From: Brachyspira hampsonii 30446 | GTDB lineage: Bacteria; Spirochaetota; Brachyspiria; Brachyspirales; Brachyspiraceae | Assembly (NCBI RefSeq): GCF_000316195.1 | Contig: NZ_JH994111.1 | Coordinates: 307,605-371,604 of the forward strand | DNA length: 64,000 nt | Direction of reading: 5' to 3' | Part shown: piece after piece, positions 1-64,000 of the stretch | How the letters are laid out: each line of letters starts with the position of its first letter | How positions within the stretch are numbered: the first letter of the stretch is position 1 | Program-made: the position numbers and the translations under genes | Notes under the pieces: generated by a model | Seen by the model: only the letters and a program-made list of their open reading frames with translations | Told to the model about the DNA's origin: nothing | Databases searched by the model: none

Positions 1-2338
1 GAGGATTTCCTATTATTATATCAAAGCCGTAATTATAGCTTTCTGGAAACTCTATATCATAATTAAAAAATTTATATTTTCTAGCAACTCTCGAAACTTC
101 TTTAAAATCTTCAGAACCGCTGTTATAATGCTCTATATCTCTTAAATTAGTATAAGGATCTATACTCAAAACTTCGGCATCTTTTTTCTTCTTCAAACTC
201 TCTTTTAATTTTTTATATGTAACCAAATCCAATATAGAAGATAATTTTCTCTGTTTAGGAAGTATTTCATTAATATATATTTCTTTTGATTTTTCTATCT
301 CTTCGGTTGTGCTGTCTGGAAGAGATGATAACTGCTCGGATACATTTTTTAAATCTGCAAATACATCTCTGAAATCCTGAGAAAACAAATCTCTCTGATT
401 ATGTTCATTTTCATAATATTCGCTTAATGCCTTTTGTCCCTCTTCTATAGTGCTTCCTATTAATGAATTGCCCTCTTTTATATGATGTTCTATAAAACTT
501 AAAGGTGTGCCGAATATAAAAGTTTTAAGCCATAAACTCAGTCTTGTAAGTTCTACAGAAAAGTAATTTATATCAACACCGTATATAACTTTTTTTAATA
601 ATATTCTTTTTAATATTTGAAGCTCATCAATTTCCATATCTTCAAGATTATAATTGCTTAAATTATCTTTTATTTTTTCTTTTTCGCTCATTATATAATC
701 ATACAAATAATAAAAATCACCGTTCTCATTTTCACTTTTAAATATTCTTGAATAAATATTTTCTGTAAGGGCATCTAAAAAATCAACCAAAAAATGTCCG
801 CTTCCGCATGCATTATCAAGAACTTTTAAAGATAGTATATTATTTTTATATTTTTCATTTTGAAGTATTATATTAACCGCATCATGAACCATAAAATTTG
901 ATAATGATGCAGGAGTGTAGTAGCTTGCACTCATTTTTCTGCTGTTAGAACTATTAACTAAATATATGCTGTTAGGCTTTATCTCTCTTTCAACATCTAC
1001 TGTTATATTTTTATTTTTCTTTATCTCTTCATAATCATATATTTCAAAGTAGCCTGATTTTTTTTCTTTATTTTCTCTGTACTCTAAATAATATTTTTTC
1101 TCTGCAGCATGTCTGAATGTGTATTGAAGAAGTCCCTCATAAATATTGCCTATATGTGTTACAGACATTATTGAAAAGTTTCTTATATTAATTTTATTTT
1201 TATCATCTCTTATCTGAAGAAGTTCTTTTAAGATATCATATACCTCATCATTACTGAATAAGGTTTTATTTCTTTTATATTCAAATAAAGGTGCTTTATT
1301 TACATCAAAAAGCCCGCCATTTAAAAGCGGTATATGAAAAGGTATGCTTCCTTTATCTAGTATATCAAATAATTCGCATAATTCCTGATATGCTTTTAAT
1401 TTACTTTCTTTTTTTTCTGTGCTGTAATGCTCTTCTAATTTTTTATATAATGTAAATAATGCTTTTGATTTATAATGTTCATGCTCTGCGAATAATTGGC
1501 TTTCATATTTAGTTTCAAAGTATGCAATAAATAATAATCTATAAGCCATCATAATAGAATGATTAAACAGATTATCCAAACTTTCATCACTATATGATTT
1601 ATATAATACCTGTCCTATTTTTTCTATTATAGAATTATCTCCGTAAATAACATTTTTTAAATCTTCTTCTATTTCATTAATAGTTTCTTCATTTAAAGCA
1701 GCTATTTTTTGTGCATTGCTTTGTTTTTCTTTATCTTCCAAAACAAAGAATTTTTTTCTGAATATATAATAAAAATATTCAAAAGCTTCATAATTATCAT
1801 CATTAATAATATTTTCTAAATTTATTTCAAAAAATATTTTTTCAGATTTCTTATCTTTTAAATCATAAAGTCTCCATTCTTTACCATTTGATAATATTCC
1901 ATATCTTATACCTAAAAATAAATTATATCTTACAAGCTGCCTGTGAGGAGATTCTTTTATTTTTTTACTGTCTAAACTTAATCCCCAGCTTTTAGCTTCA
2001 AATACAAGAAGTATATCATCTATATTTTCATTGTTAATATAATTATTCTTTATATCATCATCAGAAAATAATATATAATCAGGCTTCATTTCTTCGCCAT
2101 GTATTATTATTACTTTTTGATTTATGTATTTATATTCAAATGCATTTGTTAATATAGGTTTTATAAATTCATCTTCCAATTGACTTTCATTTAACTTTTT
2201 TAAGTCATATTTTTTATATAATGATTTTATATAATCAAATGCTTTTTTGCAGTTATCATCATCATTAAAATATTTTTTTATATCAGAATTCAAAACTCTA
2301 TCAGAAAAATAGTTATTTTTTATATAATCATATATCAT
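1..2338 (-). CDS. Type IIG restriction-modification enzyme (Eco57I-like), C-terminal part missing at window edge
   Basis: A long reading frame runs from an ATG at 2338 off the left edge, so about 779 codons are visible. The N-terminal 130 residues look like a PD-(D/E)xK nuclease: a Pro-Asp-Tyr-Ile-Leu strand is followed by Leu-Val-Phe-Glu-Ala-Lys (the E-x-K pair). The middle is helical and resembles the linker of fused IIG enzymes. Near 795-835 the N6-adenine methylase motif I reads LDNACGSGHFLVDF, preceded by SYYTPASLSNFMV. The last visible residues are DIIIGNP, the beginning of motif IV NPPY, cut by the edge. Such enzymes methylate adenine and cleave near the same site in one polypeptide. 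The target-recognition domain lies outside the window. Only a weak Shine-Dalgarno is seen. Specificity cannot be read. Confidence 0.85.
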   Translation of the reverse strand, partial: MIYDYIKNNYFSDRVLNSDIKKYFNDDDNCKKAFDYIKSLYKKYDLKKLNESQLEDEFIKPILTNAFEYKYINQKVIIIHGEEMKPDYILFSDDDIKNNYINNENIDDILLVFEAKSWGLSLDSKKIKESPHRQLVRYNLFLGIRYGILSNGKEWRLYDLKDKKSEKIFFEINLENIINDDNYEAFEYFYYIFRKKFFVLEDKEKQSNAQKIAALNEETINEIEEDLKNVIYGDNSIIEKIGQVLYKSYSDESLDNLFNHSIMMAYRLLFIAYFETKYESQLFAEHEHYKSKALFTLYKKLEEHYSTEKKESKLKAYQELCELFDILDKGSIPFHIPLLNGGLFDVNKAPLFEYKRNKTLFSNDEVYDILKELLQIRDDKNKINIRNFSIMSVTHIGNIYEGLLQYTFRHAAEKKYYLEYRENKEKKSGYFEIYDYEEIKKNKNITVDVEREIKPNSIYLVNSSNSRKMSASYYTPASLSNFMVHDAVNIILQNEKYKNNILSLKVLDNACGSGHFLVDFLDALTENIYSRIFKSENENGDFYYLYDYIMSEKEKIKDNLSNYNLEDMEIDELQILKRILLKKVIYGVDINYFSVELTRLSLWLKTFIFGTPLSFIEHHIKEGNSLIGSTIEEGQKALSEYYENEHNQRDLFSQDFRDVFADLKNVSEQLSSLPDSTTEEIEKSKEIYINEILPKQRKLSSILDLVTYKKLKESLKKKKDAEVLSIDPYTNLRDIEHYNSGSEDFKEVSRVARKYKFFNYDIEFPESYNYGFDIIIGNP

Positions 2339-2411
2339 AAATAAAAACCTATATTTAATTTAATATCTTTGTAAATACAATATAAATGAAATATATAAAA
2401 ATGCAATTATT

Positions 2412-3827
2412 TTAATTCTTATTTATCTTTACAGCAAATTTAGGCAAAGTAAGCATGTATATAAAAGAAATACCTATACTAATAAGATTAAAAAATGAGT
2501 AAGGCATGTACTGTAAAGTATGCACCCCAAGTATAGAAGTCATATAAACTCCCGTAACAGTCCAAGGAAGCAGAACTTCTGTGAGTGTTCCTCCTTCTTC
2601 CATAGTTCTTGAGAGTACGCCTCTGTTTACATTATATTTATCATATACAGTTTTTAATACAGACCCCAATGTTAAAAATGTAAACTGCAAACTGCTTAAT
2701 GCTGAATTAATAGTGAATGTTGTAAGCCAAGTTGTAAATATTAAACTTCTTGCCCCTTTTGTGATTTTTATCAATAGTTCTATTAGAGTATTGAAAGTGC
2801 CTATAAGTTCAAGCATAGCTCCGTAAGTAAGAGCAAGTATTAAAAATAATACGCTAGGCATAGTGCTTATCATACCACCTCTATTAAGTAAAAAATGTAA
2901 ACTTTCTGGTATATTATCAGGATTAACTGTAGGAGACATTGATATATTAAATCCTGTTACAAAAGATTTCATAGAGTTTATTAGGCCGAAATCTTGAATT
3001 ACAGCTCCAATTATTATAGCAATTAAACTTCCTATAAACATAGTAATTACAGGATTAACTCCTTTAACGCTTGCAATAAGTACGAATACAGGAGGCACTA
3101 ATAAAAGTATATTAAAATTAAATATTTGTTCTAGAGAAGTCAATATCTCCTGAGCTTCTTTCAAATTTGATATATTAACATTTGGATCTGCGGCATTCAA
3201 TCCCAATACTGTAAAAACTAAAGCGGCTAATATTGCAGCAGGTATAGTATTTGCGAGCATAGTTTTTATATGATTAGAAAGCGTAGTACCTGCCCCCATA
3301 GCAGCTAGAACTGTAGTATCTGATATAGGAGAGTTTTTATCTCCAAGGTAAGCACCGCTTATAACGGCACCTGCAACTAAAGGCAAAGGTGTATTTGTAG
3401 CCTGAGCAATACCTATGAATGCAACGCCTGCAGTAGAAGCAGATCCCCAAGAAGTTCCTGTAAATACAGAAAGAAATGAAGTTACAATAAAAGCCATTAC
3501 AGGTATAAATGACGGATGTATTAATTTTATTCCATAGTATATAAGCATAGGTACTGTTCCAGAATATACCCAAGCTCCAACTACCACACCTATCAGTATA
3601 AATATCAATACTCCAATCCAAGTATCAACTACTTTTTTTATGAATGCATTTTCCATATCCTTCCATTTATATCCTGCAAAGTATGCTATTATACATGCGG
3701 ATAAAGTTCCTAGTGTAAGTAAAAATTCTATAGGAACGCCGTATTGTACAGTAAATATTAAAACGGTTATAAGTATGAAGAGCAGCGGAAATAGTTTCCA
3801 GAAAGTATTAATTTTTTTTGTTTTCAT
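2412..3827 (-). CDS. nhaC: Na+/H+ antiporter, NhaC family
   Basis: The product has about 471 residues with many hydrophobic segments. It shows the NhaC/ArsB-like pattern, including an SVFTGTSWGSASTAGVAFIG stretch and a GAYLGDKNSPISDTTVLAA stretch typical of the family. It should exchange Na+ for H+ across the inner membrane; some relatives exchange malate/lactate together with Na+/H+, so the substrate is not certain. I place the start at 3827 rather than the more upstream ATG at 3845, because AGAGGT lies 6-7 bases before the 3827 ATG and would fall inside the longer reading frame. The gene is 73 bases upstream of the IIG enzyme gene on the same strand, with no terminator obvious between them. 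Confidence 0.85.
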   Translation of the reverse strand: MKTKKINTFWKLFPLLFILITVLIFTVQYGVPIEFLLTLGTLSACIIAYFAGYKWKDMENAFIKKVVDTWIGVLIFILIGVVVGAWVYSGTVPMLIYYGIKLIHPSFIPVMAFIVTSFLSVFTGTSWGSASTAGVAFIGIAQATNTPLPLVAGAVISGAYLGDKNSPISDTTVLAAMGAGTTLSNHIKTMLANTIPAAILAALVFTVLGLNAADPNVNISNLKEAQEILTSLEQIFNFNILLLVPPVFVLIASVKGVNPVITMFIGSLIAIIIGAVIQDFGLINSMKSFVTGFNISMSPTVNPDNIPESLHFLLNRGGMISTMPSVLFLILALTYGAMLELIGTFNTLIELLIKITKGARSLIFTTWLTTFTINSALSSLQFTFLTLGSVLKTVYDKYNVNRGVLSRTMEEGGTLTEVLLPWTVTGVYMTSILGVHTLQYMPYSFFNLISIGISFIYMLTLPKFAVKINKN

Positions 3828-3974
3828 AAAGATACCTCTATGCATTGTATACTATATTAGGGTATTATATATTCATACTCATAATAAATCAATCCTATTT
3901 AATTTTAATTATTAATTAGTATGTTTGTTTTAAAGTAAATTAATAAGTATTTGTAGTATTCTTTATAATAGTGA

Positions 3975-4185
3975 TTACTAAGCACGCGTTAGATTCGCTG
4001 TAAAAATAAGTACAGTTAATAACTTCATATTTACCATATATTTAAATTCATTTACCGCGTGTTATTAAAGCTCTAAAATTTAAAAAACATTTGGGCGGGC
4101 ATGCTTTTTCTTGATGAAGTAACAATGATTAATAAAATTTTTATTATAGTGTTAAGTTATAAATTTTATAGGGTGGGGATTAAAG
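3975..4185 (+). repeat. G-rich motif repeat, single-arm copy (family 2)
   Basis: Non-coding stretch with three ordered motifs: GCGTGTTATTAAAG at about 4057, TTGGGCGGGC at about 4091, and GGGTGGGGATTAAAG at 4171. The intervals are 36 and 78 bases. The same motifs at nearly the same intervals (37 and 79) occur at 11126-11256. A GCACGCG near 3983 may be the remnant of the opposite arm. No protein frame is evident. Function unknown. Confidence 0.6.
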
Positions 4186-4276
4186 TAAATTTTGTAATCT
4201 TAATTTGTTTTAATACTACAATAAGTAAAATATATACTATTTTATAAATGTTTTTTGAATAGTTATAATATTTATT

Positions 4277-4602
4277 AGACTTGTTTCAAAACTACTTGAC
4301 AATATTAATTATAAAAATTATTTAATTTTAAAATTACAGAGATGATGTTTTACATGTTGTACAAATTATTATTTTAGTATATAAATATACATCCTTTCAC
4401 CTGCCGTAGGCACACAAAGTGAGGCGTACTTCGTATGCTTCTCACCGCAGGCGGGCTGCCTGGGTCACCACCGAGTAGGTGCCTTGCAGAGCGGGCAGCA
4501 AAAGAAGTGGGGGGCCGAAGGCACGCAGAGCGTGGCAACGCAGTGTACTTCGTAGGGCTAGTCCCCACAAATTATAAATAAAATTACTTTTGAAACAAGT
4601 CT
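4277..4602. mobile_element. MITE-like element, family 1, copy A
   Basis: Terminal inverted repeats AGACTTGTTTCAAAA (4277-4291) and TTTTGAAACAAGTCT (4588-4602) are perfect over 15 bases. ATT precedes the left end and ATT follows the right end, consistent with a 3-bp target duplication. The left third is AT-rich and continues with ACTACTTGACAA as in the other copies. The core at about 4390-4565 is strikingly GC-rich, with tandem-like motifs such as GAGGCGTACTTCGTATG. No transposase is encoded, so it would be non-autonomous. Confidence 0.75.
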
Positions 4603-4654
4603 ATTATAGGCTTTTTATTAAGTATATTAAATTAATATTAAACTATTTATATTA

Positions 4655-4683
4655 TTGACTTTTAGCCAAAAATATAATAGAAT
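4655..4683 (+). promoter_or_regulatory. Putative sigma-70 promoter for cheW
   Basis: TTGACT at 4655 and TAGAAT at 4678, spaced 17 bases, about 100 bases before the CheW start. No other gene lies between. Confidence 0.5.
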
Positions 4684-4782
4684 AGTCTCTATAAATTTTA
4701 TATACAATGTGTTTATATATATAAAATATAAGAAATCATTTCCGATAATATATTAACCTTTAAAATTATGGAGGCATAATAA

Positions 4783-5295
4783 ATGGCAGAGCAGACAGAG
4801 CAACAACCTATTGAAAGTACTGAAAATAGAGTTGACCTCGAAGATAGTACCAACCTTGTTACTTTTAGATTAGGCAGCGGTGAGTATGCTATAGATATCA
4901 TGCAGGCTAAAGAGATAATTAAAATGGAAAAGATTACACTTATTCCTAATGCCCCAGATTTTGTAGAAGGTGTAATAAATTTAAGAGGTAATATTATACC
5001 TATAATTGATTTAAAAAAGAGATTCAATTTAGAAGAAACCGAAGGCGATAAAAATACAGGTATTATCATAGTAAAAATAGAAGATGTTGATATGGGTATA
5101 ATTATCGACTCTATTTCTAAGGTAGTATCCATTTCAAATTCTGATATTCAGCCTCCTCCTCCAATGCTTTCAGGTATAGGTCAGAAATATATTAAGGGTG
5201 TAGGTAAATTAGAAGATAAATTATTAGTTGTTTTAGACCTAGAAAAATTATTTACTACAGACGAAGAAGATGAAGAAGCATCAGCTGATAGTTAA
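4783..5295 (+). CDS. cheW: Chemotaxis coupling protein CheW
   Basis: The product has 170 residues. After an acidic, Gln-rich N-terminus of about 25 residues comes a standard CheW fold: VTFRLGSGEYAIDIMQAKEI, then ITLIPNAPDFVEGVINLRG and IIPIIDLKKRF. The C-terminal tail is Glu/Asp-rich. CheW links methyl-accepting receptors to the kinase CheA at the inner membrane and so feeds flagellar control. GGAGG lies 8 bases before the ATG. No other che gene is adjacent, although an MCP gene lies at 60754-62556. Its stop codon overlaps the stop of the convergent cyclo-ligase gene by a few bases. Confidence 0.9.
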   Translation: MAEQTEQQPIESTENRVDLEDSTNLVTFRLGSGEYAIDIMQAKEIIKMEKITLIPNAPDFVEGVINLRGNIIPIIDLKKRFNLEETEGDKNTGIIIVKIEDVDMGIIIDSISKVVSISNSDIQPPPPMLSGIGQKYIKGVGKLEDKLLVVLDLEKLFTTDEEDEEASADS

Positions 5296-5897
5296 AAAGT
5301 AGCAGTTATTACTTTACTTTCACTGATAATAATATCTAATATCTCATCATTATCATCTTTTGGTATTGACGGAAGTATCTGATAATCATAAGCCAATCCT
5401 ATTCTTAAGGCACTTTTATTAATTCTTAATATATTGTCATAATATCCTCTTCCAAATCCTAGTCTATTACATTTTTCATCAAAAACCAAAGCAGGAATAA
5501 TGAACATAGATACTTCATTTATATCACAGTCTTTACAATATTCAAAAGGTTCTCCGCATCCGAATTTTGTATTTCTGTTGATATCTTTATCATAATCATT
5601 TATATATTTTAATTTCATATTATGATTATCTATAAGGAACGGTACAGATACTTTAATATTATTTTTTAAAGCATATTTGATTATTTCTTCAGTTGGTACT
5701 TCATTATTGAAGTCTGCATATACACATATAGAATTGAATTTATTAATATTTACTATATTTCTAAATTTTTTAGAAATTATAGAACTTTTATCCTTAATAA
5801 AATTAGAATCTAAATTGTTTCTTATGAGTTTAAAGGATTCTCTTATTAATTTTTTTTCTTTTTTAATATTATCTTCATTAGGAGAAATTTTCATCAT
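5292..5897 (-). CDS. 5-formyltetrahydrofolate cyclo-ligase
   Basis: The product has 201 residues, the usual length for the MTHFS/YgfA family, which converts 5-formyl-THF to 5,10-methenyl-THF with ATP. An N-terminal basic helix carries Lys and Arg (EKKLIRESFKLIRNNL). The signature RLGFGRGYYDNIL is near residue 150, preceded by MFIIPALVFDEKCN. The start at 5897 lies inside the end of the upstream PilZ gene (20-base overlap), implying translational coupling. Two consecutive ATGs (5897 and 5894) make the exact start ambiguous by one codon. The gene converges on cheW with overlapping stop codons. Confidence 0.9.
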   Translation of the reverse strand: MMKISPNEDNIKKEKKLIRESFKLIRNNLDSNFIKDKSSIISKKFRNIVNINKFNSICVYADFNNEVPTEEIIKYALKNNIKVSVPFLIDNHNMKLKYINDYDKDINRNTKFGCGEPFEYCKDCDINEVSMFIIPALVFDEKCNRLGFGRGYYDNILRINKSALRIGLAYDYQILPSIPKDDNDEILDIIISESKVITATF

Positions 5898-6633
5898 TTA
5901 ATTCTACTAATAATTCCTGTAATAATTTATCTCTAATAATTTGATCAATAATTTTTTGAGATGCCATACCTATATCAATAAACTGTACAGCAAAACCTTT
6001 AGGTAAGTCAGGTTTTTGATTATCATTATTAATCCAAACTACTTTAGCTTCAGTGAATAACTTGAAATCTTTAAAAGATATAGTAAGTCCAAGCATATCA
6101 CCCTTATCAGGAATATTAGTATCAGATGATATATAAGCACCATTTCCGCTTATAGAAAGTATATTTCTATCTATAGTTCCTCTAATCTTATCTTTATATG
6201 CTATGACAACATTTAAAGGCCAATTAACTCTTGAATACTGCCTTCTTTTAGTATTTCCATCTTCTAATATCTTTGAAACTTCATTTTGTATGGATTGTAC
6301 TATTACACTTACATCTGTATTTCTATGGAATATTAAAGCATAAGGATATGCCGTTTCATCAAAACCATCTGAAACATCAGTCATAACCAATTTTATTTGA
6401 GGATTAATTTTTTTTACTTTATCTACAAATAAACTGATAGCATCTTTTTCACTTTCATTGTATCTTACAATATAAAAATATATACTTAAATTATTTTCTA
6501 TGATATATCCTAAAGAGGAATTAATATCATTGAAAGTGCTTATATCGAATATATTATTAAAAGCATTTTTATATTTAGTTAAAATAGAAGGATTATTTTC
6601 TATGATTACACCTTTTACTTGTTCTTTATCCAT
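5878..6633 (-). CDS. PilZ-domain protein with N-terminal receiver-like domain
   Basis: The product has 251 residues. Residues 1-120 resemble a response-regulator fold in strand/helix pattern (VKGVIIENNPSIL, then KLVMTDV), but I do not see the acidic pocket plus phospho-acceptor convincingly. Residues 128-235 are a PilZ domain: RRQYSRVNWPL supplies the RxxxR c-di-GMP motif. The second motif, normally (D/N)xSxxG, reads SISGNG, with Ser at the first position. A c-di-GMP effector role is likely but ligand affinity is uncertain. AGGAG precedes the ATG by 8 bases. Two MITE-like elements separate it from the divergent DUF1232 gene. Confidence 0.75.
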   Translation of the reverse strand: MDKEQVKGVIIENNPSILTKYKNAFNNIFDISTFNDINSSLGYIIENNLSIYFYIVRYNESEKDAISLFVDKVKKINPQIKLVMTDVSDGFDETAYPYALIFHRNTDVSVIVQSIQNEVSKILEDGNTKRRQYSRVNWPLNVVIAYKDKIRGTIDRNILSISGNGAYISSDTNIPDKGDMLGLTISFKDFKLFTEAKVVWINNDNQKPDLPKGFAVQFIDIGMASQKIIDQIIRDKLLQELLVELNDENFS

Positions 6634-6727
6634 TATTGCTTCTCCTGATAATACTTGCTTATTAAGTATAACATAATTTATTATTTATGCAATATTTTGA
6701 ACGAAAAAATAAAAGTATAAAGTTATT

Positions 6728-6970
6728 ATACTTGTTTCAAAACTACTTGACAAGATTACATATGAAAATTTCGTAATTTTATAATTTATAAAATAATGTT
6801 TGACATGTTTTATAAATTATTGTTATAGTATATAAATATGCAGTCTTTTTGCTTCTTTGTGCCAACAAAAGAAGTGGGGTTGGCACGACTGTGTGCTTCG
6901 CAGCAAAGCCCCAACTATAATTTAAAAATATTAAATTAAAAATTTATAAATTTAGTTTTGAAACAAGTCT
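6728..6970. mobile_element. MITE-like element, family 1, copy B
   Basis: Left end ATACTTGTTTCAAAACTA and right end TTAGTTTTGAAACAAGTCT form the same terminal inverted repeat as copy A with one change. ATT flanks both ends (6725-6727 and 6971-6973). The left arm contains TTGACA-18-TATAGT reading inward. The short GC-rich core includes GTGCCAAC and GTTGGCAC as an inverted repeat and ends in CGCAGCAAAGCCCC. Confidence 0.75.
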
Positions 6971-6986
6971 ATTGATATTTTCTATT

Positions 6987-7218
6987 AGATTTGTTTCAAA
7001 ACTACTTGACAAGATTATATATTAAAATTTTGTAATTTATCAATTATAAGATAATGCTTTATATGTTGCATAAACTATTATTATAGTATATAAATATTTA
7101 GTCTTTTACGAAAGCGTAGCCGGGCTTATATAGTATATAGTATATAGTTTCTTACGATTGTATGCTTCGTAGAGATAGCCCCATCAAAATTATAAAAAAT
7201 TAGTTTTGAAACAAGTCT
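6987..7218. mobile_element. MITE-like element, family 1, copy C
   Basis: Left end AGATTTGTTTCAAAACTA and right end TTAGTTTTGAAACAAGTCT, again with ATT on both sides (6984-6986 and 7219-7221). The core is degraded compared with other copies and carries a short TATATAGTA run, but keeps ATGCTTCGTAGAGATAGCCCC. It sits 16 bases from copy B in the same orientation. Confidence 0.72.
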
Positions 7219-7270
7219 ATTTATATGTTATAATAAAACATGAATTAATAAAAGTATTAAGAGAGTGCTT

Positions 7271-7717
7271 ATGGGAATAAGAGAAAAATCAAAAGAATTA
7301 TGGGATAAAATTTCATTAGCAACTACATTTGATAAGTTAACATCTATTATTGATAAAACAAAAGATATACTGAATCTTTCATCATCAAGACATCTTTCTA
7401 AGTTTTTAGATAAAATACAATTAATGGTTGATATGATAGGGGATTATGTTAATGGTAACTATAAAGATGTTCCTTGGAAAAGTTTATCTGCTATAGCTGG
7501 AGCATTAATATATTTAATACTTCCTTTAGATGTTCTTCCTGATTTATTTCCAATTATAGGATTATTAGATGATGCATTTATAATAGGATTATGCATAAAA
7601 TATTTTTCTGAAGATTTAAATAAATACAAAGCTTGGAAGTATGGAGAATCAGAAGCCGAAGAAGCAGAATATGAAATAGTAAATGAAAAAAGAGAAGAAA
7701 CAGAAGATGATGAATAG
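7271..7717 (+). CDS. DUF1232 (YkvA-like) membrane protein
   Basis: The product has 148 residues. A basic, helical N-terminus is followed at about residues 73-110 by the DUF1232 core, PLDVLPDLFPIIGLLDDAFI, within hydrophobic helices. The last 30 residues are highly acidic. The family is widespread and its biochemical function is not established. I prefer the ATG at 7271, with AGAGAG 6-7 bases upstream, over a GTG two codons earlier. It is followed after 11 bases by recG on the same strand, so the two are probably co-transcribed. Confidence 0.8.
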   Translation: MGIREKSKELWDKISLATTFDKLTSIIDKTKDILNLSSSRHLSKFLDKIQLMVDMIGDYVNGNYKDVPWKSLSAIAGALIYLILPLDVLPDLFPIIGLLDDAFIIGLCIKYFSEDLNKYKAWKYGESEAEEAEYEIVNEKREETEDDE

Positions 7718-7728
7718 GGTATATAGAT

Positions 7729-9819
7729 TTGTTAAATAATGATTATAGTAAAGATATATTTACTAAGAGTATAAAATATTCAAAAGGCGTAGGTCCAAAA
7801 TACGCAGAAATACTAGCTAAAAAGGGTATAATTACTCTGTATGATTTAATAGCTTTTTTTCCTAGAACCTATGATGACAGAAGAAAAACTCTAAAACTTC
7901 ATGAAGCATTAGAAAATAAAGAAAAAACTTCTGTTGTATATGTAGAAGTTATAGATATTTCTAGTTTTACTTTTCAATATAGGAGTAAACCTCTAGTTAT
8001 AGTTACTGACGGTACTGCAATATGCGAAGTTCCTATTTACGGAGGAAGGCTTCCTGCAGGAGTGAGTAAAGGAGCTAAACTTTATCTTACAGGAAAATTT
8101 GTTAGAGGAAGCAGAGGAAAACTTCAATGCAGAATGACTGAGTTTGAAAAACCTTCTTCAAATGCATTGTCTTATGGAAAAATAGTACCAATATATCCTC
8201 TTACAGAAGGACTTTCTCAAAAAAAGTTAAGAACATTAATTGTAGATGAGCTTGAAGTATTTGAAAAGAATATGAAATACGATATACCTAGTGTCATTAA
8301 AAAAAAATACAGGCTTAAAAGTTTTGTTCCATCTATTATGGAGATGCATTTTCCTACATCATTTGAGGCTCTTGATGAGGCTAGGGAGAGCTTAATTTTT
8401 GAGGAGTTTCTAACCTTTCAATATATACATCTAAGTGAGAGAAGACCTAATATTTTAATAAAAGATGAAAGATACAATTCTTCAAATTTACTTGAAAAAG
8501 TAAAAACTACTATTCCTTTTGAACTTACTAAAGATCAATTAAATGCTATAGAAGAAATAAAAAATGATTTATTTTCAAAAAAGCAAATGTTTAGACTTCT
8601 TCAGGGAGATGTTGGAGCTGGTAAAACTATAGTGGCATTTTTAACTTCATTGATACCTGCAGAATCTGGATTTCAAACAGCATTTTTAGCCCCTACAGAA
8701 ATACTAGCATTGCAGCATTATAATACTTTTAAGAAACTTATTAAATCGGCTGGGCTAGAAGATATTATAAAAATAGATATACTTACATCTTCTGTAAACC
8801 AAAGTGAAAGAGGGTATTTATTGAAAAGGCTTAGGGAGGGTAAAAGCAGTATATTAGTAGGTACGCATTCTATTATATATGATGAAGTAGTATTTAAAAA
8901 TCTTTCTTATGCAATAGTAGATGAACAACAGAGATTTGGGGTCGCTCAAAGAAATAAATTATTATCAAAAGGAAAAAATGTTGATTATCTTCTTATGACA
9001 GCCACTCCAATTCCTCAGTCATTAGCATTAACATTATTTGGAGAATTGGATTTGTCTATTATAAAAACTCTTCCAAGCTCAAGAAAAGGAGTGCTTACAA
9101 AATATAAAGAGCTTTATGAAAGGGATCATTGTTATAAATTCTTAAAAAATAGAATATTAAAAGGTGAACAGGGATATGTCGTATTTCCTCTAATAGAAAA
9201 TAATGATTCTAGTTTTATTACTCTTTCAAGCGAGTTTCAGAGAGCTAAAGAAACATACTTCTCAGACACTCAAATAGAAATAATACATGGCAAAATGAAA
9301 GATGAAGAAAAAGAATATATAATGAACAGATTTGCAAATGGAGATATAAAAGTATTATTTTCAACTACTGTAATAGAAGTAGGTATTGATAATCCCAATG
9401 CCACAACTATATTAATTGAAGGAGCTGAGCGTTTTGGTTTATCGCAGCTTCATCAGCTTAGGGGTAGGGTAGGCAGAGGAGACAAATTAGGTTACTGCTA
9501 TCTTATACTTCACAGTGAGCTTAATGACATTATAAAAGAAAGAATTAATATAATATGCGAAACTACTGACGGATTTAAAATATCAGAAAAAGATTTGGAA
9601 TTAAGAGGTGCTGGGGAGTTTTTAGGAGATAAGCAAAGCGGTATTCCAGACTTTAAACTTGGAAATATCATAAAAGATAAAGAGATAATGCGTAAGGCTA
9701 AAGATGAAATGCGTTCTTTACTTAAAGATGAAAACTCAAAAGAAATTTTTTATAAAGAAAATGAAGCATTTATATTAAAGGCTAATTATCTAAAATCAAG
9801 AATAGTTAAAGATGAATAG
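7729..9819 (+). CDS. recG: ATP-dependent DNA helicase RecG
   Basis: The 696-residue length matches RecG, the helicase that remodels stalled replication forks and Holliday junctions. An N-terminal helix-hairpin-like segment (KGVGPKYAEILAKKGI) and an OB/wedge domain precede the helicase core. Walker A GDVGAGKT starts near residue 293. Motif II is DEQQRFGV near 398 (DEQHRFG in many RecGs). TATPIPQSLALTLFGELDLS and QLRGRVGRG follow. The start codon is TTG at 7729; no in-frame ATG is available near the conserved N-terminus, and AGGG lies about 10 bases upstream. An AT-rich hairpin at 9869-9902 may end the transcript. Confidence 0.95.
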   Translation: MLNNDYSKDIFTKSIKYSKGVGPKYAEILAKKGIITLYDLIAFFPRTYDDRRKTLKLHEALENKEKTSVVYVEVIDISSFTFQYRSKPLVIVTDGTAICEVPIYGGRLPAGVSKGAKLYLTGKFVRGSRGKLQCRMTEFEKPSSNALSYGKIVPIYPLTEGLSQKKLRTLIVDELEVFEKNMKYDIPSVIKKKYRLKSFVPSIMEMHFPTSFEALDEARESLIFEEFLTFQYIHLSERRPNILIKDERYNSSNLLEKVKTTIPFELTKDQLNAIEEIKNDLFSKKQMFRLLQGDVGAGKTIVAFLTSLIPAESGFQTAFLAPTEILALQHYNTFKKLIKSAGLEDIIKIDILTSSVNQSERGYLLKRLREGKSSILVGTHSIIYDEVVFKNLSYAIVDEQQRFGVAQRNKLLSKGKNVDYLLMTATPIPQSLALTLFGELDLSIIKTLPSSRKGVLTKYKELYERDHCYKFLKNRILKGEQGYVVFPLIENNDSSFITLSSEFQRAKETYFSDTQIEIIHGKMKDEEKEYIMNRFANGDIKVLFSTTVIEVGIDNPNATTILIEGAERFGLSQLHQLRGRVGRGDKLGYCYLILHSELNDIIKERINIICETTDGFKISEKDLELRGAGEFLGDKQSGIPDFKLGNIIKDKEIMRKAKDEMRSLLKDENSKEIFYKENEAFILKANYLKSRIVKDE

Positions 9820-9910
9820 TTTTTTATATATTTTAATATTTTTATATAAATAAAAAATCACACTATAGTAAAATATTTTATAATAAATAATAAAATATTT
9901 TAATTTAATA

Positions 9911-9939
9911 TTGACAAAAACATCATATAAATATATAGT
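9911..9939 (+). promoter_or_regulatory. Promoter for the small RNA upstream of the Abi_2 gene
   Basis: TTGACA at 9911-9916 and TATAGT at 9934-9939 are spaced exactly 17 bases, among the best promoter matches in the window. Transcription would begin near 9946. Just upstream, two TAAAATATTTTA palindromes (9869-9880 and 9891-9902) can pair as a hairpin and could be the recG terminator or an operator. Confidence 0.75.
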
Positions 9940-9945
9940 TATATT

Positions 9946-9999
9946 AACAGTACCCCATGCACGTCACTTGATGATGTGGACCATTTGGGGACATTTTTT
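9946..9999 (+). ncRNA. Short structured RNA preceding an AbiF-like HEPN gene (candidate)
   Basis: From the predicted start near 9946, the RNA contains GTACCCC (9950-9956), which can pair with GGGGAC (9987-9992) around a bulged A. An inner stem GTCAC/GTGGAC encloses a loop of about 8 bases. A run of six T (9994-9999) follows at once, so the outer stem could act as an intrinsic terminator and give an RNA of about 54 nt. The layout of promoter, compact RNA and Abi_2 gene resembles the RNA motifs reported upstream of abiF/abiD-type genes (ARRPOF and related). That match is from memory of the layout, not a covariance search. Confidence 0.6.
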
Positions 10000-10014
10000 A
10001 TTTATGGTCATTTT

Positions 10015-10905
10015 ATGGATATAAAACATCCTTATAAATATGAAGAACAGCTTCAAAAATTAAAAGATAGAGGCTGTATTATTAATGATGATAAAAAATG
10101 TATATCTATACTTGAATCAGTAAATTATTATAATTTTAGTGCTTATTTTTTACCTTTCAAACAAAGTAACGGAAGTTATATTAATGGTACTTCATTTGAA
10201 AAAGTTTTTAATATTTATGAGTTTGATAGAAAACTGCATACTATATTATTTAATGCATTAGAAGAGATATATATTTTTATTCGTGCTAAAATATCATATT
10301 ATCATGTTCATAAATATGGAGCATTAGGATATTTAGATGAAACAAATTTTTATAATAAAAATGATGATTTAAAAGATATAAATAAAAAGATAGAGTATCA
10401 TAAAAAATTTATAGAAAACTTTAAAAGAGAAGTAAATAATAATAAAGTATTATTCGTTAAACATTATATAGATAAATATAATTCTAATTTTCCAATATGG
10501 GCAGCAACAAAAATATTTACTTTTGGTATGTTATCAATTTTTTTTGCTAATTTGAAATTAGAGGATCAGAAAATATTAGCAAAGGATATGTATAACATTA
10601 CGGCTTATAAATTAGAAAGTTGGCTTCGTTGCTGTACGGACTTAAGAAATATTTGTGCTCATCATGGAAGACTTTATTATAGAATTTTTCCATCTATTCC
10701 AAAACAAATGAATAATTTAGATAATAATTCAGAGAGAAAGTTATGGGGAGCTATATTATCAGTTAAAGAATTATATCCTTTTAAAGAAAAGTGGAATGAT
10801 GAAATATTACACAATTTTATTAATCTTATTGATGAATATAAAAATGATATAGATTTTGTTCACATAGGATTTCCAGAAAAATGGAAAGATTATTTAAAAA
10901 AGTAG
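10015..10905 (+). CDS. Abi_2 family (AbiD/AbiF-like) HEPN protein
   Basis: The product has 296 residues. The N-terminus (KYEEQLQKLKDRGCIINDD, then YYNFSAYFLPF) and the middle (FDRKLHTILFNALEEIYIFIRAKISYY) match the Abi_2 family of abortive-infection proteins. Residues 211-217 are RNICAHH, the R-x4-H motif of HEPN ribonucleases. Such proteins are thought to cut RNA or otherwise stop growth on phage infection. I choose the ATG at 10015 because it begins the conserved domain. A GTG-started frame from 9976 would run through the RNA hairpin. No Shine-Dalgarno is visible before 10015, so translation may be weak or coupled to the RNA structure. The gene stands alone between recG and a repeat, as expected of a defence cassette. 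Confidence 0.85.
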   Translation: MDIKHPYKYEEQLQKLKDRGCIINDDKKCISILESVNYYNFSAYFLPFKQSNGSYINGTSFEKVFNIYEFDRKLHTILFNALEEIYIFIRAKISYYHVHKYGALGYLDETNFYNKNDDLKDINKKIEYHKKFIENFKREVNNNKVLFVKHYIDKYNSNFPIWAATKIFTFGMLSIFFANLKLEDQKILAKDMYNITAYKLESWLRCCTDLRNICAHHGRLYYRIFPSIPKQMNNLDNNSERKLWGAILSVKELYPFKEKWNDEILHNFINLIDEYKNDIDFVHIGFPEKWKDYLKK

Positions 10906-10931
10906 TTATTATATTATGTAATTTTATTTAA

Positions 10932-11260
10932 ATAACCCACCCTTTATATTTTATTGTTTTATTTATAAATTTTAATTTTTATTATTTTTATAGCCTATTT
11001 AAAAATTAAGGCACCCACCCAAGCGTATATTAAATTTAAAAATCTTTCTCCACGCACGGTTAGCTGAATTTTATATATAATTAAAATTAGAATTTAAAAT
11101 TAATTTACATTTTTAATTTTACTCTGCGTGCGTTATGAAGATTATGAGTTTAAATAAAACTAGGGCGGGCGTTATAATAGCAGTAAAAGTAAATAAAGAA
11201 AAATAATACAATAATAACAAATAAAAATTTTAAATTATAATGGGCGGGGAGTTAGAATAA
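10932..11260. repeat. Mirrored G-rich/C-rich motif repeat (family 2, two arms)
   Basis: The right arm carries GCGTGCGTTATGAAG (11126), GGGCGGGC (11163) and GGGCGGGGAGTTAG (11242). The left arm carries the complement in mirror order: CCCACCC (10936), CACCCACCCAAGCG (11012) and CACGCACGG (11051). Intervals are about 37 and 79 bases on the right and about 35 and 76 on the left. The centre is AT-rich. This fills the gap between the Abi_2 gene and the next lipoprotein gene. No coding frame is supported. Confidence 0.65.
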
Positions 11261-11270
11261 AGTTAAAAAT

Positions 11271-11296
11271 ATAAAAACCCCATTAAATAATGAGGC
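11271..11296 (-). terminator. Intrinsic terminator of the lipoprotein gene
   Basis: On the minus strand, CCTCATT and AATGGGG pair around a short A/T loop and are followed by TTTTTAT. It lies about 40 bases beyond the stop codon at 11338. Confidence 0.65.
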
Positions 11297-11337
11297 TTTT
11301 ATATTTAAAGTAAATAATTATTACACTATTATAATCT

Positions 11338-12012
11338 CTATCTATGTTCATCAAAAAAATTAATAACTAATTTTATAATAAAAAATAAAATAGGATAATA
11401 AATAAAAGGTAATATAAGAGCAAGAAAAAATCCGCTGCTGGTTCTTATTGGATATATAAACATAGAAGCAAGCAATATAAATGGAAAAAATAAAATTCCT
11501 AATATTACTATAAATATCCATTTTATTATGGTTAATAATAGAGAAGTTTTTGTCATTTTAGCTTGCACATTGACATCGTATAATATTTCTTTGTTTTCTA
11601 TATTTTTATTTGTGAATGTAGTTTTTAATTTAAAATATAAATTAAAAGCATTAGTATGCATATTTGTTATTTTATAAAAAGAGTTTGATCTTAAGTTTAT
11701 TTTAACTCCTTTTTCATAAAAAGTTTCATTCTTTTCTAATGTAAAATCTGAAATATTAAAATTTAAATTTTGATTATTTGATACACTTACTAATTGAGTT
11801 TTATCAATTTCTAATTTTTGATTTAAGTAAATAATGATTTTAGGCATTTTACTTTTTGAAAAATTATTTGTGTATATAGTCATTTCTGAAGCAGTAATTT
11901 TTCCCACAGATATATCTGTACCTGTTTCTTCATTGCTTACACTTACATAATTACCTGAACAGCTTATTATTAATGTTAGTAAAAAAATTAATACTATAAT
12001 AATTTTTTTCAT
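11338..12012 (-). CDS. Lipoprotein with C-terminal membrane helices, function unknown
   Basis: The product has 224 residues. The N-terminus MKKIIIVLIFLLTLIISC is a lipoprotein signal with Cys at residue 18. Residues 19-150 are a hydrophilic, beta-rich domain with no motif I recognise. The last 70 residues hold two or three strongly hydrophobic helices, which is unusual for a lipoprotein and suggests the body is anchored at both ends. GGAG lies about 8 bases before the ATG. The gene is monocistronic, with a terminator downstream and a MITE-like element upstream. Confidence 0.65.
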   Translation of the reverse strand: MKKIIIVLIFLLTLIISCSGNYVSVSNEETGTDISVGKITASEMTIYTNNFSKSKMPKIIIYLNQKLEIDKTQLVSVSNNQNLNFNISDFTLEKNETFYEKGVKINLRSNSFYKITNMHTNAFNLYFKLKTTFTNKNIENKEILYDVNVQAKMTKTSLLLTIIKWIFIVILGILFFPFILLASMFIYPIRTSSGFFLALILPFIYYPILFFIIKLVINFFDEHR

Positions 12013-12032
12013 ATAATCTCCTTAATATTATT

Positions 12033-12342
12033 AGATCTGTTGCAATTTTGTACGTACATATAGTGATATTATTATATAATAAATTTAAAAATAATATTTA
12101 TAGTTTTAATAATTGGGGCTTTGCCTACGAAGTACACAGTCGTGCCAAACCCCACTTCTTTTGTGACGCTGTCCGCCTTCGGTGTGGCACAAAGAAGCAA
12201 AAAGACTGCATTTTTATATCTTATTTGGATAAAATTATATTACATTTAAAACAAAAAATAATATATAAAACTACTATAAATAAAACTTATATTATATATT
12301 TTTAATCATAACTGTATAAAAATACAAAATTGCAACAGGTCT
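12033..12342. mobile_element. MITE-like element with variant ends, family 1, copy E
   Basis: The ends are AGATCTGTTGCAATTTTGTA (12033-12052) and its near-perfect inverse TACAAAATTGCAACAGGTCT (12323-12342). They differ from those of copies A-D beyond the first few bases. ATT flanks both sides (12030-12032 and 12343-12345). The core lies in the opposite orientation to copies A-D but is clearly the same module: TTGGGGCTTTGCCTACGAAG through AAAAAGACTGCATTTTTAT. Confidence 0.75.
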
Positions 12343-12386
12343 ATTATCTATATTATACTTTCTCACTATGACAAAAAATGTCGTAT

Positions 12387-12426
12387 AAAAAAGAAGCCCC
12401 ATTAAAAAATAGGACTTCTTTTATTT
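12387..12426 (-). terminator. Intrinsic terminator of the phosphohexomutase gene
   Basis: On the minus strand, GAAGTCCTATT pairs with AATGGGGCTTC around a T-rich loop, followed by six T. It begins about 50 bases after the stop at 12477. Confidence 0.7.
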
Positions 12427-12476
12427 TATTATTACTAATGCAAATTATAAAGTTTATAGCTAGCAATAATAAAAAA

Positions 12477-14168
12477 TTATTCTTTAATAAACTTTTTGAA
12501 ATTAGCTACTTTTTCTTTGGCTACAGTAAGTCTCTTATCTTTACTTTCTTTTACGCAAACCTCAAAATAGAATTTTATCTTAGGCTCAGTACCAGAAGGT
12601 CTTATAGTAATTTTTGTTTTATCAGCAAGTATGTATTGAAGTACATTAGATTTTGGAAGAGTGATATCTTTTATTTTTTTACCTGTATTATCATAAACTT
12701 CTTTTTTCTCATAGTCGCTTATAGTTTCTACTTGCACTCCTGAAATCTCTTTAGGTAAATTGTTTCTGTAATAAGTCATCAAATCAGATATAGCCTTAGC
12801 TCCGTCAGCACCTTTTTTTGTAATTGATATAGTCTCTTCATAGAAGTATCCATATTTTTCATAGATGCTTTCTAAATAATCAGCTAAAGTGATGTTGTTA
12901 TCTTTACAGTAAGCAAGCACTTCAGCAAGCATCAAACAAGAACTAACACCGTCTTTATCGCGTACATTTGAATTAATACAGTATCCGAAACTCTCTTCAA
13001 ATCCGAATAAATATGTACCTTCTTTATCTCTTTCTATAACATCAGCAATCCATTTAAAACCTGTAAGTACATCGTAAATCTTAACATTATTAGCATCAGC
13101 AATAGCCCTAGCTAGTTCAGTTGTTACTATTGTTTTTACTATGTACGGATTTTTAATATTTTTTTTGTTTGTGATGAGATAGTATGCCATTATGGATCCT
13201 ATCTGATTACCTGTAAGATACATATAGCTTCCATCTTTAGTAAGCAAAGCACATCCCATTCTGTCGCAGTCTGGGTCGGTACCCATAACAAGTTCTGCAC
13301 CTATCTCTTTAGCTTTATTAACGGCTATCTGCAATGCTTCAGGATTTTCTGGGTTAGGAGATTCTACAGTAGGAAAATTTCCGTCTGGAGGCTGAGCACC
13401 TTCTAATGTTGTTAAATTTGTAAAACCAGCCTTTCTTAAAGCCATAGGAACCATTTTGTATCCAGAACCATGAATTGGGGTATAAACTATTTTTATATCA
13501 TGATGTTTTTTAATGATGTCTGGATTAACTAAATATACCATCAAATCATTCATGTATTTATCTTCAATATCTTTTCCTATTATAGTAATTTTTGAAGAGT
13601 CGCCCATTTTTACTTCTTCAGGCTTAACTTTTAATACTTCATCTATGATATTTTTGTCATGAGGCGGTATAACCTGAGCTCCGTCAGTCCAATAAACTTT
13701 ATATCCATTATATTCCTTAGGGTTATGACTAGCAGTAACAACTATTCCTGCAATACAGCCTAAACTTCTAACAGCATAAGAAAGAAGTGAAATAGGGTGA
13801 ATATCATCATATAAATAAACTTTTATTCCGTTTGAAGAAAGTATCTCAGCAGCAGCTTTTGAAAATACATCAGAATTATTTCTTGAATCATATCCTATAG
13901 CAACTTTATAATCACTTCCGCCTTGTTTTAATATATAATTAGCTAAACCTTGAGTGGCAACTCCAACAGTGTATTTATTCATTCTGTTAGTACCAACTCC
14001 CATTATACCTCTAAGTCCGCCTGTACCAAACTCCAAATCTCTGTAAAATGCATCTGTTAATTCTTTTTCATTACCTGCATCTAATAATGCTTTAATTTCT
14101 TTTTTTGTTTCTTCATCATAAGGACCGTTAAGCCATGAATCTATTCTTGCTTTTACTTCTTGTTCCAT
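12477..14168 (-). CDS. Phosphoglucomutase/phosphomannomutase (alpha-D-phosphohexomutase)
   Basis: The product has 563 residues. It interconverts hexose 1- and 6-phosphates and links glycolysis to glycogen and surface-sugar synthesis. Domain 1 opens with FGTGGLRGIMGVGTNRMN and carries the phosphoserine loop GIVVTASHNPKEYNGYK. The Mg2+ loop is GTDPDCDRMG. The sugar-binding loop GFEESFGYC and the C-terminal phosphate loop TIRPSGTEPKIKFYFEV are all present. The length fits the long PGM/PMM group that includes B. subtilis PgcA. The ATG at 14168 has AGAGGTG 6-8 bases upstream; a GTG three codons earlier is less likely. The GH57 branching enzyme at 26.2 kb may act in the same glucan pathway. Confidence 0.93.
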   Translation of the reverse strand: MEQEVKARIDSWLNGPYDEETKKEIKALLDAGNEKELTDAFYRDLEFGTGGLRGIMGVGTNRMNKYTVGVATQGLANYILKQGGSDYKVAIGYDSRNNSDVFSKAAAEILSSNGIKVYLYDDIHPISLLSYAVRSLGCIAGIVVTASHNPKEYNGYKVYWTDGAQVIPPHDKNIIDEVLKVKPEEVKMGDSSKITIIGKDIEDKYMNDLMVYLVNPDIIKKHHDIKIVYTPIHGSGYKMVPMALRKAGFTNLTTLEGAQPPDGNFPTVESPNPENPEALQIAVNKAKEIGAELVMGTDPDCDRMGCALLTKDGSYMYLTGNQIGSIMAYYLITNKKNIKNPYIVKTIVTTELARAIADANNVKIYDVLTGFKWIADVIERDKEGTYLFGFEESFGYCINSNVRDKDGVSSCLMLAEVLAYCKDNNITLADYLESIYEKYGYFYEETISITKKGADGAKAISDLMTYYRNNLPKEISGVQVETISDYEKKEVYDNTGKKIKDITLPKSNVLQYILADKTKITIRPSGTEPKIKFYFEVCVKESKDKRLTVAKEKVANFKKFIKE

Positions 14169-14282
14169 TATACACACCTCTATTTAATAATTATTTTAAA
14201 TAAATTTAATAAAAAATTTAATAATGTATATATAAATTATAGTATACAAAAAGTATATAATCAAGTAAAATATTTAATTATA

Positions 14283-14978
14283 TTATTGCGGCATAGAAGC
14301 AGCATAATGTATTGCAGTCCAAGCTACTCCCATAAAATTATCCCATCTTCCATCTTGAGAATCAGTTTTAACATTTGGAAGATATAAGTCTGTAGGTTTA
14401 ATAGAAGCAAAAGCTGAAGTTGTAAGAGCAGTTGGGGAAGTTCCTAAATATTCAACATTTTTAAGAGAAGTACAGTTTTCAAAGCTAGTATCATTTATTT
14501 TTATTGTACTGCTTGATATTTGAATATTAACTAAAGCTTTGCAGTCTTTAAAAAAGTTTGCAGTTATTTGTTCAGCTGTAGCCATTATTACTGTTTTTAA
14601 TGCGGAAGCTCCTTCAAGTGTAAAATTATATGATGTCTCAAAAGAAGCGGCTGATAAATCTAATATAATATCTTTTTCATTTTGTGTAACATTTTTTATT
14701 TTATCAAAAATATCAGAGGAACTATCTATATATCCTCTAACAGTTATAAGATTTTGTCCTGTTTCTTTTTTATTATTTTCTAAAGCATTTTTTATTTCTT
14801 CTTCTGTGGATTCATTTCCTATTATATATATTTTTTCATTCACTTGATTATTATTTACTTGATTATTATTAGTAGTATTATATGCTTGATTATTATTGCT
14901 GTCATCGTATGGAGAAATGAGTTTATAATTACATGAATATATTATAAAAGAAAGCAGTATTATAACTAATATTTTCAA
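14283..14978 (-). CDS. BspA-type leucine-rich-repeat lipoprotein (short paralogue)
   Basis: The product has 231 residues with a lipoprotein signal (LLSFIIYSC, Cys16) and an Asn/Gln-rich linker. Only about two BspA-like repeats remain, for example LKTVIMATAEQITANFFKDCKALVNI. The end TDLYLPNVKTDSQDGRWDNF followed by MGVAWTAIHYAASMPQ is shared with the three genes upstream on this strand. Proteins with these repeats are usually surface-exposed and bind host matrix or other cells; here that is inference. It is the last gene of the surface cluster, 28 bases after its neighbour. Confidence 0.75.
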   Translation of the reverse strand: MKILVIILLSFIIYSCNYKLISPYDDSNNNQAYNTTNNNQVNNNQVNEKIYIIGNESTEEEIKNALENNKKETGQNLITVRGYIDSSSDIFDKIKNVTQNEKDIILDLSAASFETSYNFTLEGASALKTVIMATAEQITANFFKDCKALVNIQISSSTIKINDTSFENCTSLKNVEYLGTSPTALTTSAFASIKPTDLYLPNVKTDSQDGRWDNFMGVAWTAIHYAASMPQ

Positions 14979-15006
14979 TTTATTTCTCCAAAGTTATTTT
15001 TTATTA

Positions 15007-16008
15007 TTAGGGCATATTTTTACCATAAAATATTTTATCCTTTTCCCAAGTATAGTTAAAAAAACTTTCCCAACTAGAATCGCTTGATGCATTAGGCAGA
15101 TATAAATCTTTAGGCTTAGAATTTTCAACATATCCGTCAAATACATTTCCATTTTTTATTTGTATATTATTAACATTATCACCAAGATACTCTACATCAC
15201 TTAAAGAAGAGCAGTCTCCAAATGAATATCCGTATATATATTTCAAACTACTAGGCAAACTTATTTTTGTTAATGATTTACAGCTAATAAAAGCTGATGG
15301 TAGTATGTATGTTAATTTAGATGTAAAGTTAATGTCATAAAGAGAATAGCAGTAAGCAAATGATTCAATATTTATTATTGTCAAAGTATCAGGCAATACA
15401 ACAGAAGTAAGGCTTATACAGTTATAAAATACTTTATTTGCTATTGCAGTTATTTTTGTTTTGCTTAAATCGGCTTTTGTTAATTTTATACATTTATTAA
15501 AAGATGATGTTTTTATTGTTTCTATTGATGAAGGAAAATTAATTTCACTAAGCGTAGAACAATTCTCAAATGCACTTTCTCCTATTGTTTTTATAGTTTC
15601 AGGTAATTTTATTGCAGCTATATTGTTATTATCTTTGAAAGCATTGTCTTTTATTTCTGTAACTGTAGTTCTGCTTATATCAAGTGCAACACCATATTTG
15701 CTGTATTCTGTTTTTTCTATTATTTTATTTATTGTTTCTATTGTGCTGTTTTTATCTATATTATCTCCTGTGTCTTGCAAAAATATTGCATAATATCCGT
15801 ATTTATCAAAATATTCCTGCATTTTATTTTCTATTTCTGTTTCCTGAGTATCAGATTTAATAATATAATATTCATCTATATTTTCTGGAATTGATGAGGA
15901 TATATTTTGATTATTATTATAATCTATATTAAGAGGAGATGTAGCCTTATAATTACTGCATGAGATTAAAAATAAAATATATATAAAAAAGAGTTTTATT
16001 TTAAACAT
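15007..16008 (-). CDS. BspA-type leucine-rich-repeat lipoprotein
   Basis: About 333 residues from the preferred start at 16008 (MFKIKLFFIYILFLISC), which puts the lipobox Cys at residue 17 and aligns with the paralogues. A frame open to 16146 would add 46 hydrophobic residues and is unlikely. After SNYKATSPLN and an acidic domain come about six repeats of the pattern LxxIxLPxxLxxIxxxxFxxCxxL. The C-terminus has the shared LYLPNASSDSSWESFFNYTW motif. The product would be exported and lipid-anchored. A weak TAAGG lies 14-19 bases before the ATG, so the start is not certain. Confidence 0.75.
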   Translation of the reverse strand: MFKIKLFFIYILFLISCSNYKATSPLNIDYNNNQNISSSIPENIDEYYIIKSDTQETEIENKMQEYFDKYGYYAIFLQDTGDNIDKNSTIETINKIIEKTEYSKYGVALDISRTTVTEIKDNAFKDNNNIAAIKLPETIKTIGESAFENCSTLSEINFPSSIETIKTSSFNKCIKLTKADLSKTKITAIANKVFYNCISLTSVVLPDTLTIINIESFAYCYSLYDINFTSKLTYILPSAFISCKSLTKISLPSSLKYIYGYSFGDCSSLSDVEYLGDNVNNIQIKNGNVFDGYVENSKPKDLYLPNASSDSSWESFFNYTWEKDKIFYGKNMP

Positions 16009-16347
16009 TCTTAAAATATTTATCCTTATAATTTCCATGCATTTTATTTCATATGTAAAAAAAATCAATAACAAAAATAAAAAAAATTGATTTATGAATA
16101 TAATAATTTTGATAATATTTAAGTATAGATAAAACAAAATATACAAATTTTTAAGTTCGTAAATTTTTTATTGTTTTTTACATAGCATACCTACAAATGC
16201 ATATATATAATTTGTGTACTTTCAGATATTAAAAAAACTATATTTACAAATTATAGTTATATATGTTTGTATATGTATAAAATAGCCGAATCTGATTTTT
16301 ATACTTGTTTAATAATATATAAATACCGCTGCGATATTATTTCATTA
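16009..16347. other. Gene-free AT-rich interval inside the surface cluster
   Basis: About 340 bases between two LRR genes. I see no convincing promoter, hairpin or short gene. It may hold the promoter for the last two genes of the cluster, but none stands out. Confidence 0.4.
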
Positions 16348-17337
16348 TTATTCAGACATACTTTGCCCATAATGAATTTTATCAGCCCCCCAAGTAATAC
16401 CTAAAAAGTTATCCCAACTATTACTGCTAGGTGCTTCAGGCACATTAGGAAGATATAAATCAGTAGGTACTGCGGAACTAGTAAATGGAGTATCTGTTAT
16501 AGTAGGAGTATCTCCTAAATATTCTACATTTTTTAAATTAGTGCATGATGCAAATGATGAAGCATCAATAGATGTTAAACTAGAAGGTAATGATATATTT
16601 ACAAGACTGCTGCAGTTTTGAAATACATTAGCACCTATTTTTTCTAATTTGTCATTTAGTTTAATTGAAGTAAGTGAAATACAATTATCAAATGTTGATG
16701 TTTCTAATGATGTGATATTTGGAGGAAGTACTACATTGTTTAATTTCTTACAATTATAAAATGCTTTATTTGCTATAGTTTTAAGATTATCATTAAAAAT
16801 TACTGTCTGAAGTTCACTGCATCCTGCAAATGAATGATGTCTTAATACTGATAAATTAGAAGGAAGAGTTACATTAGTTAATGAAGTACATCCCTGAAAT
16901 GCTGATATTGCTATTTCTTCTAATGTATCCGGAAAAACTACGGCACTTAATGTGGCTGAACTCATAAATGCTTCTTGAGGTATACTAGCAAGTGTAGTTC
17001 TGCTTAAATCAACTTCTATTTTTTGCTCTTTGTAGTACTCTTTATTTATAATTTGTTTTATATATTCTAATGTTTTTGAGCTATTTATATCACCTTTTAC
17101 TATTATTTTATATTTATTAAATTCTTTATAATATTCTCTCATATTATATTCTATATCAAAATCAGTGGCATCAGGTCCTACTGCATATAAATCATCATTA
17201 ATATTAATAGTATTATCATTGTTATTAATATTATTATTACTATTACTGTTATAAGGTGATGTTGCCTTATAGTTACTGCATGAAATGAATAATGATGATA
17301 TAAATATTGATAATAGTAAAATAATTCTTATAAACAT
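16348..17337 (-). CDS. BspA-type leucine-rich-repeat lipoprotein
   Basis: The product has 329 residues. The signal peptide MFIRIILLLSIFISSLFISC ends in a lipobox with Cys20, followed by SNYKATSPYN and an Asn-rich linker. The segment VGPDATDFDIEYNMREYYKE is nearly identical in the next paralogue (17445-18362). About six BspA/LRR_5 repeats follow, such as LEEIAISAFQGCTSLTNVTL. The C-terminus is LYLPNVPEAPSSNSWDNFLG followed by ITWGADKIHYGQSMSE. The conserved N- and C-terminal blocks with variable repeats suggest recent duplication. It is likely an exported surface protein; the ligand is unknown. Confidence 0.8.
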   Translation of the reverse strand: MFIRIILLLSIFISSLFISCSNYKATSPYNSNSNNNINNNDNTININDDLYAVGPDATDFDIEYNMREYYKEFNKYKIIVKGDINSSKTLEYIKQIINKEYYKEQKIEVDLSRTTLASIPQEAFMSSATLSAVVFPDTLEEIAISAFQGCTSLTNVTLPSNLSVLRHHSFAGCSELQTVIFNDNLKTIANKAFYNCKKLNNVVLPPNITSLETSTFDNCISLTSIKLNDKLEKIGANVFQNCSSLVNISLPSSLTSIDASSFASCTNLKNVEYLGDTPTITDTPFTSSAVPTDLYLPNVPEAPSSNSWDNFLGITWGADKIHYGQSMSE

Positions 17338-17444
17338 TTTTTAGACTCCTTAAATAATAATTAATAAAATAACAAATCAATATTTTTTATTTTATTAATA
17401 TTATTTATACCCACATATTACTATTATAAATATAACATTTTTTA

Positions 17445-18362
17445 TTATTTTGGTATACTGCTTCCGTAATTTATTTGTGTCCAAGTAATGCCCAAGAAAT
17501 TATCCCAACTATTATCTCCAGGGTCTGATGCAACATTTGGAAGATATAAATTCTTTAGTTGATCTACTCCATTTAATGTTACAGCAGCTATAGTACCTGT
17601 TTTTGTTCCAGCATATTCCAAATTAGCAAGTTTACTACAGCCGTTAAAACTGTCCGCATCTAAAGTGGTTAATGATTCAGGAAAAGATATAGAGGTCAAT
17701 GCAGTACATCCGCTAAAGGCATTAGCCCCAATCGTAGTTAATTTATTATTTAAAGTAACTGTAGAAAGAGCAGTACATCCGTTAAAAGCATTATCTCCGA
17801 TTGTAGTTAATTCACTATTTAAAGTAACTGCAGAAAGAGCAGTACAGCCATCAAAAGCATTGGCTTCAATTGTAGTTAACTTACTATTAAAACTAACTGT
17901 AGAAAGAGCAGTACATCCGCTGAAAGCAGATGCCTTTATAGAAGCAGCATCACTAGGCAGATATATTGCTTTTAAAGTTGTACTATCTTTAAAAGTATCA
18001 GCTGTTATTTCTGTTAAAGTTGTTTTAGTCAAATCTACTTCTATTTCAGCATTAGCAGTTTTGTAGTAGTCTTTATTCATTATTGTTTTTACATAAGTTA
18101 ATGTACTAGTTTTTGATATGTCTCCTGATATAATTATCTTGTATATGCCGAATTTTTCTTTATACATTCTCATATTATATTCTATATCAAAATCGGTTGC
18201 ATCAGGTCCTGATATAAAATTATCTTCGCTAATATCAGTAGTAGTAGTAGAATCAGTAGCGGTATTAGAATCAGAACCAAAAGGATTAATAACTTTATAA
18301 TTACTGCATGAAATAGTAAATAGTAAAAATGCGATTAAAAAATATTTAATGTTGTTTTTCAT
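17445..18362 (-). CDS. BspA-type leucine-rich-repeat lipoprotein with near-identical repeats
   Basis: The product has 305 residues with a lipobox at FLLFTISC and a Ser/Thr/Asp-rich linker. Four consecutive 23-residue repeats of the form LTTIGANAFSGCTALSTVTL are nearly identical in both protein and DNA, more so than in the paralogues, which points to recent repeat expansion or gene conversion. The C-terminal block LYLPNVASDPGDNSWDNFLG is shared. It begins 27 bases after the first barrel-protein gene (18390), so it is probably transcribed with the outer-membrane genes from the promoter near 21970. Confidence 0.8.
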   Translation of the reverse strand: MKNNIKYFLIAFLLFTISCSNYKVINPFGSDSNTATDSTTTTDISEDNFISGPDATDFDIEYNMRMYKEKFGIYKIIISGDISKTSTLTYVKTIMNKDYYKTANAEIEVDLTKTTLTEITADTFKDSTTLKAIYLPSDAASIKASAFSGCTALSTVSFNSKLTTIEANAFDGCTALSAVTLNSELTTIGDNAFNGCTALSTVTLNNKLTTIGANAFSGCTALTSISFPESLTTLDADSFNGCSKLANLEYAGTKTGTIAAVTLNGVDQLKNLYLPNVASDPGDNSWDNFLGITWTQINYGSSIPK

Positions 18363-18389
18363 AAAAATAACCCCTGTATTATAATGTAT

Positions 18390-19028
18390 TTATAATTTAG
18401 GCACTTTGAATCTCACCCCAAGCAGTGCCTCATGATATCCGTCTGCTCTTGTATCTATTAAATATCTGTACCCTAAGTCTATAGACATATATGGAAGTAC
18501 ATTGAAAGCAAAACCTCCGCTGAACCCAAAAACCATAGTAGTTAAAGAACTTCTTAATTCTATATTATTTATTTTTGAATTAAAAGTATCATTTATTCTC
18601 CCTCCTATAGAAATTCCTAAATATATTGTGAATGGAGGATATTTTTCTAATAATGTTTGTTTATAACTTTCATCTGTTAGTTCTTCTTTTATGAGGAAAA
18701 AATTGATATCAAAATATACTGAACCTAAAAGAGTATGCATAGCTATATCATTAGTCATTCCTATTACTTTTCTTGCCATATATTCAAATTCAAATCTTAC
18801 AGGGGAGGACTTGTTTATAGTTGGTATACTGTATCCCAAAGCAAAACCGCCGCCTAAATAATTGAAATATCCTTTATCTCCATTTTCTTTTACATACATA
18901 TAATTTCCATCATGCGAGAATATAAATTTAGGAGTGATATATAAACCTTCAGGAATGAATGAAAATAATTTTTGAGTATTTCCTAATATTAATAAAAACA
19001 TAAATACTATTAAATAATATCTTTTCAT
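18390..19028 (-). CDS. Predicted outer-membrane beta-barrel protein
   Basis: The product has 212 residues with a cleavable signal (MKRYYLIVFMFLLILGNTQKLFS). The mature part has alternating strands rich in Gly and aromatic residues (GGGFALGYSIP, VRFEFEYMAR, LGSVYFDINFF, YIDLGYR-like ends) and finishes LLGVRFKVPKL, as in small OmpA/opacity-type barrels. It shares its layout with the next gene (19040-19705), including ITPKFIF/LAPKFLF, VRFEFEY/VRVEFEY and SIDLGYRYL/SVDLGYRII, so the two are paralogues. A role as surface antigen or porin is inference. Confidence 0.7.
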   Translation of the reverse strand: MKRYYLIVFMFLLILGNTQKLFSFIPEGLYITPKFIFSHDGNYMYVKENGDKGYFNYLGGGFALGYSIPTINKSSPVRFEFEYMARKVIGMTNDIAMHTLLGSVYFDINFFLIKEELTDESYKQTLLEKYPPFTIYLGISIGGRINDTFNSKINNIELRSSLTTMVFGFSGGFAFNVLPYMSIDLGYRYLIDTRADGYHEALLGVRFKVPKL

Positions 19029-19039
19029 CTAATCTGCTC

Positions 19040-19705
19040 CTAAAAATTAAACCTTACCGAAGCTACTATATCATGATTAGACTGTGTTTTAGTATTTAAT
19101 ATAATCCTATACCCTAAATCCACACTGACTAATGGAGTTATATGAAATCCCAAACCTCCGCCAAATCCATAAACAAATTGAAATTCATTAAAATAAGTGC
19201 TTGTTTTAATAAGTCCATTATATTCAAAATTGTTATTTATAATATAAGTATCCAATTCGCCTCCGATTAAAAAACCAGCATAAACGGACATAACAGGTCT
19301 TTTTCCATTATGAAATGTGCTTATTGCAGAATCAGGGTTATTATAATCTATATACAAAAAATAAAAATCATAATAAGCAGCTGCCAAAAAACTATGAGCC
19401 TGCATAGTGTTGATAGGAGATACATACACATTTTCCGGTAATGGATTTCTGTATAAATACTCAAATTCAACTCTTACTGTTGAATATTTATGAAGTACAT
19501 TAAAATTATAACCTATAGCAAGCCCGCCTCCAATATATAAATTTTGTATATTCTTACTGCTATTTTCTTTTTCTATTCCGGAATCCTCTATTTCAAATAA
19601 AAATTTAGGTGCTAAATAAGCTCCTATATCCATAGACATAAGCATATTAGTAAAACATGCTGTAAATATAGAGATAATCAAAAATTTTCTTATTAAAAAC
19701 TTCAT
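19040..19705 (-). CDS. Predicted outer-membrane beta-barrel protein, paralogue of the neighbour
   Basis: The product has 221 residues: a signal peptide, then barrel-like strands YIGGGLAIGYNFN, TVRVEFEYLYRN, SFLAAAYYDFYFLYI, VYAGFLIGGEL, FVYGFGGGLGFHITPLVSVD and LGYRIILN, with the terminal strand DIVASVRFNF ending in Phe as many outer-membrane proteins do. Spacing to its neighbours is 11 and 19 bases, so it belongs to one operon. It is about 25-30 percent similar by eye to 18390-19028. No catalytic motif was seen. Confidence 0.7.
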   Translation of the reverse strand: MKFLIRKFLIISIFTACFTNMLMSMDIGAYLAPKFLFEIEDSGIEKENSSKNIQNLYIGGGLAIGYNFNVLHKYSTVRVEFEYLYRNPLPENVYVSPINTMQAHSFLAAAYYDFYFLYIDYNNPDSAISTFHNGKRPVMSVYAGFLIGGELDTYIINNNFEYNGLIKTSTYFNEFQFVYGFGGGLGFHITPLVSVDLGYRIILNTKTQSNHDIVASVRFNF

Positions 19706-19724
19706 AAAATGTTATCCTTAAACA

Positions 19725-20435
19725 TCAAAACAATATGCCTATAGCAAATCTTGGCAGAGGAACAATCCTTATTATACTTTTATATGAAAATCCTATATCT
19801 ATTATTGATATATCAAAGAAAGGACGAACTCCACTATTAATACCTAAGCCTCTTGAAATATCTATCCTAAATCCCATCTCTCCTGATACATAAAAATCCC
19901 ATATATTACTATTTCTATTAGTATATGTTGATGTTGATTTTTGTAATTGTTTTCCTTGAGTGATAAATAATGTTGTTCCTACTTTAGGCATTAAGAAAAA
20001 ACCTGAAGCACGGTCTTTACTATTGAAATAAAATCTGCCGCCTACAGAAAGCCCAAGTCCGTATACATTTCCATTATATTCGGATGTTGAATTATTATAA
20101 TATGTTTTCATAGCATAAAAGCCTGTATCTACATTAATGTCTATTTTTTCTGATGCTCTGAAAGTATATGTAAGATCTAATCCGAAAGTACCTTGAAGTC
20201 TCAGATTTTCACTGTCATTTGATGGTAGTAGCAGATTTACAAGAGATGGGGCAAGAAGCATATAAAAAATTGTAGTTCCAAAATTAACGCCTATAGAGTT
20301 TCTATGCGAATTTATACCGTTTTCATTACTGCTATTATTTTGGTATTTTTCAAATGCAATATTTGTAACATCATCAGCAAATGTGATATCAGCAAGTATA
20401 AATAAAAATAAAATTATTAATATATTCTTTCTCAT
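19725..20435 (-). CDS. Predicted outer-membrane protein
   Basis: The product has 236 residues with a clear signal peptide (MRKNILIILFLFILADITFA). The mature chain has many amphipathic strands (GTFGLDLTYTF, KIDINVDTGFYAMKTYY, VYGLGLSVGGRFYF, GFFLMPKVGTTLFI, FYVSGEMGFRIDIS) and ends FAIGILF, a typical barrel C-terminus. I do not recognise a named family. It lies in the operon between another barrel-like protein and a pair of opacity-like proteins. Confidence 0.65.
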   Translation of the reverse strand: MRKNILIILFLFILADITFADDVTNIAFEKYQNNSSNENGINSHRNSIGVNFGTTIFYMLLAPSLVNLLLPSNDSENLRLQGTFGLDLTYTFRASEKIDINVDTGFYAMKTYYNNSTSEYNGNVYGLGLSVGGRFYFNSKDRASGFFLMPKVGTTLFITQGKQLQKSTSTYTNRNSNIWDFYVSGEMGFRIDISRGLGINSGVRPFFDISIIDIGFSYKSIIRIVPLPRFAIGILF

Positions 20436-20450
20436 GCTATTTATACCTCA

Positions 20451-21380
20451 CTAAAACCTTAAACTGAAACCTATTCTAGGGAATATAGAAAATCTTATTG
20501 CCGAAACATAATTTATCCAAGAAGGAAAAGAACTCCAAGCAGGTATGCTGGCACTTAAATCTATTAATCCTCCTCCGAAGAAATTTATTCCTTCTCTAGT
20601 ATCTTCATATATCCCAGAAAGTCCTGAGCGTACATAATATCCTATTTCAAATAATGATATATCTATATAAGGTTTTACAGGCCATTCTTTAGTAGGAAAT
20701 AATTCTATACTCCAGCCAAGCTCATAGGAAATGTACATTCCTGTATCAATAGTATGCCTTTTAGTTTTTAATCCTGTAATACCATTTTCTGTTTCTATAT
20801 CAGATATCAATGTTTCTACACCGAATCTAAAAGTGTTGATAACTTGTCTGTTTTTTCCCCCATAAAATGTTATACCAAAAGTTACAGGAATAAATATTAA
20901 TGATGCTTTTAATACTGTATCAGAGGATATTAATCCTCCTATATTTCCGAAATCTCCCGCAGAAACCACAGAATCAATTAATCCGCTAGCTTTATCTTTT
21001 GGTATATTTAAATTAAATGACATAGATTGAGCACCTACACCAACTTCTATTCCTACTCTTGGATGAACCAATAATGTATATGATACTGTAGGTACATACC
21101 AAAAACTGCCTTTTATATCTATAGCATCAATAAATTTTTGATTTTCTCCTAAATCAAATCCAATTAATCCGCTGAATGTCTCAAAATTATCAAACAGAGT
21201 ATTAATCATAGGCGGAAATAATCCTGCATATCCCGGATTAAGATTTACACTTATCATTTGTCTGCCCTTAATCCAGCTATAAGTATTTGTATCCGATTGC
21301 GTAGACAAAGGTATACCATTAGCATATAGATTAATAAATGATATATTAAATACTATAATAGCCATAAGGATTTTTTTCAT
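20451..21380 (-). CDS. Predicted outer-membrane protein
   Basis: The product has 309 residues with signal peptide MKKILMAIIVFNISFINLYA. Strand-like segments with aromatic girdles (SFWYVPTVSYTLLVHPRVGI, VTFGITFYGGKN, TFRFGVETLI, MYISYELGWSIELF) and a final IRFSIFPRIGFSLRF ending in Phe support an outer-membrane barrel. Like 19725-20435 it has a strand containing DISLFEIGYY/DISIIDIGFSY, so those two may be related. Function unknown. Confidence 0.65.
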   Translation of the reverse strand: MKKILMAIIVFNISFINLYANGIPLSTQSDTNTYSWIKGRQMISVNLNPGYAGLFPPMINTLFDNFETFSGLIGFDLGENQKFIDAIDIKGSFWYVPTVSYTLLVHPRVGIEVGVGAQSMSFNLNIPKDKASGLIDSVVSAGDFGNIGGLISSDTVLKASLIFIPVTFGITFYGGKNRQVINTFRFGVETLISDIETENGITGLKTKRHTIDTGMYISYELGWSIELFPTKEWPVKPYIDISLFEIGYYVRSGLSGIYEDTREGINFFGGGLIDLSASIPAWSSFPSWINYVSAIRFSIFPRIGFSLRF

Positions 21381-21400
21381 AATTTTAAGCCTTTTTTATT

Positions 21401-21943
21401 TTATGATTTACTGCTGTCAGGTTTTATTACTTCAGGATTTCCAAAATGGCTTCCTCCGCTCAAGCCGCTAAGTATATCTTCTATTCTTTTTTTATCTTCT
21501 TCACTAACATTACTATTACCTATAACAGTATTTACATCTACATTGTTTGGATCTTTACTTTGCATTATTCCATTAATAGCACCTAATGCATTTTCAGATC
21601 CTACTATATTAATTATTTCATCAACAGCTTCTTTTGCTTCTTTATCCATGCTAATTGTACCTAAACTATCTCCTGCAGGTACTGTTACAAGATATCCTCC
21701 GTTTCCGTCATTATACACTCCGCCTACTCCCAATATAGGTTCTTCAAATGTATACTCTCCCTTGTTTTCTCCTGAACTAATTGTTAATTTATTTCCATCT
21801 ACTGTAACTCCAGGCCAATTACCATTTTGCATTTTTCCCAAGAAGAAATCAGGTCCGGGTTCTGTTATTGTAAGTTCTGTTTTTCTGCATGAAAATATGG
21901 CTAACAAAATAAAAATTATGGATATATATTTATTAAATTTCAT
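21401..21943 (-). CDS. Lipoprotein, first gene of the surface operon
   Basis: The product has 180 residues. MKFNKYISIIFILLAIFSC is a lipoprotein signal with Cys19. The rest is acidic and Gly/Asp/Asn-rich, with no known domain. It contains a short KMQNGNWPGVTVDGNKLTIS stretch of beta type and a helical C-terminus. AAAGGA lies 7 bases before the ATG. It heads a run of closely spaced minus-strand genes that extends at least to 17445, behind the promoter at 21968-21997. Confidence 0.7.
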   Translation of the reverse strand: MKFNKYISIIFILLAIFSCRKTELTITEPGPDFFLGKMQNGNWPGVTVDGNKLTISSGENKGEYTFEEPILGVGGVYNDGNGGYLVTVPAGDSLGTISMDKEAKEAVDEIINIVGSENALGAINGIMQSKDPNNVDVNTVIGNSNVSEEDKKRIEDILSGLSGGSHFGNPEVIKPDSSKS

Positions 21944-21967
21944 TGTATATTCCTTTGGAAAATAAAA

Positions 21968-21997
21968 ATTATATTCTAATTATATAATTTTTATCAA
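21968..21997 (-). promoter_or_regulatory. Putative promoter of the surface operon
   Basis: On the minus strand, TTGATA (21997-21992) and TATAAT (21973-21968) are spaced 18 bases, about 25 bases before the first ATG. Confidence 0.6.
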
Positions 21998-22070
21998 TAA
22001 AAACAACTAAAATAAAAATACATCCATTAAACTCGGATATATATACATTAAAATTTAATATTTATGTATC

Positions 22071-22190
22071 AGAATCGTTTTAAAAATACTTAACAAAATT
22101 AAGTATAAAATTATTTAATTTAAAAATTATGAATACAATGTTTTTTATGTTGTATAATTAGCTATTCCGATATATAAATATGCAGTATTT
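22071..22190. mobile_element. Decayed left arm of a MITE-like element, copy G
   Basis: AGAATCGTTTTAAAAATACT at 22071 aligns with the left end AGACTTGTTTCAAAACTACT of copies A-D. The following AT-rich arm (AATACAATGTTTTTTATGTTG through TATATAAATATGCAGT) also aligns. The GC-rich core and right end are absent. I read it as an old truncated copy. Confidence 0.5.
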
Positions 22191-22327
22191 TATAAAGCTG
22201 AAATTATAATTAGAAAAATATTCAAATTGAAAAACTATAAGTATTAACCAAATTTGGTTTTGGAATAATTTTATAGTATAATATGAATATGCATTATAAA
22301 TATTTTTATGAATTGTATTATAAATGC

Positions 22328-22378
22328 TTGACAGAAAATTTGAATTGAAGTAAAATTCTTTAATACGCATTAAAGAAT
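22328..22378 (+). promoter_or_regulatory. Promoter overlapping a perfect palindrome upstream of the HIRAN gene
   Basis: TTGACA at 22328-22333 and TAAAAT at 22351-22356, spaced 17. Overlapping the end of the -10 box is a perfect 10-base inverted repeat, ATTCTTTAAT (22355-22364) and ATTAAAGAAT (22369-22378), around ACGC. It could be an operator or form a hairpin at the start of the transcript. Confidence 0.6.
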
Positions 22379-22398
22379 TAGGGTAAATTTCTTGTCTT

Positions 22399-22821
22399 AT
22401 GGAAAAAAATACAGAACATATAACTTGTTTAATTAATCATGAAGAGAGTTTTAAAAGGGTTATTATAAATAGGAATTACAAAACAAAAAGATATTATATA
22501 GATTTTTTTGTTGCAGGATATAAATACAATAATGGAAAAGATGTTATAGATTTATTACTTAAAAATGAGCCTATAAATTTGCTTCGTGATATAACTAATC
22601 CTTATGATAGATTTGCTATAGCTATTTATGACAGAAGTTTTGATTTTAGACTAGGATATGTTCCAAGTATTATCTCTCCTTTAATATCATATAAACTAGA
22701 GGACAAAAGAAATAAAGTATATGCCAGAATAAAGAATGTAAAATTAGATGCTATAGATGAGTGTAAAATAGAAATAAGAGTATTTATAGATATAGATAAA
22801 AATAAGAAGAAAGCTGTATGA
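22399..22821 (+). CDS. HIRAN-domain protein
   Basis: The product has 140 residues. Residues 35-110 fit the HIRAN domain: FFVAGYKYNNGKDVIDLLLK, then NLLRDITNPYDRFAIAIYD and RLGYVPSIISPLI. HIRAN domains bind 3' DNA ends in HLTF-type helicases and also occur alone in bacteria, where their role is unclear. The N-terminal 30 residues are basic. The ATG at 22399 has no close Shine-Dalgarno (AGGG is about 15 bases away), so leader structure may matter. holA follows after 47 bases. Confidence 0.7.
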   Translation: MEKNTEHITCLINHEESFKRVIINRNYKTKRYYIDFFVAGYKYNNGKDVIDLLLKNEPINLLRDITNPYDRFAIAIYDRSFDFRLGYVPSIISPLISYKLEDKRNKVYARIKNVKLDAIDECKIEIRVFIDIDKNKKKAV

Positions 22822-22868
22822 GATATTATATTGATTATAAAAAAAATATATGATATCATATATTCATT

Positions 22869-23885
22869 ATGAATAAAGTTTCAGTAAAGACAGAGATAGA
22901 ATTTCAAAAAATTAAAGATAATTATATAAAAGAACCATTCAAACATCGTGTTTATATACTTACAGGTAAAGAAAGACTTTTTAAAAAAGCATTCATAGCA
23001 GCTATGCATTCAAGTATGTTTCCAGATGAAGGAGACAGCGAAATGAATTACAGTGTATTTTATGATAAAAATGATGCTGTAGGTTTTACTCCATTAGAGG
23101 TAGCAGATACTCCTCCATTTGGCTCTAAATTAAGACTCATTGTAATTTATAAATATAATAATTTTCAGGAAGATTTTTTAGATTATTGCTCAAATCCTTC
23201 AAAAACTTCTGTAGTTATACTTGAAACAGAAAGTTCATTAGATGAAGATCCTATATATAAATATTTTTCTAAAAAGAAAGATTCTAATAATATATATTTT
23301 ATAGATTTTCCTCTTCCTGATGAAAGAGATTTCAGAGGATTAATAAATGCTTATATTATTAAACAAGGTAAAAAAATATCTTCTGAAGCTATAGAATATC
23401 TTATTAATAATATAAATTTGGATTATGATTCTCTTTACTCAGAGCTTGGGAAAATATGCAGCTATAATGATAAAGAATATTTAAATGTTGAAGATATAGC
23501 GGATTTTACTTATATATCAAAAAATAGGAATATATTTGATTTTTTAGATGCTGTATTTGAAAGAGATAGAAAAAAATGCTTTAGTATAATGCATAGATTG
23601 GATCAAGATGCTTCAAATTCTTTAACTTTAATGATGAATAATTTTTTGGCTGTATATTATATGAAGATATTTCCGCCTCAAACTACACTAGGTGAGATAA
23701 GTAAATTAACTAAGATTCCTGAGTTTATATTAAAAAAGAAAAAAACTTCATTAAAACTGTTTTCATTGGAGGAGATAGTAAAAATAATATCCAAAATCTC
23801 ATATTTAAATACTTTAAGTGTTACAACACCTGTTAATATTTTTAAGGCTCATTTTGAATTATTCTTGTTTACAATAACGAAATAA
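22869..23885 (+). CDS. holA: DNA polymerase III delta subunit
   Basis: The product has 338 residues, the usual size for HolA. This clamp-loader subunit opens the beta sliding clamp during replication. The N-terminal HRVYILTGKERLFKKAFI region is the divergent AAA+-like start (YLLxGxExxL). The middle FSKKKDSNNIYFIDFPLPDE resembles the delta pattern in which a Lys/Glu region precedes helical domain II. The C-terminal collar helices include FDFLDAVFERDRKKCFSIMH. Sequence similarity within this family is low, so the call rests on length and order of motifs. Confidence 0.8.
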   Translation: MNKVSVKTEIEFQKIKDNYIKEPFKHRVYILTGKERLFKKAFIAAMHSSMFPDEGDSEMNYSVFYDKNDAVGFTPLEVADTPPFGSKLRLIVIYKYNNFQEDFLDYCSNPSKTSVVILETESSLDEDPIYKYFSKKKDSNNIYFIDFPLPDERDFRGLINAYIIKQGKKISSEAIEYLINNINLDYDSLYSELGKICSYNDKEYLNVEDIADFTYISKNRNIFDFLDAVFERDRKKCFSIMHRLDQDASNSLTLMMNNFLAVYYMKIFPPQTTLGEISKLTKIPEFILKKKKTSLKLFSLEEIVKIISKISYLNTLSVTTPVNIFKAHFELFLFTITK

Positions 23886-24223
23886 TTTTATAATGTATTT
23901 TATTTTTAGAATAAAAATTTAATTATAAACTTTATTAATTAATTTTAAAATCATATAGTTATAATTCTTTTATAAAAAATTTAAATGGCTATTTATTATA
24001 TTTGAAAAAAATTCTGTTCTAGTTTATGATAATTTATATAGTTGTTAATTAATAAAGATTTAAAAAAATATATATATATTTGATTATTTTTATTATTTTA
24101 TGAAGTTTATAATAGCATAACTATATTTTTTAATTTTTTAAATAAGCAAATATCTTTAATATAAAGATTATATAAATAAATAGATTTTAATTACAAATTT
24201 ATTTTATATTAATAGAATTTTCT
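23886..24223. other. Gene-free AT-rich interval
   Basis: Almost pure A/T, with no convincing ORF, hairpin terminator or repeat copy. It precedes the consensus promoter at 24224. Confidence 0.5.
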
Positions 24224-24252
24224 TTGACAAATAATCTTTTATTTTGTATAAT
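24224..24252 (+). promoter_or_regulatory. Consensus sigma-70 promoter of the comFB-like gene
   Basis: TTGACA at 24224-24229 and TATAAT at 24247-24252 with 17 bases between, a perfect match. GGAGGGCGG follows at 24266, before the ATG at 24280. Confidence 0.8.
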
Positions 24253-24279
24253 ATTATATATATTTGGAGGGCGGTTTTT

Positions 24280-24954
24280 ATGTATTTAGTAAATCTTATG
24301 GAACAAAAAGTTTCAAAACTAGCAGACTCATACTTAAAAGAAAAAAATATCCCCGTTAATACTAATATGCGTATGGATATAATAGCTTATACTTTGAATA
24401 GAGTTCAGCCTCAGTATGTTACAAGTGCCAGAGGAGTTCTTCATAGTTATAATAAAGATACTATACAAAGCAATACAGAAATATTGAGTATTATAGCAGA
24501 TGCTTGTGAAATAGTTACTAGAAGAAAGGAAAATACATTACTTGAGTCGGTTCCTTCTATTGATGAGAGCGGATATTATTTAACTTATCCTAGTATAATG
24601 GGCAATATTACAGCTTCTAATAATTTTGGTAAAATAGAAAATGCTTTAGTTTATATATTTTCTGAAGGCAAAATACTTCAAGGTTATGGGGTTAATTTTC
24701 CCAATCCTGCTATAGTATCAAGCAATGTTCCAGGTAAATTTATGTTCTGCTTTATGCCGAAAAAAGTTGATTCTAACGCTGAGGTTGAAGTTAAGCTTAA
24801 TATTGTTATAGAATCAGAAAAGTTTATGCAATATGAAAATGTATTAACTTACAAGTTGAAACCTTCATACTACAATGCAGGAGATATGCCTCTATTTTGT
24901 ATAGAAGAGGTTAATGATATACTGCTTATAGAAAATCATAATATAGCTAAGTAA
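24280..24954 (+). CDS. ComFB-domain protein with C-terminal extension
   Basis: The product has 224 residues. Residues 1-85 match the ComFB (late competence development) domain: VNLMEQKVSKLADSYLKEKN and the signature RMDIIAYTLNRVQPQYVTSA. ComFB proteins in cyanobacteria have been reported as cyclic-dinucleotide receptors. Residues 95-224 form a beta-rich region of unknown family. The strong promoter and GGAGG Shine-Dalgarno suggest high expression. The ATG at 24280 is chosen over an upstream frame that includes the -10 region. Together with the PilZ protein at 5.9-6.6 kb it may belong to c-di-GMP signalling; that link is inference. Confidence 0.75.
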   Translation: MYLVNLMEQKVSKLADSYLKEKNIPVNTNMRMDIIAYTLNRVQPQYVTSARGVLHSYNKDTIQSNTEILSIIADACEIVTRRKENTLLESVPSIDESGYYLTYPSIMGNITASNNFGKIENALVYIFSEGKILQGYGVNFPNPAIVSSNVPGKFMFCFMPKKVDSNAEVEVKLNIVIESEKFMQYENVLTYKLKPSYYNAGDMPLFCIEEVNDILLIENHNIAK

Positions 24955-25014
24955 CTATAATTATTTACCACTGTCAAATATATGCTGTTTGTTTAGAGAT
25001 TTGAAGAGAAGTTG

Positions 25015-25566
25015 ATGAAAGTAATTAGATTTATAGTATTTGCATGTTTTTTGGTTATTTTTATAGTTATAGCAAACATAATTCATAAGAATATTAATTC
25101 GTATGAAGCTGCAGACATAAAAAATCCTTTTACTTATTATAATTTGATAACATATAGTAATAATGAAATTAAGTCATTAGCTTCTTTATCATTTAAAGAT
25201 TCATTTGAAAGTTTAGCTGAAATGTTTGATATAGATGTTTCCTTTGCAGTAAATAATATACTAAAAAAAGATATAAAGATTAGAGAAGATGATGCTCAAT
25301 TAGTTGTATTTACCGGCGGTAATTATATAATGCAGATAACTATTAATAGCAGCTATAATGTTGATACTTTATTTGAGAATATATTGAATAGTTTGTATTC
25401 CAATAATATACAATTAGAAAAGTATTCTTTAGATGATGAAGAGGGTAATATTTTAGCTGAAATCTATACTCATAAAACTGATAATTATAAAATAGTCATA
25501 ACGAAGAGTTATATATCAAATTCTAGTAATTTATCCATAGATTATGTTAATTTATTGGAATTATGA
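25015..25566 (+). CDS. Membrane-anchored protein of unknown function
   Basis: The product has 183 residues. One N-terminal hydrophobic helix (VIRFIVFACFLVIFIVIANII) without a lipobox or obvious cleavage site is followed by an acidic extracytoplasmic domain of about 150 residues. No family recognised. The ATG at 25015 has GAGAAG 6 bases upstream; a TTG one codon earlier is possible. It lies 60 bases after the ComFB gene on the same strand and may share its transcript. Confidence 0.6.
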   Translation: MKVIRFIVFACFLVIFIVIANIIHKNINSYEAADIKNPFTYYNLITYSNNEIKSLASLSFKDSFESLAEMFDIDVSFAVNNILKKDIKIREDDAQLVVFTGGNYIMQITINSSYNVDTLFENILNSLYSNNIQLEKYSLDDEEGNILAEIYTHKTDNYKIVITKSYISNSSNLSIDYVNLLEL

Positions 25567-25606
25567 TATTTTTTCTGTATTATTTGTATAAAAAATTATT
25601 TTTTTC

Positions 25607-25658
25607 TTGACAAATAATTTACTTGATATAATATTACTAAATAAGATTAATTATTAAT
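25607..25658 (+). promoter_or_regulatory. Promoter and palindromic operator of the PerR/Fur gene
   Basis: TTGACA at 25607-25612, with TAATAT at 25629 (16 bases) as the likely -10. Downstream, ATTAATTATTAAT (25646-25658) is a 6-1-6 palindrome similar in shape to Per and Fur boxes, so the regulator may control itself. Confidence 0.45.
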
Positions 25659-25681
25659 TGCTTTAGTAAGGAAATTAGGTT

Positions 25682-26068
25682 ATGAATAATACAAGAAATA
25701 CAATACAAAAGCAGGTGATTTTAAATGCTGTAAGAGAGCTAAAAAATCACCCAACTTCAGAAGAAGTTTATAATTATATAAAACCAAACTTTCCATCTAT
25801 AAGTTTGGGTACAGTGTATAGAAATCTAAATTTGCTGTCAGAAACTAAAGAGATTCAAAAATTATCTATAATAGATGATGCTGTTCGCTTTGATCATATA
25901 ACTAACGATCATTATCATTTTCAGTGTGGTAAATGTAAGAAATTGATGGATATACCTATGGAATATCAGAAAAAACTAGATGAATTAGTTTCCAAAGAAT
26001 ATGATGTAGATGTATTTAAACATGATATTGTATTTACAGGTACTTGCAAAAATTGTAAAGATTGTTAA
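25682..26068 (+). CDS. PerR/Fur-family metal-dependent repressor
   Basis: The product has 128 residues. The winged-helix domain has TSEEVYNYIKPNFPSISLGT followed by VYRNLNLL, the Fur/PerR recognition helix. The metal-binding half has DHYHFQCGKC and the C-terminal CKNCKDC, giving the two CxxC pairs of the structural zinc site. Short N-terminus and length are closer to PerR than to Fur or Zur, so peroxide sensing through His oxidation is the best guess. No target gene such as a rubrerythrin or catalase is adjacent. The palindrome at 25646-25658 may be its operator. Confidence 0.85.
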   Translation: MNNTRNTIQKQVILNAVRELKNHPTSEEVYNYIKPNFPSISLGTVYRNLNLLSETKEIQKLSIIDDAVRFDHITNDHYHFQCGKCKKLMDIPMEYQKKLDELVSKEYDVDVFKHDIVFTGTCKNCKDC

Positions 26069-26140
26069 TTAATTTGTGAATGTTCATAGCATAAATTTAT
26101 TATGATTTTTATTTTTTGATGATTAAGTATATTGAAAGTC

Positions 26141-26169
26141 TTGATTTTAATATTTATATTTTATATACT
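26141..26169 (+). promoter_or_regulatory. Putative promoter of the GH57 gene
   Basis: TTGATT at 26141 and TATACT at 26164, spaced 17 bases, about 35 bases before the ATG. AAGGA precedes the start codon. Confidence 0.55.
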
Positions 26170-26202
26170 ATTTATATAACATTTTAAATTTAAGGAATAA
26201 TT

Positions 26203-27789
26203 ATGTCAAAAGGCTATTTAGCTTTAGTGCTGCATGCTCACTTACCTTATGTGAGACACCCTGAACATGAAAATTTTTTGGAGGAAGAATGGCTATATGA
26301 AGCTATCACAGAAACTTATATACCTCTACTAGATGCTTATGACAGAATGGTTAATGACGGCGTTAACTTCAAGATAACTATGAGCGTAACTCCTCCTCTT
26401 ATGAATATGCTTGCTAATGAATTGCTTCAAAATAGATATGTTAATTATATAGAGAAGTTGATAAAATTATCAGAATTGGAATGTGAAAGAACTTCATTAG
26501 ATCCTAGTTTTCATCATACTGCTGAGTTTTATAAAAATAAGTTTAAAAAGATAAGAGATATTTTTGTTTATAAATATAATAAAAATTTATTGAATGGTTT
26601 CAGATACTTTTTAGAGAGAGGGAATTTAGAGATAATTACCTGCGGTGCAACACATGGATTTTTCCCATTTATGCAGGAATATCCTAAAGCGATAGAAGCC
26701 CAATTAAAAATGGCTGTAAAAACCCATGAAAAACATTTAGGCAGAAAGCCTACAGGAATATGGTTAGGCGAATGCGGTTTCTTTCCCGGACTTGAAAAGC
26801 ATCTTGCCAATAATGGCATTAAATATTTCTTTGTTGATACACATGGTATAATGTATGCTGATAAAGTACCTAAATACGGAGTTTATGCTCCTTTATACTG
26901 TTCAAGAGAGAGTAGGGTAGCAGCTTTCGGAAGAGATATAGAGAGTTCAAGAAGCGTGTGGAGTGCCGAAGTAGGTTATCCGGGAGATTTCAGATACAGA
27001 GAATTTTATAGAGATATAGGTTATGATTTGCCTTTCGAGTATATTAAAGATTTTATACAGAGCAACGGACTTAGAAAAAATACAGGAATAAAATACTATA
27101 GAATTACAGGAAAAGACTGTCCAAAAGAGCCTTATAATCCAGAGTGGGCTATGGAGGCAGCTGGAGAGCATGCCGGAAACTTTATGTTCAACAGAGAAAA
27201 ACAAATTGAGTATTTAGATTCTGTTATGGACAGACCTCCTATAGTTGTATCTCCTTATGATGCTGAACTTTTTGGGCATTGGTGGTATGAAGGTCCTATG
27301 TTCATAGAGTTTTTAATGAGAAAGATACATTATGATCAAAATACTATAGAAACCATTACTCCTAAAGAATATTTAGAAAGACACCCTGTAAATCAAATAT
27401 CAATGCCTTCAATGTCAAGCTGGGGAGCTAACGGATACGGAGAAGTTTGGCTTAATGGTACTAATGGCTGGATATACAGACATTTACATAAAGCTGCTGA
27501 GAGAATGATAGAATTAGCACATGATTATTATAATGAAACAGGTCTTTATGAAAGAGCATTGAATCAGGCAGCAAGAGAGTTGTTGCTTGCTCAAAGCAGC
27601 GATTGGGCTTTCATTATGCATACAGGCACTATGGTTGAATATGCTGTTAATATGACAAAATTATATATAAAGAGATTCACAGACCTCTATTATGCTATTA
27701 AAAACAGAGATTTAAATGAAGAATGGCTAAGAAAAATAGAGTGGCGTGATGATATATTCCCAGAGATGGATTTCAGAATATACAATTAA
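26203..27789 (+). CDS. GH57 1,4-alpha-glucan branching enzyme
   Basis: The product has 528 residues, the typical length for bacterial GH57 branching enzymes (TK1436/T. thermophilus type). The GH57 motifs are GYLALVLHAHLPYVRHP at the N-terminus, GATHGFFPF near 148, the nucleophile Glu190 in WLGECGFFPG, and the acid/base Asp353 in SPYDAELFGHWWYEG. The DUF1957-like helical C-terminus contains QSSDWAFIMHTGTMVEYAVN. The enzyme forms alpha-1,6 branches in glycogen-like polymers in the cytoplasm. Its own promoter and a strong terminator make it monocistronic. Confidence 0.92.
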   Translation: MSKGYLALVLHAHLPYVRHPEHENFLEEEWLYEAITETYIPLLDAYDRMVNDGVNFKITMSVTPPLMNMLANELLQNRYVNYIEKLIKLSELECERTSLDPSFHHTAEFYKNKFKKIRDIFVYKYNKNLLNGFRYFLERGNLEIITCGATHGFFPFMQEYPKAIEAQLKMAVKTHEKHLGRKPTGIWLGECGFFPGLEKHLANNGIKYFFVDTHGIMYADKVPKYGVYAPLYCSRESRVAAFGRDIESSRSVWSAEVGYPGDFRYREFYRDIGYDLPFEYIKDFIQSNGLRKNTGIKYYRITGKDCPKEPYNPEWAMEAAGEHAGNFMFNREKQIEYLDSVMDRPPIVVSPYDAELFGHWWYEGPMFIEFLMRKIHYDQNTIETITPKEYLERHPVNQISMPSMSSWGANGYGEVWLNGTNGWIYRHLHKAAERMIELAHDYYNETGLYERALNQAARELLLAQSSDWAFIMHTGTMVEYAVNMTKLYIKRFTDLYYAIKNRDLNEEWLRKIEWRDDIFPEMDFRIYN

Positions 27790-27813
27790 AATAATTTGAT
27801 TAGAATAATAAAA

Positions 27814-27848
27814 GAGTATGTATATTTATAATATGCATACTCTTTTTT
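27814..27848 (+). terminator. Strong intrinsic terminator after the GH57 gene
   Basis: GAGTATGTATAT and ATATGCATACTC form a 12-bp stem (one G-T pair) around TTATA, followed by six T. Confidence 0.9.
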
Positions 27849-27859
27849 AGCTATATAAT

Positions 27860-28285
27860 AGACTTGTTTCAAAACTACTTGACAAATAATTTTATGAGTT
27901 TCTTATTTTATGCTAAATTATATAATATTAATTATTAAATAAATCACATGTTTTATATATTGTATAATTTGTTATTTTAATATATAAATATGCAGTCTTT
28001 CGCCTGCCGTAGGCACACACAGTGAGGCGTACTTCGTATGCTTCTCGCCTGCCGACACCAAAGGTGGACTTCGTCGGCACGCACGGCGAGGCGTACTTCG
28101 TATGTGCCACACCTGCCAAAGGCACGCACAGCGAGGCGGACAGGCGTCACAAAAGAAGTGGGGTTTTGCGTAAGCACGCAGAGCGGTGCACGACTGTGTG
28201 CTTCGCAGCAAAGCCCCAACTATAATCAAAAAATATTAAATTAAAAAACTATAAATGTTAATAAATTTAGTTTTGAAACAAGTCT
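27860..28285. mobile_element. MITE-like element with expanded core, family 1, copy D
   Basis: Ends AGACTTGTTTCAAAACTA and TTAGTTTTGAAACAAGTCT, with AAT on both sides (27857-27859 and 28286-28288), not ATT as in the other copies. The GC-rich core (about 27990-28215) holds three related units, each beginning CTGCCG or CTGCCA and containing CACGCACAGCGAGGCG-like text, so it looks tandemly expanded. It ends with CGCAGCAAAGCCCC as in copy B. Confidence 0.78.
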
Positions 28286-28288
28286 AAT

Positions 28289-28335
28289 AGAATTATTTAA
28301 AAGTTACTTGACAATATTAGTTTTGAAACAAGTTT
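28289..28335. mobile_element. Miniature family-1 element lacking the core
   Basis: 47 bases that join a left end (AGAATTATTTAAAAGTTACT) directly to the right end AGTTTTGAAACAAGTTT. It abuts copy D. Flanks are AAT and ATT and so do not match. Confidence 0.5.
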
Positions 28336-28401
28336 ATTTATAAAGATTAAATAATTTTTTAGCATTATAAAAATAACAAATAAAAATTATTCAGCTATAA
28401 A

Positions 28402-28803
28402 CTACAATAATTTACTTCTATATTTTTTAATTATGATTGATATTGGTATATTTTTATTTATTTCTTCTTCAAGGTTATAATTGTTTAGTATGTATAGCAA
28501 CTCATAACCATTGGGCATTATTCTTATATAGGCATCTGATAAATCTTCAATACTTACTGGGTAATAAGGTATTCCTAAGCATTTATTATCATATAAAAGC
28601 TGTATATGATTTATAAAATTATTTCTTTTATTTTGATAATCATTTTCTAGTTTTTCATTTGATTCATTTAACTCGTTTTCTGATATTTTATTTTCATTGT
28701 ATACATCGAATTGTTTTGATAAACTGCTTCCGATTATTTGATAAGAAGAACTATTATATATAAACTCAAAAATATCTTTAATAAGATTAAAATCTATTTT
28801 CAT
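28402..28803 (-). CDS. DUF2513-like small protein next to ssrA
   Basis: The product has 133 residues from the ATG at 28803. The start MKIDFNLIKDIFEFI, the central coiled segment, and LLYDNKCLG followed later by YIRIMPNGYELLYIL resemble DUF2513 proteins, which are often phage- or island-borne winged-helix-like proteins. A longer frame begins inside the tmRNA gene and is rejected. The ATG is only 26 bases from the 3' end of ssrA, and no Shine-Dalgarno or promoter is visible between them. It may be expressed by read-through from ssrA or be poorly expressed. Confidence 0.55.
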   Translation of the reverse strand: MKIDFNLIKDIFEFIYNSSSYQIIGSSLSKQFDVYNENKISENELNESNEKLENDYQNKRNNFINHIQLLYDNKCLGIPYYPVSIEDLSDAYIRIMPNGYELLYILNNYNLEEEINKNIPISIIIKKYRSKLL

Positions 28804-28828
28804 GATTGTAATATTATTATAAAAAAAT

Positions 28829-29177
28829 TGGAGATGGCGGGACTCGAACCCGCGTCCTACGAAGCGTACCACATTCGTCTACATAGCATATCTTATCTTT
28901 AAGATTTCGCCTTATAGGTAGAAGATAAGCAGAAAAACTACAAGACTAGCATGAATATACTTAATATCAGGCTCATACGGCACCCAATACAAGTTCTATG
29001 TGTTTTGGCACCGAAAAAGTAACCCATAGACAAACTACTTAATCAGCGGCAGCTTCAATTAAGCTGCAAGTGCGTATTCGTCTGCACTTATTGTTCAGTA
29101 TGATATTAACGTGCATACACCTAGCACGACTATGCAAAATATGTTCCAACCATCGCAGTCGAAGCCGGAGCATCCCC
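28829..29177 (-). ncRNA. ssrA: tmRNA
   Basis: 349 nt on the minus strand. The 5' end GGGGATGCTCCGGCTTCGAC and the 3' end GGGTTCGAGTCCCGCCATCT followed by CCA are the two halves of the alanyl tRNA-like domain; CCA is encoded. The tag frame reads GCA GAC GAA TAC GCA CTT GCA GCT TAA, giving (A)DEYALAA and then stop. That C-terminus is the expected degradation signal. The tag is short (8 codons from GCA) compared with the usual 10 or more, and the resume codon assignment is inference. It rescues stalled ribosomes together with SmpB, which is not in this window. Confidence 0.95.
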
Positions 29178-29200
29178 TTTCAAAGATCAAATATGTATTT

Positions 29201-29228
29201 ATGATATCATTTATACAAAAATTGTCAA
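29201..29228 (-). promoter_or_regulatory. ssrA promoter
   Basis: On the minus strand, TTGACA (29228-29223) and TATCAT (29206-29201) are spaced 16 bases. This leaves a short 5' leader for RNase P removal. Confidence 0.6.
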
Positions 29229-29261
29229 TACATTTTTAACATATATTTTTTATAAATTTTA

Positions 29262-31076
29262 TTAGCTTTTTGGAAGAAGTTTTACAGGATCTATAGATCT
29301 TCCCTGATAAGAAATTTTGAAATATAATTCACTTCTGTCTATCATACCTGTATTTCCTATATCTCCTATATAATCGCCTTTTTTCACAATATCCCCAAGT
29401 TTAACATTTATTTTAGAAAGATGGGCATAAGAAGTATTATATCCGTTTTTATGTTTAAGTATGATAACAGTACCGAATCCTCTTATATTGTCAGCATATT
29501 CTACTATTCCGTCATCAGAAGCTACAACTTTATCTCCCACATCTCCTAATATATTTACACCTCTGTTTGCAAGCTTATCAGAAGCTACTCCATATCCTGA
29601 AATTATTATTCCTTTATAAGGCCATATAAAAGAACTTTCAGGCAATATACTATCATCATTAAAAGAGTATGGGACCATTTTTGCCATTTTTATTTTTATA
29701 TTTGCTCCTGCATATAATTTATATTCATTTGCATTTTTTATATTATTAAGCTGCATCAAATCTCTTAAATCCATTTTATGTTTCTGAGCTATTGAATATA
29801 AAGTATCTCCGCTTTGTACTTTATAATTTGATATTACTAAAGCAGTTGTTTTTTTAGGATTAGCATATACTTTAAGAGTATCTCCGACTTTCAAAATATA
29901 TTTGTCATTTATATTATTTATAGAATATAATTCTACTAAATCCATTCCCCTTGCTAATGCTATTTCGCTTAAAGTATCTCCATTTTTAACTTTATAATTT
30001 TCTAAAGTTCTATATGAAGATTGTTTTGAAGAACTGCTTATATTGATATTATCATATATTTTTAAAGTATCTCCGATTTTTAGTACATAATTATTATTAA
30101 GATTATTTAACTCAAGCAGATCTTTTAAAGACATAGAATTTTTTAATGCTATTTCTCCAAGAGTATCTCCGTTTTTTACTTTATATGTTTTTATAGTTTT
30201 GCTTTGTGCATTAGATGTATTAGCCCTTGCATATATTTTTAATTTTTCGCCTGTTCTTAATTTATATTTTAAAGGATCATCTATATTATTAATTTTTAGA
30301 AAATCATTTACGCTGATATCATTTTGGAATGCTATTCCATATAATGTATCGCCGCTTTTAACTGTATAATATTCTATTTCTTTTTCTGTATCTTTTTCAT
30401 TATTTGTATTATTTTCTTTTTTAGATGATTTCACATACATAGTTTTACCTACATATAGTTTATATTTATCAGGATCATCTATATTATTTATCTTTAAAAA
30501 TTCGCTTGCTGTCATTCCATGAGAGAAAGCTATTCCATATAAAGTGTCTCCGCTTTTCACTTTATAAGTATCATAACTTTCTGTATTATTATTATTATTG
30601 ATATTATTATTATTTGAAGCATTACTTTCTTTTTGATTGTTTGCTACTTTAAGAGTTTCTCCCACTCTAAGATTATATTTATTGGCATCTTTAATATTAT
30701 TTATAGCTAGAAATTCATTAGCAGTCATTCCATGTGCAAATGCTATACCAAATAGAGTATCTCCATTTTTTACTTTATAATCTTTATATGAGTTTCCTTC
30801 TTCTCCTTTCAAGCCGAAAACTTTATTATCAGAATCATATACAAGGGTATAGCCTTTTTCTTTAACTTTTAAAATTTCTCCAACTTTAAGTTTATATTTA
30901 TCAGGATCTTTAATATTATTTATTTTTAAAAATTCATTTGCACTCATGTCATGGGCGAATGCTATTCCAAATAAAGTATCTCCATTTTTTACTTTATAAT
31001 CTGTATAATCAGCAGCAAAATTTAGAGAAGCGAAAGTGCATCCTATAATAGAAGCATATTTAAAAATATTTTTCAT
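29262..31076 (-). CDS. Seven-LysM protein with ligand-less M23 (LytM/NlpD-like) domain
   Basis: The product has 604 residues with a signal peptide (MKNIFKYASIIGCTFASLNF). Seven LysM modules follow, each of the form YKVKNGDTLFGIAFAHDMSA, separated by Asn/Lys linkers; they bind peptidoglycan. The C-terminal 120 residues have the M23 fold (VGDKVVASDDGIVEYADNIR, YNTSYAHLSKINVKLGDIV). The zinc ligands are altered: the first HxxxD reads NRGVN, and the last HxH reads ELYFK; only the YAHLS His remains. The domain is therefore probably non-catalytic, as in EnvC/NlpD amidase activators. It acts in the periplasm on wall remodelling or cell separation. Confidence 0.9.
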   Translation of the reverse strand: MKNIFKYASIIGCTFASLNFAADYTDYKVKNGDTLFGIAFAHDMSANEFLKINNIKDPDKYKLKVGEILKVKEKGYTLVYDSDNKVFGLKGEEGNSYKDYKVKNGDTLFGIAFAHGMTANEFLAINNIKDANKYNLRVGETLKVANNQKESNASNNNNINNNNNTESYDTYKVKSGDTLYGIAFSHGMTASEFLKINNIDDPDKYKLYVGKTMYVKSSKKENNTNNEKDTEKEIEYYTVKSGDTLYGIAFQNDISVNDFLKINNIDDPLKYKLRTGEKLKIYARANTSNAQSKTIKTYKVKNGDTLGEIALKNSMSLKDLLELNNLNNNYVLKIGDTLKIYDNINISSSSKQSSYRTLENYKVKNGDTLSEIALARGMDLVELYSINNINDKYILKVGDTLKVYANPKKTTALVISNYKVQSGDTLYSIAQKHKMDLRDLMQLNNIKNANEYKLYAGANIKIKMAKMVPYSFNDDSILPESSFIWPYKGIIISGYGVASDKLANRGVNILGDVGDKVVASDDGIVEYADNIRGFGTVIILKHKNGYNTSYAHLSKINVKLGDIVKKGDYIGDIGNTGMIDRSELYFKISYQGRSIDPVKLLPKS

Positions 31077-31106
31077 AGTTATTGTTTTCAGTTCAATTCT
31101 GAGGTT

Positions 31107-31385
31107 TTAATTTGCTATTTCAAAAACATCATCCATAGGCGGATCAGAAGGCATAACTGTAACAGTTACCTCTTTAACACTAGACATCTGAGGTCCTATC
31201 TTGATTTTTTCTACAAACTCATCAATATCATTTTTAGTCTGTAAATATCCAATGACTTCTACAGAACCGTCATAATTATTCCATACTTTTCCGCTGACTT
31301 TCATTTCATCAGCTACCTGTTTGGCATAGTACCTGAAACCTACGCCTTGAACTCTTCCTTTTAATATAATATCTACTTTAAACAT
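31107..31385 (-). CDS. acyP: Acylphosphatase
   Basis: The product has 92 residues, the standard size. The acylphosphatase signature GRVQGVGFRYYAKQVADEM supplies the phosphate-binding Arg, and the catalytic Asn is in SGKVWNNYDGSVEV. It hydrolyses acyl phosphates such as carbamoyl phosphate. It lies 30 bases upstream of the LysM gene on the same strand and is probably co-transcribed with it. Confidence 0.92.
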   Translation of the reverse strand: MFKVDIILKGRVQGVGFRYYAKQVADEMKVSGKVWNNYDGSVEVIGYLQTKNDIDEFVEKIKIGPQMSSVKEVTVTVMPSDPPMDDVFEIAN

Positions 31386-31436
31386 ATATAGATTATCGGA
31401 AATATATTTTATCGAATTTATATGAATAAATAAAAA

Positions 31437-31465
31437 TTGACAATTTATACAAAGGGTTATAAAAT
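31437..31465 (+). promoter_or_regulatory. Promoter immediately upstream of the methyltransferase start
   Basis: TTGACA at 31437-31442 and TAAAAT at 31460-31465, spaced 17. The expected start of transcription (about 31472) coincides with the ATG at 31473, so the mRNA could be leaderless. Confidence 0.6.
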
Positions 31466-31472
31466 ATTTAAA

Positions 31473-32108
31473 ATGTATAATATAGAAATTACTATAAAAA
31501 ATATTGATTTAAAATTTATTTCAAATGACAAGTTATTTTCGCCTAAAAATATAGATATAGGAACATTATCTATGATTGATGAGGTAAATTTTGAAAATGA
31601 AAATAAAATTTTAGATTTAGGATGCGGATACGGAGTTGTTGGAATATTAGCAGCAAAGATAATAGGTGATAATAAAGCAGTTATGTGCGATATAGATTCT
31701 GAAGCCGTAGAAGCATCAAAGAATAATGCTGTTTTAAATAATGTTTCAAATATCAGTATTGTTCAAAGCGACGGATTAAAAAACATAATTGATAAAGATT
31801 TTTCTATGATACTTTCTAATCCGCCTTATCATACGGACTTTTCTGTGGCAAAACATTTTATAGAATCAGGTTTTTACAAACTAGCATTGAATGGTAAATT
31901 TATTATGGTAACTAAAAGGCTTGATTGGTATAGAAATAAACTCTCATCTGTTTTCGGCGGTGTAAAGGTGAAAGAGAAAAATGGATATTATATTTTTATA
32001 TCCGAAAAGAGAAATATGCTTGACTCAAATAAGTTAAAAAAAAGATTAAAAAAAGAGAATAGAGATACTCTTAAAAGTATGACATCCAATAAAAAGAATT
32101 ATAAATGA
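31473..32108 (+). CDS. Small-domain SAM-dependent methyltransferase (RsmC/YbxB-like)
   Basis: The product has 211 residues from the ATG at 31473. LFSPKNIDIGTLSMID is followed by motif I ILDLGCGYGVVGILAAK, the acidic loop VMCDIDSEAVEASKNN, and the catalytic SNPPYHTDFSVAKHFIESGF. The NPPY motif indicates N-methylation of guanine or adenine in rRNA, as in RsmC and YbxB. The lysine-rich tail (about 35 residues) would help RNA binding. A TTG-started frame from 31437 would use the -35 box as codons, so I reject it. The 3' end overlaps the convergent PAP2 gene by 10 bases. Confidence 0.8.
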   Translation: MYNIEITIKNIDLKFISNDKLFSPKNIDIGTLSMIDEVNFENENKILDLGCGYGVVGILAAKIIGDNKAVMCDIDSEAVEASKNNAVLNNVSNISIVQSDGLKNIIDKDFSMILSNPPYHTDFSVAKHFIESGFYKLALNGKFIMVTKRLDWYRNKLSSVFGGVKVKEKNGYYIFISEKRNMLDSNKLKKRLKKENRDTLKSMTSNKKNYK

Positions 32109-32776
32109 CCTATTATAGGAAGTCCTGTTATATAAAAAAATAATACATTAGCCAAAAATCCTATTATAGTACCGAAAATTATACCGAATATTACATCAAA
32201 AGGATAATGAAGTCCTACATATACACGGCTGAAAGCTATAAGAGATGCTATAGGGTAAAACAGCAAAGCAGAATATAAACTATAGCTTCCCATAGAAAAT
32301 GATACCGAAAAAGCTACCATTGTATGACCCGATGGAAATGAATGTTTATCAGGCGGATACATAAATGGTATTTTTTTATGCTTTTGATAAGGACGCGTTC
32401 TGCTGAAGAAACTTTTTATATATAAAAATAAAAATATGCAGATAAATATTCCTGTTACTGCTCTTGAGAAGTATAAAGGAGCATAATCTATTCTAAACAT
32501 ATAAAATATCAAATAAATTATCATCCATATATATCCGTCTCCCATTCTGCTCATAAATTTCATAAATGTTTTTACAGGACCTTTTCTATTATCTTTAAAT
32601 ATTGTTAAGAATAATTTACTGTCTATATTGGACATAAATCTTATCAATGGAAGATTGTTTATATAGCTGAGCCTTTTCTGCTTTCTTCTCTTTTTGAGAA
32701 TCTTTTTAATTTTTTTTCTGATTTTTTTATGATTTTTGGGGCTATCATCATTAATATTATTTTGTTTGTTTTCCAT
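32099..32776 (-). CDS. PAP2-family membrane phosphatase
   Basis: The product has 225 residues. A very basic N-terminus of about 35 residues is followed by several membrane helices. The three PAP2 motifs are present: KSFFSRTRP, PSGH (in KHSFPSGHTMVAFS) and SRVYVGLHYPFDV. Members dephosphorylate phosphatidic acid, phosphatidylglycerol phosphate or undecaprenyl diphosphate at the outer face of the inner membrane. The exact substrate cannot be told. It converges on the methyltransferase gene. Confidence 0.88.
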   Translation of the reverse strand: MENKQNNINDDSPKNHKKIRKKIKKILKKRRKQKRLSYINNLPLIRFMSNIDSKLFLTIFKDNRKGPVKTFMKFMSRMGDGYIWMIIYLIFYMFRIDYAPLYFSRAVTGIFICIFLFLYIKSFFSRTRPYQKHKKIPFMYPPDKHSFPSGHTMVAFSVSFSMGSYSLYSALLFYPIASLIAFSRVYVGLHYPFDVIFGIIFGTIIGFLANVLFFYITGLPIIGHL

Positions 32777-32945
32777 AAAAAGAAGTCCGATTTAATGATC
32801 TATAATAAAATAACATAAAATATAAATAAATCAACTATTAAAAAATATTACAATATATATTAATTTTAAAATATTTAGTGAATTTTGTAAAGTTTCCGAA
32901 AATAAAATAAACATATAAAAAAATTCATTTTTAGGATATGAAAAG

Positions 32946-33698
32946 GTGCTTGTAGGAAATGATGCTTATGAAAAGTTTATCGATTATATAGAAAATATTA
33001 TAAACTTTAATTTTTTATCTCATATACCCGGTTCTGATGATACTGTAGAAAGGCAAAGAGAATCTATTATTAATATAGTGAAAAGATCCAATACTAATGA
33101 ATCTTTTTTAGAATATATATCATATACATATACAATATTTGAAAATGATATAATAAGGCAGATATTATCTATTTCTTGGATTAAAGGAAATGGGGAAGAA
33201 GATAAAATGATCAATGATGATAAGTTTGAACTAAATAGTGAAGAATTAGTTAATTATGTATCTATACTTCTAGTTTTAAAAGATATAATGCATACAAGTT
33301 ATATAGCATCTCTTCCTTTATATTATGAATATAAATATGAGCAGAAAGAGTTTATTGACAAAGCAAGAGAAATGATAGAGCATTCTGTATCTAATATATC
33401 CACTTTAGAGAATATTAATCCTATATTTATATCAATAGCGGCAAAAAGTGTTCTTCCTTATTCTATGACAAATGATGAGCTTTCCTCCTCATCTAAGCTT
33501 ATAGCAATACTTTTTAATTTGTCAAGAATAATGGCTTCATATCCTTATACTGATAAGATTATTGAAAATACTCAGCCTATATTCTCAAGTGCTTTATATA
33601 ACTTGGTGAATAATGCTTCTTTCTTGGGATTGGATTATAAGATGATAAGAGTGATATACGATAAAGCAAAGATAGGAGAAATAAATTGGAAAAATTAA
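32946..33698 (+). CDS. Helical protein of unknown function, linked to the next gene
   Basis: The product has 250 residues from GTG at 32946, with AGGA about 9 bases upstream. The sequence is mainly amphipathic helix and acidic, with no signal peptide or membrane helix and no motif I recognise. It overlaps the following membrane-protein gene by 13 bases, so the two probably act together. The start codon is less certain than the frame. Confidence 0.55.
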   Translation: MLVGNDAYEKFIDYIENIINFNFLSHIPGSDDTVERQRESIINIVKRSNTNESFLEYISYTYTIFENDIIRQILSISWIKGNGEEDKMINDDKFELNSEELVNYVSILLVLKDIMHTSYIASLPLYYEYKYEQKEFIDKAREMIEHSVSNISTLENINPIFISIAAKSVLPYSMTNDELSSSSKLIAILFNLSRIMASYPYTDKIIENTQPIFSSALYNLVNNASFLGLDYKMIRVIYDKAKIGEINWKN

Positions 33699-34729
33699 GT
33701 AAATATAATATAAACTTTATAGTATCTGCTATATCCTCTTTAGTTATAATATCAATGTGTGCTTATATGATTTTAAATATACCGTCATATATCATGAAAA
33801 TATTGATGTTTATAGAATTTTTATGTTCTTTTTATTTTGTATGTGTTTTATTTTACAAAATGAATAAATATTCAAGAATTGAGACTTTTTTTTATTTAAT
33901 TATATATTTAGTTCCTTTTATACTGTCTATACTTGGACTTTTTTACATAACTAACTTCTTTTCTTTAAACAGAGTATTTTTAAGAGAAAATATTATATCT
34001 TCTTTTCTTACTAGAGGGTATCATGTTCTTTTTATTTTTTATATATCGCATATAATATACTTTTTTTATTTGTTTAGTATTGAGAATAAGAATACTTTTT
34101 ACGCTTTGATATCTTCAAATTTTATTATAGTTATTTCTGTGATAATGGCTGTTATATTTATAGTATTATATGGAATAATAAATTGGGTTTTTGACAATAA
34201 GATAATAACTTCGTATGAAGATAAAAAAAATGAAATAATATATGAAGCTGGACTTGCATTTTCTCAGAATGCTGACAGTGATGAACTTGAGTATGAGGGA
34301 TTTGCTAAAAGTTATGATATGGTTCTTGTATATTATGATAATGAGTTGAAATACAGATCAGAAGATTGGGATAATTTTGAAAGAAGTAATTTGCTTTTTG
34401 AAGTTTCTATTATGCAGGGAAACGGATTTTTATTTATGGGAAGCGGAAAGGAATTTATTTATCCATATTACATGTTTATATTAATATATGTGATAATAAA
34501 TTCTATCATACTAACATGTTCTATAATGTTCTTTAAATTATTCTTAGACAGAAAATTTAATGGCTATGTTAATATTATGATAAAAGGTTTTAAAGAAGAT
34601 AGTTATATATATGCAATAGATACTGATAAAATGGACGATACAGAAATAAAGAAATTGTCAGAATTATATAATAAAAAACTGCTTACATACAAGTATAGAG
34701 AAAGATTTATAAAGATGTTTACAAGATAA
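33686..34729 (+). CDS. Polytopic membrane protein, possibly sensor-like
   Basis: The product has 347 residues from TTG at 33686, with AGGAG 6 bases upstream. Four or five helices in residues 8-165 are followed by an extracytoplasmic segment of about 95 residues (SYEDKKNEIIYEAGLAFSQN and on), another helix near 268-290, and a cytoplasmic HAMP-like tail of 55 residues. It ends without any kinase, cyclase or chemotaxis output domain. No named family. Its start lies inside the end of the upstream gene, so translation is coupled. Confidence 0.6.
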   Translation: MEKLSKYNINFIVSAISSLVIISMCAYMILNIPSYIMKILMFIEFLCSFYFVCVLFYKMNKYSRIETFFYLIIYLVPFILSILGLFYITNFFSLNRVFLRENIISSFLTRGYHVLFIFYISHIIYFFYLFSIENKNTFYALISSNFIIVISVIMAVIFIVLYGIINWVFDNKIITSYEDKKNEIIYEAGLAFSQNADSDELEYEGFAKSYDMVLVYYDNELKYRSEDWDNFERSNLLFEVSIMQGNGFLFMGSGKEFIYPYYMFILIYVIINSIILTCSIMFFKLFLDRKFNGYVNIMIKGFKEDSYIYAIDTDKMDDTEIKKLSELYNKKLLTYKYRERFIKMFTR

Positions 34730-34865
34730 AATTTATTCTCTATATAAAAATTTTAGCATCAATAATCAGTTATTATCTATAGTATATAACAATTATTATA
34801 TCATTTAATATCAGTCTGTTTAATATTTTTTTATTCTATTTAATTAGAAATTACCTGAAACTTTT

Positions 34866-34895
34866 TTTACATTTTATCGTCTAATATGCTATAAT
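34866..34895 (+). promoter_or_regulatory. Putative promoter of the RND permease gene
   Basis: TTTACA at 34866 and TATAAT at 34890, spaced 18 bases, about 40 bases before the ATG. Confidence 0.55.
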
Positions 34896-34935
34896 ATTAA
34901 GATGATGTAAAAATATAAAATTAAGAAAACAATTT

Positions 34936-37900
34936 ATGAAAACAATAATAGAAACAGTTGTAAAAAGACCTGTAACTATACTTATGGTTATTCTATCAGT
35001 GATTATTTTAGGTATTGTAAGCCTGTCAAAACTTTCAATAGATTTCATGCCTAGCGTAGAAGTTCCTTATGTAAGTATATATACAAGTTATAAAAATGCC
35101 GGTCCTGAAGAGATAGAAAAATCGGTTACCAAAATTATTGAAGGAGCTGTAGCTACTGTAAATGATATAAAAGAAATTACTTCTACATCAAGAGAAAATG
35201 CATCGGATGTAACAATAGAGTTTAATTGGGGAACAGATTTAAATGATGCTTCAGAAGATATAAGAGAAGCATTGGAACAGGTTGTAGATTTGCTTCCGGA
35301 TAATGCAGATAAGCCTGTAATAAGGAAATTCAGTACAGATGATATTTCATTAATGGAAGTTGCTATTTACGGCATAAATGATCAGGCGGCTTTATATAAT
35401 ATAGCGGATAATCAAATAGCACCGCAAATAAAGCAGGCTAAAGGTGTAGCTCAGGCTGAAGTTTTAGGCGGCTTAAAAAATGAAATAAAAATAGATGTCA
35501 ATTTAAATAGATTAAAAGCATATAATATTAATATAAATGATATAGCTTCTGTACTTTCAAGGGATAATAACAACTTAGTAGGAGGACAGGCGAATCAGGG
35601 TTTTTACAGATATACAATAAGAACAATGGGAGAAATAAAAAGTGTTGATGATATAAAAAATACTATTATTGATTTGAAAACAGATGATTCGGGTAATTCT
35701 TCTATAGTAAAAATACAGGATTTAGCTGAGGTTTATGAAGGATATGATGATGATGTTAATATAATAAAGATTAACGGTGAAAATTCTATATCTATATCTG
35801 TAAGCAAAGAGTCAGGAGCTAATACTGCCGAAGTTTCAAAAAATGTGATAAAGCAATTAGAAGAATATAATTTTCCTCAAGGCATAAAATACGAAATAAT
35901 GTTTAATACAGCAGACAGCATAAATGAGTCTATAGCAGGTGTTCTTGATGCTGCTTGGCAGGGCGGACTTTTTGCTATTATTGTTCTTATGATATATATG
36001 TGGAATATTAGAACTGTATCTATAATAGCTATATCAATACCTCTTTCTATAATAGTAACTTTTACTCTTATGTATTTTATGAATGTAACTTTAAATGTGA
36101 TATCTCTTTCAGGACTTGTACTTGGAATAGGTATGATGGTTGATAATTCCATTGTAGTACTTGAAAATATATTTTATTACAGACATCATGGCTATGGAAA
36201 ATATTCATCAGCTATTAACGGAGCTTACAAAGTATCGCTTGCTATTTCAGCTTCTACTTTCACTACTATTGCTGTATTTCTTCCTTTTTTATATATTGAG
36301 GGAATGGTTAGTCAAATTTTCAGAGATTTATGTATTACAGTTACAATATCAATGATAGCTTCATTGCTGGTTGCTATTTTAATAGTACCTATGTTCGGAG
36401 CAAGACTCATAACAAATAAAAAATTAAAAGTTTTTGCAAAGTTAGAATCTTTAAGCAATAAATATATACATGATAATATGAAAAATATTTATGATAAAAT
36501 TCTAAGTTTTGCAATAAGACGAAAAAAAACAGTATTAATACCATCTATGGCACTAGTATTTGCAGTAATATTTTTAGGCGTTAAGTTTATTGGTAAAGAG
36601 GGTTTTCCTAAAACAGATGAAGGTCAGTTTATGGTTCGCGTAACTATGCCTATAGGTACTAAATATGAACAGACAGAGTCATTTGTTGTGCTTATGGAAA
36701 ATGATATAAGAGAAATAGTTAAAGATGATTTAATCAAAATTCAGTCAAGGATAAGAAAAGGAGATGAGGCAAATAGTGCCAACATGAGGATAGAATTAAA
36801 ATCTAAAAGTGATGGAAGAAAAGGAAGTATTGAAGATTATATAGAATTGATAAGAGAAAAACTGCAAATATATCCGGCAAAAATAAATGTTATGGCATTA
36901 GGTTCTAGTTCAGGAGGATCATCAGAAGAAGCCATAAAGATAGAGATGCTTGGAGATGATGTTGTACAGTCAAAAGAACTTGGAGATAGAATAGTAAGTG
37001 CTATATCAAATATAGAAGGCATAAGAGGGGCTATGGTTGATATTGATGAATCAAATAGAGAGCTTCAAATATATGTTAATAGAGATATTGCCGCTAAAAT
37101 GGGGCTTAAAGTTAATGATGTTGCAAGAATAATAAATACAAGTTTTGCAGGAAGAACAGCAACTACAATAACTCCTGAAAATTCTGACTTTACAGATGTA
37201 GATGTTAATGTTCAGCTTGAAAATATTGATAAGGTTACAATAGATGATGTAAAAAAAATAAGCATACCTGTAAAAGGAGTATTGATACCATTATCATCAA
37301 TAGCTGACATAGTAAAAAGTTACGGTCCAAATAGAATATACAGAAAGGAGCGAAAGAGGTATACAACTGTAATTGCCAATATTTATGGAAGACCTTTAAA
37401 TGAAGTTATTACTGAAGTAAGAAATAATATAGATAATAATGTTTTTATACCTAATGGAATATATGTAAATTACGGCGGAGATTTTGAAGATATGAATGAA
37501 GCATTCGGACAGTTAATACAGGCTTTGATTTTGGCTTTAGTTTTAGTTTATGCGATAATGGCTAGTCAGTTTGAATCTTTAATAGCTCCTTTTGTAATAG
37601 CATTTGCAATTCCTTTTGGATTTGCAGGTTCTCTTATTGCCTTGTTTATAACGAATACAACACTCAATGCTTATAGTGCTATAGGTTTTATAGTTTTAAT
37701 TGGAATAGTAGTTAATAATGGTATAGTATTAATAGATTATATGAATCAGATAATGCATGAACAGCATATAAAAGGAGATGAAGCTGCATTGCTTGCAGGA
37801 AAAAGGAGATTAAGACCTGTACTTATGACAACACTAACAACTATATTAGGTATATTGCCTATGACTTTGGGTATAGGAAGCGGAAATGAAATGTATAAGC

Positions 37901-38076
37901 CTTTAGCTACAGCTTTATTGGGAGGGCTTGTAGTTTCTACTATGTTTACATTAATTATAGTACCAACAATTTATGCAGCTATTAGAAATAAAATACCGCT
38001 TAAAGATTATGATAAAAAGGATAAGGAAAGTGCTAATGATTTTGCGGTTAATAATGCTTTAAATTCAAAATCATGA
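34936..38076 (+). CDS. RND-type efflux permease (HAE/AcrB-like)
   Basis: The product has 1046 residues, the full AcrB length. The N-terminal helix with RPVTILMVILSVIILGIVSL, two large periplasmic loops, and twelve membrane helices in two halves are all recognisable. The TM4 motif GIGMMVDNSIVVLENI keeps the first proton-relay Asp, with Asn at the second. The second half has GIVVNNGIVLIDYMNQ and RLRPVLMTTLTTILGILPMT. Such pumps export drugs, bile acids or lipids from the periplasm. No membrane-fusion protein or TolC gene is adjacent, so partners must be elsewhere. Ribokinase follows after 25 bases. Confidence 0.9.
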   Translation: MKTIIETVVKRPVTILMVILSVIILGIVSLSKLSIDFMPSVEVPYVSIYTSYKNAGPEEIEKSVTKIIEGAVATVNDIKEITSTSRENASDVTIEFNWGTDLNDASEDIREALEQVVDLLPDNADKPVIRKFSTDDISLMEVAIYGINDQAALYNIADNQIAPQIKQAKGVAQAEVLGGLKNEIKIDVNLNRLKAYNININDIASVLSRDNNNLVGGQANQGFYRYTIRTMGEIKSVDDIKNTIIDLKTDDSGNSSIVKIQDLAEVYEGYDDDVNIIKINGENSISISVSKESGANTAEVSKNVIKQLEEYNFPQGIKYEIMFNTADSINESIAGVLDAAWQGGLFAIIVLMIYMWNIRTVSIIAISIPLSIIVTFTLMYFMNVTLNVISLSGLVLGIGMMVDNSIVVLENIFYYRHHGYGKYSSAINGAYKVSLAISASTFTTIAVFLPFLYIEGMVSQIFRDLCITVTISMIASLLVAILIVPMFGARLITNKKLKVFAKLESLSNKYIHDNMKNIYDKILSFAIRRKKTVLIPSMALVFAVIFLGVKFIGKEGFPKTDEGQFMVRVTMPIGTKYEQTESFVVLMENDIREIVKDDLIKIQSRIRKGDEANSANMRIELKSKSDGRKGSIEDYIELIREKLQIYPAKINVMALGSSSGGSSEEAIKIEMLGDDVVQSKELGDRIVSAISNIEGIRGAMVDIDESNRELQIYVNRDIAAKMGLKVNDVARIINTSFAGRTATTITPENSDFTDVDVNVQLENIDKVTIDDVKKISIPVKGVLIPLSSIADIVKSYGPNRIYRKERKRYTTVIANIYGRPLNEVITEVRNNIDNNVFIPNGIYVNYGGDFEDMNEAFGQLIQALILALVLVYAIMASQFESLIAPFVIAFAIPFGFAGSLIALFITNTTLNAYSAIGFIVLIGIVVNNGIVLIDYMNQIMHEQHIKGDEAALLAGKRRLRPVLMTTLTTILGILPMTLGIGSGNEMYKPLATALLGGLVVSTMFTLIIVPTIYAAIRNKIPLKDYDKKDKESANDFAVNNALNSKS

Positions 38077-38101
38077 ATATTTTAATTATTAGAGTTTATA
38101 T

Positions 38102-38974
38102 ATGAGCAAAAAAATTTTAATTATAGGAAGTATAAATAAAGATCTTGTTATAACATCTCCTCGTTTTCCTAAGGAGGGAGAAACTATATTAGGCAGCAGT
38201 TTTTATACAGGTAATGGCGGAAAGGGAGCAAATCAGGCTTGTGCTATAGCTAAATTGGGCGGCTGTGTTAGTATACTAGGAGCTGTTGGAGATGATAGTT
38301 TTGGAAAAGATTTATTTTATGCTTTGCAGTCTAATAATGTTAATACGGATAATTTAATAATAAAAAGGAATGTTTCTACAGGTATTGCTGTTATTACAGT
38401 TACTGATTATGGTGCAAATAATATTATTGTGGCACAAGGAGCTAATGCTTTAATTACAAAAGATGATATAAAAGAAGATCTGATATCTTTATATGATATT
38501 ATAGTGCTTCAGCTTGAAATACCTTTAGAAATAGCTGAATATTCTGCATATATTGCTAAGAAACTAGGAAAAACGGTTGTTCTTAATCCTTCTCCGGCTG
38601 TAAAACTAAATAAAAATTTTTTAAGTTATGTTGATATATTGATACCTAATGAAACGGAGATAGATATTATAGGCGGTGTAGATTATGCTTTTGAGTGCGG
38701 AGTAAAAAACATAATACTTACTTTGGGGGCTAACGGCTGCGATTTAATTAATAAAAAAGGAATAAAACATTTTGATGCTTATCATGTTGATGTTGCCGAC
38801 ACTACTGCTGCGGGAGATAGTTTTTTGGGCGGAGTTGTGAGAATGATGGCAGATGATAAAACTATTGAAGAAGCTATTTCTTTTGCTATGAAAGTATCTA
38901 ACATAACAGTTACAAGAAAAGGGGCAATAGATTCCATACCAACTTATGATGAAGTTATTTCTCAAAAGTGGTAA
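38102..38974 (+). CDS. rbsK: Ribokinase (PfkB family)
   Basis: The product has 290 residues. The PfkB signature 1, TGNGGKGANQACAIAKLGG, is characteristic of ribokinases (GGKGANQA). Signature 2, DTTAAGDSFLGGVV, carries the catalytic Asp. IIGSINKDLVI at the N-terminus also fits. It phosphorylates D-ribose to ribose 5-phosphate in the cytoplasm. No rbs transporter is adjacent. It follows the RND permease by 25 bases and may be read from the same transcript, although the functions are unrelated. Confidence 0.88.
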   Translation: MSKKILIIGSINKDLVITSPRFPKEGETILGSSFYTGNGGKGANQACAIAKLGGCVSILGAVGDDSFGKDLFYALQSNNVNTDNLIIKRNVSTGIAVITVTDYGANNIIVAQGANALITKDDIKEDLISLYDIIVLQLEIPLEIAEYSAYIAKKLGKTVVLNPSPAVKLNKNFLSYVDILIPNETEIDIIGGVDYAFECGVKNIILTLGANGCDLINKKGIKHFDAYHVDVADTTAAGDSFLGGVVRMMADDKTIEEAISFAMKVSNITVTRKGAIDSIPTYDEVISQKW

Positions 38975-39034
38975 TCTTTTTATTTTAGAAATATATTGTT
39001 TTTATATGTAATAAATTCATATTTTTATTAAGTA

Positions 39035-39062
39035 TTGACATATTGACTTTTTTTACTATACT
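39035..39062 (+). promoter_or_regulatory. Putative promoter of the small membrane protein gene
   Basis: TTGACA at 39035 and TATACT at 39057, spaced 16. Confidence 0.6.
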
Positions 39063-39100
39063 AAAAATTATATATAGTAAAACTAAAAGAGATTTTATTT

Positions 39101-39328
39101 ATGAAAAAATATTTATTTATATTATCATTTATGCTGCTTGTTATGTTTTCAGAAAAAGAATGCAAAGGACCAGACGGAGACAGCAAACCAACACCTTTTA
39201 GAAAAGAAAGAGAAATGATTTATAATAAAAGATATAATTTAAATTTAAACGATGTTTTTTATAGTGTAATGATATTTGCAGTAATTACTTTGCCTTCATT
39301 ATATATTATAAATAAAAAAATAAATTAA
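39101..39328 (+). CDS. Small exported or membrane protein, 75 residues
   Basis: It has an N-terminal signal-like helix (YLFILSFMLLVMFS), a short polar segment containing ECKGPDGDSKPTPFRKER, and a C-terminal hydrophobic helix (VFYSVMIFAVITLPSLYII). It could be a lipoprotein-like or hairpin membrane peptide. The Cys is not in a good lipobox. It has its own promoter; no homologue recognised. Confidence 0.55.
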   Translation: MKKYLFILSFMLLVMFSEKECKGPDGDSKPTPFRKEREMIYNKRYNLNLNDVFYSVMIFAVITLPSLYIINKKIN

Positions 39329-39363
39329 AGACTATTTGTAAAACTATAATTATGGAGAATATC

Positions 39364-39777
39364 ATGATAAATGTAGAAGATTTAATAGATGTAGAAGGTG
39401 CAAATATAAATGAAGATGATTGGAAATTGTATAAAGTATTTAAACCTATGAAAATTTTTGGTAAAGAATTAGAAAGTTTATTTGATATAGGTGTTCATAA
39501 AGTTTTGAAATTAGAAGATATTATAAACAATTTGAAATCTCATATTAAATTATTGTCAGATTCAAGGGAAGAGTTAAAGAATGCTTATGGCGATTTTATG
39601 TTTATAGATGTAGATGATAATTGGTATGATAATTTAGAAATATATAAAATACTAATAAAAGTAAATGATGACGGCAGTATAGATTCCAAAGTAGATTGCG
39701 GAGACGATGAAAATATATTTAGTGTATACTTTAAGAATAATGATATAGTTGATATAATGGAATCTAAAATAAGATAA
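39364..39777 (+). CDS. Acidic protein of unknown function
   Basis: 137 residues from the ATG at 39364, chosen over the ATG at 39352 because GGAG (39354) sits 7 bases before it. The composition is very acidic, with no signal peptide. The C-terminal half looks like an alpha/beta domain (YGDFMFIDVDDNWYDNLEIY). It is 35 bases after the small membrane protein gene and is probably co-transcribed with it. No family recognised. Confidence 0.55.
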   Translation: MINVEDLIDVEGANINEDDWKLYKVFKPMKIFGKELESLFDIGVHKVLKLEDIINNLKSHIKLLSDSREELKNAYGDFMFIDVDDNWYDNLEIYKILIKVNDDGSIDSKVDCGDDENIFSVYFKNNDIVDIMESKIR

Positions 39778-39782
39778 ATATT

Positions 39783-39920
39783 ATACTTGTTTTGTAACTA
39801 ATTTTGTTTATAATTGTTTGGACTGCTATGTTTATTTTGCATTCCTTTTGAAGTCCGCATCGCGAAGCGTGATACGATATGTGTAGGCATACTAAAGACT
39901 GCATTTTTATGACTAGAAAT
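39783..39920. mobile_element. Truncated MITE-like element, copy F
   Basis: The left end ATACTTGTTTTGTAACTAAT resembles the left end of copy B and follows ATT. The core ends ACTAAAGACTGCATTTTTAT, in the same orientation as copy E. A right end cannot be found. It lies between an unknown gene and the convergent lrgB. Confidence 0.5.
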
Positions 39921-40021
39921 TGACGCTATATATTATAAAACATTTATATTAGATAATAATTAATATCATAATATATAAAAACTCGCAAAATTTTTTATCA
40001 ATCACTTTTTAAATAATTCTA

Positions 40022-40732
40022 TTAACTCCATATAATTAATAGCAGTTTATAGAGAATAGGAAGTATTACAACAGTTAAAGCCCCAGCAATACCGATGGCA
40101 AGCCCAGACATAGCTCCTTCAGTTTCACCAAGTTCTATAGCCTTACTAGTTCCTACAGCATGTGAACAAGTACCTATTGCAAGCCCCACTGCAAGAGGAG
40201 ATTTTATTCTAAATATTTTGCATACAAAAGGTGCAGTGATAGCTCCTACTACTCCGGATATAATAACCGATAAAACAGTTATAGATTTCATTCCACCCAT
40301 ATTTGCAGTTATATCTACAGCAATTGCAGTGGTAACCGACTTTGTAAGAAGAGAAGGAAATAATTCCTGAGATATTCCAAGTAATTTTGCCGAAATAAAT
40401 ATTCCTGTAATACCTAATGAACTTCCGATGGCTATACTTATCAATATTACAGCTAGATTAGCTTTTAATATAGGCATATTTCTATATATAGGCAGAGCCA
40501 ATGCTACAGTTGCAGGTCCTACAAGAGCATTTATAAATTTTCCTCCGCTTTCATTATAAACTGTATAAGGTACTTTCATAAAATATAGAGAAAAGCCAAC
40601 TAATATTACACTAGTTACTAAAGGCGTAAGTATTGGTAATTTAGTTTTTATATATATAGTATACGATATTATATATGCTATTAAAGTTATTACTATTGGT
40701 ATTATAGGATTTTGTATAAATAATTCTTTCAT
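40022..40732 (-). CDS. lrgB: LrgB-family membrane protein
   Basis: The product has 236 residues and multiple hydrophobic helices. The family pattern includes LVGPATVALALPIYRN, SVTTAIAVDITANMGG and GLAIGTCSHAVGTSKAIELG. LrgB partners the holin-like LrgA; in other bacteria the pair affects murein hydrolase activity or exports pyruvate or glycolate. Its ATG overlaps the lrgA stop (ATGA), so the two are translationally coupled. Confidence 0.9.
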   Translation of the reverse strand: MKELFIQNPIIPIVITLIAYIISYTIYIKTKLPILTPLVTSVILVGFSLYFMKVPYTVYNESGGKFINALVGPATVALALPIYRNMPILKANLAVILISIAIGSSLGITGIFISAKLLGISQELFPSLLTKSVTTAIAVDITANMGGMKSITVLSVIISGVVGAITAPFVCKIFRIKSPLAVGLAIGTCSHAVGTSKAIELGETEGAMSGLAIGIAGALTVVILPILYKLLLIIWS

Positions 40733-41094
40733 TTTGATTTCCTTATTTTAGAGAATATTTTTTCAAAAGATTGAGCTGAGAGACCTGTTATAATCATAAT
40801 AACTATAGTTAGAAATATACATATAATTGCAAAAGGTATTATTTCTGCTTTTACATACTTGTATTCATCTATAATAGCCAAAGTACCTGGTATAAAAAGC
40901 ATTGACATATTTGCTATTATTAAATCGCTTGCTTCATCTATATGATTTTCTTTTATTATTCCAAATGCGAGTAATACAAAAAGAAGTATCATACCTATTA
41001 CATTACCAGGTATAGGAAGTCTCAAAGTTTTACTAAATATATCCGCTATAGAATATATAGAAAAAATAATTGTGAATTGTTTTATTAATTTCAT
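40729..41094 (-). CDS. lrgA: LrgA/CidA-family holin-like protein
   Basis: The product has 121 residues and four hydrophobic helices. The family motif LRLPIPGNVIGMILLFVLLA is near residue 25, and MLFIPGTLAIIDEY is near 70. It is the partner of the overlapping lrgB. No LytSR-type regulator is nearby. Confidence 0.9.
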   Translation of the reverse strand: MKLIKQFTIIFSIYSIADIFSKTLRLPIPGNVIGMILLFVLLAFGIIKENHIDEASDLIIANMSMLFIPGTLAIIDEYKYVKAEIIPFAIICIFLTIVIMIITGLSAQSFEKIFSKIRKSK

Positions 41095-41228
41095 TTTTTT
41101 ATTTCCAAATTATAATAAAGTTTTATTTTTTTTGATAATAGATTATATAACTAATTTATTGTTTTTCAATAGATTAATACTATTAAAAATAATGTTTTAT
41201 ATAAAAAATATTATTTTTATATTTAGTA

Positions 41229-41257
41229 TTGACATAATTTTTTTTTAGCTATATAAT
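41229..41257 (+). promoter_or_regulatory. Promoter of the rpmG-secE-nusG-rpl-rpo operon
   Basis: TTGACA at 41229-41234 and TATAAT at 41252-41257, spaced 17, about 50 bases before rpmG. Confidence 0.75.
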
Positions 41258-41308
41258 AGCATACCTTGTAAATTATAGGCTATCTAAAAATGTTTTAAGG
41301 AGCAAGAA

Positions 41309-41485
41309 ATGGCAGGTGCTAAAGTAAAAACAGAACAAATCCATCTTCAATGTACAGAATGCAAAAGAAAGAATTATATAACAACAAAAAATAAACAAAA
41401 TGTTCCAGAAAAATTGGAGCTAAAAAAATATTGTCCTCATGATAAAAAACACACAATTCATAAGGAATTAAAAGTATCAAGATAA
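41309..41485 (+). CDS. rpmG: 50S ribosomal protein L33
   Basis: The product has 58 residues. [11 protein letters not shown] with a later YCPHDKKH gives a Cys-containing zinc-ribbon L33 (CxxC, then a single Cys plus His). TIHKELK is the usual L33 C-terminus. AAGGAG precedes the ATG. It is the first gene of the ribosomal/RNA polymerase operon, with tRNA-Trp 32 bases downstream. Confidence 0.93.
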
Positions 41486-41517
41486 ATAATTCTAAAGTTA
41501 AGAATATTTATAAATTT

Positions 41518-41590
41518 GGGTCAGTAGTTCAATTGGTAGAGCACCGGTCTCCAAAACCGGGTGTTGCAGGTTCGACTCCTGTCTGACCTG
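41518..41590 (+). tRNA. trnW: tRNA-Trp (CCA anticodon)
   Basis: 73 nt. Acceptor GGGTCAG pairs with CTGACCT (first pair G-T), discriminator G. The anticodon CCA is at 41551-41553 within the loop CTCCAAA. The T arm has GGTTCGACTCC. CCA is not encoded. Its position between rpmG and secE is common in bacteria. Confidence 0.95.
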
Positions 41591-41631
41591 ATTATTTCTA
41601 AATCGTTGTAATATAATTTAAGGTAATATTT

Positions 41632-41952
41632 ATGGCTGATAAAAAGAAAAATAATATAATAGACTCCATCAAAGAGATAAAAAAAGAACTCTTTGAGAGA
41701 AGTGTATGGCCTACTCGTCAAGATGTGATAAATCAGACAGTTATTGTTATAATACTTCTTGTTTTAGCATCAGCTTTCTTGGGAGCTGCTGATTATGTGG
41801 TAACATTTTTGACAAGGGCTTTATTAGACGGTTCTATTTTGGGTAGCTTAATATCTTCTAAAATTACATTAGTTCTTATTCTTGCCATAGTTGTTTTATT
41901 TGTGGTATATTTTGCTATTCGCTACATGAGAAAAAATAGATATAATAGGTGA
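41632..41952 (+). CDS. secE: Preprotein translocase subunit SecE
   Basis: The product has 106 residues. SIKEIKKELFERSVWPTRQD followed by VINQTVIVIILLVL is the conserved amphipathic helix and membrane helix of SecE. The protein is longer than the minimal about 60-residue form: a further hydrophobic helix (TLVLILAIVVLFVVYFAIRY) lies at the C-terminus. Its place before nusG supports the call. Confidence 0.92.
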   Translation: MADKKKNNIIDSIKEIKKELFERSVWPTRQDVINQTVIVIILLVLASAFLGAADYVVTFLTRALLDGSILGSLISSKITLVLILAIVVLFVVYFAIRYMRKNRYNR

Positions 41953-41957
41953 AAAAC

Positions 41958-42545
41958 ATGTCTGAAGAAATATCTGATATAAAAGATTATAAATGGTATA
42001 TAGTTCATACTCAGCACGGTTATGAAAATAAAGTTCGTGAGCGTATAGAGAAAAGAGCTAAAGAAAATGGTATGACTGACTTAATAGTTGATATATATAT
42101 ACCTTCAGAAACAGTAACTTCTACAAAAAATGGTAAGAAAGTTTCTAAAGAAGAATTTTTTTATCCGGGCTATGTTTTAGTAAAGATGGTAATGAATGAT
42201 GCAACACAGTCTATGGTTAGAAGGACTCCGGGTGTTGCAGGATTTATAGGAAGTCATGCTACAACTAAAGAAGAAGGTAATATTATTCCTACTCCTTTAA
42301 GCGAATCAGATGTTGTCCGTATATTCTCTGACAGAGAAGAAAAATCTAAAACAGGCATCAATGAAATTATTGGAATGGAATTTGATATAGGAGAAAAGGT
42401 TCAGGTAATAGACGGACCTTTCAATGGTTTAAATGGTATAATAGAAAATATCAATTCTGATAAGGGTAAAGTAACTGTAAAAATAGAAATATTTGGAAGA
42501 AGCACTCCTACAGAATTAGAATTCAATAAAGTAAAAAAGTTATAA
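41958..42545 (+). CDS. nusG: Transcription antitermination protein NusG
   Basis: The product has 195 residues. The NGN domain begins WYIVHTQHGYENKVRERIEK and includes EFFYPGYVLVKM and RTPGVAGFIG. The KOW domain has FDIGEKVQVIDGPFNGLNGI. It binds RNA polymerase and couples it to Rho or to ribosomes. The ATG at 41958 is preferred over an in-frame GTG three codons upstream, since AGGTG lies about 7 bases before it. Confidence 0.95.
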   Translation: MSEEISDIKDYKWYIVHTQHGYENKVRERIEKRAKENGMTDLIVDIYIPSETVTSTKNGKKVSKEEFFYPGYVLVKMVMNDATQSMVRRTPGVAGFIGSHATTKEEGNIIPTPLSESDVVRIFSDREEKSKTGINEIIGMEFDIGEKVQVIDGPFNGLNGIIENINSDKGKVTVKIEIFGRSTPTELEFNKVKKL

Positions 42546-42590
42546 TTTAAAAGATATTAATAAAAATAAATAAATCAAGAGGTAGTAAAA

Positions 42591-43013
42591 ATGGCTAAAA
42601 AAGTGGTTGGTATTGTAAAGGTTCGCATACCAGGCGGAGAGGCAACACCTGCTCCTCCATTAGGACCTGCATTGGGTCAGAAGCAGATACAAATAGCCGC
42701 TTTCGTTAAAGATTTTAATGCAAAAACTTCAAAAATGAAAGGGCAGATATTAAATACCTACATAACAGTGTATGAAGATAAAACTTATACATTTGTTACT
42801 AAAGGTACATCTACTTCTACACTAATTAAGAAAAAATTGGGCATAGAAAAAGGTTCTGGAGAGCCTAATAAAACTAAAGTTGCTACAATCAATCAAAAGC
42901 AGCTTGAAGAAATTGCTCAGGAAAAAATGGCTTATATGTCAGCTAATGATATAGAAGCAGCAAAAAAAATAGTTGCGGGTACAGCTCGTGCTATGGGTAT
43001 TAAAGTAGAATAA
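42591..43013 (+). CDS. rplK: 50S ribosomal protein L11
   Basis: 140 residues. VRIPGGEATPAPPLGPALGQ and the C-terminal EAAKKIVAGTARAMGIKVE are standard L11. It binds 23S rRNA at the GTPase centre. AGAGGTAG precedes the start. Confidence 0.96.
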   Translation: MAKKVVGIVKVRIPGGEATPAPPLGPALGQKQIQIAAFVKDFNAKTSKMKGQILNTYITVYEDKTYTFVTKGTSTSTLIKKKLGIEKGSGEPNKTKVATINQKQLEEIAQEKMAYMSANDIEAAKKIVAGTARAMGIKVE

Positions 43014-43028
43014 TCATTAAGAAGCATA

Positions 43029-43052
43029 CCATTTATTGATTAGAATAAATGG
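43029..43052 (+). promoter_or_regulatory. Hairpin between rplK and rplA
   Basis: CCATTTATT and AATAAATGG form a perfect 9-bp stem around GATTAG, 36 bases before the rplA start. It could be a processing site or an L1 autoregulatory element; there is no T-run for termination. Confidence 0.5.
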
Positions 43053-43087
43053 GAGTAAACGTTTGAAAGAAAAGGAAGAAAATAATT

Positions 43088-43789
43088 ATGGCTACAAAAG
43101 AGAAAAAAATAGGTGGCAAACGTTACGACGCTATAAGAAAGCAAGTAGAGAAATTAAGACTCTATTCCGTAGATGAAGCTATTGAATTAGCTAAGAAAAA
43201 CGCTACCTGTAAATTTGATGAAACTATTGAGGTAACAATAAACCTCAATATATTACCAAAACACTCAATAAGAGATACATTATCATTCCCAAATGCCTTT
43301 GGTAAAGAAAAAAGAGTAGTAGTATTTGCTCAGGGAGAAAAAGCTGATGAAGCTAAAGCAGCAGGAGCTGTAGAAGTTGGTTTTGAAGATTTAATAGATA
43401 AAGTTAAAGGTGGATATACTGACTTTGATGTTGCTATTTCTACTCCAGATTTAATGAAAGAAGTAGGTAAATTGGGACAAATTCTCGGAAGAAAAGGTCT
43501 TATGCCTAACCCAAAAACAGGAACAGTTACACTTGATATAGCACAAGCTGTAAAAAGTTTCAAAGCCGGAAGAATGGAATACAGAGCTGATAAAAATGGT
43601 ATAGTAAGAATGGGTATTGGTAAGGCTTCTATGGATGTTTCTCAATTAAATGAGAATTTCAAAGCATTCTATGATGAAATTTTAAGAAAAAAACCTACAG
43701 ACTTAAAAGGTGAATATATCAAAGCAGTTGGTGTAACATCTACAATGGGTGTAGGTATAAAAATAGATCATAAAAAAATCAAAATGTAA
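43088..43789 (+). CDS. rplA: 50S ribosomal protein L1
   Basis: 233 residues. [20 protein letters not shown] at the start and [16 protein letters not shown] are diagnostic. It forms the L1 stalk and represses its own operon in other bacteria. Confidence 0.96.
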
Positions 43790-43894
43790 TTAATTTAGCG
43801 ATAAACCTGTTTTGTTTTTGGCGAAGTCATGTTTTGTGATCCCATTATATGAATAGTTAGGGCAAAATGGTTTAATATAATAGAGGTGGTATTT
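43790..43894 (+). promoter_or_regulatory. rplJ leader, possible L10 autoregulatory region
   Basis: 105 bases between rplA and rplJ, the place where L10(L12)4 binds its own mRNA in many bacteria. GCGATAAACCTG and GGCGAAGTCATG are visible, but I could not fold a convincing kink-turn. The call rests mainly on position. Confidence 0.35.
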
Positions 43895-44419
43895 ATGCCT
43901 AATAAGAAAAACATTGAAACAGTATCATTGCTTAAAGAAACTATGGGAGCATGTGCTGGCTTGGTATTCTTCGATTACAGAGGAGTAACAGTAGCACAGC
44001 TTACAGATTTAAGACGCGAATTAGCAAAGACTTCTTCTTCAATGAAAATATGTAAAAACTCTTTGGTTGATATTGCTTTAAAAGAGTTAGGCAGAGAAGT
44101 AAAAGATGAGATGTTCATTAATCCTACAGCTGTAGTATTTGCTAAGGAAGATGTACCTGGTGCAGCTAAAGTGATAAGTGAAGCATCTAAAAAGAATGAT
44201 AAAATCAAAATCAAAGGCGGCTATATGGGTGAGGATTTACTTGACCCAGCACAAGTACAAGTTGTAGCAAATATTCCGCCAAGAGAAGTTTTACTATCTC
44301 ATCTTGTTACAGCACTCGAGTCTCCTATATCAAGTTTTGCAAACAGTTTGCAAAGCATTATATCAGAACTTGCTTATGTGCTTGACAGTGTTGAAGAAGA
44401 AAAGAAAAAATCAGCTTAA
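43895..44419 (+). CDS. rplJ: 50S ribosomal protein L10
   Basis: 174 residues from the ATG at 43895, which has AGAGGTGG 8 bases upstream; a GTG at 43886 would overlap that site. FFDYRGVTVAQLTDLRRELA and KICKNSLVDIALKELG are typical. The C-terminal helix binds L7/L12 dimers. Confidence 0.95.
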   Translation: MPNKKNIETVSLLKETMGACAGLVFFDYRGVTVAQLTDLRRELAKTSSSMKICKNSLVDIALKELGREVKDEMFINPTAVVFAKEDVPGAAKVISEASKKNDKIKIKGGYMGEDLLDPAQVQVVANIPPREVLLSHLVTALESPISSFANSLQSIISELAYVLDSVEEEKKKSA

Positions 44420-44479
44420 TATATTAGCTGACAAATTATTAATTAAAAAATTATTTTTACAATTTTAAGGAGATAAACA

Positions 44480-44866
44480 ATGGCTTTAAGTAAAGAAGAA
44501 ATATTACAAGCAATAGAAGAAATGAAAGTTATAGAGCTTCATGAATTAGTAGAAGCTATTAAAGAAAAATTCAATGTAACAGCAGCTATGCCTGTAGCAG
44601 CAGTAGCAGCAGCTCCAGCAGGCGGTGCATCAGCTCCAGCTGAAGAAGAAAAAAATGAATTTGATATCATTCTTACAGGTTTTGATGCAGCTCAAAAAAT
44701 TGCTCTTATTAAAGAAGTTAGAGCAGTTAGCGGCTTAGGTTTAAAAGAAGCTAAAGATGCTGTTGAAAAAGGCGGAGAAACTATTAAATCAGGCGTTTCT
44801 AAAGAAGAAGCTGCAGCTATTAAGAAACAATTAGAAGCAGCAGGCGGTAAAGTTGAAGTTAAATAA
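44480..44866 (+). CDS. rplL: 50S ribosomal protein L7/L12
   Basis: 128 residues. It has an N-terminal dimerisation helix, an Ala-rich hinge ([20 protein letters not shown]) and the C-terminal factor-binding domain [26 protein letters not shown] precedes the ATG. Confidence 0.96.
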
Positions 44867-44882
44867 TTATTTTTGTAAATAT

Positions 44883-44938
44883 ATCATTAACATTTAATGA
44901 TGCATATATTAAGAAGGGTATGTACTCATGCCCTTCTT
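44883..44938 (+). promoter_or_regulatory. Two hairpins between rplL and rpoB
   Basis: ATCATTAA/TTAATGAT and then AAGAAGGG/CCCTTCTT (8-bp stem). The second is followed only by ATTAGTG, so a partial attenuator or RNase III processing site is more likely than full termination. Confidence 0.5.
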
Positions 44939-44998
44939 ATTAGTGCATTTAGTCAATTCAATAAAAATTAAAAAGCGTAAAAGCGGAGATCTTTTAAT

Positions 44999-47900
44999 AT
45001 GGCCAATAATATTCAGATAGATAATAAAGTATATCCGGAAAGAGGGGTAGAGTTCGCAAAAAAATATAGGATAGAAAACGGTCGTGTGAATTTTTCACAT
45101 GCTGCCTCTGTTATAGAACCTCCCGATCTCCTAGCTATACAAAAAGAATCTTATGAAAGTTTCCTTCAAAAGGATGTACCTGAAAATAAGAGAAAAAATG
45201 AGGGATTACAGGAAGTTTTAACTTCTATATTCCCTATAGTATCGTCTAATGAAAAGATGCAGATAGAGTTTATCTCATATTCTATAGGAGAGCCTAAAAT
45301 CACAGAAAAAGAGGCTAGAAGAAGAGATAAAACTTATTCTTATCCTTTCAAGATAAAAGTACAATTAACTGTAAGAGACCCTGAAAGAATCATTGAACAG
45401 GAAATATTTGTGGGTGATATACCTGCTATGACTGACAGAGGTACATTTATTGTTAATGGTGCTGAACGTGTTATAGTTTCTCAGATTCATAGATCTCCAG
45501 GTGTCGTTTTCAACCGCAGCGACAGAGATGCTATGTTCGTAGCTAAAATAATTCCAGACAGGGGTACTTGGTTGGAATTTGAGCTTGATACCAAAAAAGA
45601 TATAATGTATGTTAGAATAGACAGAAAGAAAAAACTTCCTGTTACTGTATTTTTAAGAGCTATTGGTATCACAACTAATGAAGAAATTTTGAAATTATTT
45701 TATGAAGTTGATAATATTTCATTAGAAAAACTTTCAGATGAAAATTCTAAAGAGGCTTTAATAGGCAGAAGATCATATTCAACAGTATATGATACAGAAA
45801 ATCCAGATGAAATAATATTGAATCCAGGTGAGCTTATTAACCCTAACTTGGCTGAAAGACTTTTAATGAGCGGTATTAAAGAAATATCCGTATTAAATAT
45901 GGAATCTATAAAAGACAATGTAACCATAATTAATACTTTAGATAAAGATACAACAAAAAATCAAGAGGAAGCATGCACTAAAATTTATAATGTTATAAGA
46001 CCGGGAGAGCCTGCTTTAATAGAAAATGTTGTGAGGACTTGTAATGATTTGGTATTCGATCCTAAATCTTATGCTTTGGGTGATGTAGGTCGTTATAAAT
46101 TAAATAAAAGATTAAACTTCCCTGAAAGCGAACAGGATAAAGTTTTAAGACATAAAGACATAATAGAGACTATTCGTTTTTTAATAAAAGTATTTATTAA
46201 TGAAGAACAGCTAGATGATATTGACCATTTAGGAAACAGACGCGTAAGAAGTGTTGGCGAATTATTATCTATACAAATAAAAGCTGGTTTCACTAGAATG
46301 GAGCGTATAGCTAAAGAAAGAATGCAAATGCAGGATATGGAAGCAGTAACTCCTCAGTCTCTTGTAAGCATTAAACTTATACAGGCTGTAATAAAAGAGT
46401 TCTTCGGTACAAACCAATTATCTCAGTTTATGGATCAGAATAATCCATTATCAGAGATTACGCATAAAAGAAGATTAAATGCCTTAGGTCAGGGCGGTCT
46501 TACAAGAGACAGAGCAGGTTTTGAGGTAAGAGATGTACACCATACTCACTATGGTAAAATATGTCCTATTGAAACTCCTGAAGGACCAAATATCGGACTT
46601 ATAGTTTCACTTGCCACTTATGCTAAAATTAATAAACATGGTTTCTTAGAGACACCATACAGAAAAGTAATTGACGGAAAAGTAACAGATGAAATAGAAT
46701 ATCTAACAGCTCATGATGAGGAAAAATACCATATTGCTGATGCTAATGCTCCTTTAAATGAAGACGGAACTTTCAAAGATAATCTTATTTCAACAAGATA
46801 CAGAAGTGAATTCCCATATTCTTCACCAGATCAGGTTCAGTATATGGATGTTTCACCTCAGCAGATCGTATCACTTTCAAGTTCTTTGATACCATTCTTG
46901 GAGCATGATGATGCTAACAGGGCTTTAATGGGTTCAAACATGCAGCGTCAAAGTGTGCCTTTGCTTTATCCGGAAGCTCCTATAGTAGGTACAGGTGTAG
47001 AAGCTAAAATCTGTCAGCCTGGTACAGGAATAGCAGTTCATGCAAAAAGAGCTGGAAAAGTAATAAAAGTTGTTCATGATGAAATTGTAATTAAGCCTAC
47101 AAAACAAAACAGCGATGATGATTTAGATGTTTATGAATTAGTAAAATATCAAAGAACTAACCAAGATACTAATTACCATCAAAGACCTGTTGTAAATGTA
47201 GGTGATGTTGTTAAAGCTGGAGGACTTTTAGCTGACGGACCTGCAACAGATCATGGTGAGTTAGCACTTGGAAGAAATGTTTTAGCTGCTTTCATGATTT
47301 TTGAAGGATACAACTTTGAGGACGCCATACTTTTAAGCAGAAGATTGGTTCAGGAAGATGTGTTTACTTCCATACACATAGAAGAGTTTTCGGTAGAGGC
47401 TCGCGAAACAAAATTAGATAAAGAAAATATTACTAGAGATATACCTAATGTATCGGATGCTGCTTTCAAAAATTTAGATGAAAGAGGTATTGTAAGAATA
47501 GGTGCTAAGGTAAAAGCAGGGGATATATTAGTAGGTAAGGTAACACCAAAAGGTGAAACAGAAATAACTCCAGAATACAGACTTCTTCACTCAATATTCG
47601 GGGAAAAGGCAAGAGATGTAAAAGATACTTCTTTAAGAGTTCCTCATGGTAAAGAAGGTACTGTTATAGATGTAAGAGTATACAGCAGAGAAAATGGTGA
47701 TGAATTAAAGCCTGGTGTAGAAGAAGTAGTAAAAGTATTTTTAGCTAAGAAGCGTATAATACAGGAAGGCGATAAAATGGCAGGAAGACATGGTAACAAA
47801 GGGGTTGTTGCCAGAATCATGCCTATAGAGGATATGCCTTTCTTAGAAGACGGTACTCCTGTAGATATATGTCTTAACCCATTGGGTGTACCTTCTCGTA

Positions 47901-48523
47901 TGAATATAGGTCAGGTAATTGAGATGCTTTTAGGTTGGTCTGGTCATAAAATGGGACTTAAATATGCTTGTCCTGTATTTGAAGGACCTAAAGAAGATGC
48001 TTTAAGAGAAGCATTTGTTGCAAGCGGTATGAATGCTAATGGAAAAGTTAGACTTTATGACGGAAGAACAGGAGAGCCTTTCAAAAATGAAGTTGCTGTA
48101 GGATACATGTACATGCTTAAACTTAATCACTTAGTAGAAGATAAAGTACATGCTAGAAGTACAGGTCCTTACTCACTTGTTACTCAGCAGCCTTTGGGAG
48201 GTAAATCTCAATTCGGAGGTCAGAGATTAGGAGAGATGGAAGTTTGGGCATTAGAGGCTTATGGAGCTGCTAATATGCTTCAGGAGTTCTTAACTGTTAA
48301 ATCAGATGATATGACAGGACGTGCTAGAATATATGAATCCATTGTTAAAGGTGATGTTATATCCTCTCCGGGTATACCAGAAAGCTTTAATGTATTAGTT
48401 CAGGAACTTAGAGGTTTGGGACTTAATATTACTATTCATGATGAAGAAGGCAATCAGCTTCCTTCTACTGAAAAAGAGCTTAGACAGAAAAATAAAAAGA
48501 AAGAACCAAAGATTTGGAAATAA
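44999..48523 (+). CDS. rpoB: RNA polymerase beta subunit
   Basis: 1174 residues. The rifampicin pocket reads GTNQLSQFMDQNNPLSEITH followed by KRRLNALGQGGLTRDRAGFE. The residue equivalent to E. coli Ser531 is Asn494 here (codon 46478-46480), and the Pro at 535 is Gln. Downstream regions GDKMAGRHGNKGVVA and the C-terminal GQRLGEMEVWALEAYGAANM are conserved. Asn at 531 is the change reported for naturally rifampicin-resistant spirochaetes. GGAGAT precedes the ATG. Confidence 0.98.
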   Translation: MANNIQIDNKVYPERGVEFAKKYRIENGRVNFSHAASVIEPPDLLAIQKESYESFLQKDVPENKRKNEGLQEVLTSIFPIVSSNEKMQIEFISYSIGEPKITEKEARRRDKTYSYPFKIKVQLTVRDPERIIEQEIFVGDIPAMTDRGTFIVNGAERVIVSQIHRSPGVVFNRSDRDAMFVAKIIPDRGTWLEFELDTKKDIMYVRIDRKKKLPVTVFLRAIGITTNEEILKLFYEVDNISLEKLSDENSKEALIGRRSYSTVYDTENPDEIILNPGELINPNLAERLLMSGIKEISVLNMESIKDNVTIINTLDKDTTKNQEEACTKIYNVIRPGEPALIENVVRTCNDLVFDPKSYALGDVGRYKLNKRLNFPESEQDKVLRHKDIIETIRFLIKVFINEEQLDDIDHLGNRRVRSVGELLSIQIKAGFTRMERIAKERMQMQDMEAVTPQSLVSIKLIQAVIKEFFGTNQLSQFMDQNNPLSEITHKRRLNALGQGGLTRDRAGFEVRDVHHTHYGKICPIETPEGPNIGLIVSLATYAKINKHGFLETPYRKVIDGKVTDEIEYLTAHDEEKYHIADANAPLNEDGTFKDNLISTRYRSEFPYSSPDQVQYMDVSPQQIVSLSSSLIPFLEHDDANRALMGSNMQRQSVPLLYPEAPIVGTGVEAKICQPGTGIAVHAKRAGKVIKVVHDEIVIKPTKQNSDDDLDVYELVKYQRTNQDTNYHQRPVVNVGDVVKAGGLLADGPATDHGELALGRNVLAAFMIFEGYNFEDAILLSRRLVQEDVFTSIHIEEFSVEARETKLDKENITRDIPNVSDAAFKNLDERGIVRIGAKVKAGDILVGKVTPKGETEITPEYRLLHSIFGEKARDVKDTSLRVPHGKEGTVIDVRVYSRENGDELKPGVEEVVKVFLAKKRIIQEGDKMAGRHGNKGVVARIMPIEDMPFLEDGTPVDICLNPLGVPSRMNIGQVIEMLLGWSGHKMGLKYACPVFEGPKEDALREAFVASGMNANGKVRLYDGRTGEPFKNEVAVGYMYMLKLNHLVEDKVHARSTGPYSLVTQQPLGGKSQFGGQRLGEMEVWALEAYGAANMLQEFLTVKSDDMTGRARIYESIVKGDVISSPGIPESFNVLVQELRGLGLNITIHDEEGNQLPSTEKELRQKNKKKEPKIWK

Positions 48524-48542
48524 TTAGGAGAAGTTTAAGTAT

Positions 48543-51500
48543 ATGCAATTTTCAAATTTTGACCAAATAAAAATTAGTATAGCAAGCCCTCAGGTTATGA
48601 GAGAATGGAGCTATGGCGAGGTAAAAAAACCAGAAACTATTAACTACAGAACTTTAAGACCTGAGAGAGACGGACTTTTTTGTGAGAAAATATTCGGAAC
48701 TACTAAAGAATATGAATGTTACTGTGGTAAGTTTAAAAGCATTCGTTATAAAGGTGTAGTTTGCGATAAATGCGGTGTTGAAGTTACTCATTTTAAAGTT
48801 AGAAGAGAGAGAATGGGGCATATAGAATTAGCCGCTCCTGTTGCTCATATATGGTATTATAGAAACACTCCTTCAAGAATAGGACTTCTTCTAAATATGA
48901 ATATAGCCCATTTAAGAAGCGTACTTTATTTTGAAAGGTATGTAGTTATTGATTCAGGCGACAGCAGTTATTCTAAGGGTGATTTATTAACTGAAGATGA
49001 ATATAATGAGGCTTTAGACAGATACGGTGATAATATAAGAATAGGAATAGGTGCTGAGGGCATAAGAGACATGCTTAAAGACCTTGATATGGACGAAGAG
49101 ATTAGAAAGCTCAGAGAGGAAATGATTAAAAAAGGGGAGAAAAGCGACAGACGATTAAGAAAGCGTCTTGAAATCTTTGAGGACTTTAAGGCAAGCGGAA
49201 ATGATCCTACTTGGATGATACTTGATGTAGTTCCTGTAATTCCTCCGGATTTAAGACCGATGGTTCAGCTTGACGGCGGACGCTTTGCTACTTCAGATTT
49301 GAATGATCTTTATAGAAGAGTTATTAATAGAAATATTCGTTTAAGAAGATTATTGGTTTTAAGAGCTCCTGATATTATTATAAGAAATGAAAAGAGAATG
49401 CTTCAGGAGGCTGTTGATGCCTTATTTGATAATAGCAGAAGAAAGAAAGTAGTTAAAGGACCTGGAAACAGACCTTTAAAATCTCTTTCTGATATGCTTA
49501 AAGGTAAGCAAGGCCGTTTCAGACAGAATCTTTTAGGTAAACGCGTTGACTATTCAGGTCGTTCGGTTATCGTTGCTGGTCCTAGACTAAAAATGCATCA
49601 ATGCGGTCTTCCTAAAAAAATGGCTGTTGAATTATTCAAGCCATTTATTATGAAAAAATTAGTTGAAATTAATTCAGCCCATAATATAAAATCTGCTAAA
49701 AGATTTGTAGAGGAGGGCAGAGAAGAAGTTTGGGGAGTATTAGAAGATATTGCTAAGGAACACCCTGTACTTTTAAACAGAGCGCCTACACTTCACAGAC
49801 TTGGTATTCAGGCATTTGAACCTGTATTAGTTGAAGGAAAAGCTATTCAGCTTCACCCATTAGTTTGTCATGCTTACAATGCTGACTTTGATGGAGACCA
49901 GATGGCAGTTCATACTCCGCTTTCTGCTGAGGCTCAGATTGAGGCTTGGACTTTGATGCTTGCTCCTCATAATATATTAAACCCTGCAAATGGTGAGCCT
50001 ATTGTTAACCCTACACAGGATATAGTTCTTGGTATAAGCTATCTTACTAAACTCAGAACAGGAAGTAAAGGTGAAGGAAAGATATTCTCATCTGCTAAAG
50101 ATGCTCTTCTTGCTTATGATAATAATTTGGTTGAGCTTGAATCCAGAATTAAAGTTTTAATGAAAAATAAAAACGGAGAGGAAGAGTTTGTTGAAACTTC
50201 TGTAGGAAGATTAAAATTCAATGAAGTTATTCCTGAAGATTTTAGATATCAAAACAGAGATTTTAACAGTAAAGATTTGGCTAAATTTATTCATGAAGTA
50301 TATTTGAAACATGGTACAGCAGTAACAGTTAATATGCTTGATGATATTAAAGAACTTGGCTATCAAAGTGCTACAGTATTCGGTTCTACTATTTCTATTG
50401 CTGATATACTTATACCTCCGATGAAAAAACATGAGATAGAAGAGGCTACTAAACAGGTAGAGTTCATTGAAAATCAGTATATGAATGGTATTATCACTAC
50501 AGATGAGAAAAAACAGAAAGTTATGGACCTTTGGACTACTGTTGAAGGTAAAATAACTGAAGCTATGATGGATAATTTAAGACAAGACCAAGACGGATTT
50601 AATCCTGTATACATAATGGCAGATTCCGGAGCTAGGGGTTCTAAACAGCAGATAAGACAGCTTGCTAGTATGCGAGGACTTATGGCTAAACCTTCCGGTG
50701 AGATTATTGAACTTCCTATTATTTCAAACTTTAAAGAAGGTCTTACTGTACAGGAATACTTTATTTCTACTCACGGTGCTAGAAAAGGTCTTGCCGATAC
50801 TGCATTAAAAACTTCAAGTGCTGGTTATCTTACTAGAAAATTGGTAGATGTTGCAATAGGTGTTGTTGTTTCTGAGCATGACTGCGGTACTGTTAAAGGT
50901 ATTGCTATAGAAGCTATAAAAAATGGAGATGAAATTAAAAAATCTCTTAAAGAAAGAGTTGTAGGATTCTTTACAAGTGAGCATATTTATCACCCAATTA
51001 CAAAAGAGCTTATATGTTCTGCTAATACTGAAATTACAGAAGAACTTGGCGATATAATAGAAAAAGCGGGTATAGAAAAAATCAGTATAAGACATCCTCT
51101 TACTTGTGAAAGCAGAATGGGTGTTTGTCAGAAATGTTACGGAAGAAGTTTATCTACTAATAATCTTGCTTCTATTGGTGAGGCTGTTGGTGTTGTTGCT
51201 GCTCAAAGTATTGGTCAGCCGGGTACTCAGCTTACAATGAGAACTTTCCACATCGGCGGTGTTGCTACTCAGATGGTTGAAGAAAATGAGATTAAAGTTA
51301 ACTATCCTATATATATAGAACAATTCTCTAACTATGTTATTCAGCCTAATGGTGTTAAAATCACAGCAAGAAAAGGTGATTTGATTATAAGAAGAGTTTT
51401 AGATAAATGGGAAAAATCTTTATTAAAAGATGTTATTGCTGAAAATAATGCAAAAGTTCTTATAGGAGATGTTATAGCCACTCTTAAAGATGGTACTGAA

Positions 51501-52745
51501 ATTAAAGCTACTTATAATGGTACACTTAAAATTACTGATGATGATAAATATTTAATGATTACAGGTTCTAAACATAGCATTGTTATTAAAGTAGGAAGTG
51601 AATATAATGTTGATGAGCATGTATTTATAGAGCCTAATACAGTTATTGCCAGCTTTGATAGTTATAATGAACCTATTATAGCTGAAAAATCAGGTATTGT
51701 CAGATATCAGGATATCATACCTGGAAGAACTTTGGTTGAGTCTATAGATGATCAAACAGGTAATAAAACTAATATTATTCAGGAATTCAAAGATGCAAGT
51801 ATGCAGCCTAAGATATTAATTGTAGGTGATAATGATACTTTTGAAACTGATATACCTAATGGTGCTCAGCTTATGGTTGAAAATAATCAGAAAGTTGAAA
51901 TCGGAGAGGTTATTGCTAAAACTACTCGTATACAGCAGAAAAGTAGAGATATTACAGGAGGTCTTCCAAGAGTACAGGAATTGCTTGAAGCTCAGAAACC
52001 TAAAGATACTGCTATTATTGCAGGTATTGACGGAGAAGTTGAAATAGGCGGTTCTCATAAGGGTAAAAAAGTAGTTAAAATCAGAAATGAATTTGATGAA
52101 ACTAAACACTTAGTACCTCATGGTAAAATGCTTCTTGTTAGAAATGGAGACTATGTAAAAACAGGTACTCAGTTATGTGCTGGTAAGATAAATCCTCATG
52201 ACATATTGGAAACTCAGGGAGATTTAGCTTTACAAACCTACTTGCTTGAAGAAATTCAAACTGTATACGATCAGCAGGGTGTAGGTATTAATGATAAGCA
52301 CTTCGCTCTTATAATAAGACAGATGCTTAGAAGACTTGAAATAACTGATCCTGGTGATACTAAATATATTGTTGGGCAGTATGTTGATAAATATGAGTTT
52401 GAAGAAGAAAACAGACGCTATGAAGAAGCTGGCGGTTCTCCTGCAAGCGGTAAGCCTGTACTTTTAGGCTTAACTAAAGCTGCTCTTAATACAGAAAGCT
52501 TTATATCTTCTGCTTCATTCCAAGAAACTACTAAAGTATTAACTAATGCTGCTATAAAAGGAAAAGTTGATAAACTTCTTGGACTTAAAGAAAATGTTAT
52601 TATAGGGCATTTAATACCTGCTGGTACTGGTGTTAAACTTTATAATAAACTCCATGTATACAACAAGCAAAGTGGTGATTTAGATAAGAAAGATAATATT
52701 GATAATAATACCAAAGAAGAAGAAGTTATGCAGATAACTGTATAA
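48543..52745 (+). CDS. rpoC: RNA polymerase beta' subunit
   Basis: 1400 residues. The N-terminal zinc site has [20 protein letters not shown]. The active-site Mg2+ motif [12 protein letters not shown] lies at residues 446-457. [20 protein letters not shown] and the second zinc site [13 protein letters not shown] follow. The C-terminus ends in an acidic, Asp/Asn-rich tail. It starts 19 bases after rpoB and ends the operon at the terminator 52763-52799. Confidence 0.98.
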
Positions 52746-52762
52746 ATAAATCTTTTAATAGA

Positions 52763-52799
52763 GGAGGTTTTCATATCATATATGAGAACCTCCTTTTAT
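52763..52799 (+). terminator. Terminator of the rpoBC operon
   Basis: GGAGGTT and AACCTCC pair, with an inner TCATAT/ATATGA stem, followed by TTTTATA. Confidence 0.85.
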
Positions 52800-52836
52800 A
52801 ATTCTTAATATATTCAAATAATAAAGTGTAATAAAA

Positions 52837-53778
52837 ATGATAAACAAAATTAATAAAATGCCTTTGGCTCTTACAGGTTTAGCACTTGGTATAGGGGGCA
52901 TATTTAATGCTTGGACTATATTTACAGGTATTAAATATTTTGCTTATATTGGTGCTGTAATTTCATCTATTTTAATACTTACAATCATAACAAAAATATT
53001 TTCATCATTCGGGGCTTTTCTTAATGATTTAGAACATCCTGTTTCTGGAAGCACTATTCCTACTCTTGATATGGCTGTTATGGTGATATCATCTTCGGTG
53101 GTTCAGTTTATAAGACCTCTTGGAATAGCTATGTGGTTTATTGCAATTGCTGTGCATATAATATTTGCTTTTACATTTATAGCTCATAGAATTAACTTAA
53201 AAGATTTAGAGCATATGGTCCCTAGCTGGTTTGTTCCGCCTGTTGGTATAGTTGTTGCTGCTGTAAGCGGTGCAAATATGGGCTTTCCTCAAGTATCTCA
53301 AGTAATAGTTTATATAGGTACTGTTCTCTATATTATACTATTTCCTTTTATATTTTATAGAATTATTTTTCATGATCCTTTAGCTGATGACAGGTTTCCT
53401 GCATTTGCTGTAATGGGTGCTCCTGCTAATCTTTGTTTATGCGGTTATTTGACAGCTTTTCAAACTTATAATACTGCTTTGCTTAATTTTCTTTTGGCTT
53501 TAGGATTATTTACCACATTTAAGGTTTATTTATCTCTTATAAGAGCTTTTAGAATTAAGTTTATACCTTTATTTGCAGCATATACTTTCCCATTGGCAGT
53601 TGGGGCTCAGGCTTTGCTTAAATATGCTAATTATTCAAAAAGTATTAATGGTGAGTATTTTTATATATGGAATATTATTTCTATATTTGAGCTTATAATA
53701 GCAAGTATGATGATTATTTATGTATTCATTAATATGATATTTTTTGTTCATAATAATGTTATAAAAGAAAGTAAATAA
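52837..53778 (+). CDS. TDT-family transporter (TehA/SLAC1-like)
   Basis: 313 residues with about ten hydrophobic helices. The start KMPLALTGLALGIGGIFNAW, later HMVPSWFVPPVGIVVAAVSG and FPAFAVMGAPANLCLCGYL fit the tellurite-resistance/dicarboxylate transporter superfamily, which includes TehA and plant SLAC1 anion channels. It is probably an anion channel or exporter; the substrate is unknown. It is isolated between the rpo terminator and the decayed restriction-modification genes. Confidence 0.8.
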   Translation: MINKINKMPLALTGLALGIGGIFNAWTIFTGIKYFAYIGAVISSILILTIITKIFSSFGAFLNDLEHPVSGSTIPTLDMAVMVISSSVVQFIRPLGIAMWFIAIAVHIIFAFTFIAHRINLKDLEHMVPSWFVPPVGIVVAAVSGANMGFPQVSQVIVYIGTVLYIILFPFIFYRIIFHDPLADDRFPAFAVMGAPANLCLCGYLTAFQTYNTALLNFLLALGLFTTFKVYLSLIRAFRIKFIPLFAAYTFPLAVGAQALLKYANYSKSINGEYFYIWNIISIFELIIASMMIIYVFINMIFFVHNNVIKESK

Positions 53779-53810
53779 TATTAATTATAATTTTGTATTT
53801 ATTTATATAA

Positions 53811-54564
53811 TCAGTTAATAATATATTTAGCTTCTTTATATAAATAAATACTATTATAATTATTCATATCTTTAAATCTAAACTCCCAAATTAAATACTC
53901 TTTATTTCTTTTTTCAAAAAATAATGTTCGTACATTTTTATTTGTATATGATGACCATTGTCTATAGGGATAGTATAATTGTCTTATAATAGTGTCTTTA
54001 GTTGCTGAGTTTTTGGCTTCTATTAAAATACAACATTATTTTTACCTTCGTATCCTGCATCAACTTCTGTCTGTACACTTTCAGCTTCTATTAATGTTTT
54101 TCCTACATAAAAAGAAAATTTAGGAGTATATTTTCTTCCTCTTATTGTAAGTACAAGAGTATCATCTTCTGTAAAAGTTCTTATGATACTAGAAGCATAA
54201 GCAAAATCTAAATGCTGCATTTCTGAATTACCTACTTTAGCAGTATCTAAATCAAATTCTAATTTTGAATCATATTTTAAAGCTTTAGAAGTTATATCTT
54301 GTATATCAATATATCCTTCTCCTTTTATTATTGCATATTCTCCATTTTTTATTGGAAGTATAAATAATTCTTTTTCTATAAATATGTCTGGTCTGCTATC
54401 TCTATGATCCTGTTTGCATAAAATCCTCACTTCTTTTTCTGAAGTTGTTTTAAAATCTTTAGTAGCATCTTTTATCATTTTAGCATTAATATAAAATGGT
54501 TCTTTATCAAAATTATGATTATTTATATTATATTTATCAAATATAGCTTGCCAAGAATTACTGT

Positions 54565-54568
<4 letters not shown>
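53811..54568 (-). pseudogene. Type II restriction endonuclease, frameshifted before the catalytic E-x-K
   Basis: The open part (54568-54023) encodes 181 residues with ILCKQDHRDSRPDIFIEKEL and ends VDAGYEGKNNVVF, then stop. Shifting frame at the T4 tract (A4 on the plus strand, 54025-54028) continues with LIEAKNSATKDTIIRQLYYP and YRQWSSYTNKNVRTLFFEKR to a stop at 53811. The fused product has the PD-(D/E)xK pattern: Asp in VDAGYE, then E-A-K. The total length is not a multiple of three, consistent with one indel. Its start overlaps the methyltransferase stop (ATGA). The enzyme is presumably inactive, unless this is a sequence error. The family is recognised only at the fold level. Confidence 0.75.
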
Positions 54569-55309
<741 letters not shown>

Positions 55310-56584
55310 TTAGAACCTTACTTTTACAGAATTGGCATGTGCTTCTAAACTTTCATGCTCTGCAAAGTTAATTATATTGTCTTTCACTTTTTCTAATGCA
55401 TCTTTAGTGTAGTATGTTATATAAGATTTTTTTATAAAGTCATCTACTGATAAAGGAGAAGCAAATTTCGCTGTTCCGCTTGTAGGTATTACATGATTAG
55501 CTCCAGATAAATAATCGCCCAATGCTTCAGGAGTATAATCACCCAAGAATATTGATCCTGCATTTTTTACTTTGCTTAATACTGAGAATGGCTCTTTTAT
55601 GCTTATCTCCAAATGCTCTGGGGCTATTTCATTACTTATATATACTGCTTCGTATATAGTTTCAGTTATTATTATTCTGCCGTTATTTTCTATAGATTCC
55701 ATTGCTATGTCCTTACGGCTTAATTTTTCTAATTGCTTATATAATTCTTCTTTTACTTTTTCTGCTATGTCTTTACTTGTTGTTATTAATATGCTTGAAG
55801 CTAATTTATCATGTTCAGCCTGTGCAAGCATGTCAGAGGCTATATGTATAGGATTGGCTGTATCATCTGCTATTATTAATACTTCGCTTGGTCCTGCCAC
55901 CATATCAATAGATACTTCTCCATATACAAGTCTTTTAGCCATAGCAACATATATATTACCAGGTCCTACTATTTTATATACTTTTGGTATAGATTCTGTG
56001 CCGTAGCTTAAAGCTGCTATTGCCTGAGCACCGCCTGTTTTGAAAACTTTATTTACTCCTGCTATTTTTGCTGCTGCTAGTATATTATCATTAATTTTTC
56101 CTTCTTTGTTTGGAGGCGATACTAATATTATTTCATTTACTCCAGCTACTTTTGCAGGTATAACATTCATAAGCACTGTTGAAGGATAAACAGCTGTGCC
56201 TCCGGGAATATAAACGCCAACTTTTTCTATAGGGTTTATAATTTGCCCCATAACAATGCCGTCTTCTTCATTAGTTATAAAACTGTTTTTTAATTGTTTT
56301 TTATGGAATTTTTCTATATTGTTATAAGCTAGCTTTAATGTTTCTTTAAACTTTTCATCAACTCTGTTATATGCTTCTTCTATTTCTTTTTCTGTTACTC
56401 TTAAATTATCTATTTCAGCATTATCAAACATCTTCGCGTATTTTTTTAATGCATTATCTCCGTTTTGCTTAACATCTTCAAGTATTGCTTTTACCTTTTC
56501 ATTAACATCATCATAACTGAATTGACTTCTTAATAATATATCATCTAATGATTTGCATTCTTTATAATTTATTACTTTTATCAT
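55310..56584 (-). CDS. hisD: Histidinol dehydrogenase
   Basis: 424 residues, the family length. It catalyses the last two steps of histidine synthesis, oxidising histidinol to histidine with NAD+ and Zn2+. GVYIPGGTAVYPSTVLMNVI, AGPSEVLIIADDTANPIHIA and SDMLAQAEHDKLASSILIT are characteristic, with EHLEI and NAGSIFLGDYTPEALGDYLS near the C-terminus. It follows hisG by 12 bases. The remaining his genes are not in this window. Confidence 0.96.
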   Translation of the reverse strand: MIKVINYKECKSLDDILLRSQFSYDDVNEKVKAILEDVKQNGDNALKKYAKMFDNAEIDNLRVTEKEIEEAYNRVDEKFKETLKLAYNNIEKFHKKQLKNSFITNEEDGIVMGQIINPIEKVGVYIPGGTAVYPSTVLMNVIPAKVAGVNEIILVSPPNKEGKINDNILAAAKIAGVNKVFKTGGAQAIAALSYGTESIPKVYKIVGPGNIYVAMAKRLVYGEVSIDMVAGPSEVLIIADDTANPIHIASDMLAQAEHDKLASSILITTSKDIAEKVKEELYKQLEKLSRKDIAMESIENNGRIIITETIYEAVYISNEIAPEHLEISIKEPFSVLSKVKNAGSIFLGDYTPEALGDYLSGANHVIPTSGTAKFASPLSVDDFIKKSYITYYTKDALEKVKDNIINFAEHESLEAHANSVKVRF

Positions 56585-56596
56585 AATACTAATTCC

Positions 56597-57217
56597 TTAT
56601 AAAACTTCTTCTATATTTTGTACTATTTTTTTTATTAAATCATTTTTAAACTTATAGCTTACTTTATTCACTATGAGTCTCGCACTTATATAATCAATAA
56701 TATCTTTTATAATTACAAGATTATTTTCTCTTAAAGTGCTTCCAGTCTCTACTATATCAACTATCACATCAGATAAATTTAGTATAGGTGCTAATTCAAT
56801 AGATCCGTTTAATTTTATTATTTCAACATCTCTGTTTATAGAATTAAAATAATTTTTTGATATATTGACATACTTTGTAGCAACTCTCAATCTTCTCTCT
56901 ATGTCCTCTTTGTATCCATTAACTGAAGCCATACAAACCTTACATTTTCCGAATTTTAAATCAAGAAGTTCATATACATCATGATTATTTTCAAGAAGTA
57001 TATCTTTTCCAACAATACCAATATCAGCAACTCCCTTCTCAACATATATTCCAACATCCGAAGGCTTTACTATTAAGTATCTCACATTTTTATCTTTATT
57101 TTCAAATACTAGTTTTCTGTTATCTTCTAATAGTTCTTTGTTTTCATATCCTATTTTTTCAAACAGAGTATATACTTTATTTACTAATCTTCCTTTGGGT
57201 AATGCTATATTAATCAT
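56597..57217 (-). CDS. hisG: ATP phosphoribosyltransferase, short form
   Basis: 206 residues. The short HisG lacks the C-terminal regulatory domain and needs HisZ. INIALPKGRLVNKVYTLFEK, SDVGIYVEKGVADIGIVGKD and IVDIVETGSTLRENNL are typical. It performs the first committed step of histidine synthesis. The partner HisZ is encoded 400 bases upstream on the same strand, beyond a small opposite-strand gene. Confidence 0.96.
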   Translation of the reverse strand: MINIALPKGRLVNKVYTLFEKIGYENKELLEDNRKLVFENKDKNVRYLIVKPSDVGIYVEKGVADIGIVGKDILLENNHDVYELLDLKFGKCKVCMASVNGYKEDIERRLRVATKYVNISKNYFNSINRDVEIIKLNGSIELAPILNLSDVIVDIVETGSTLRENNLVIIKDIIDYISARLIVNKVSYKFKNDLIKKIVQNIEEVL

Positions 57218-57437
57218 ATTTTTATTCTTTATATTATAAAATTATTTACAAAATATTATAATGTATAAGAAGCATTTTTTCAAATAGTAATAAAATAGTT
57301 TTTATTATATTTTATAAAAATTAAAGATTAATGAACAAAAGGTTACTATATAAAGTATAATATTAATTTTTATAATACAATTAATATACTATAATAAGCA
57401 AAAATAAATTTATAAAATAATATTTATTCATATTTTC

Positions 57438-57465
57438 TTGACAAGCTGAACATTATTTATATACT
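57438..57465 (+). promoter_or_regulatory. Promoter of the 46-residue gene
   Basis: TTGACA at 57438-57443 and TATACT at 57460-57465, spaced 16, on the strand opposite to the his genes. Confidence 0.65.
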
Positions 57466-57488
57466 TTAAAATAAAGGGGAAAAATTAT

Positions 57489-57629
57489 ATGACAAATAAA
57501 AAAATAAAAAATTTACAAAATACCAAAACTGCATTGGCAGAACATAAACTTGATGATGGTACTATAGTAAAACTTAATCCTACAGTTACAAGAATTATTT
57601 TATTTGATAATAAAAATAAAGTTAATTAA
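57489..57629 (+). CDS. Small protein of 46 residues between hisG and hisZ
   Basis: The ATG at 57489 follows AAAGGGG by about 8 bases and the promoter at 57438. The product begins MTNKKIKNLQNTKTALAEHK, continues DDGTIVKLNPTVTRIILF, and ends in a basic tail. It has no membrane helix. It could be a small regulatory or beta-rich peptide; no family recognised. It converges on hisZ, whose stop overlaps its last codons by about 8 bases. Confidence 0.65.
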   Translation: MTNKKIKNLQNTKTALAEHKLDDGTIVKLNPTVTRIILFDNKNKVN

Positions 57630-58746
57630 TTTTTATTAAATTATTATCTTCAAATATATATTTTTCTTTGTAATTGTATTCGCTGTTATAGTTTTCACTA
57701 TATATGTCTGTTCTCACTTTCTTATTTTCTTTTATAAAACTTTGAACTTTATTTAATAAAAATTTTTCTTCTCCGCTTTTATATAATATTAATATATCGA
57801 AGTCATATTCATTTTTTTCTGTATTTTGATTGTATAATTTATCCATATACACAGCAAAACCTATAGCATTTTTTTTATTTTCATCTTTTGAAGTATGGGA
57901 ATTAAATTTATCTAATAGTTTATCGTATCTTCCCCCAGAAAGCACGGCATCATTATTTCCTTTTATATATCCTTTGAATATTATTCCATTATAATAGCCT
58001 AATTTACTTTCTATAGAAAAATCTAATAATATATTATTGAAATTATCATAACTCTCAAATACTGCACATAAACTTTCTAATTCATCATAAGCCTTTTTCA
58101 TTTTATCATTTATAATTATAGATTTTATTTTTTTTAATACTTCATTATAATTGCCTGATAAGTCTGCTAATGATATTATGTAATTTTTATATTTATCATT
58201 TATATTATTTTCAATTAATGCTTTTTCAAGATCATGTTTATTTTTGCTGTATATAAAATTAAGTATTTCTAGTTTTTTATCTTCATCTAAGTTTAGTTCA
58301 TCTATCAAAGCAAACATAAAATCTATACTTGATATTTCTAATATGTATTCATCATTTATCGATTTTAAACTGTCTATTGCCATGCTTATAATTTCTAAAT
58401 TTGAGTATTTACTTAAAGTTCCTATTATTTCAACACCAACTTGCTGTATTTCTTCATATTCATTAGAAACCTCATCTATTTTGTAAATATCTTCTATGTA
58501 GTATATCTTTTTTGTGAGTTTATCATTATCTTTTAAAACTTTTTTTACTATTGATAATGTAACATCAGGTCTTAATGACTGCAAACTTCCATTCAAGTTC
58601 ATAAATGTTAGTATATGTTCCGTTTGAATAAAATCTCTATAATTATTATATAAGTTATAATCTTCAAATTTGCTCAATTTAATTTTTTTATAGCCGTACT
58701 GTTCATATATTTTTACTAAATTAGATACTATTTTATTTTCTTTCAT
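57622..58746 (-). CDS. hisZ: ATP phosphoribosyltransferase regulatory subunit HisZ
   Basis: 374 residues with a HisRS-like core but no aminoacylation motifs complete. SLRPDVTLSIVKKVL (motif 2-like), VGVEIIGTLSKYSNLEIISM and ESKLGYYNGIIFKGYIKGNN with VLSGGRYDKLLDKF identify the class II fold used by HisZ. It activates short HisG. The length and the nearby hisG make HisZ more likely than a true HisS, which is normally over 400 residues and has the ERL..L motif. Confidence 0.88.
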   Translation of the reverse strand: MKENKIVSNLVKIYEQYGYKKIKLSKFEDYNLYNNYRDFIQTEHILTFMNLNGSLQSLRPDVTLSIVKKVLKDNDKLTKKIYYIEDIYKIDEVSNEYEEIQQVGVEIIGTLSKYSNLEIISMAIDSLKSINDEYILEISSIDFMFALIDELNLDEDKKLEILNFIYSKNKHDLEKALIENNINDKYKNYIISLADLSGNYNEVLKKIKSIIINDKMKKAYDELESLCAVFESYDNFNNILLDFSIESKLGYYNGIIFKGYIKGNNDAVLSGGRYDKLLDKFNSHTSKDENKKNAIGFAVYMDKLYNQNTEKNEYDFDILILYKSGEEKFLLNKVQSFIKENKKVRTDIYSENYNSEYNYKEKYIFEDNNLIKIN

Positions 58747-58921
58747 AAATTATAATTCTTCTTTTTTTTATTAATTTTGGAAATATTATAATATAAAAAG
58801 TTAAAAATAACCATATAATAATAATTAAAAAATATTATTATAGTTTTATAATTATATATTTGAAATAAGTTCAAAAAAAGTATATATTATTTTTTAAATT
58901 TAAACATTTTAAGGGGTTTCA

Positions 58922-60679
58922 ATGAAAACAGCAGAAGAGTTAATAAAAAAACTAATGAAAAATCAAATGGATTATAATATATTTATTAAATTTAATTCAA
59001 AAACTGCTATAGAAAAAACATCGCTTACCAATTTAATAAGAAAAGCAATAAGCGACGGATATATTCAAAAAACAGATGGTAATTTGCTTAAGGTTACTAA
59101 AGAGGGAAGACAGTATATTAATAAATTAGAAGGAAAAGAAGAAGCTCCTAAAACTGTAAAATCAATAAGAGTAAATGTTAATCCTAAAGATGCTAAAACT
59201 GACAGTGAAATTATAGCTAGGGCTTATAATATAAAACTCAATTTTTCAGAAGAGTTATTAAAATTAGCAGAAGAAATAAATAGTAAATTTAATTTAGAAA
59301 ATATAGAAAGTAATATAGAAAGCGATAGGAAAGATTTTAGAAATATAAAAACTGTAACTATAGACAGTGAAACCTCAAAAGATTTAGACGATGCTTTTAG
59401 TATAGAAAAAATAGATGATAATAATTATAAAGTTTATATTCATATATCTGATGTTAGTCATTTTATAGAACTTGATTCACCTTTAGATTTAGAGGCTAGA
59501 AAAAGAGGAAATTCAACTTATCTTATAGATAATGTTTATAATATGTTTCCTGAAGTTTTATCTAATAATATAATTTCCTTGAATGAAAATGATAATAGAT
59601 TTGCTTTGACTATTATTGCTGATATAAATGATGATAAAGGAGTATTATCTTCTTCTGTATGTAAAAGTGTCATAAAATCTGACAGAAAATTATCGTATAA
59701 TTATGCTGAAAAACTTTTGAAAAGAGAAGAGGAAGATGAGAAATGGCTTTTAGAATTGCTTGATAATGCTTTGAATATAAAAAATATTTTATATAAAAAA
59801 AGAAAAGAGGGCAGGGGAGTAGAGTTTGATAATCAGGATATAAAAATAATATTAAATGATGAAGGCATTCCTATAGAGTTTTATGCAGAAGAAAAAAAAG
59901 AATCAATGTCAATAGTAGAGGAATTAATGCTTCTTTGTAATAGTGAAATAGCTAAAAAACTTTCTAATTATGACGGGGTTATATATCGTTATCATGGACT
60001 TCCTGATGAATACAGATTTAATAATTTTAAAATACTTGCTCATACTAAGGGATATGAATTAAAACAAAATCCTGATAAAAGCTATGATATAAAAGGTTTT
60101 ATTGATAATATAAAAGGAAAGCCTGAAGAAAATTTATTGGTGCAAGTATTACTTCGTTCTATGACACCTTCTTCATACAGTATAATAAATAAAAGTCATT
60201 TTGGATTGGGGCTTGATTATTATACTTATTTTACTTCGCCTATTAGAAGATATGCTGATTTACTTGTTCATAGAATAGTAAAGGATACCATATTATCAAA
60301 TAGTGATAGTGCAGATGAAAAATTAAAAGAAGTTAGTAAAAATTCTGTTGAAAGTTTATCGCTTTTGGATAAAAATTCAAAGAAGGCAGAAAGATATCTT
60401 ATTCAAATAAAAGCGGCAAGGTATATGAAAGACAGACTTGGAGATGAGTATTATGGTATTATAAGTTCTATGTCTCCAAAAGGCATATATGTTGAAATAG
60501 AAGGTCTTGAGATAGAAGGCTTTATAGAGGCTACATATATTGGATCTAATTATAGATTTTATCAGGATATGCAGGCGGTATATGTTGATAAGTTAAAGGC
60601 TTATGAATTAGGAGACAGAGTAAAAGTTCTAGTTGCAAGTGCTAATACTGAAAATGGAAAGATATTTTTCTCTTTATAA
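58922..60679 (+). CDS. rnr: RNase II/RNase R-family exoribonuclease
   Basis: 585 residues, shorter than the usual 650-800 because the N-terminal cold-shock domains are reduced. A winged-helix-like N-terminus (TSLTNLIRKAISDGYIQKTD) precedes the RNB domain. TIDSETSKDLDDAFSIEK carries the catalytic Asp cluster, and YRYHGLPDEYRF, YTYFTSPIRRYADLLVHRIV follow. The S1 domain at about 505-585 has YYGIISSMSPKGIYVEIEGL. It degrades structured RNA 3' to 5' and in other bacteria also acts with tmRNA on non-stop messages. AAGGGG precedes the ATG. Confidence 0.9.
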   Translation: MKTAEELIKKLMKNQMDYNIFIKFNSKTAIEKTSLTNLIRKAISDGYIQKTDGNLLKVTKEGRQYINKLEGKEEAPKTVKSIRVNVNPKDAKTDSEIIARAYNIKLNFSEELLKLAEEINSKFNLENIESNIESDRKDFRNIKTVTIDSETSKDLDDAFSIEKIDDNNYKVYIHISDVSHFIELDSPLDLEARKRGNSTYLIDNVYNMFPEVLSNNIISLNENDNRFALTIIADINDDKGVLSSSVCKSVIKSDRKLSYNYAEKLLKREEEDEKWLLELLDNALNIKNILYKKRKEGRGVEFDNQDIKIILNDEGIPIEFYAEEKKESMSIVEELMLLCNSEIAKKLSNYDGVIYRYHGLPDEYRFNNFKILAHTKGYELKQNPDKSYDIKGFIDNIKGKPEENLLVQVLLRSMTPSSYSIINKSHFGLGLDYYTYFTSPIRRYADLLVHRIVKDTILSNSDSADEKLKEVSKNSVESLSLLDKNSKKAERYLIQIKAARYMKDRLGDEYYGIISSMSPKGIYVEIEGLEIEGFIEATYIGSNYRFYQDMQAVYVDKLKAYELGDRVKVLVASANTENGKIFFSL

Positions 60680-60714
60680 AATATAATAAATAATATCTTT
60701 ATTTAAGATTAATA

Positions 60715-60757
60715 AAATGATAACTAATTTTTATATATAATTAGTTATCATTTTTAT
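60715..60757. terminator. Shared terminator between RNase R and the MCP gene
   Basis: AAATGATAACTAATT and AATTAGTTATCATTT form a near-perfect 15-bp stem. A T-run follows on the plus strand and A-rich DNA precedes. It can serve both convergent genes, although its right end touches the MCP stop. Confidence 0.75.
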
Positions 60758-62556
60758 TTTACTTTAAAATATTCTATTTCATTAATAATATCTTTACTCA
60801 TATTTGATATTTCAGAACTAGAGGTTGAGTTTTGATTAGCCAAACCTGAGTTTTCCTGAGTAATATTATTTAATTCTTTTATAGCGGTATTCATTTGTAT
60901 TATTCCGTCTTCTTCCTGCATTATAGACTGTGATATATCCTGAAGTTCATTTTCCATTTCTTTTACCAAATCATTAATAGTATTTAGTATAGAAGATGAT
61001 TTACTTGCAGATTCACTTCCTATATCTATTCTTTTTACAGTTTCATCTACAATAGAAGTAATATTTGTTGCAGCTTCATTAACAGTCTGAGCCAAAGATC
61101 TTACCTCGCTTGCTACTATAGCAAAACCTCTTCCTTGTTCTCCAGCTCTTGCCGCCTCAACAGCAGCATTTAAAGCAAGTATATTAGTTTGAAATGCGAT
61201 AGACTGTATAAGTTTAGTTATTTCAGATATTTTTTTGCTGGATTCAGATATCTCATACATATGAGCAGATATTTCATTAACTGCTTCTACGCCTGTATTT
61301 GTAGTTTCCATTATTTTTACACTTTTATCTTTAGCCTTAATGGAGTTTGAACTTATTTCTTTTATGGAGCTTGATAAAGACTGCATTGAACCTGTAAGCT
61401 CTTCTATAGCAGCTGCCTGAGTATTGGTTCTGTCAGATAAATATTCGCTGCTAGATGATATATTTTTTATTTCAGTATTTATTGTATTAAGGTTTGCCTG
61501 AAGTTTTGATACAACATTTCCTATAGTATTTTTCATATTGTTTACATAATATACTAAAGATCCTGATTTATCATTTTTATTTTCATTTGAACTATCTATA
61601 ATAAAGTTTCCTTTAGACATTTGATCTATACTATTCATAGCTTTATCTAGCATTTGTGATATAGGTATAACTACGAAAAATGCTAATGCTGCTTGTATTG
61701 CTATTAAAATAATAATCACTAAAAGATAAGCAAGCATAATATTTCTTATTCTATTATTGATAGCATTCATATTTCCTCTTATTACAATTTTATACGGAGT
61801 ATCTCTTAATGGTTTTATAGTATACCATTCATTTCCTACTATCTGCATTACAGCTTTATTAGGGTCTTCTAAAGATTTTGCATCTTTAAATAAAGGTTCT
61901 TTATATATATTGTAATTGTCATTAAATATATAGTCTTTATTTTGATGCGACATGTAAAGTCCGGCAGAAGTCATTATATTTACCTGATTATCGCTAATAA
62001 CTTTTTTTGATATATTATTCATCTCTAAGAAGTCTATACCTATAACTCCTTTCAATGAATTATTAGTGTATACAGCCAATGCCAATGTTATACATATTCC
62101 GCCTGTATTAGCATCAACATAAGGCTCTGTAATAAATATTCCGTTTTGAGCAATAGCCCCTTTATACCATAATCTTGAAGTTTGGTCATAGGTATTTGGA
62201 TAAGGGCTTATACCATTAACAAAAAGCCCCCCATCTTTGTATGGTATTTCATTTCCATATAGTATGTCGTATATGTTATTATTTGATTTTAATATGCTTT
62301 CAAGTGTTTTTCTTATATTTGTAAATGAGTTTTCATTTGCTTCAAAGTATCCTCTTAATGTATACATTACATCATATACTTTTTCCATTTCTGTAGATAT
62401 TACCAATTCAGTATTATCAATCTCTACTAATGTATTTTTTATAAACTCATTAGTATATACAGTTTTATAGGCAAAAAACATAATAATATATGCTACAAGT
62501 AAGAAAACAGCAAAAGGAATAATTAATTTTAATAATAGTACTCTGTTGTTTTTCAT
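60754..62556 (-). CDS. Methyl-accepting chemotaxis protein with amino-acid-type dCache sensor
   Basis: 600 residues. TM1 is at 7-30 and TM2 near 273-297, with a dCache domain between. Y123, R128, W130, Y131, Y146, D148 and D175 match, with exact spacing, the residues that define amino-acid-binding dCache_1 domains in PctA-like receptors. A HAMP segment and the signalling domain follow, with the hairpin tip [20 protein letters not shown]. It would report amino-acid levels to CheA through CheW (for example the CheW at 4783-5295). No CheR-tether pentapeptide is visible at the end. Confidence 0.92.
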
Positions 62557-62590
62557 AAAGATAACCCTAAAATAAATTCCCCAAATAGAA

Positions 62591-62618
62591 AGTATATAAA
62601 AATTTTTTTATGTGTCAA
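62591..62618 (-). promoter_or_regulatory. MCP promoter
   Basis: On the minus strand, TTGACA (62618-62613) and TATACT (62596-62591) are spaced 16 bases, about 35 bases before the ATG. Confidence 0.65.
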
Positions 62619-62752
62619 TTATATTTAATAAAATAAGAATATAGTAAATATATTTGATTTTTATAAAAATAATTTAAATACTAATATATATTAATTATAC
62701 ATATAGCATACAAAATTATAAATTTTTTATAAAATCTAAAATAATACTAATT

Positions 62753-63430
62753 TTATAATACAGAGTTTATTTCATTTTTTGTAAGGTGTTTAAAAGAACC
62801 TTCTTTTAAGTCATCTAATAATATATCAGCTATTCTTAATCTTTTTAGTATTATTACTTCAAAACCCACTTTTTGGCACATTCTTCTTATTTGCCTATTT
62901 TTTCCCTCTGTGAGTATTATATAGAAAGAATTTTTATTAACCCTTTTTACCTTTGCAGGTTTGAGTTTTTGTCCGTCTAAAGAAATCCCATACTCTAATT
63001 TTTTCAAAGCTCCGTCTGGTATACTATCATTAACTTTGACAAAATATTCTTTTTCGCAGTTTGTATTTTCGCCTATTATCTTTTTAGCAAATACCCCATC
63101 ATTAGTAAAAAGTATAAGTCCTGAGCTGTCCTTATCTAGTCTTCCAACAGGATATATATTATCAAAATCATTTTTTATCAGATTATATATAGGCTTTCCT
63201 TCATTTTTATTTGATGAAACGACATAACCTCTAGGTTTATTTAATTTGATATATATTTTATTTTCTTTATATTGTTCAATACTGCATTCTATATCGTCAT
63301 TATCATTAACTTGAGTTGCTGGGTTTGTTATAATTATGCCATTAACTTTAACATTTCCATTTTGAATAAGCCTGTCAGCTTCTCTTCTGCTTGCAATATT
63401 TAACGATGCTATGTATTTATTTAATCTCAT
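62753..63430 (-). CDS. RsuA/RluB-family pseudouridine synthase
   Basis: 225 residues. An S4 RNA-binding domain (MRLNKYIASLNIASRREADR) is followed by the catalytic domain with YPVGRLDKDSSGLILFTNDG, where the Asp of GRLDKDS is the nucleophile. KNRQIRRMCQKVGFEVIILK is the family C-terminal motif. It modifies uridine in 16S or 23S rRNA; the exact site cannot be told from sequence alone. It is divergent from flaA. Confidence 0.92.
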   Translation of the reverse strand: MRLNKYIASLNIASRREADRLIQNGNVKVNGIIITNPATQVNDNDDIECSIEQYKENKIYIKLNKPRGYVVSSNKNEGKPIYNLIKNDFDNIYPVGRLDKDSSGLILFTNDGVFAKKIIGENTNCEKEYFVKVNDSIPDGALKKLEYGISLDGQKLKPAKVKRVNKNSFYIILTEGKNRQIRRMCQKVGFEVIILKRLRIADILLDDLKEGSFKHLTKNEINSVL

Positions 63431-63559
63431 TTATCATTCTTTTATAAAAAATTATCTATATAGTAACATAATATAATTTTTAATCAAATTTTAATAATAT
63501 TTTCTAAAATTATGCAGTTATGATAACGATATATATATTAGAATTTTATATTTTTATAG

Positions 63560-63588
63560 TTGACAATTTTTATTGATTATAATATAAT
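63560..63588 (+). promoter_or_regulatory. flaA promoter
   Basis: TTGACA at 63560-63565 and TATAAT at 63583-63588, spaced 17, a perfect consensus. There is no sigma-28-type box. AAGGAG precedes the ATG at 63644. Confidence 0.75.
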
Positions 63589-63643
63589 TGTGCTAAGTTA
63601 TTGGATATAATTGCTTAGCTATAAATATTAAGGAGAGTGCGCT

Positions 63644-64000
63644 ATGAAATTCTATAGAAGTACGAGAGATTTTTCTCGCTACCTCATAATCATTTGTCTA
63701 TTCATAAGCATAAGTTCATTTGCTGTTTATGGACAAACTTCTAGTGTTTACATGGAAACTAGATTGCTTTACAACTTTGAAACATTAGATGAATGGCAGC
63801 CAATATCAAATGCTAGCCGCTTTATGTTCAGAGGTGATAGAACAAATGAAAATGGTGTTGTAATGAAATATCCTAACATGAGATTATTCGCTACAAAACC
63901 ATATGGTATGGGTAACCAAAGTTATAATTCAACTAATTCATTATCAGTAAGTGTTTCTTTTTTCAGAAAATCTTATAACTTCTTTGACTTAGTTCCAACA
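63644..64000 (+). CDS. flaA: Flagellar filament outer layer (sheath) protein FlaA, 5' part
   Basis: 119 codons are visible and the gene runs off the right edge. A long signal peptide (ILFISISSFAVYG-like, cleavage near residue 30) shows export. The mature start, YNFETLDEWQPISNASRFMF, and FFRKSYNFFDLVPT resemble spirochaete FlaA, which coats the periplasmic flagellar filament. That family is spirochaete-specific in this form and supports the organism call. Strong promoter and Shine-Dalgarno fit an abundant protein. Confidence 0.85.
   Translation, partial: MKFYRSTRDFSRYLIIICLFISISSFAVYGQTSSVYMETRLLYNFETLDEWQPISNASRFMFRGDRTNENGVVMKYPNMRLFATKPYGMGNQSYNSTNSLSVSVSFFRKSYNFFDLVPT

Follow-up and report, generated by a model that had tools for sequence, protein, structure and literature searches.

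One of the described AbiF systems is that of Clostridioides difficile phages. AbiFCd is a toxic protein, and its toxicity is abolished by mutations of R202 and H207; the RNA encoded upstream of it, RCd22, neutralises the toxin in cis and in trans, binds to the protein and co-purifies with it, and also lowers the amount of abiF transcript in cis (PMC12373285). A second system is PbAbiF-AbiFr of Prevotellaceae, for which one RNA per AbiF monomer is given in the accounts available through later papers (Zilberzwige-Tal et al., Cell 2025, via PMC12373285, PMC12737573, PMC12948488). AbiF has been proposed as the ancestor of Cas13 (PMC12373285, PMC12737573), and a review describes it as devoid of RNA-targeting specificity. 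Unrelated in the toxin, but with a comparable genetic organization, are the type III toxin-antitoxin systems (ToxIN/AbiQ/CptIN/TenpIN), in which an RNA antitoxin lies upstream of the toxin gene with a terminator in between, and inhibition takes place between RNA and protein (PMC12373285).

Here we analyse a locus of Brachyspira hampsonii 30446 (assembly GCF_000316195.1, contig NZ_JH994111.1) that resembles these systems. All coordinates are positions in the 64,000-nucleotide stretch of DNA that was analysed, which we call the window. As read from its sequence, the locus is formed by a promoter, a hairpin of two covarying stems with a T-run at its end, and an intact AbiF HEPN gene, which belongs to a clade always found with such an RNA (Table 1). 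The original prediction, an RNA-guarded abortive-infection cassette, is supported by the AbiF family membership of the protein, by the linked covarying RNA, by the nearest solved structure, which is that of an AbiF-ncRNA complex, and by the persistence of the RNA where abiF has decayed. We consider it highly probable that the locus is a toxin-antitoxin cassette in which AbiF is the toxin and the RNA the antitoxin, the hairpin of this RNA doubling as a transcriptional attenuator.

Table 1. Features of the abiF locus in the window, with the basis of each assignment
Feature	Position	Strand	Basis
Promoter	9911..9939	+	-35 TTGACA 9911-9916, 17-nt spacer, -10 TATAGT 9934-9939; sequence
abiF-type RNA (AbiFr-like putative antitoxin), about 54 nt	9946..9999	+	Predicted start AACAG to T6 run; covariance model and covariation
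P1 5' arm CCCCA, outer stem	9953..9957	+	Pairs with 9986-9990; covariation
P2 5' arm CACGTCA, inner stem	9960..9966	+	Pairs with 9972-9978; covaries within Brachyspira
P2 3' arm TGATGTG	9972..9978	+	Pairs with 9960-9966
3' bulge GACCATT	9979..9985	+	Alignment position of CAAAUC in RF03085 and of UCCCA in Bacillota relatives
P1 3' arm TGGGG, ACA and T6 (9994-9999), terminator-like RNA end	9986..9999	+	Sequence; T-run conserved in homologues
abiF gene, 296 aa, predicted Abi_2/HEPN ribonuclease-type toxin	10015..10905	+	PF07751, PADLOC, 8VZ6 match, AF2/Foldseek

The assignment of the protein is supported by several lines of evidence. The reading frame matches PF07751 (Abi_2) with 170 bits and E 8.4e-50, against a cut-off of 25.6 bits, and PADLOC classes it as AbiD (1.6e-95); the predicted R-x4-H motif is there as RNICAH, residues 211-216, with R211 and H216 at its ends. 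By sequence, the only meaningful relative of solved structure is 8VZ6 (E 2.5e-23), the entry of the PbAbiF dimer bound to ncRNA. The same entry is the single significant Foldseek match of the AlphaFold2 model (pLDDT 93.7), with E 2.1e-12, TM 0.79 and 24% identity. PbAbiF shares with the window protein the Abi_2 HEPN fold, the RNxxxH motif and an associated small ncRNA, at a sequence identity of only 24%. Along its full length, the window protein has 37.5% identity with the AbiF of phage phiC2, which is itself 99.88% identical to AbiFCd. As for the start of translation, a GTG at 9976 given by the open reading frame listing was rejected because its frame is not conserved in relatives such as L005, where it is out of frame; this codon also lies inside the RNA. 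No Shine-Dalgarno sequence was found by a crude test at -18..-4 of the ATG at 10015, as had been predicted, but this is unremarkable since the test finds none for 20 of the 34 long reading frames of the window either. Control of translation by way of a missing Shine-Dalgarno sequence finds no support.

The RNA has the main elements anticipated for it, namely the promoter, whose TTGACA is identical in all 9 Brachyspira homologues compared, a nested hairpin, and a T-run that ends 15 nt before the ATG. The inner stem has to be redrawn, however: the GTCAC/GTGGAC pairing originally proposed is about 5 kcal/mol worse than CACGUCA/UGAUGUG, which moreover covaries. In order to evaluate the structure, homologous AbiF loci were gathered from 150 genomes around the species of the window, from a wider collection of genome contigs and from viral contigs. 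RNA rows were cut by motif, and a covariance model, R1, was built from a register-checked subset of the alignment of window-subtype RNAs. In the 25 register-checked rows, 98.6% of the pair cells do pair (90.6% after shuffling), with 18 double-changed cells against 5.1 expected, which is far better than in any slid register. The 43 model-aligned rows (42 distinct relatives), an alignment that is itself fitted to the structure, give 97.4% paired cells versus 88.6% for shuffled ones, changes on both sides in 8 of 9 pairs, and 34 double-changed cells versus 8.7 expected. The comparison of the stems within Brachyspira, which had been put forward as a check, also revealed compensatory changes: 92.6% of cells pair in these 9 sequences (87.6% shuffled) and 6 cells are double-changed against 1.8 expected. 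R1 matches the window at 9945-9998 with 63.3 bits and E 7.8e-10, a score to be read knowing that this RNA is in its training set. Because the covariance model and the covariation support it, the hairpin is, on sequence grounds, an RNA beyond chance.

Upstream of abiF genes of this clade the hairpin follows a common plan, with a leader CAGgAC, P1, a junction, P2, a variable loop, the 3' bulge and P1', after which comes ACATTTTT. The loop of Bacillota RNAs is typically CACCUCUCAACGAUGUG; in place of the CUCU...GAU internal loop, the Brachyspira RNAs have a continuous helix. The P2 stem of L009 closes on UUUU, and this RNA is about 43 nt long. We think that the 3' bulge is likely a protein-contact element, by analogy with the bulge of AbiFr (PMC12737573).

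The relation to the abiF RNA family of Rfam, RF03085, deserves a closer description. It had been proposed to search the region with ARRPOF and abiF-linked RNA models; at E <= 10, Rfam gave just chance matches for the region and for the 81-nt hairpin, with no abiF family among them and no Rfam family on the hairpin, a negative that takes in ARRPOF if it is among the families searched. RF03085, whose gathering score is 37 bits, thus leaves the window RNA unmatched. At E <= 1 it also fails to match the subtype relatives L005, L009, L010, L034, L036, L043, L044, L051, L058, L062, L076 and L078. Conversely, it does match L011, L069, L086, phiC2 and an RNA of an Exiguobacterium plasmid, L147. The topology is the same on both sides: two nested stems, P1 and P2, with 1-2 nt between them on the 5' side, a variable loop and a 3' bulge of ~6 nt before P1', all upstream of an Abi_2 gene. 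The differences lie in the bulge, CAAAUC in RF03085 and GACCAUU in the window, and in the CUCU loop, where Brachyspira has its continuous helix. Since the intermediates L147, L069 and L086 match both R1 and RF03085, we count the window RNA as a divergent abiF RNA, with R1 and RF03085 as the ends of one family as far as sequence comparison goes.

The RNA subtype of the window coincides with one AbiF protein clade (support 100/99). When five RNA classes, assigned by eye, are placed on the protein tree, they require 6 changes, the minimum being 4 and the average of shuffles 34.6. The expectation of a compact version proper to spirochaetes holds only in part: the subtype occurs in Spirochaetota and also in Bacillota, Fibrobacterota, Planctomycetota and phages, whereas the exchange of the internal loop for a continuous stem is found in Brachyspira.

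At the level of the chromosome, promoter, RNA and abiF follow directly after recG in 8 of 26 Brachyspira genomes. The window region 9820-10905 was set against the corresponding loci of six Brachyspira genomes with an empty site (L088, L092, L093, L095, L100, L103); in L088, the first base after recG aligns to window base 10906. Because these genomes keep the right flank after recG without RNA and abiF, the cassette is, by this alignment, a separate unit that is either present or absent at a site next to a housekeeping gene. AbiFCd-RCd22 differs in sitting in a prophage lysis module. Elsewhere in the window, the intergenic stretch 12110-12230 (GGGGCTTTGCC...CACAAAGAAGCAAAAAGACTGCATTTTTA) resembles a dispersed repeat; similar sequence lies after recG in L106 and L110. 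On the minus strand, 4374-4568 is listed as a related reading frame.

The association between RNA and toxin is asymmetric. In 345 Spirochaetota genomes R1 finds 19 RNA sites, and a protein profile finds 10 intact AbiF genes of the window clade, all 10 with the RNA. Five further RNAs lie before abiF remnants (L117, L122, L126, L128, L129), three have no AbiF (L133, a strong match, and the weak L132 and L135, with E 0.0025 and 0.005), and that of L134 precedes another AbiF. In a second scan, of 391 genomes from the class to which a Roseburia relative belongs, the 14 RNA sites comprise 8 with AbiF, 1 with a remnant (L150) and 5 without, so that over both scans 6 RNAs adjoin abiF remnants and 8 stand without abiF. 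A window-clade toxin without the RNA was not seen among the intact genes, while the RNA without a toxin is tolerated, which is what would be predicted for an antitoxin. The solitary RNAs of L133 and L117 have promoter-like sequence upstream and no intact abiF nearby; it is possible that they are stand-alone antitoxins against an AbiF encoded elsewhere. RNA control does not seem universal in Abi_2 proteins, because a distant Clostridia clade (L059, L060, L061, L064, L065, L068), with intact RNICAH and proteins starting VKPAR.(Y/F)EEQA, has no recognisable abiF-type RNA within its loci. Its members would be either RNA-independent or under a different antitoxin.

For the mode of action, we favour the following sequence of events. 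Most transcripts would end at the T-run, so that the RNA of ~54 nt is released and antitoxin is in excess, and occasional read-through would provide abiF mRNA and toxin, as suggested by the sequence and by the C. difficile homologue. Very probably, judging from the characterised relatives, the small RNA binds AbiF and keeps it inactive. The later steps are taken from the homologues: the RNA would hold the AbiF dimer, one molecule per monomer, through its stems and the 3' bulge, and would block the RxxxxH RNase site. Once the supply of RNA is lost, probably by phage infection or transcription shut-off, AbiF would be freed to cut cellular RNA, leading to growth arrest. Antitoxin hairpin and attenuator would then be one structure. 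The C. difficile system has the same succession of promoter, upstream RNA, terminator before abiF and read-through; RCd22, however, carries two abiF motifs and a separate terminator in about 100-130 nt, whereas in the window a single motif is the terminator itself.

It could be argued that the only role of the hairpin is to restrict transcription into abiF, and that it never works on the protein as a separate molecule. Its T-run lies directly before the reading frame and the C. difficile RNA does reduce the abiF transcript in cis (PMC12373285), but a terminator alone needs no conserved CAGgAC leader, P2 or 3' bulge, the RNA of the homologous system is active in trans and purifies together with its protein (PMC12373285), and RNAs with promoter-like upstream sequence outlast a lost or decayed abiF in L117 and L133. 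We regard such a purely cis-acting role as improbable. Still less credible is an ordinary terminator, or a decayed relic, beside an unrelated frame. The folding of the single sequence (-16.7 kcal/mol) is only modestly better than that of shuffles, with z -2.0, which would suit this reading, but the compensatory changes, the conserved promoter, the intact reading frame and the strict linkage across phyla do not.

The original prediction also allowed that the RNA might guide the protein to a target RNA in a Cas13-like manner, an idea with some appeal if AbiF is the ancestor of Cas13. We find this hardly tenable: the RNA lacks a variable segment of the spacer kind; its two arms and its bulge are conserved between genomes; it is single-copy and not part of an array; and the reviewed lack of targeting specificity of AbiF also speaks against it. 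CRISPR-Cas13 (type VI) combines a spacer-bearing array with two HEPN domains in a single protein, against one spacerless hairpin and a 296-aa protein with one HEPN motif here. The tandem-repeat antitoxin array of type III systems, whose toxins are unrelated, was not found either, R1 giving one credible match in the window and one in the genome. Compared with these rivals, we retain the RNA-antitoxin cassette as the best explanation.

That the RNA class might be known already was rightly suspected: this kind of system was characterised in 2025 and its RNA family is in Rfam, and the window holds a divergent member, not a new kind of system. The subtype may already be present in the Cell 2025 data of Zilberzwige-Tal et al. 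What is added here is an RNA subtype that the Rfam model does not capture, its match to one protein clade, a remodelled compact form in Brachyspira and a present/absent chromosomal site. As RF03085 misses this subtype, which occurs in at least four phyla as well as in phages, it undercounts AbiF systems. Moreover, the one-to-one match of protein clade and RNA subtype offers natural pairs for testing antitoxin specificity, the window provides a minimal putative antitoxin whose fold would be the attenuator too, and in Brachyspira an AbiF cassette occupies a fixed site of the chromosome.

Rather tentatively, and with somewhat less than even confidence, we suggest that the RNA of the window belongs to an AbiF RNA subtype of its own, not catalogued until now, which evolved together with a single AbiF clade, without cross-neutralisation between subtypes. 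If this were true, orthogonal AbiF-RNA pairs would coexist in several Brachyspira genomes, and the smallest natural AbiF antitoxins would be found among the Brachyspira RNAs. Some Brachyspira genomes have two or three AbiF genes that belong to different clades and are each accompanied by an RNA type of their own (L007/L028/L030 in G003, L009/L026 in G021), which makes them a natural test of orthogonality. The RNA types in these genomes are ACCCCC..GACCAT versus CCGCAGGGCTT..AGCTCACTCTGCGG, with GGCTT..AGCTCACT as a further label for a Brachyspira type other than that of the window; the reading frames of L028 and L030 are truncated.

Two RNAs of this type were seen next to other genes. In L154 the RNA (1501-1552, 43.7 bits) is followed by an RNase H1/RnlA-like HEPN toxin gene pair (PF01693, PF00075, PF19034) with no abiF. 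A wider role of abiF-type RNAs, as partners of other HEPN toxins too, was considered and rejected, and the L154 RNA is probably a relic, since L162, a 62% identical relative, and four further RnlA loci have no such RNA. In L159, also without abiF, the RNA (1501-1554) lies shortly upstream of a RhuM-family gene (PF13310), which PADLOC lists as candidate defence PDC-S05.
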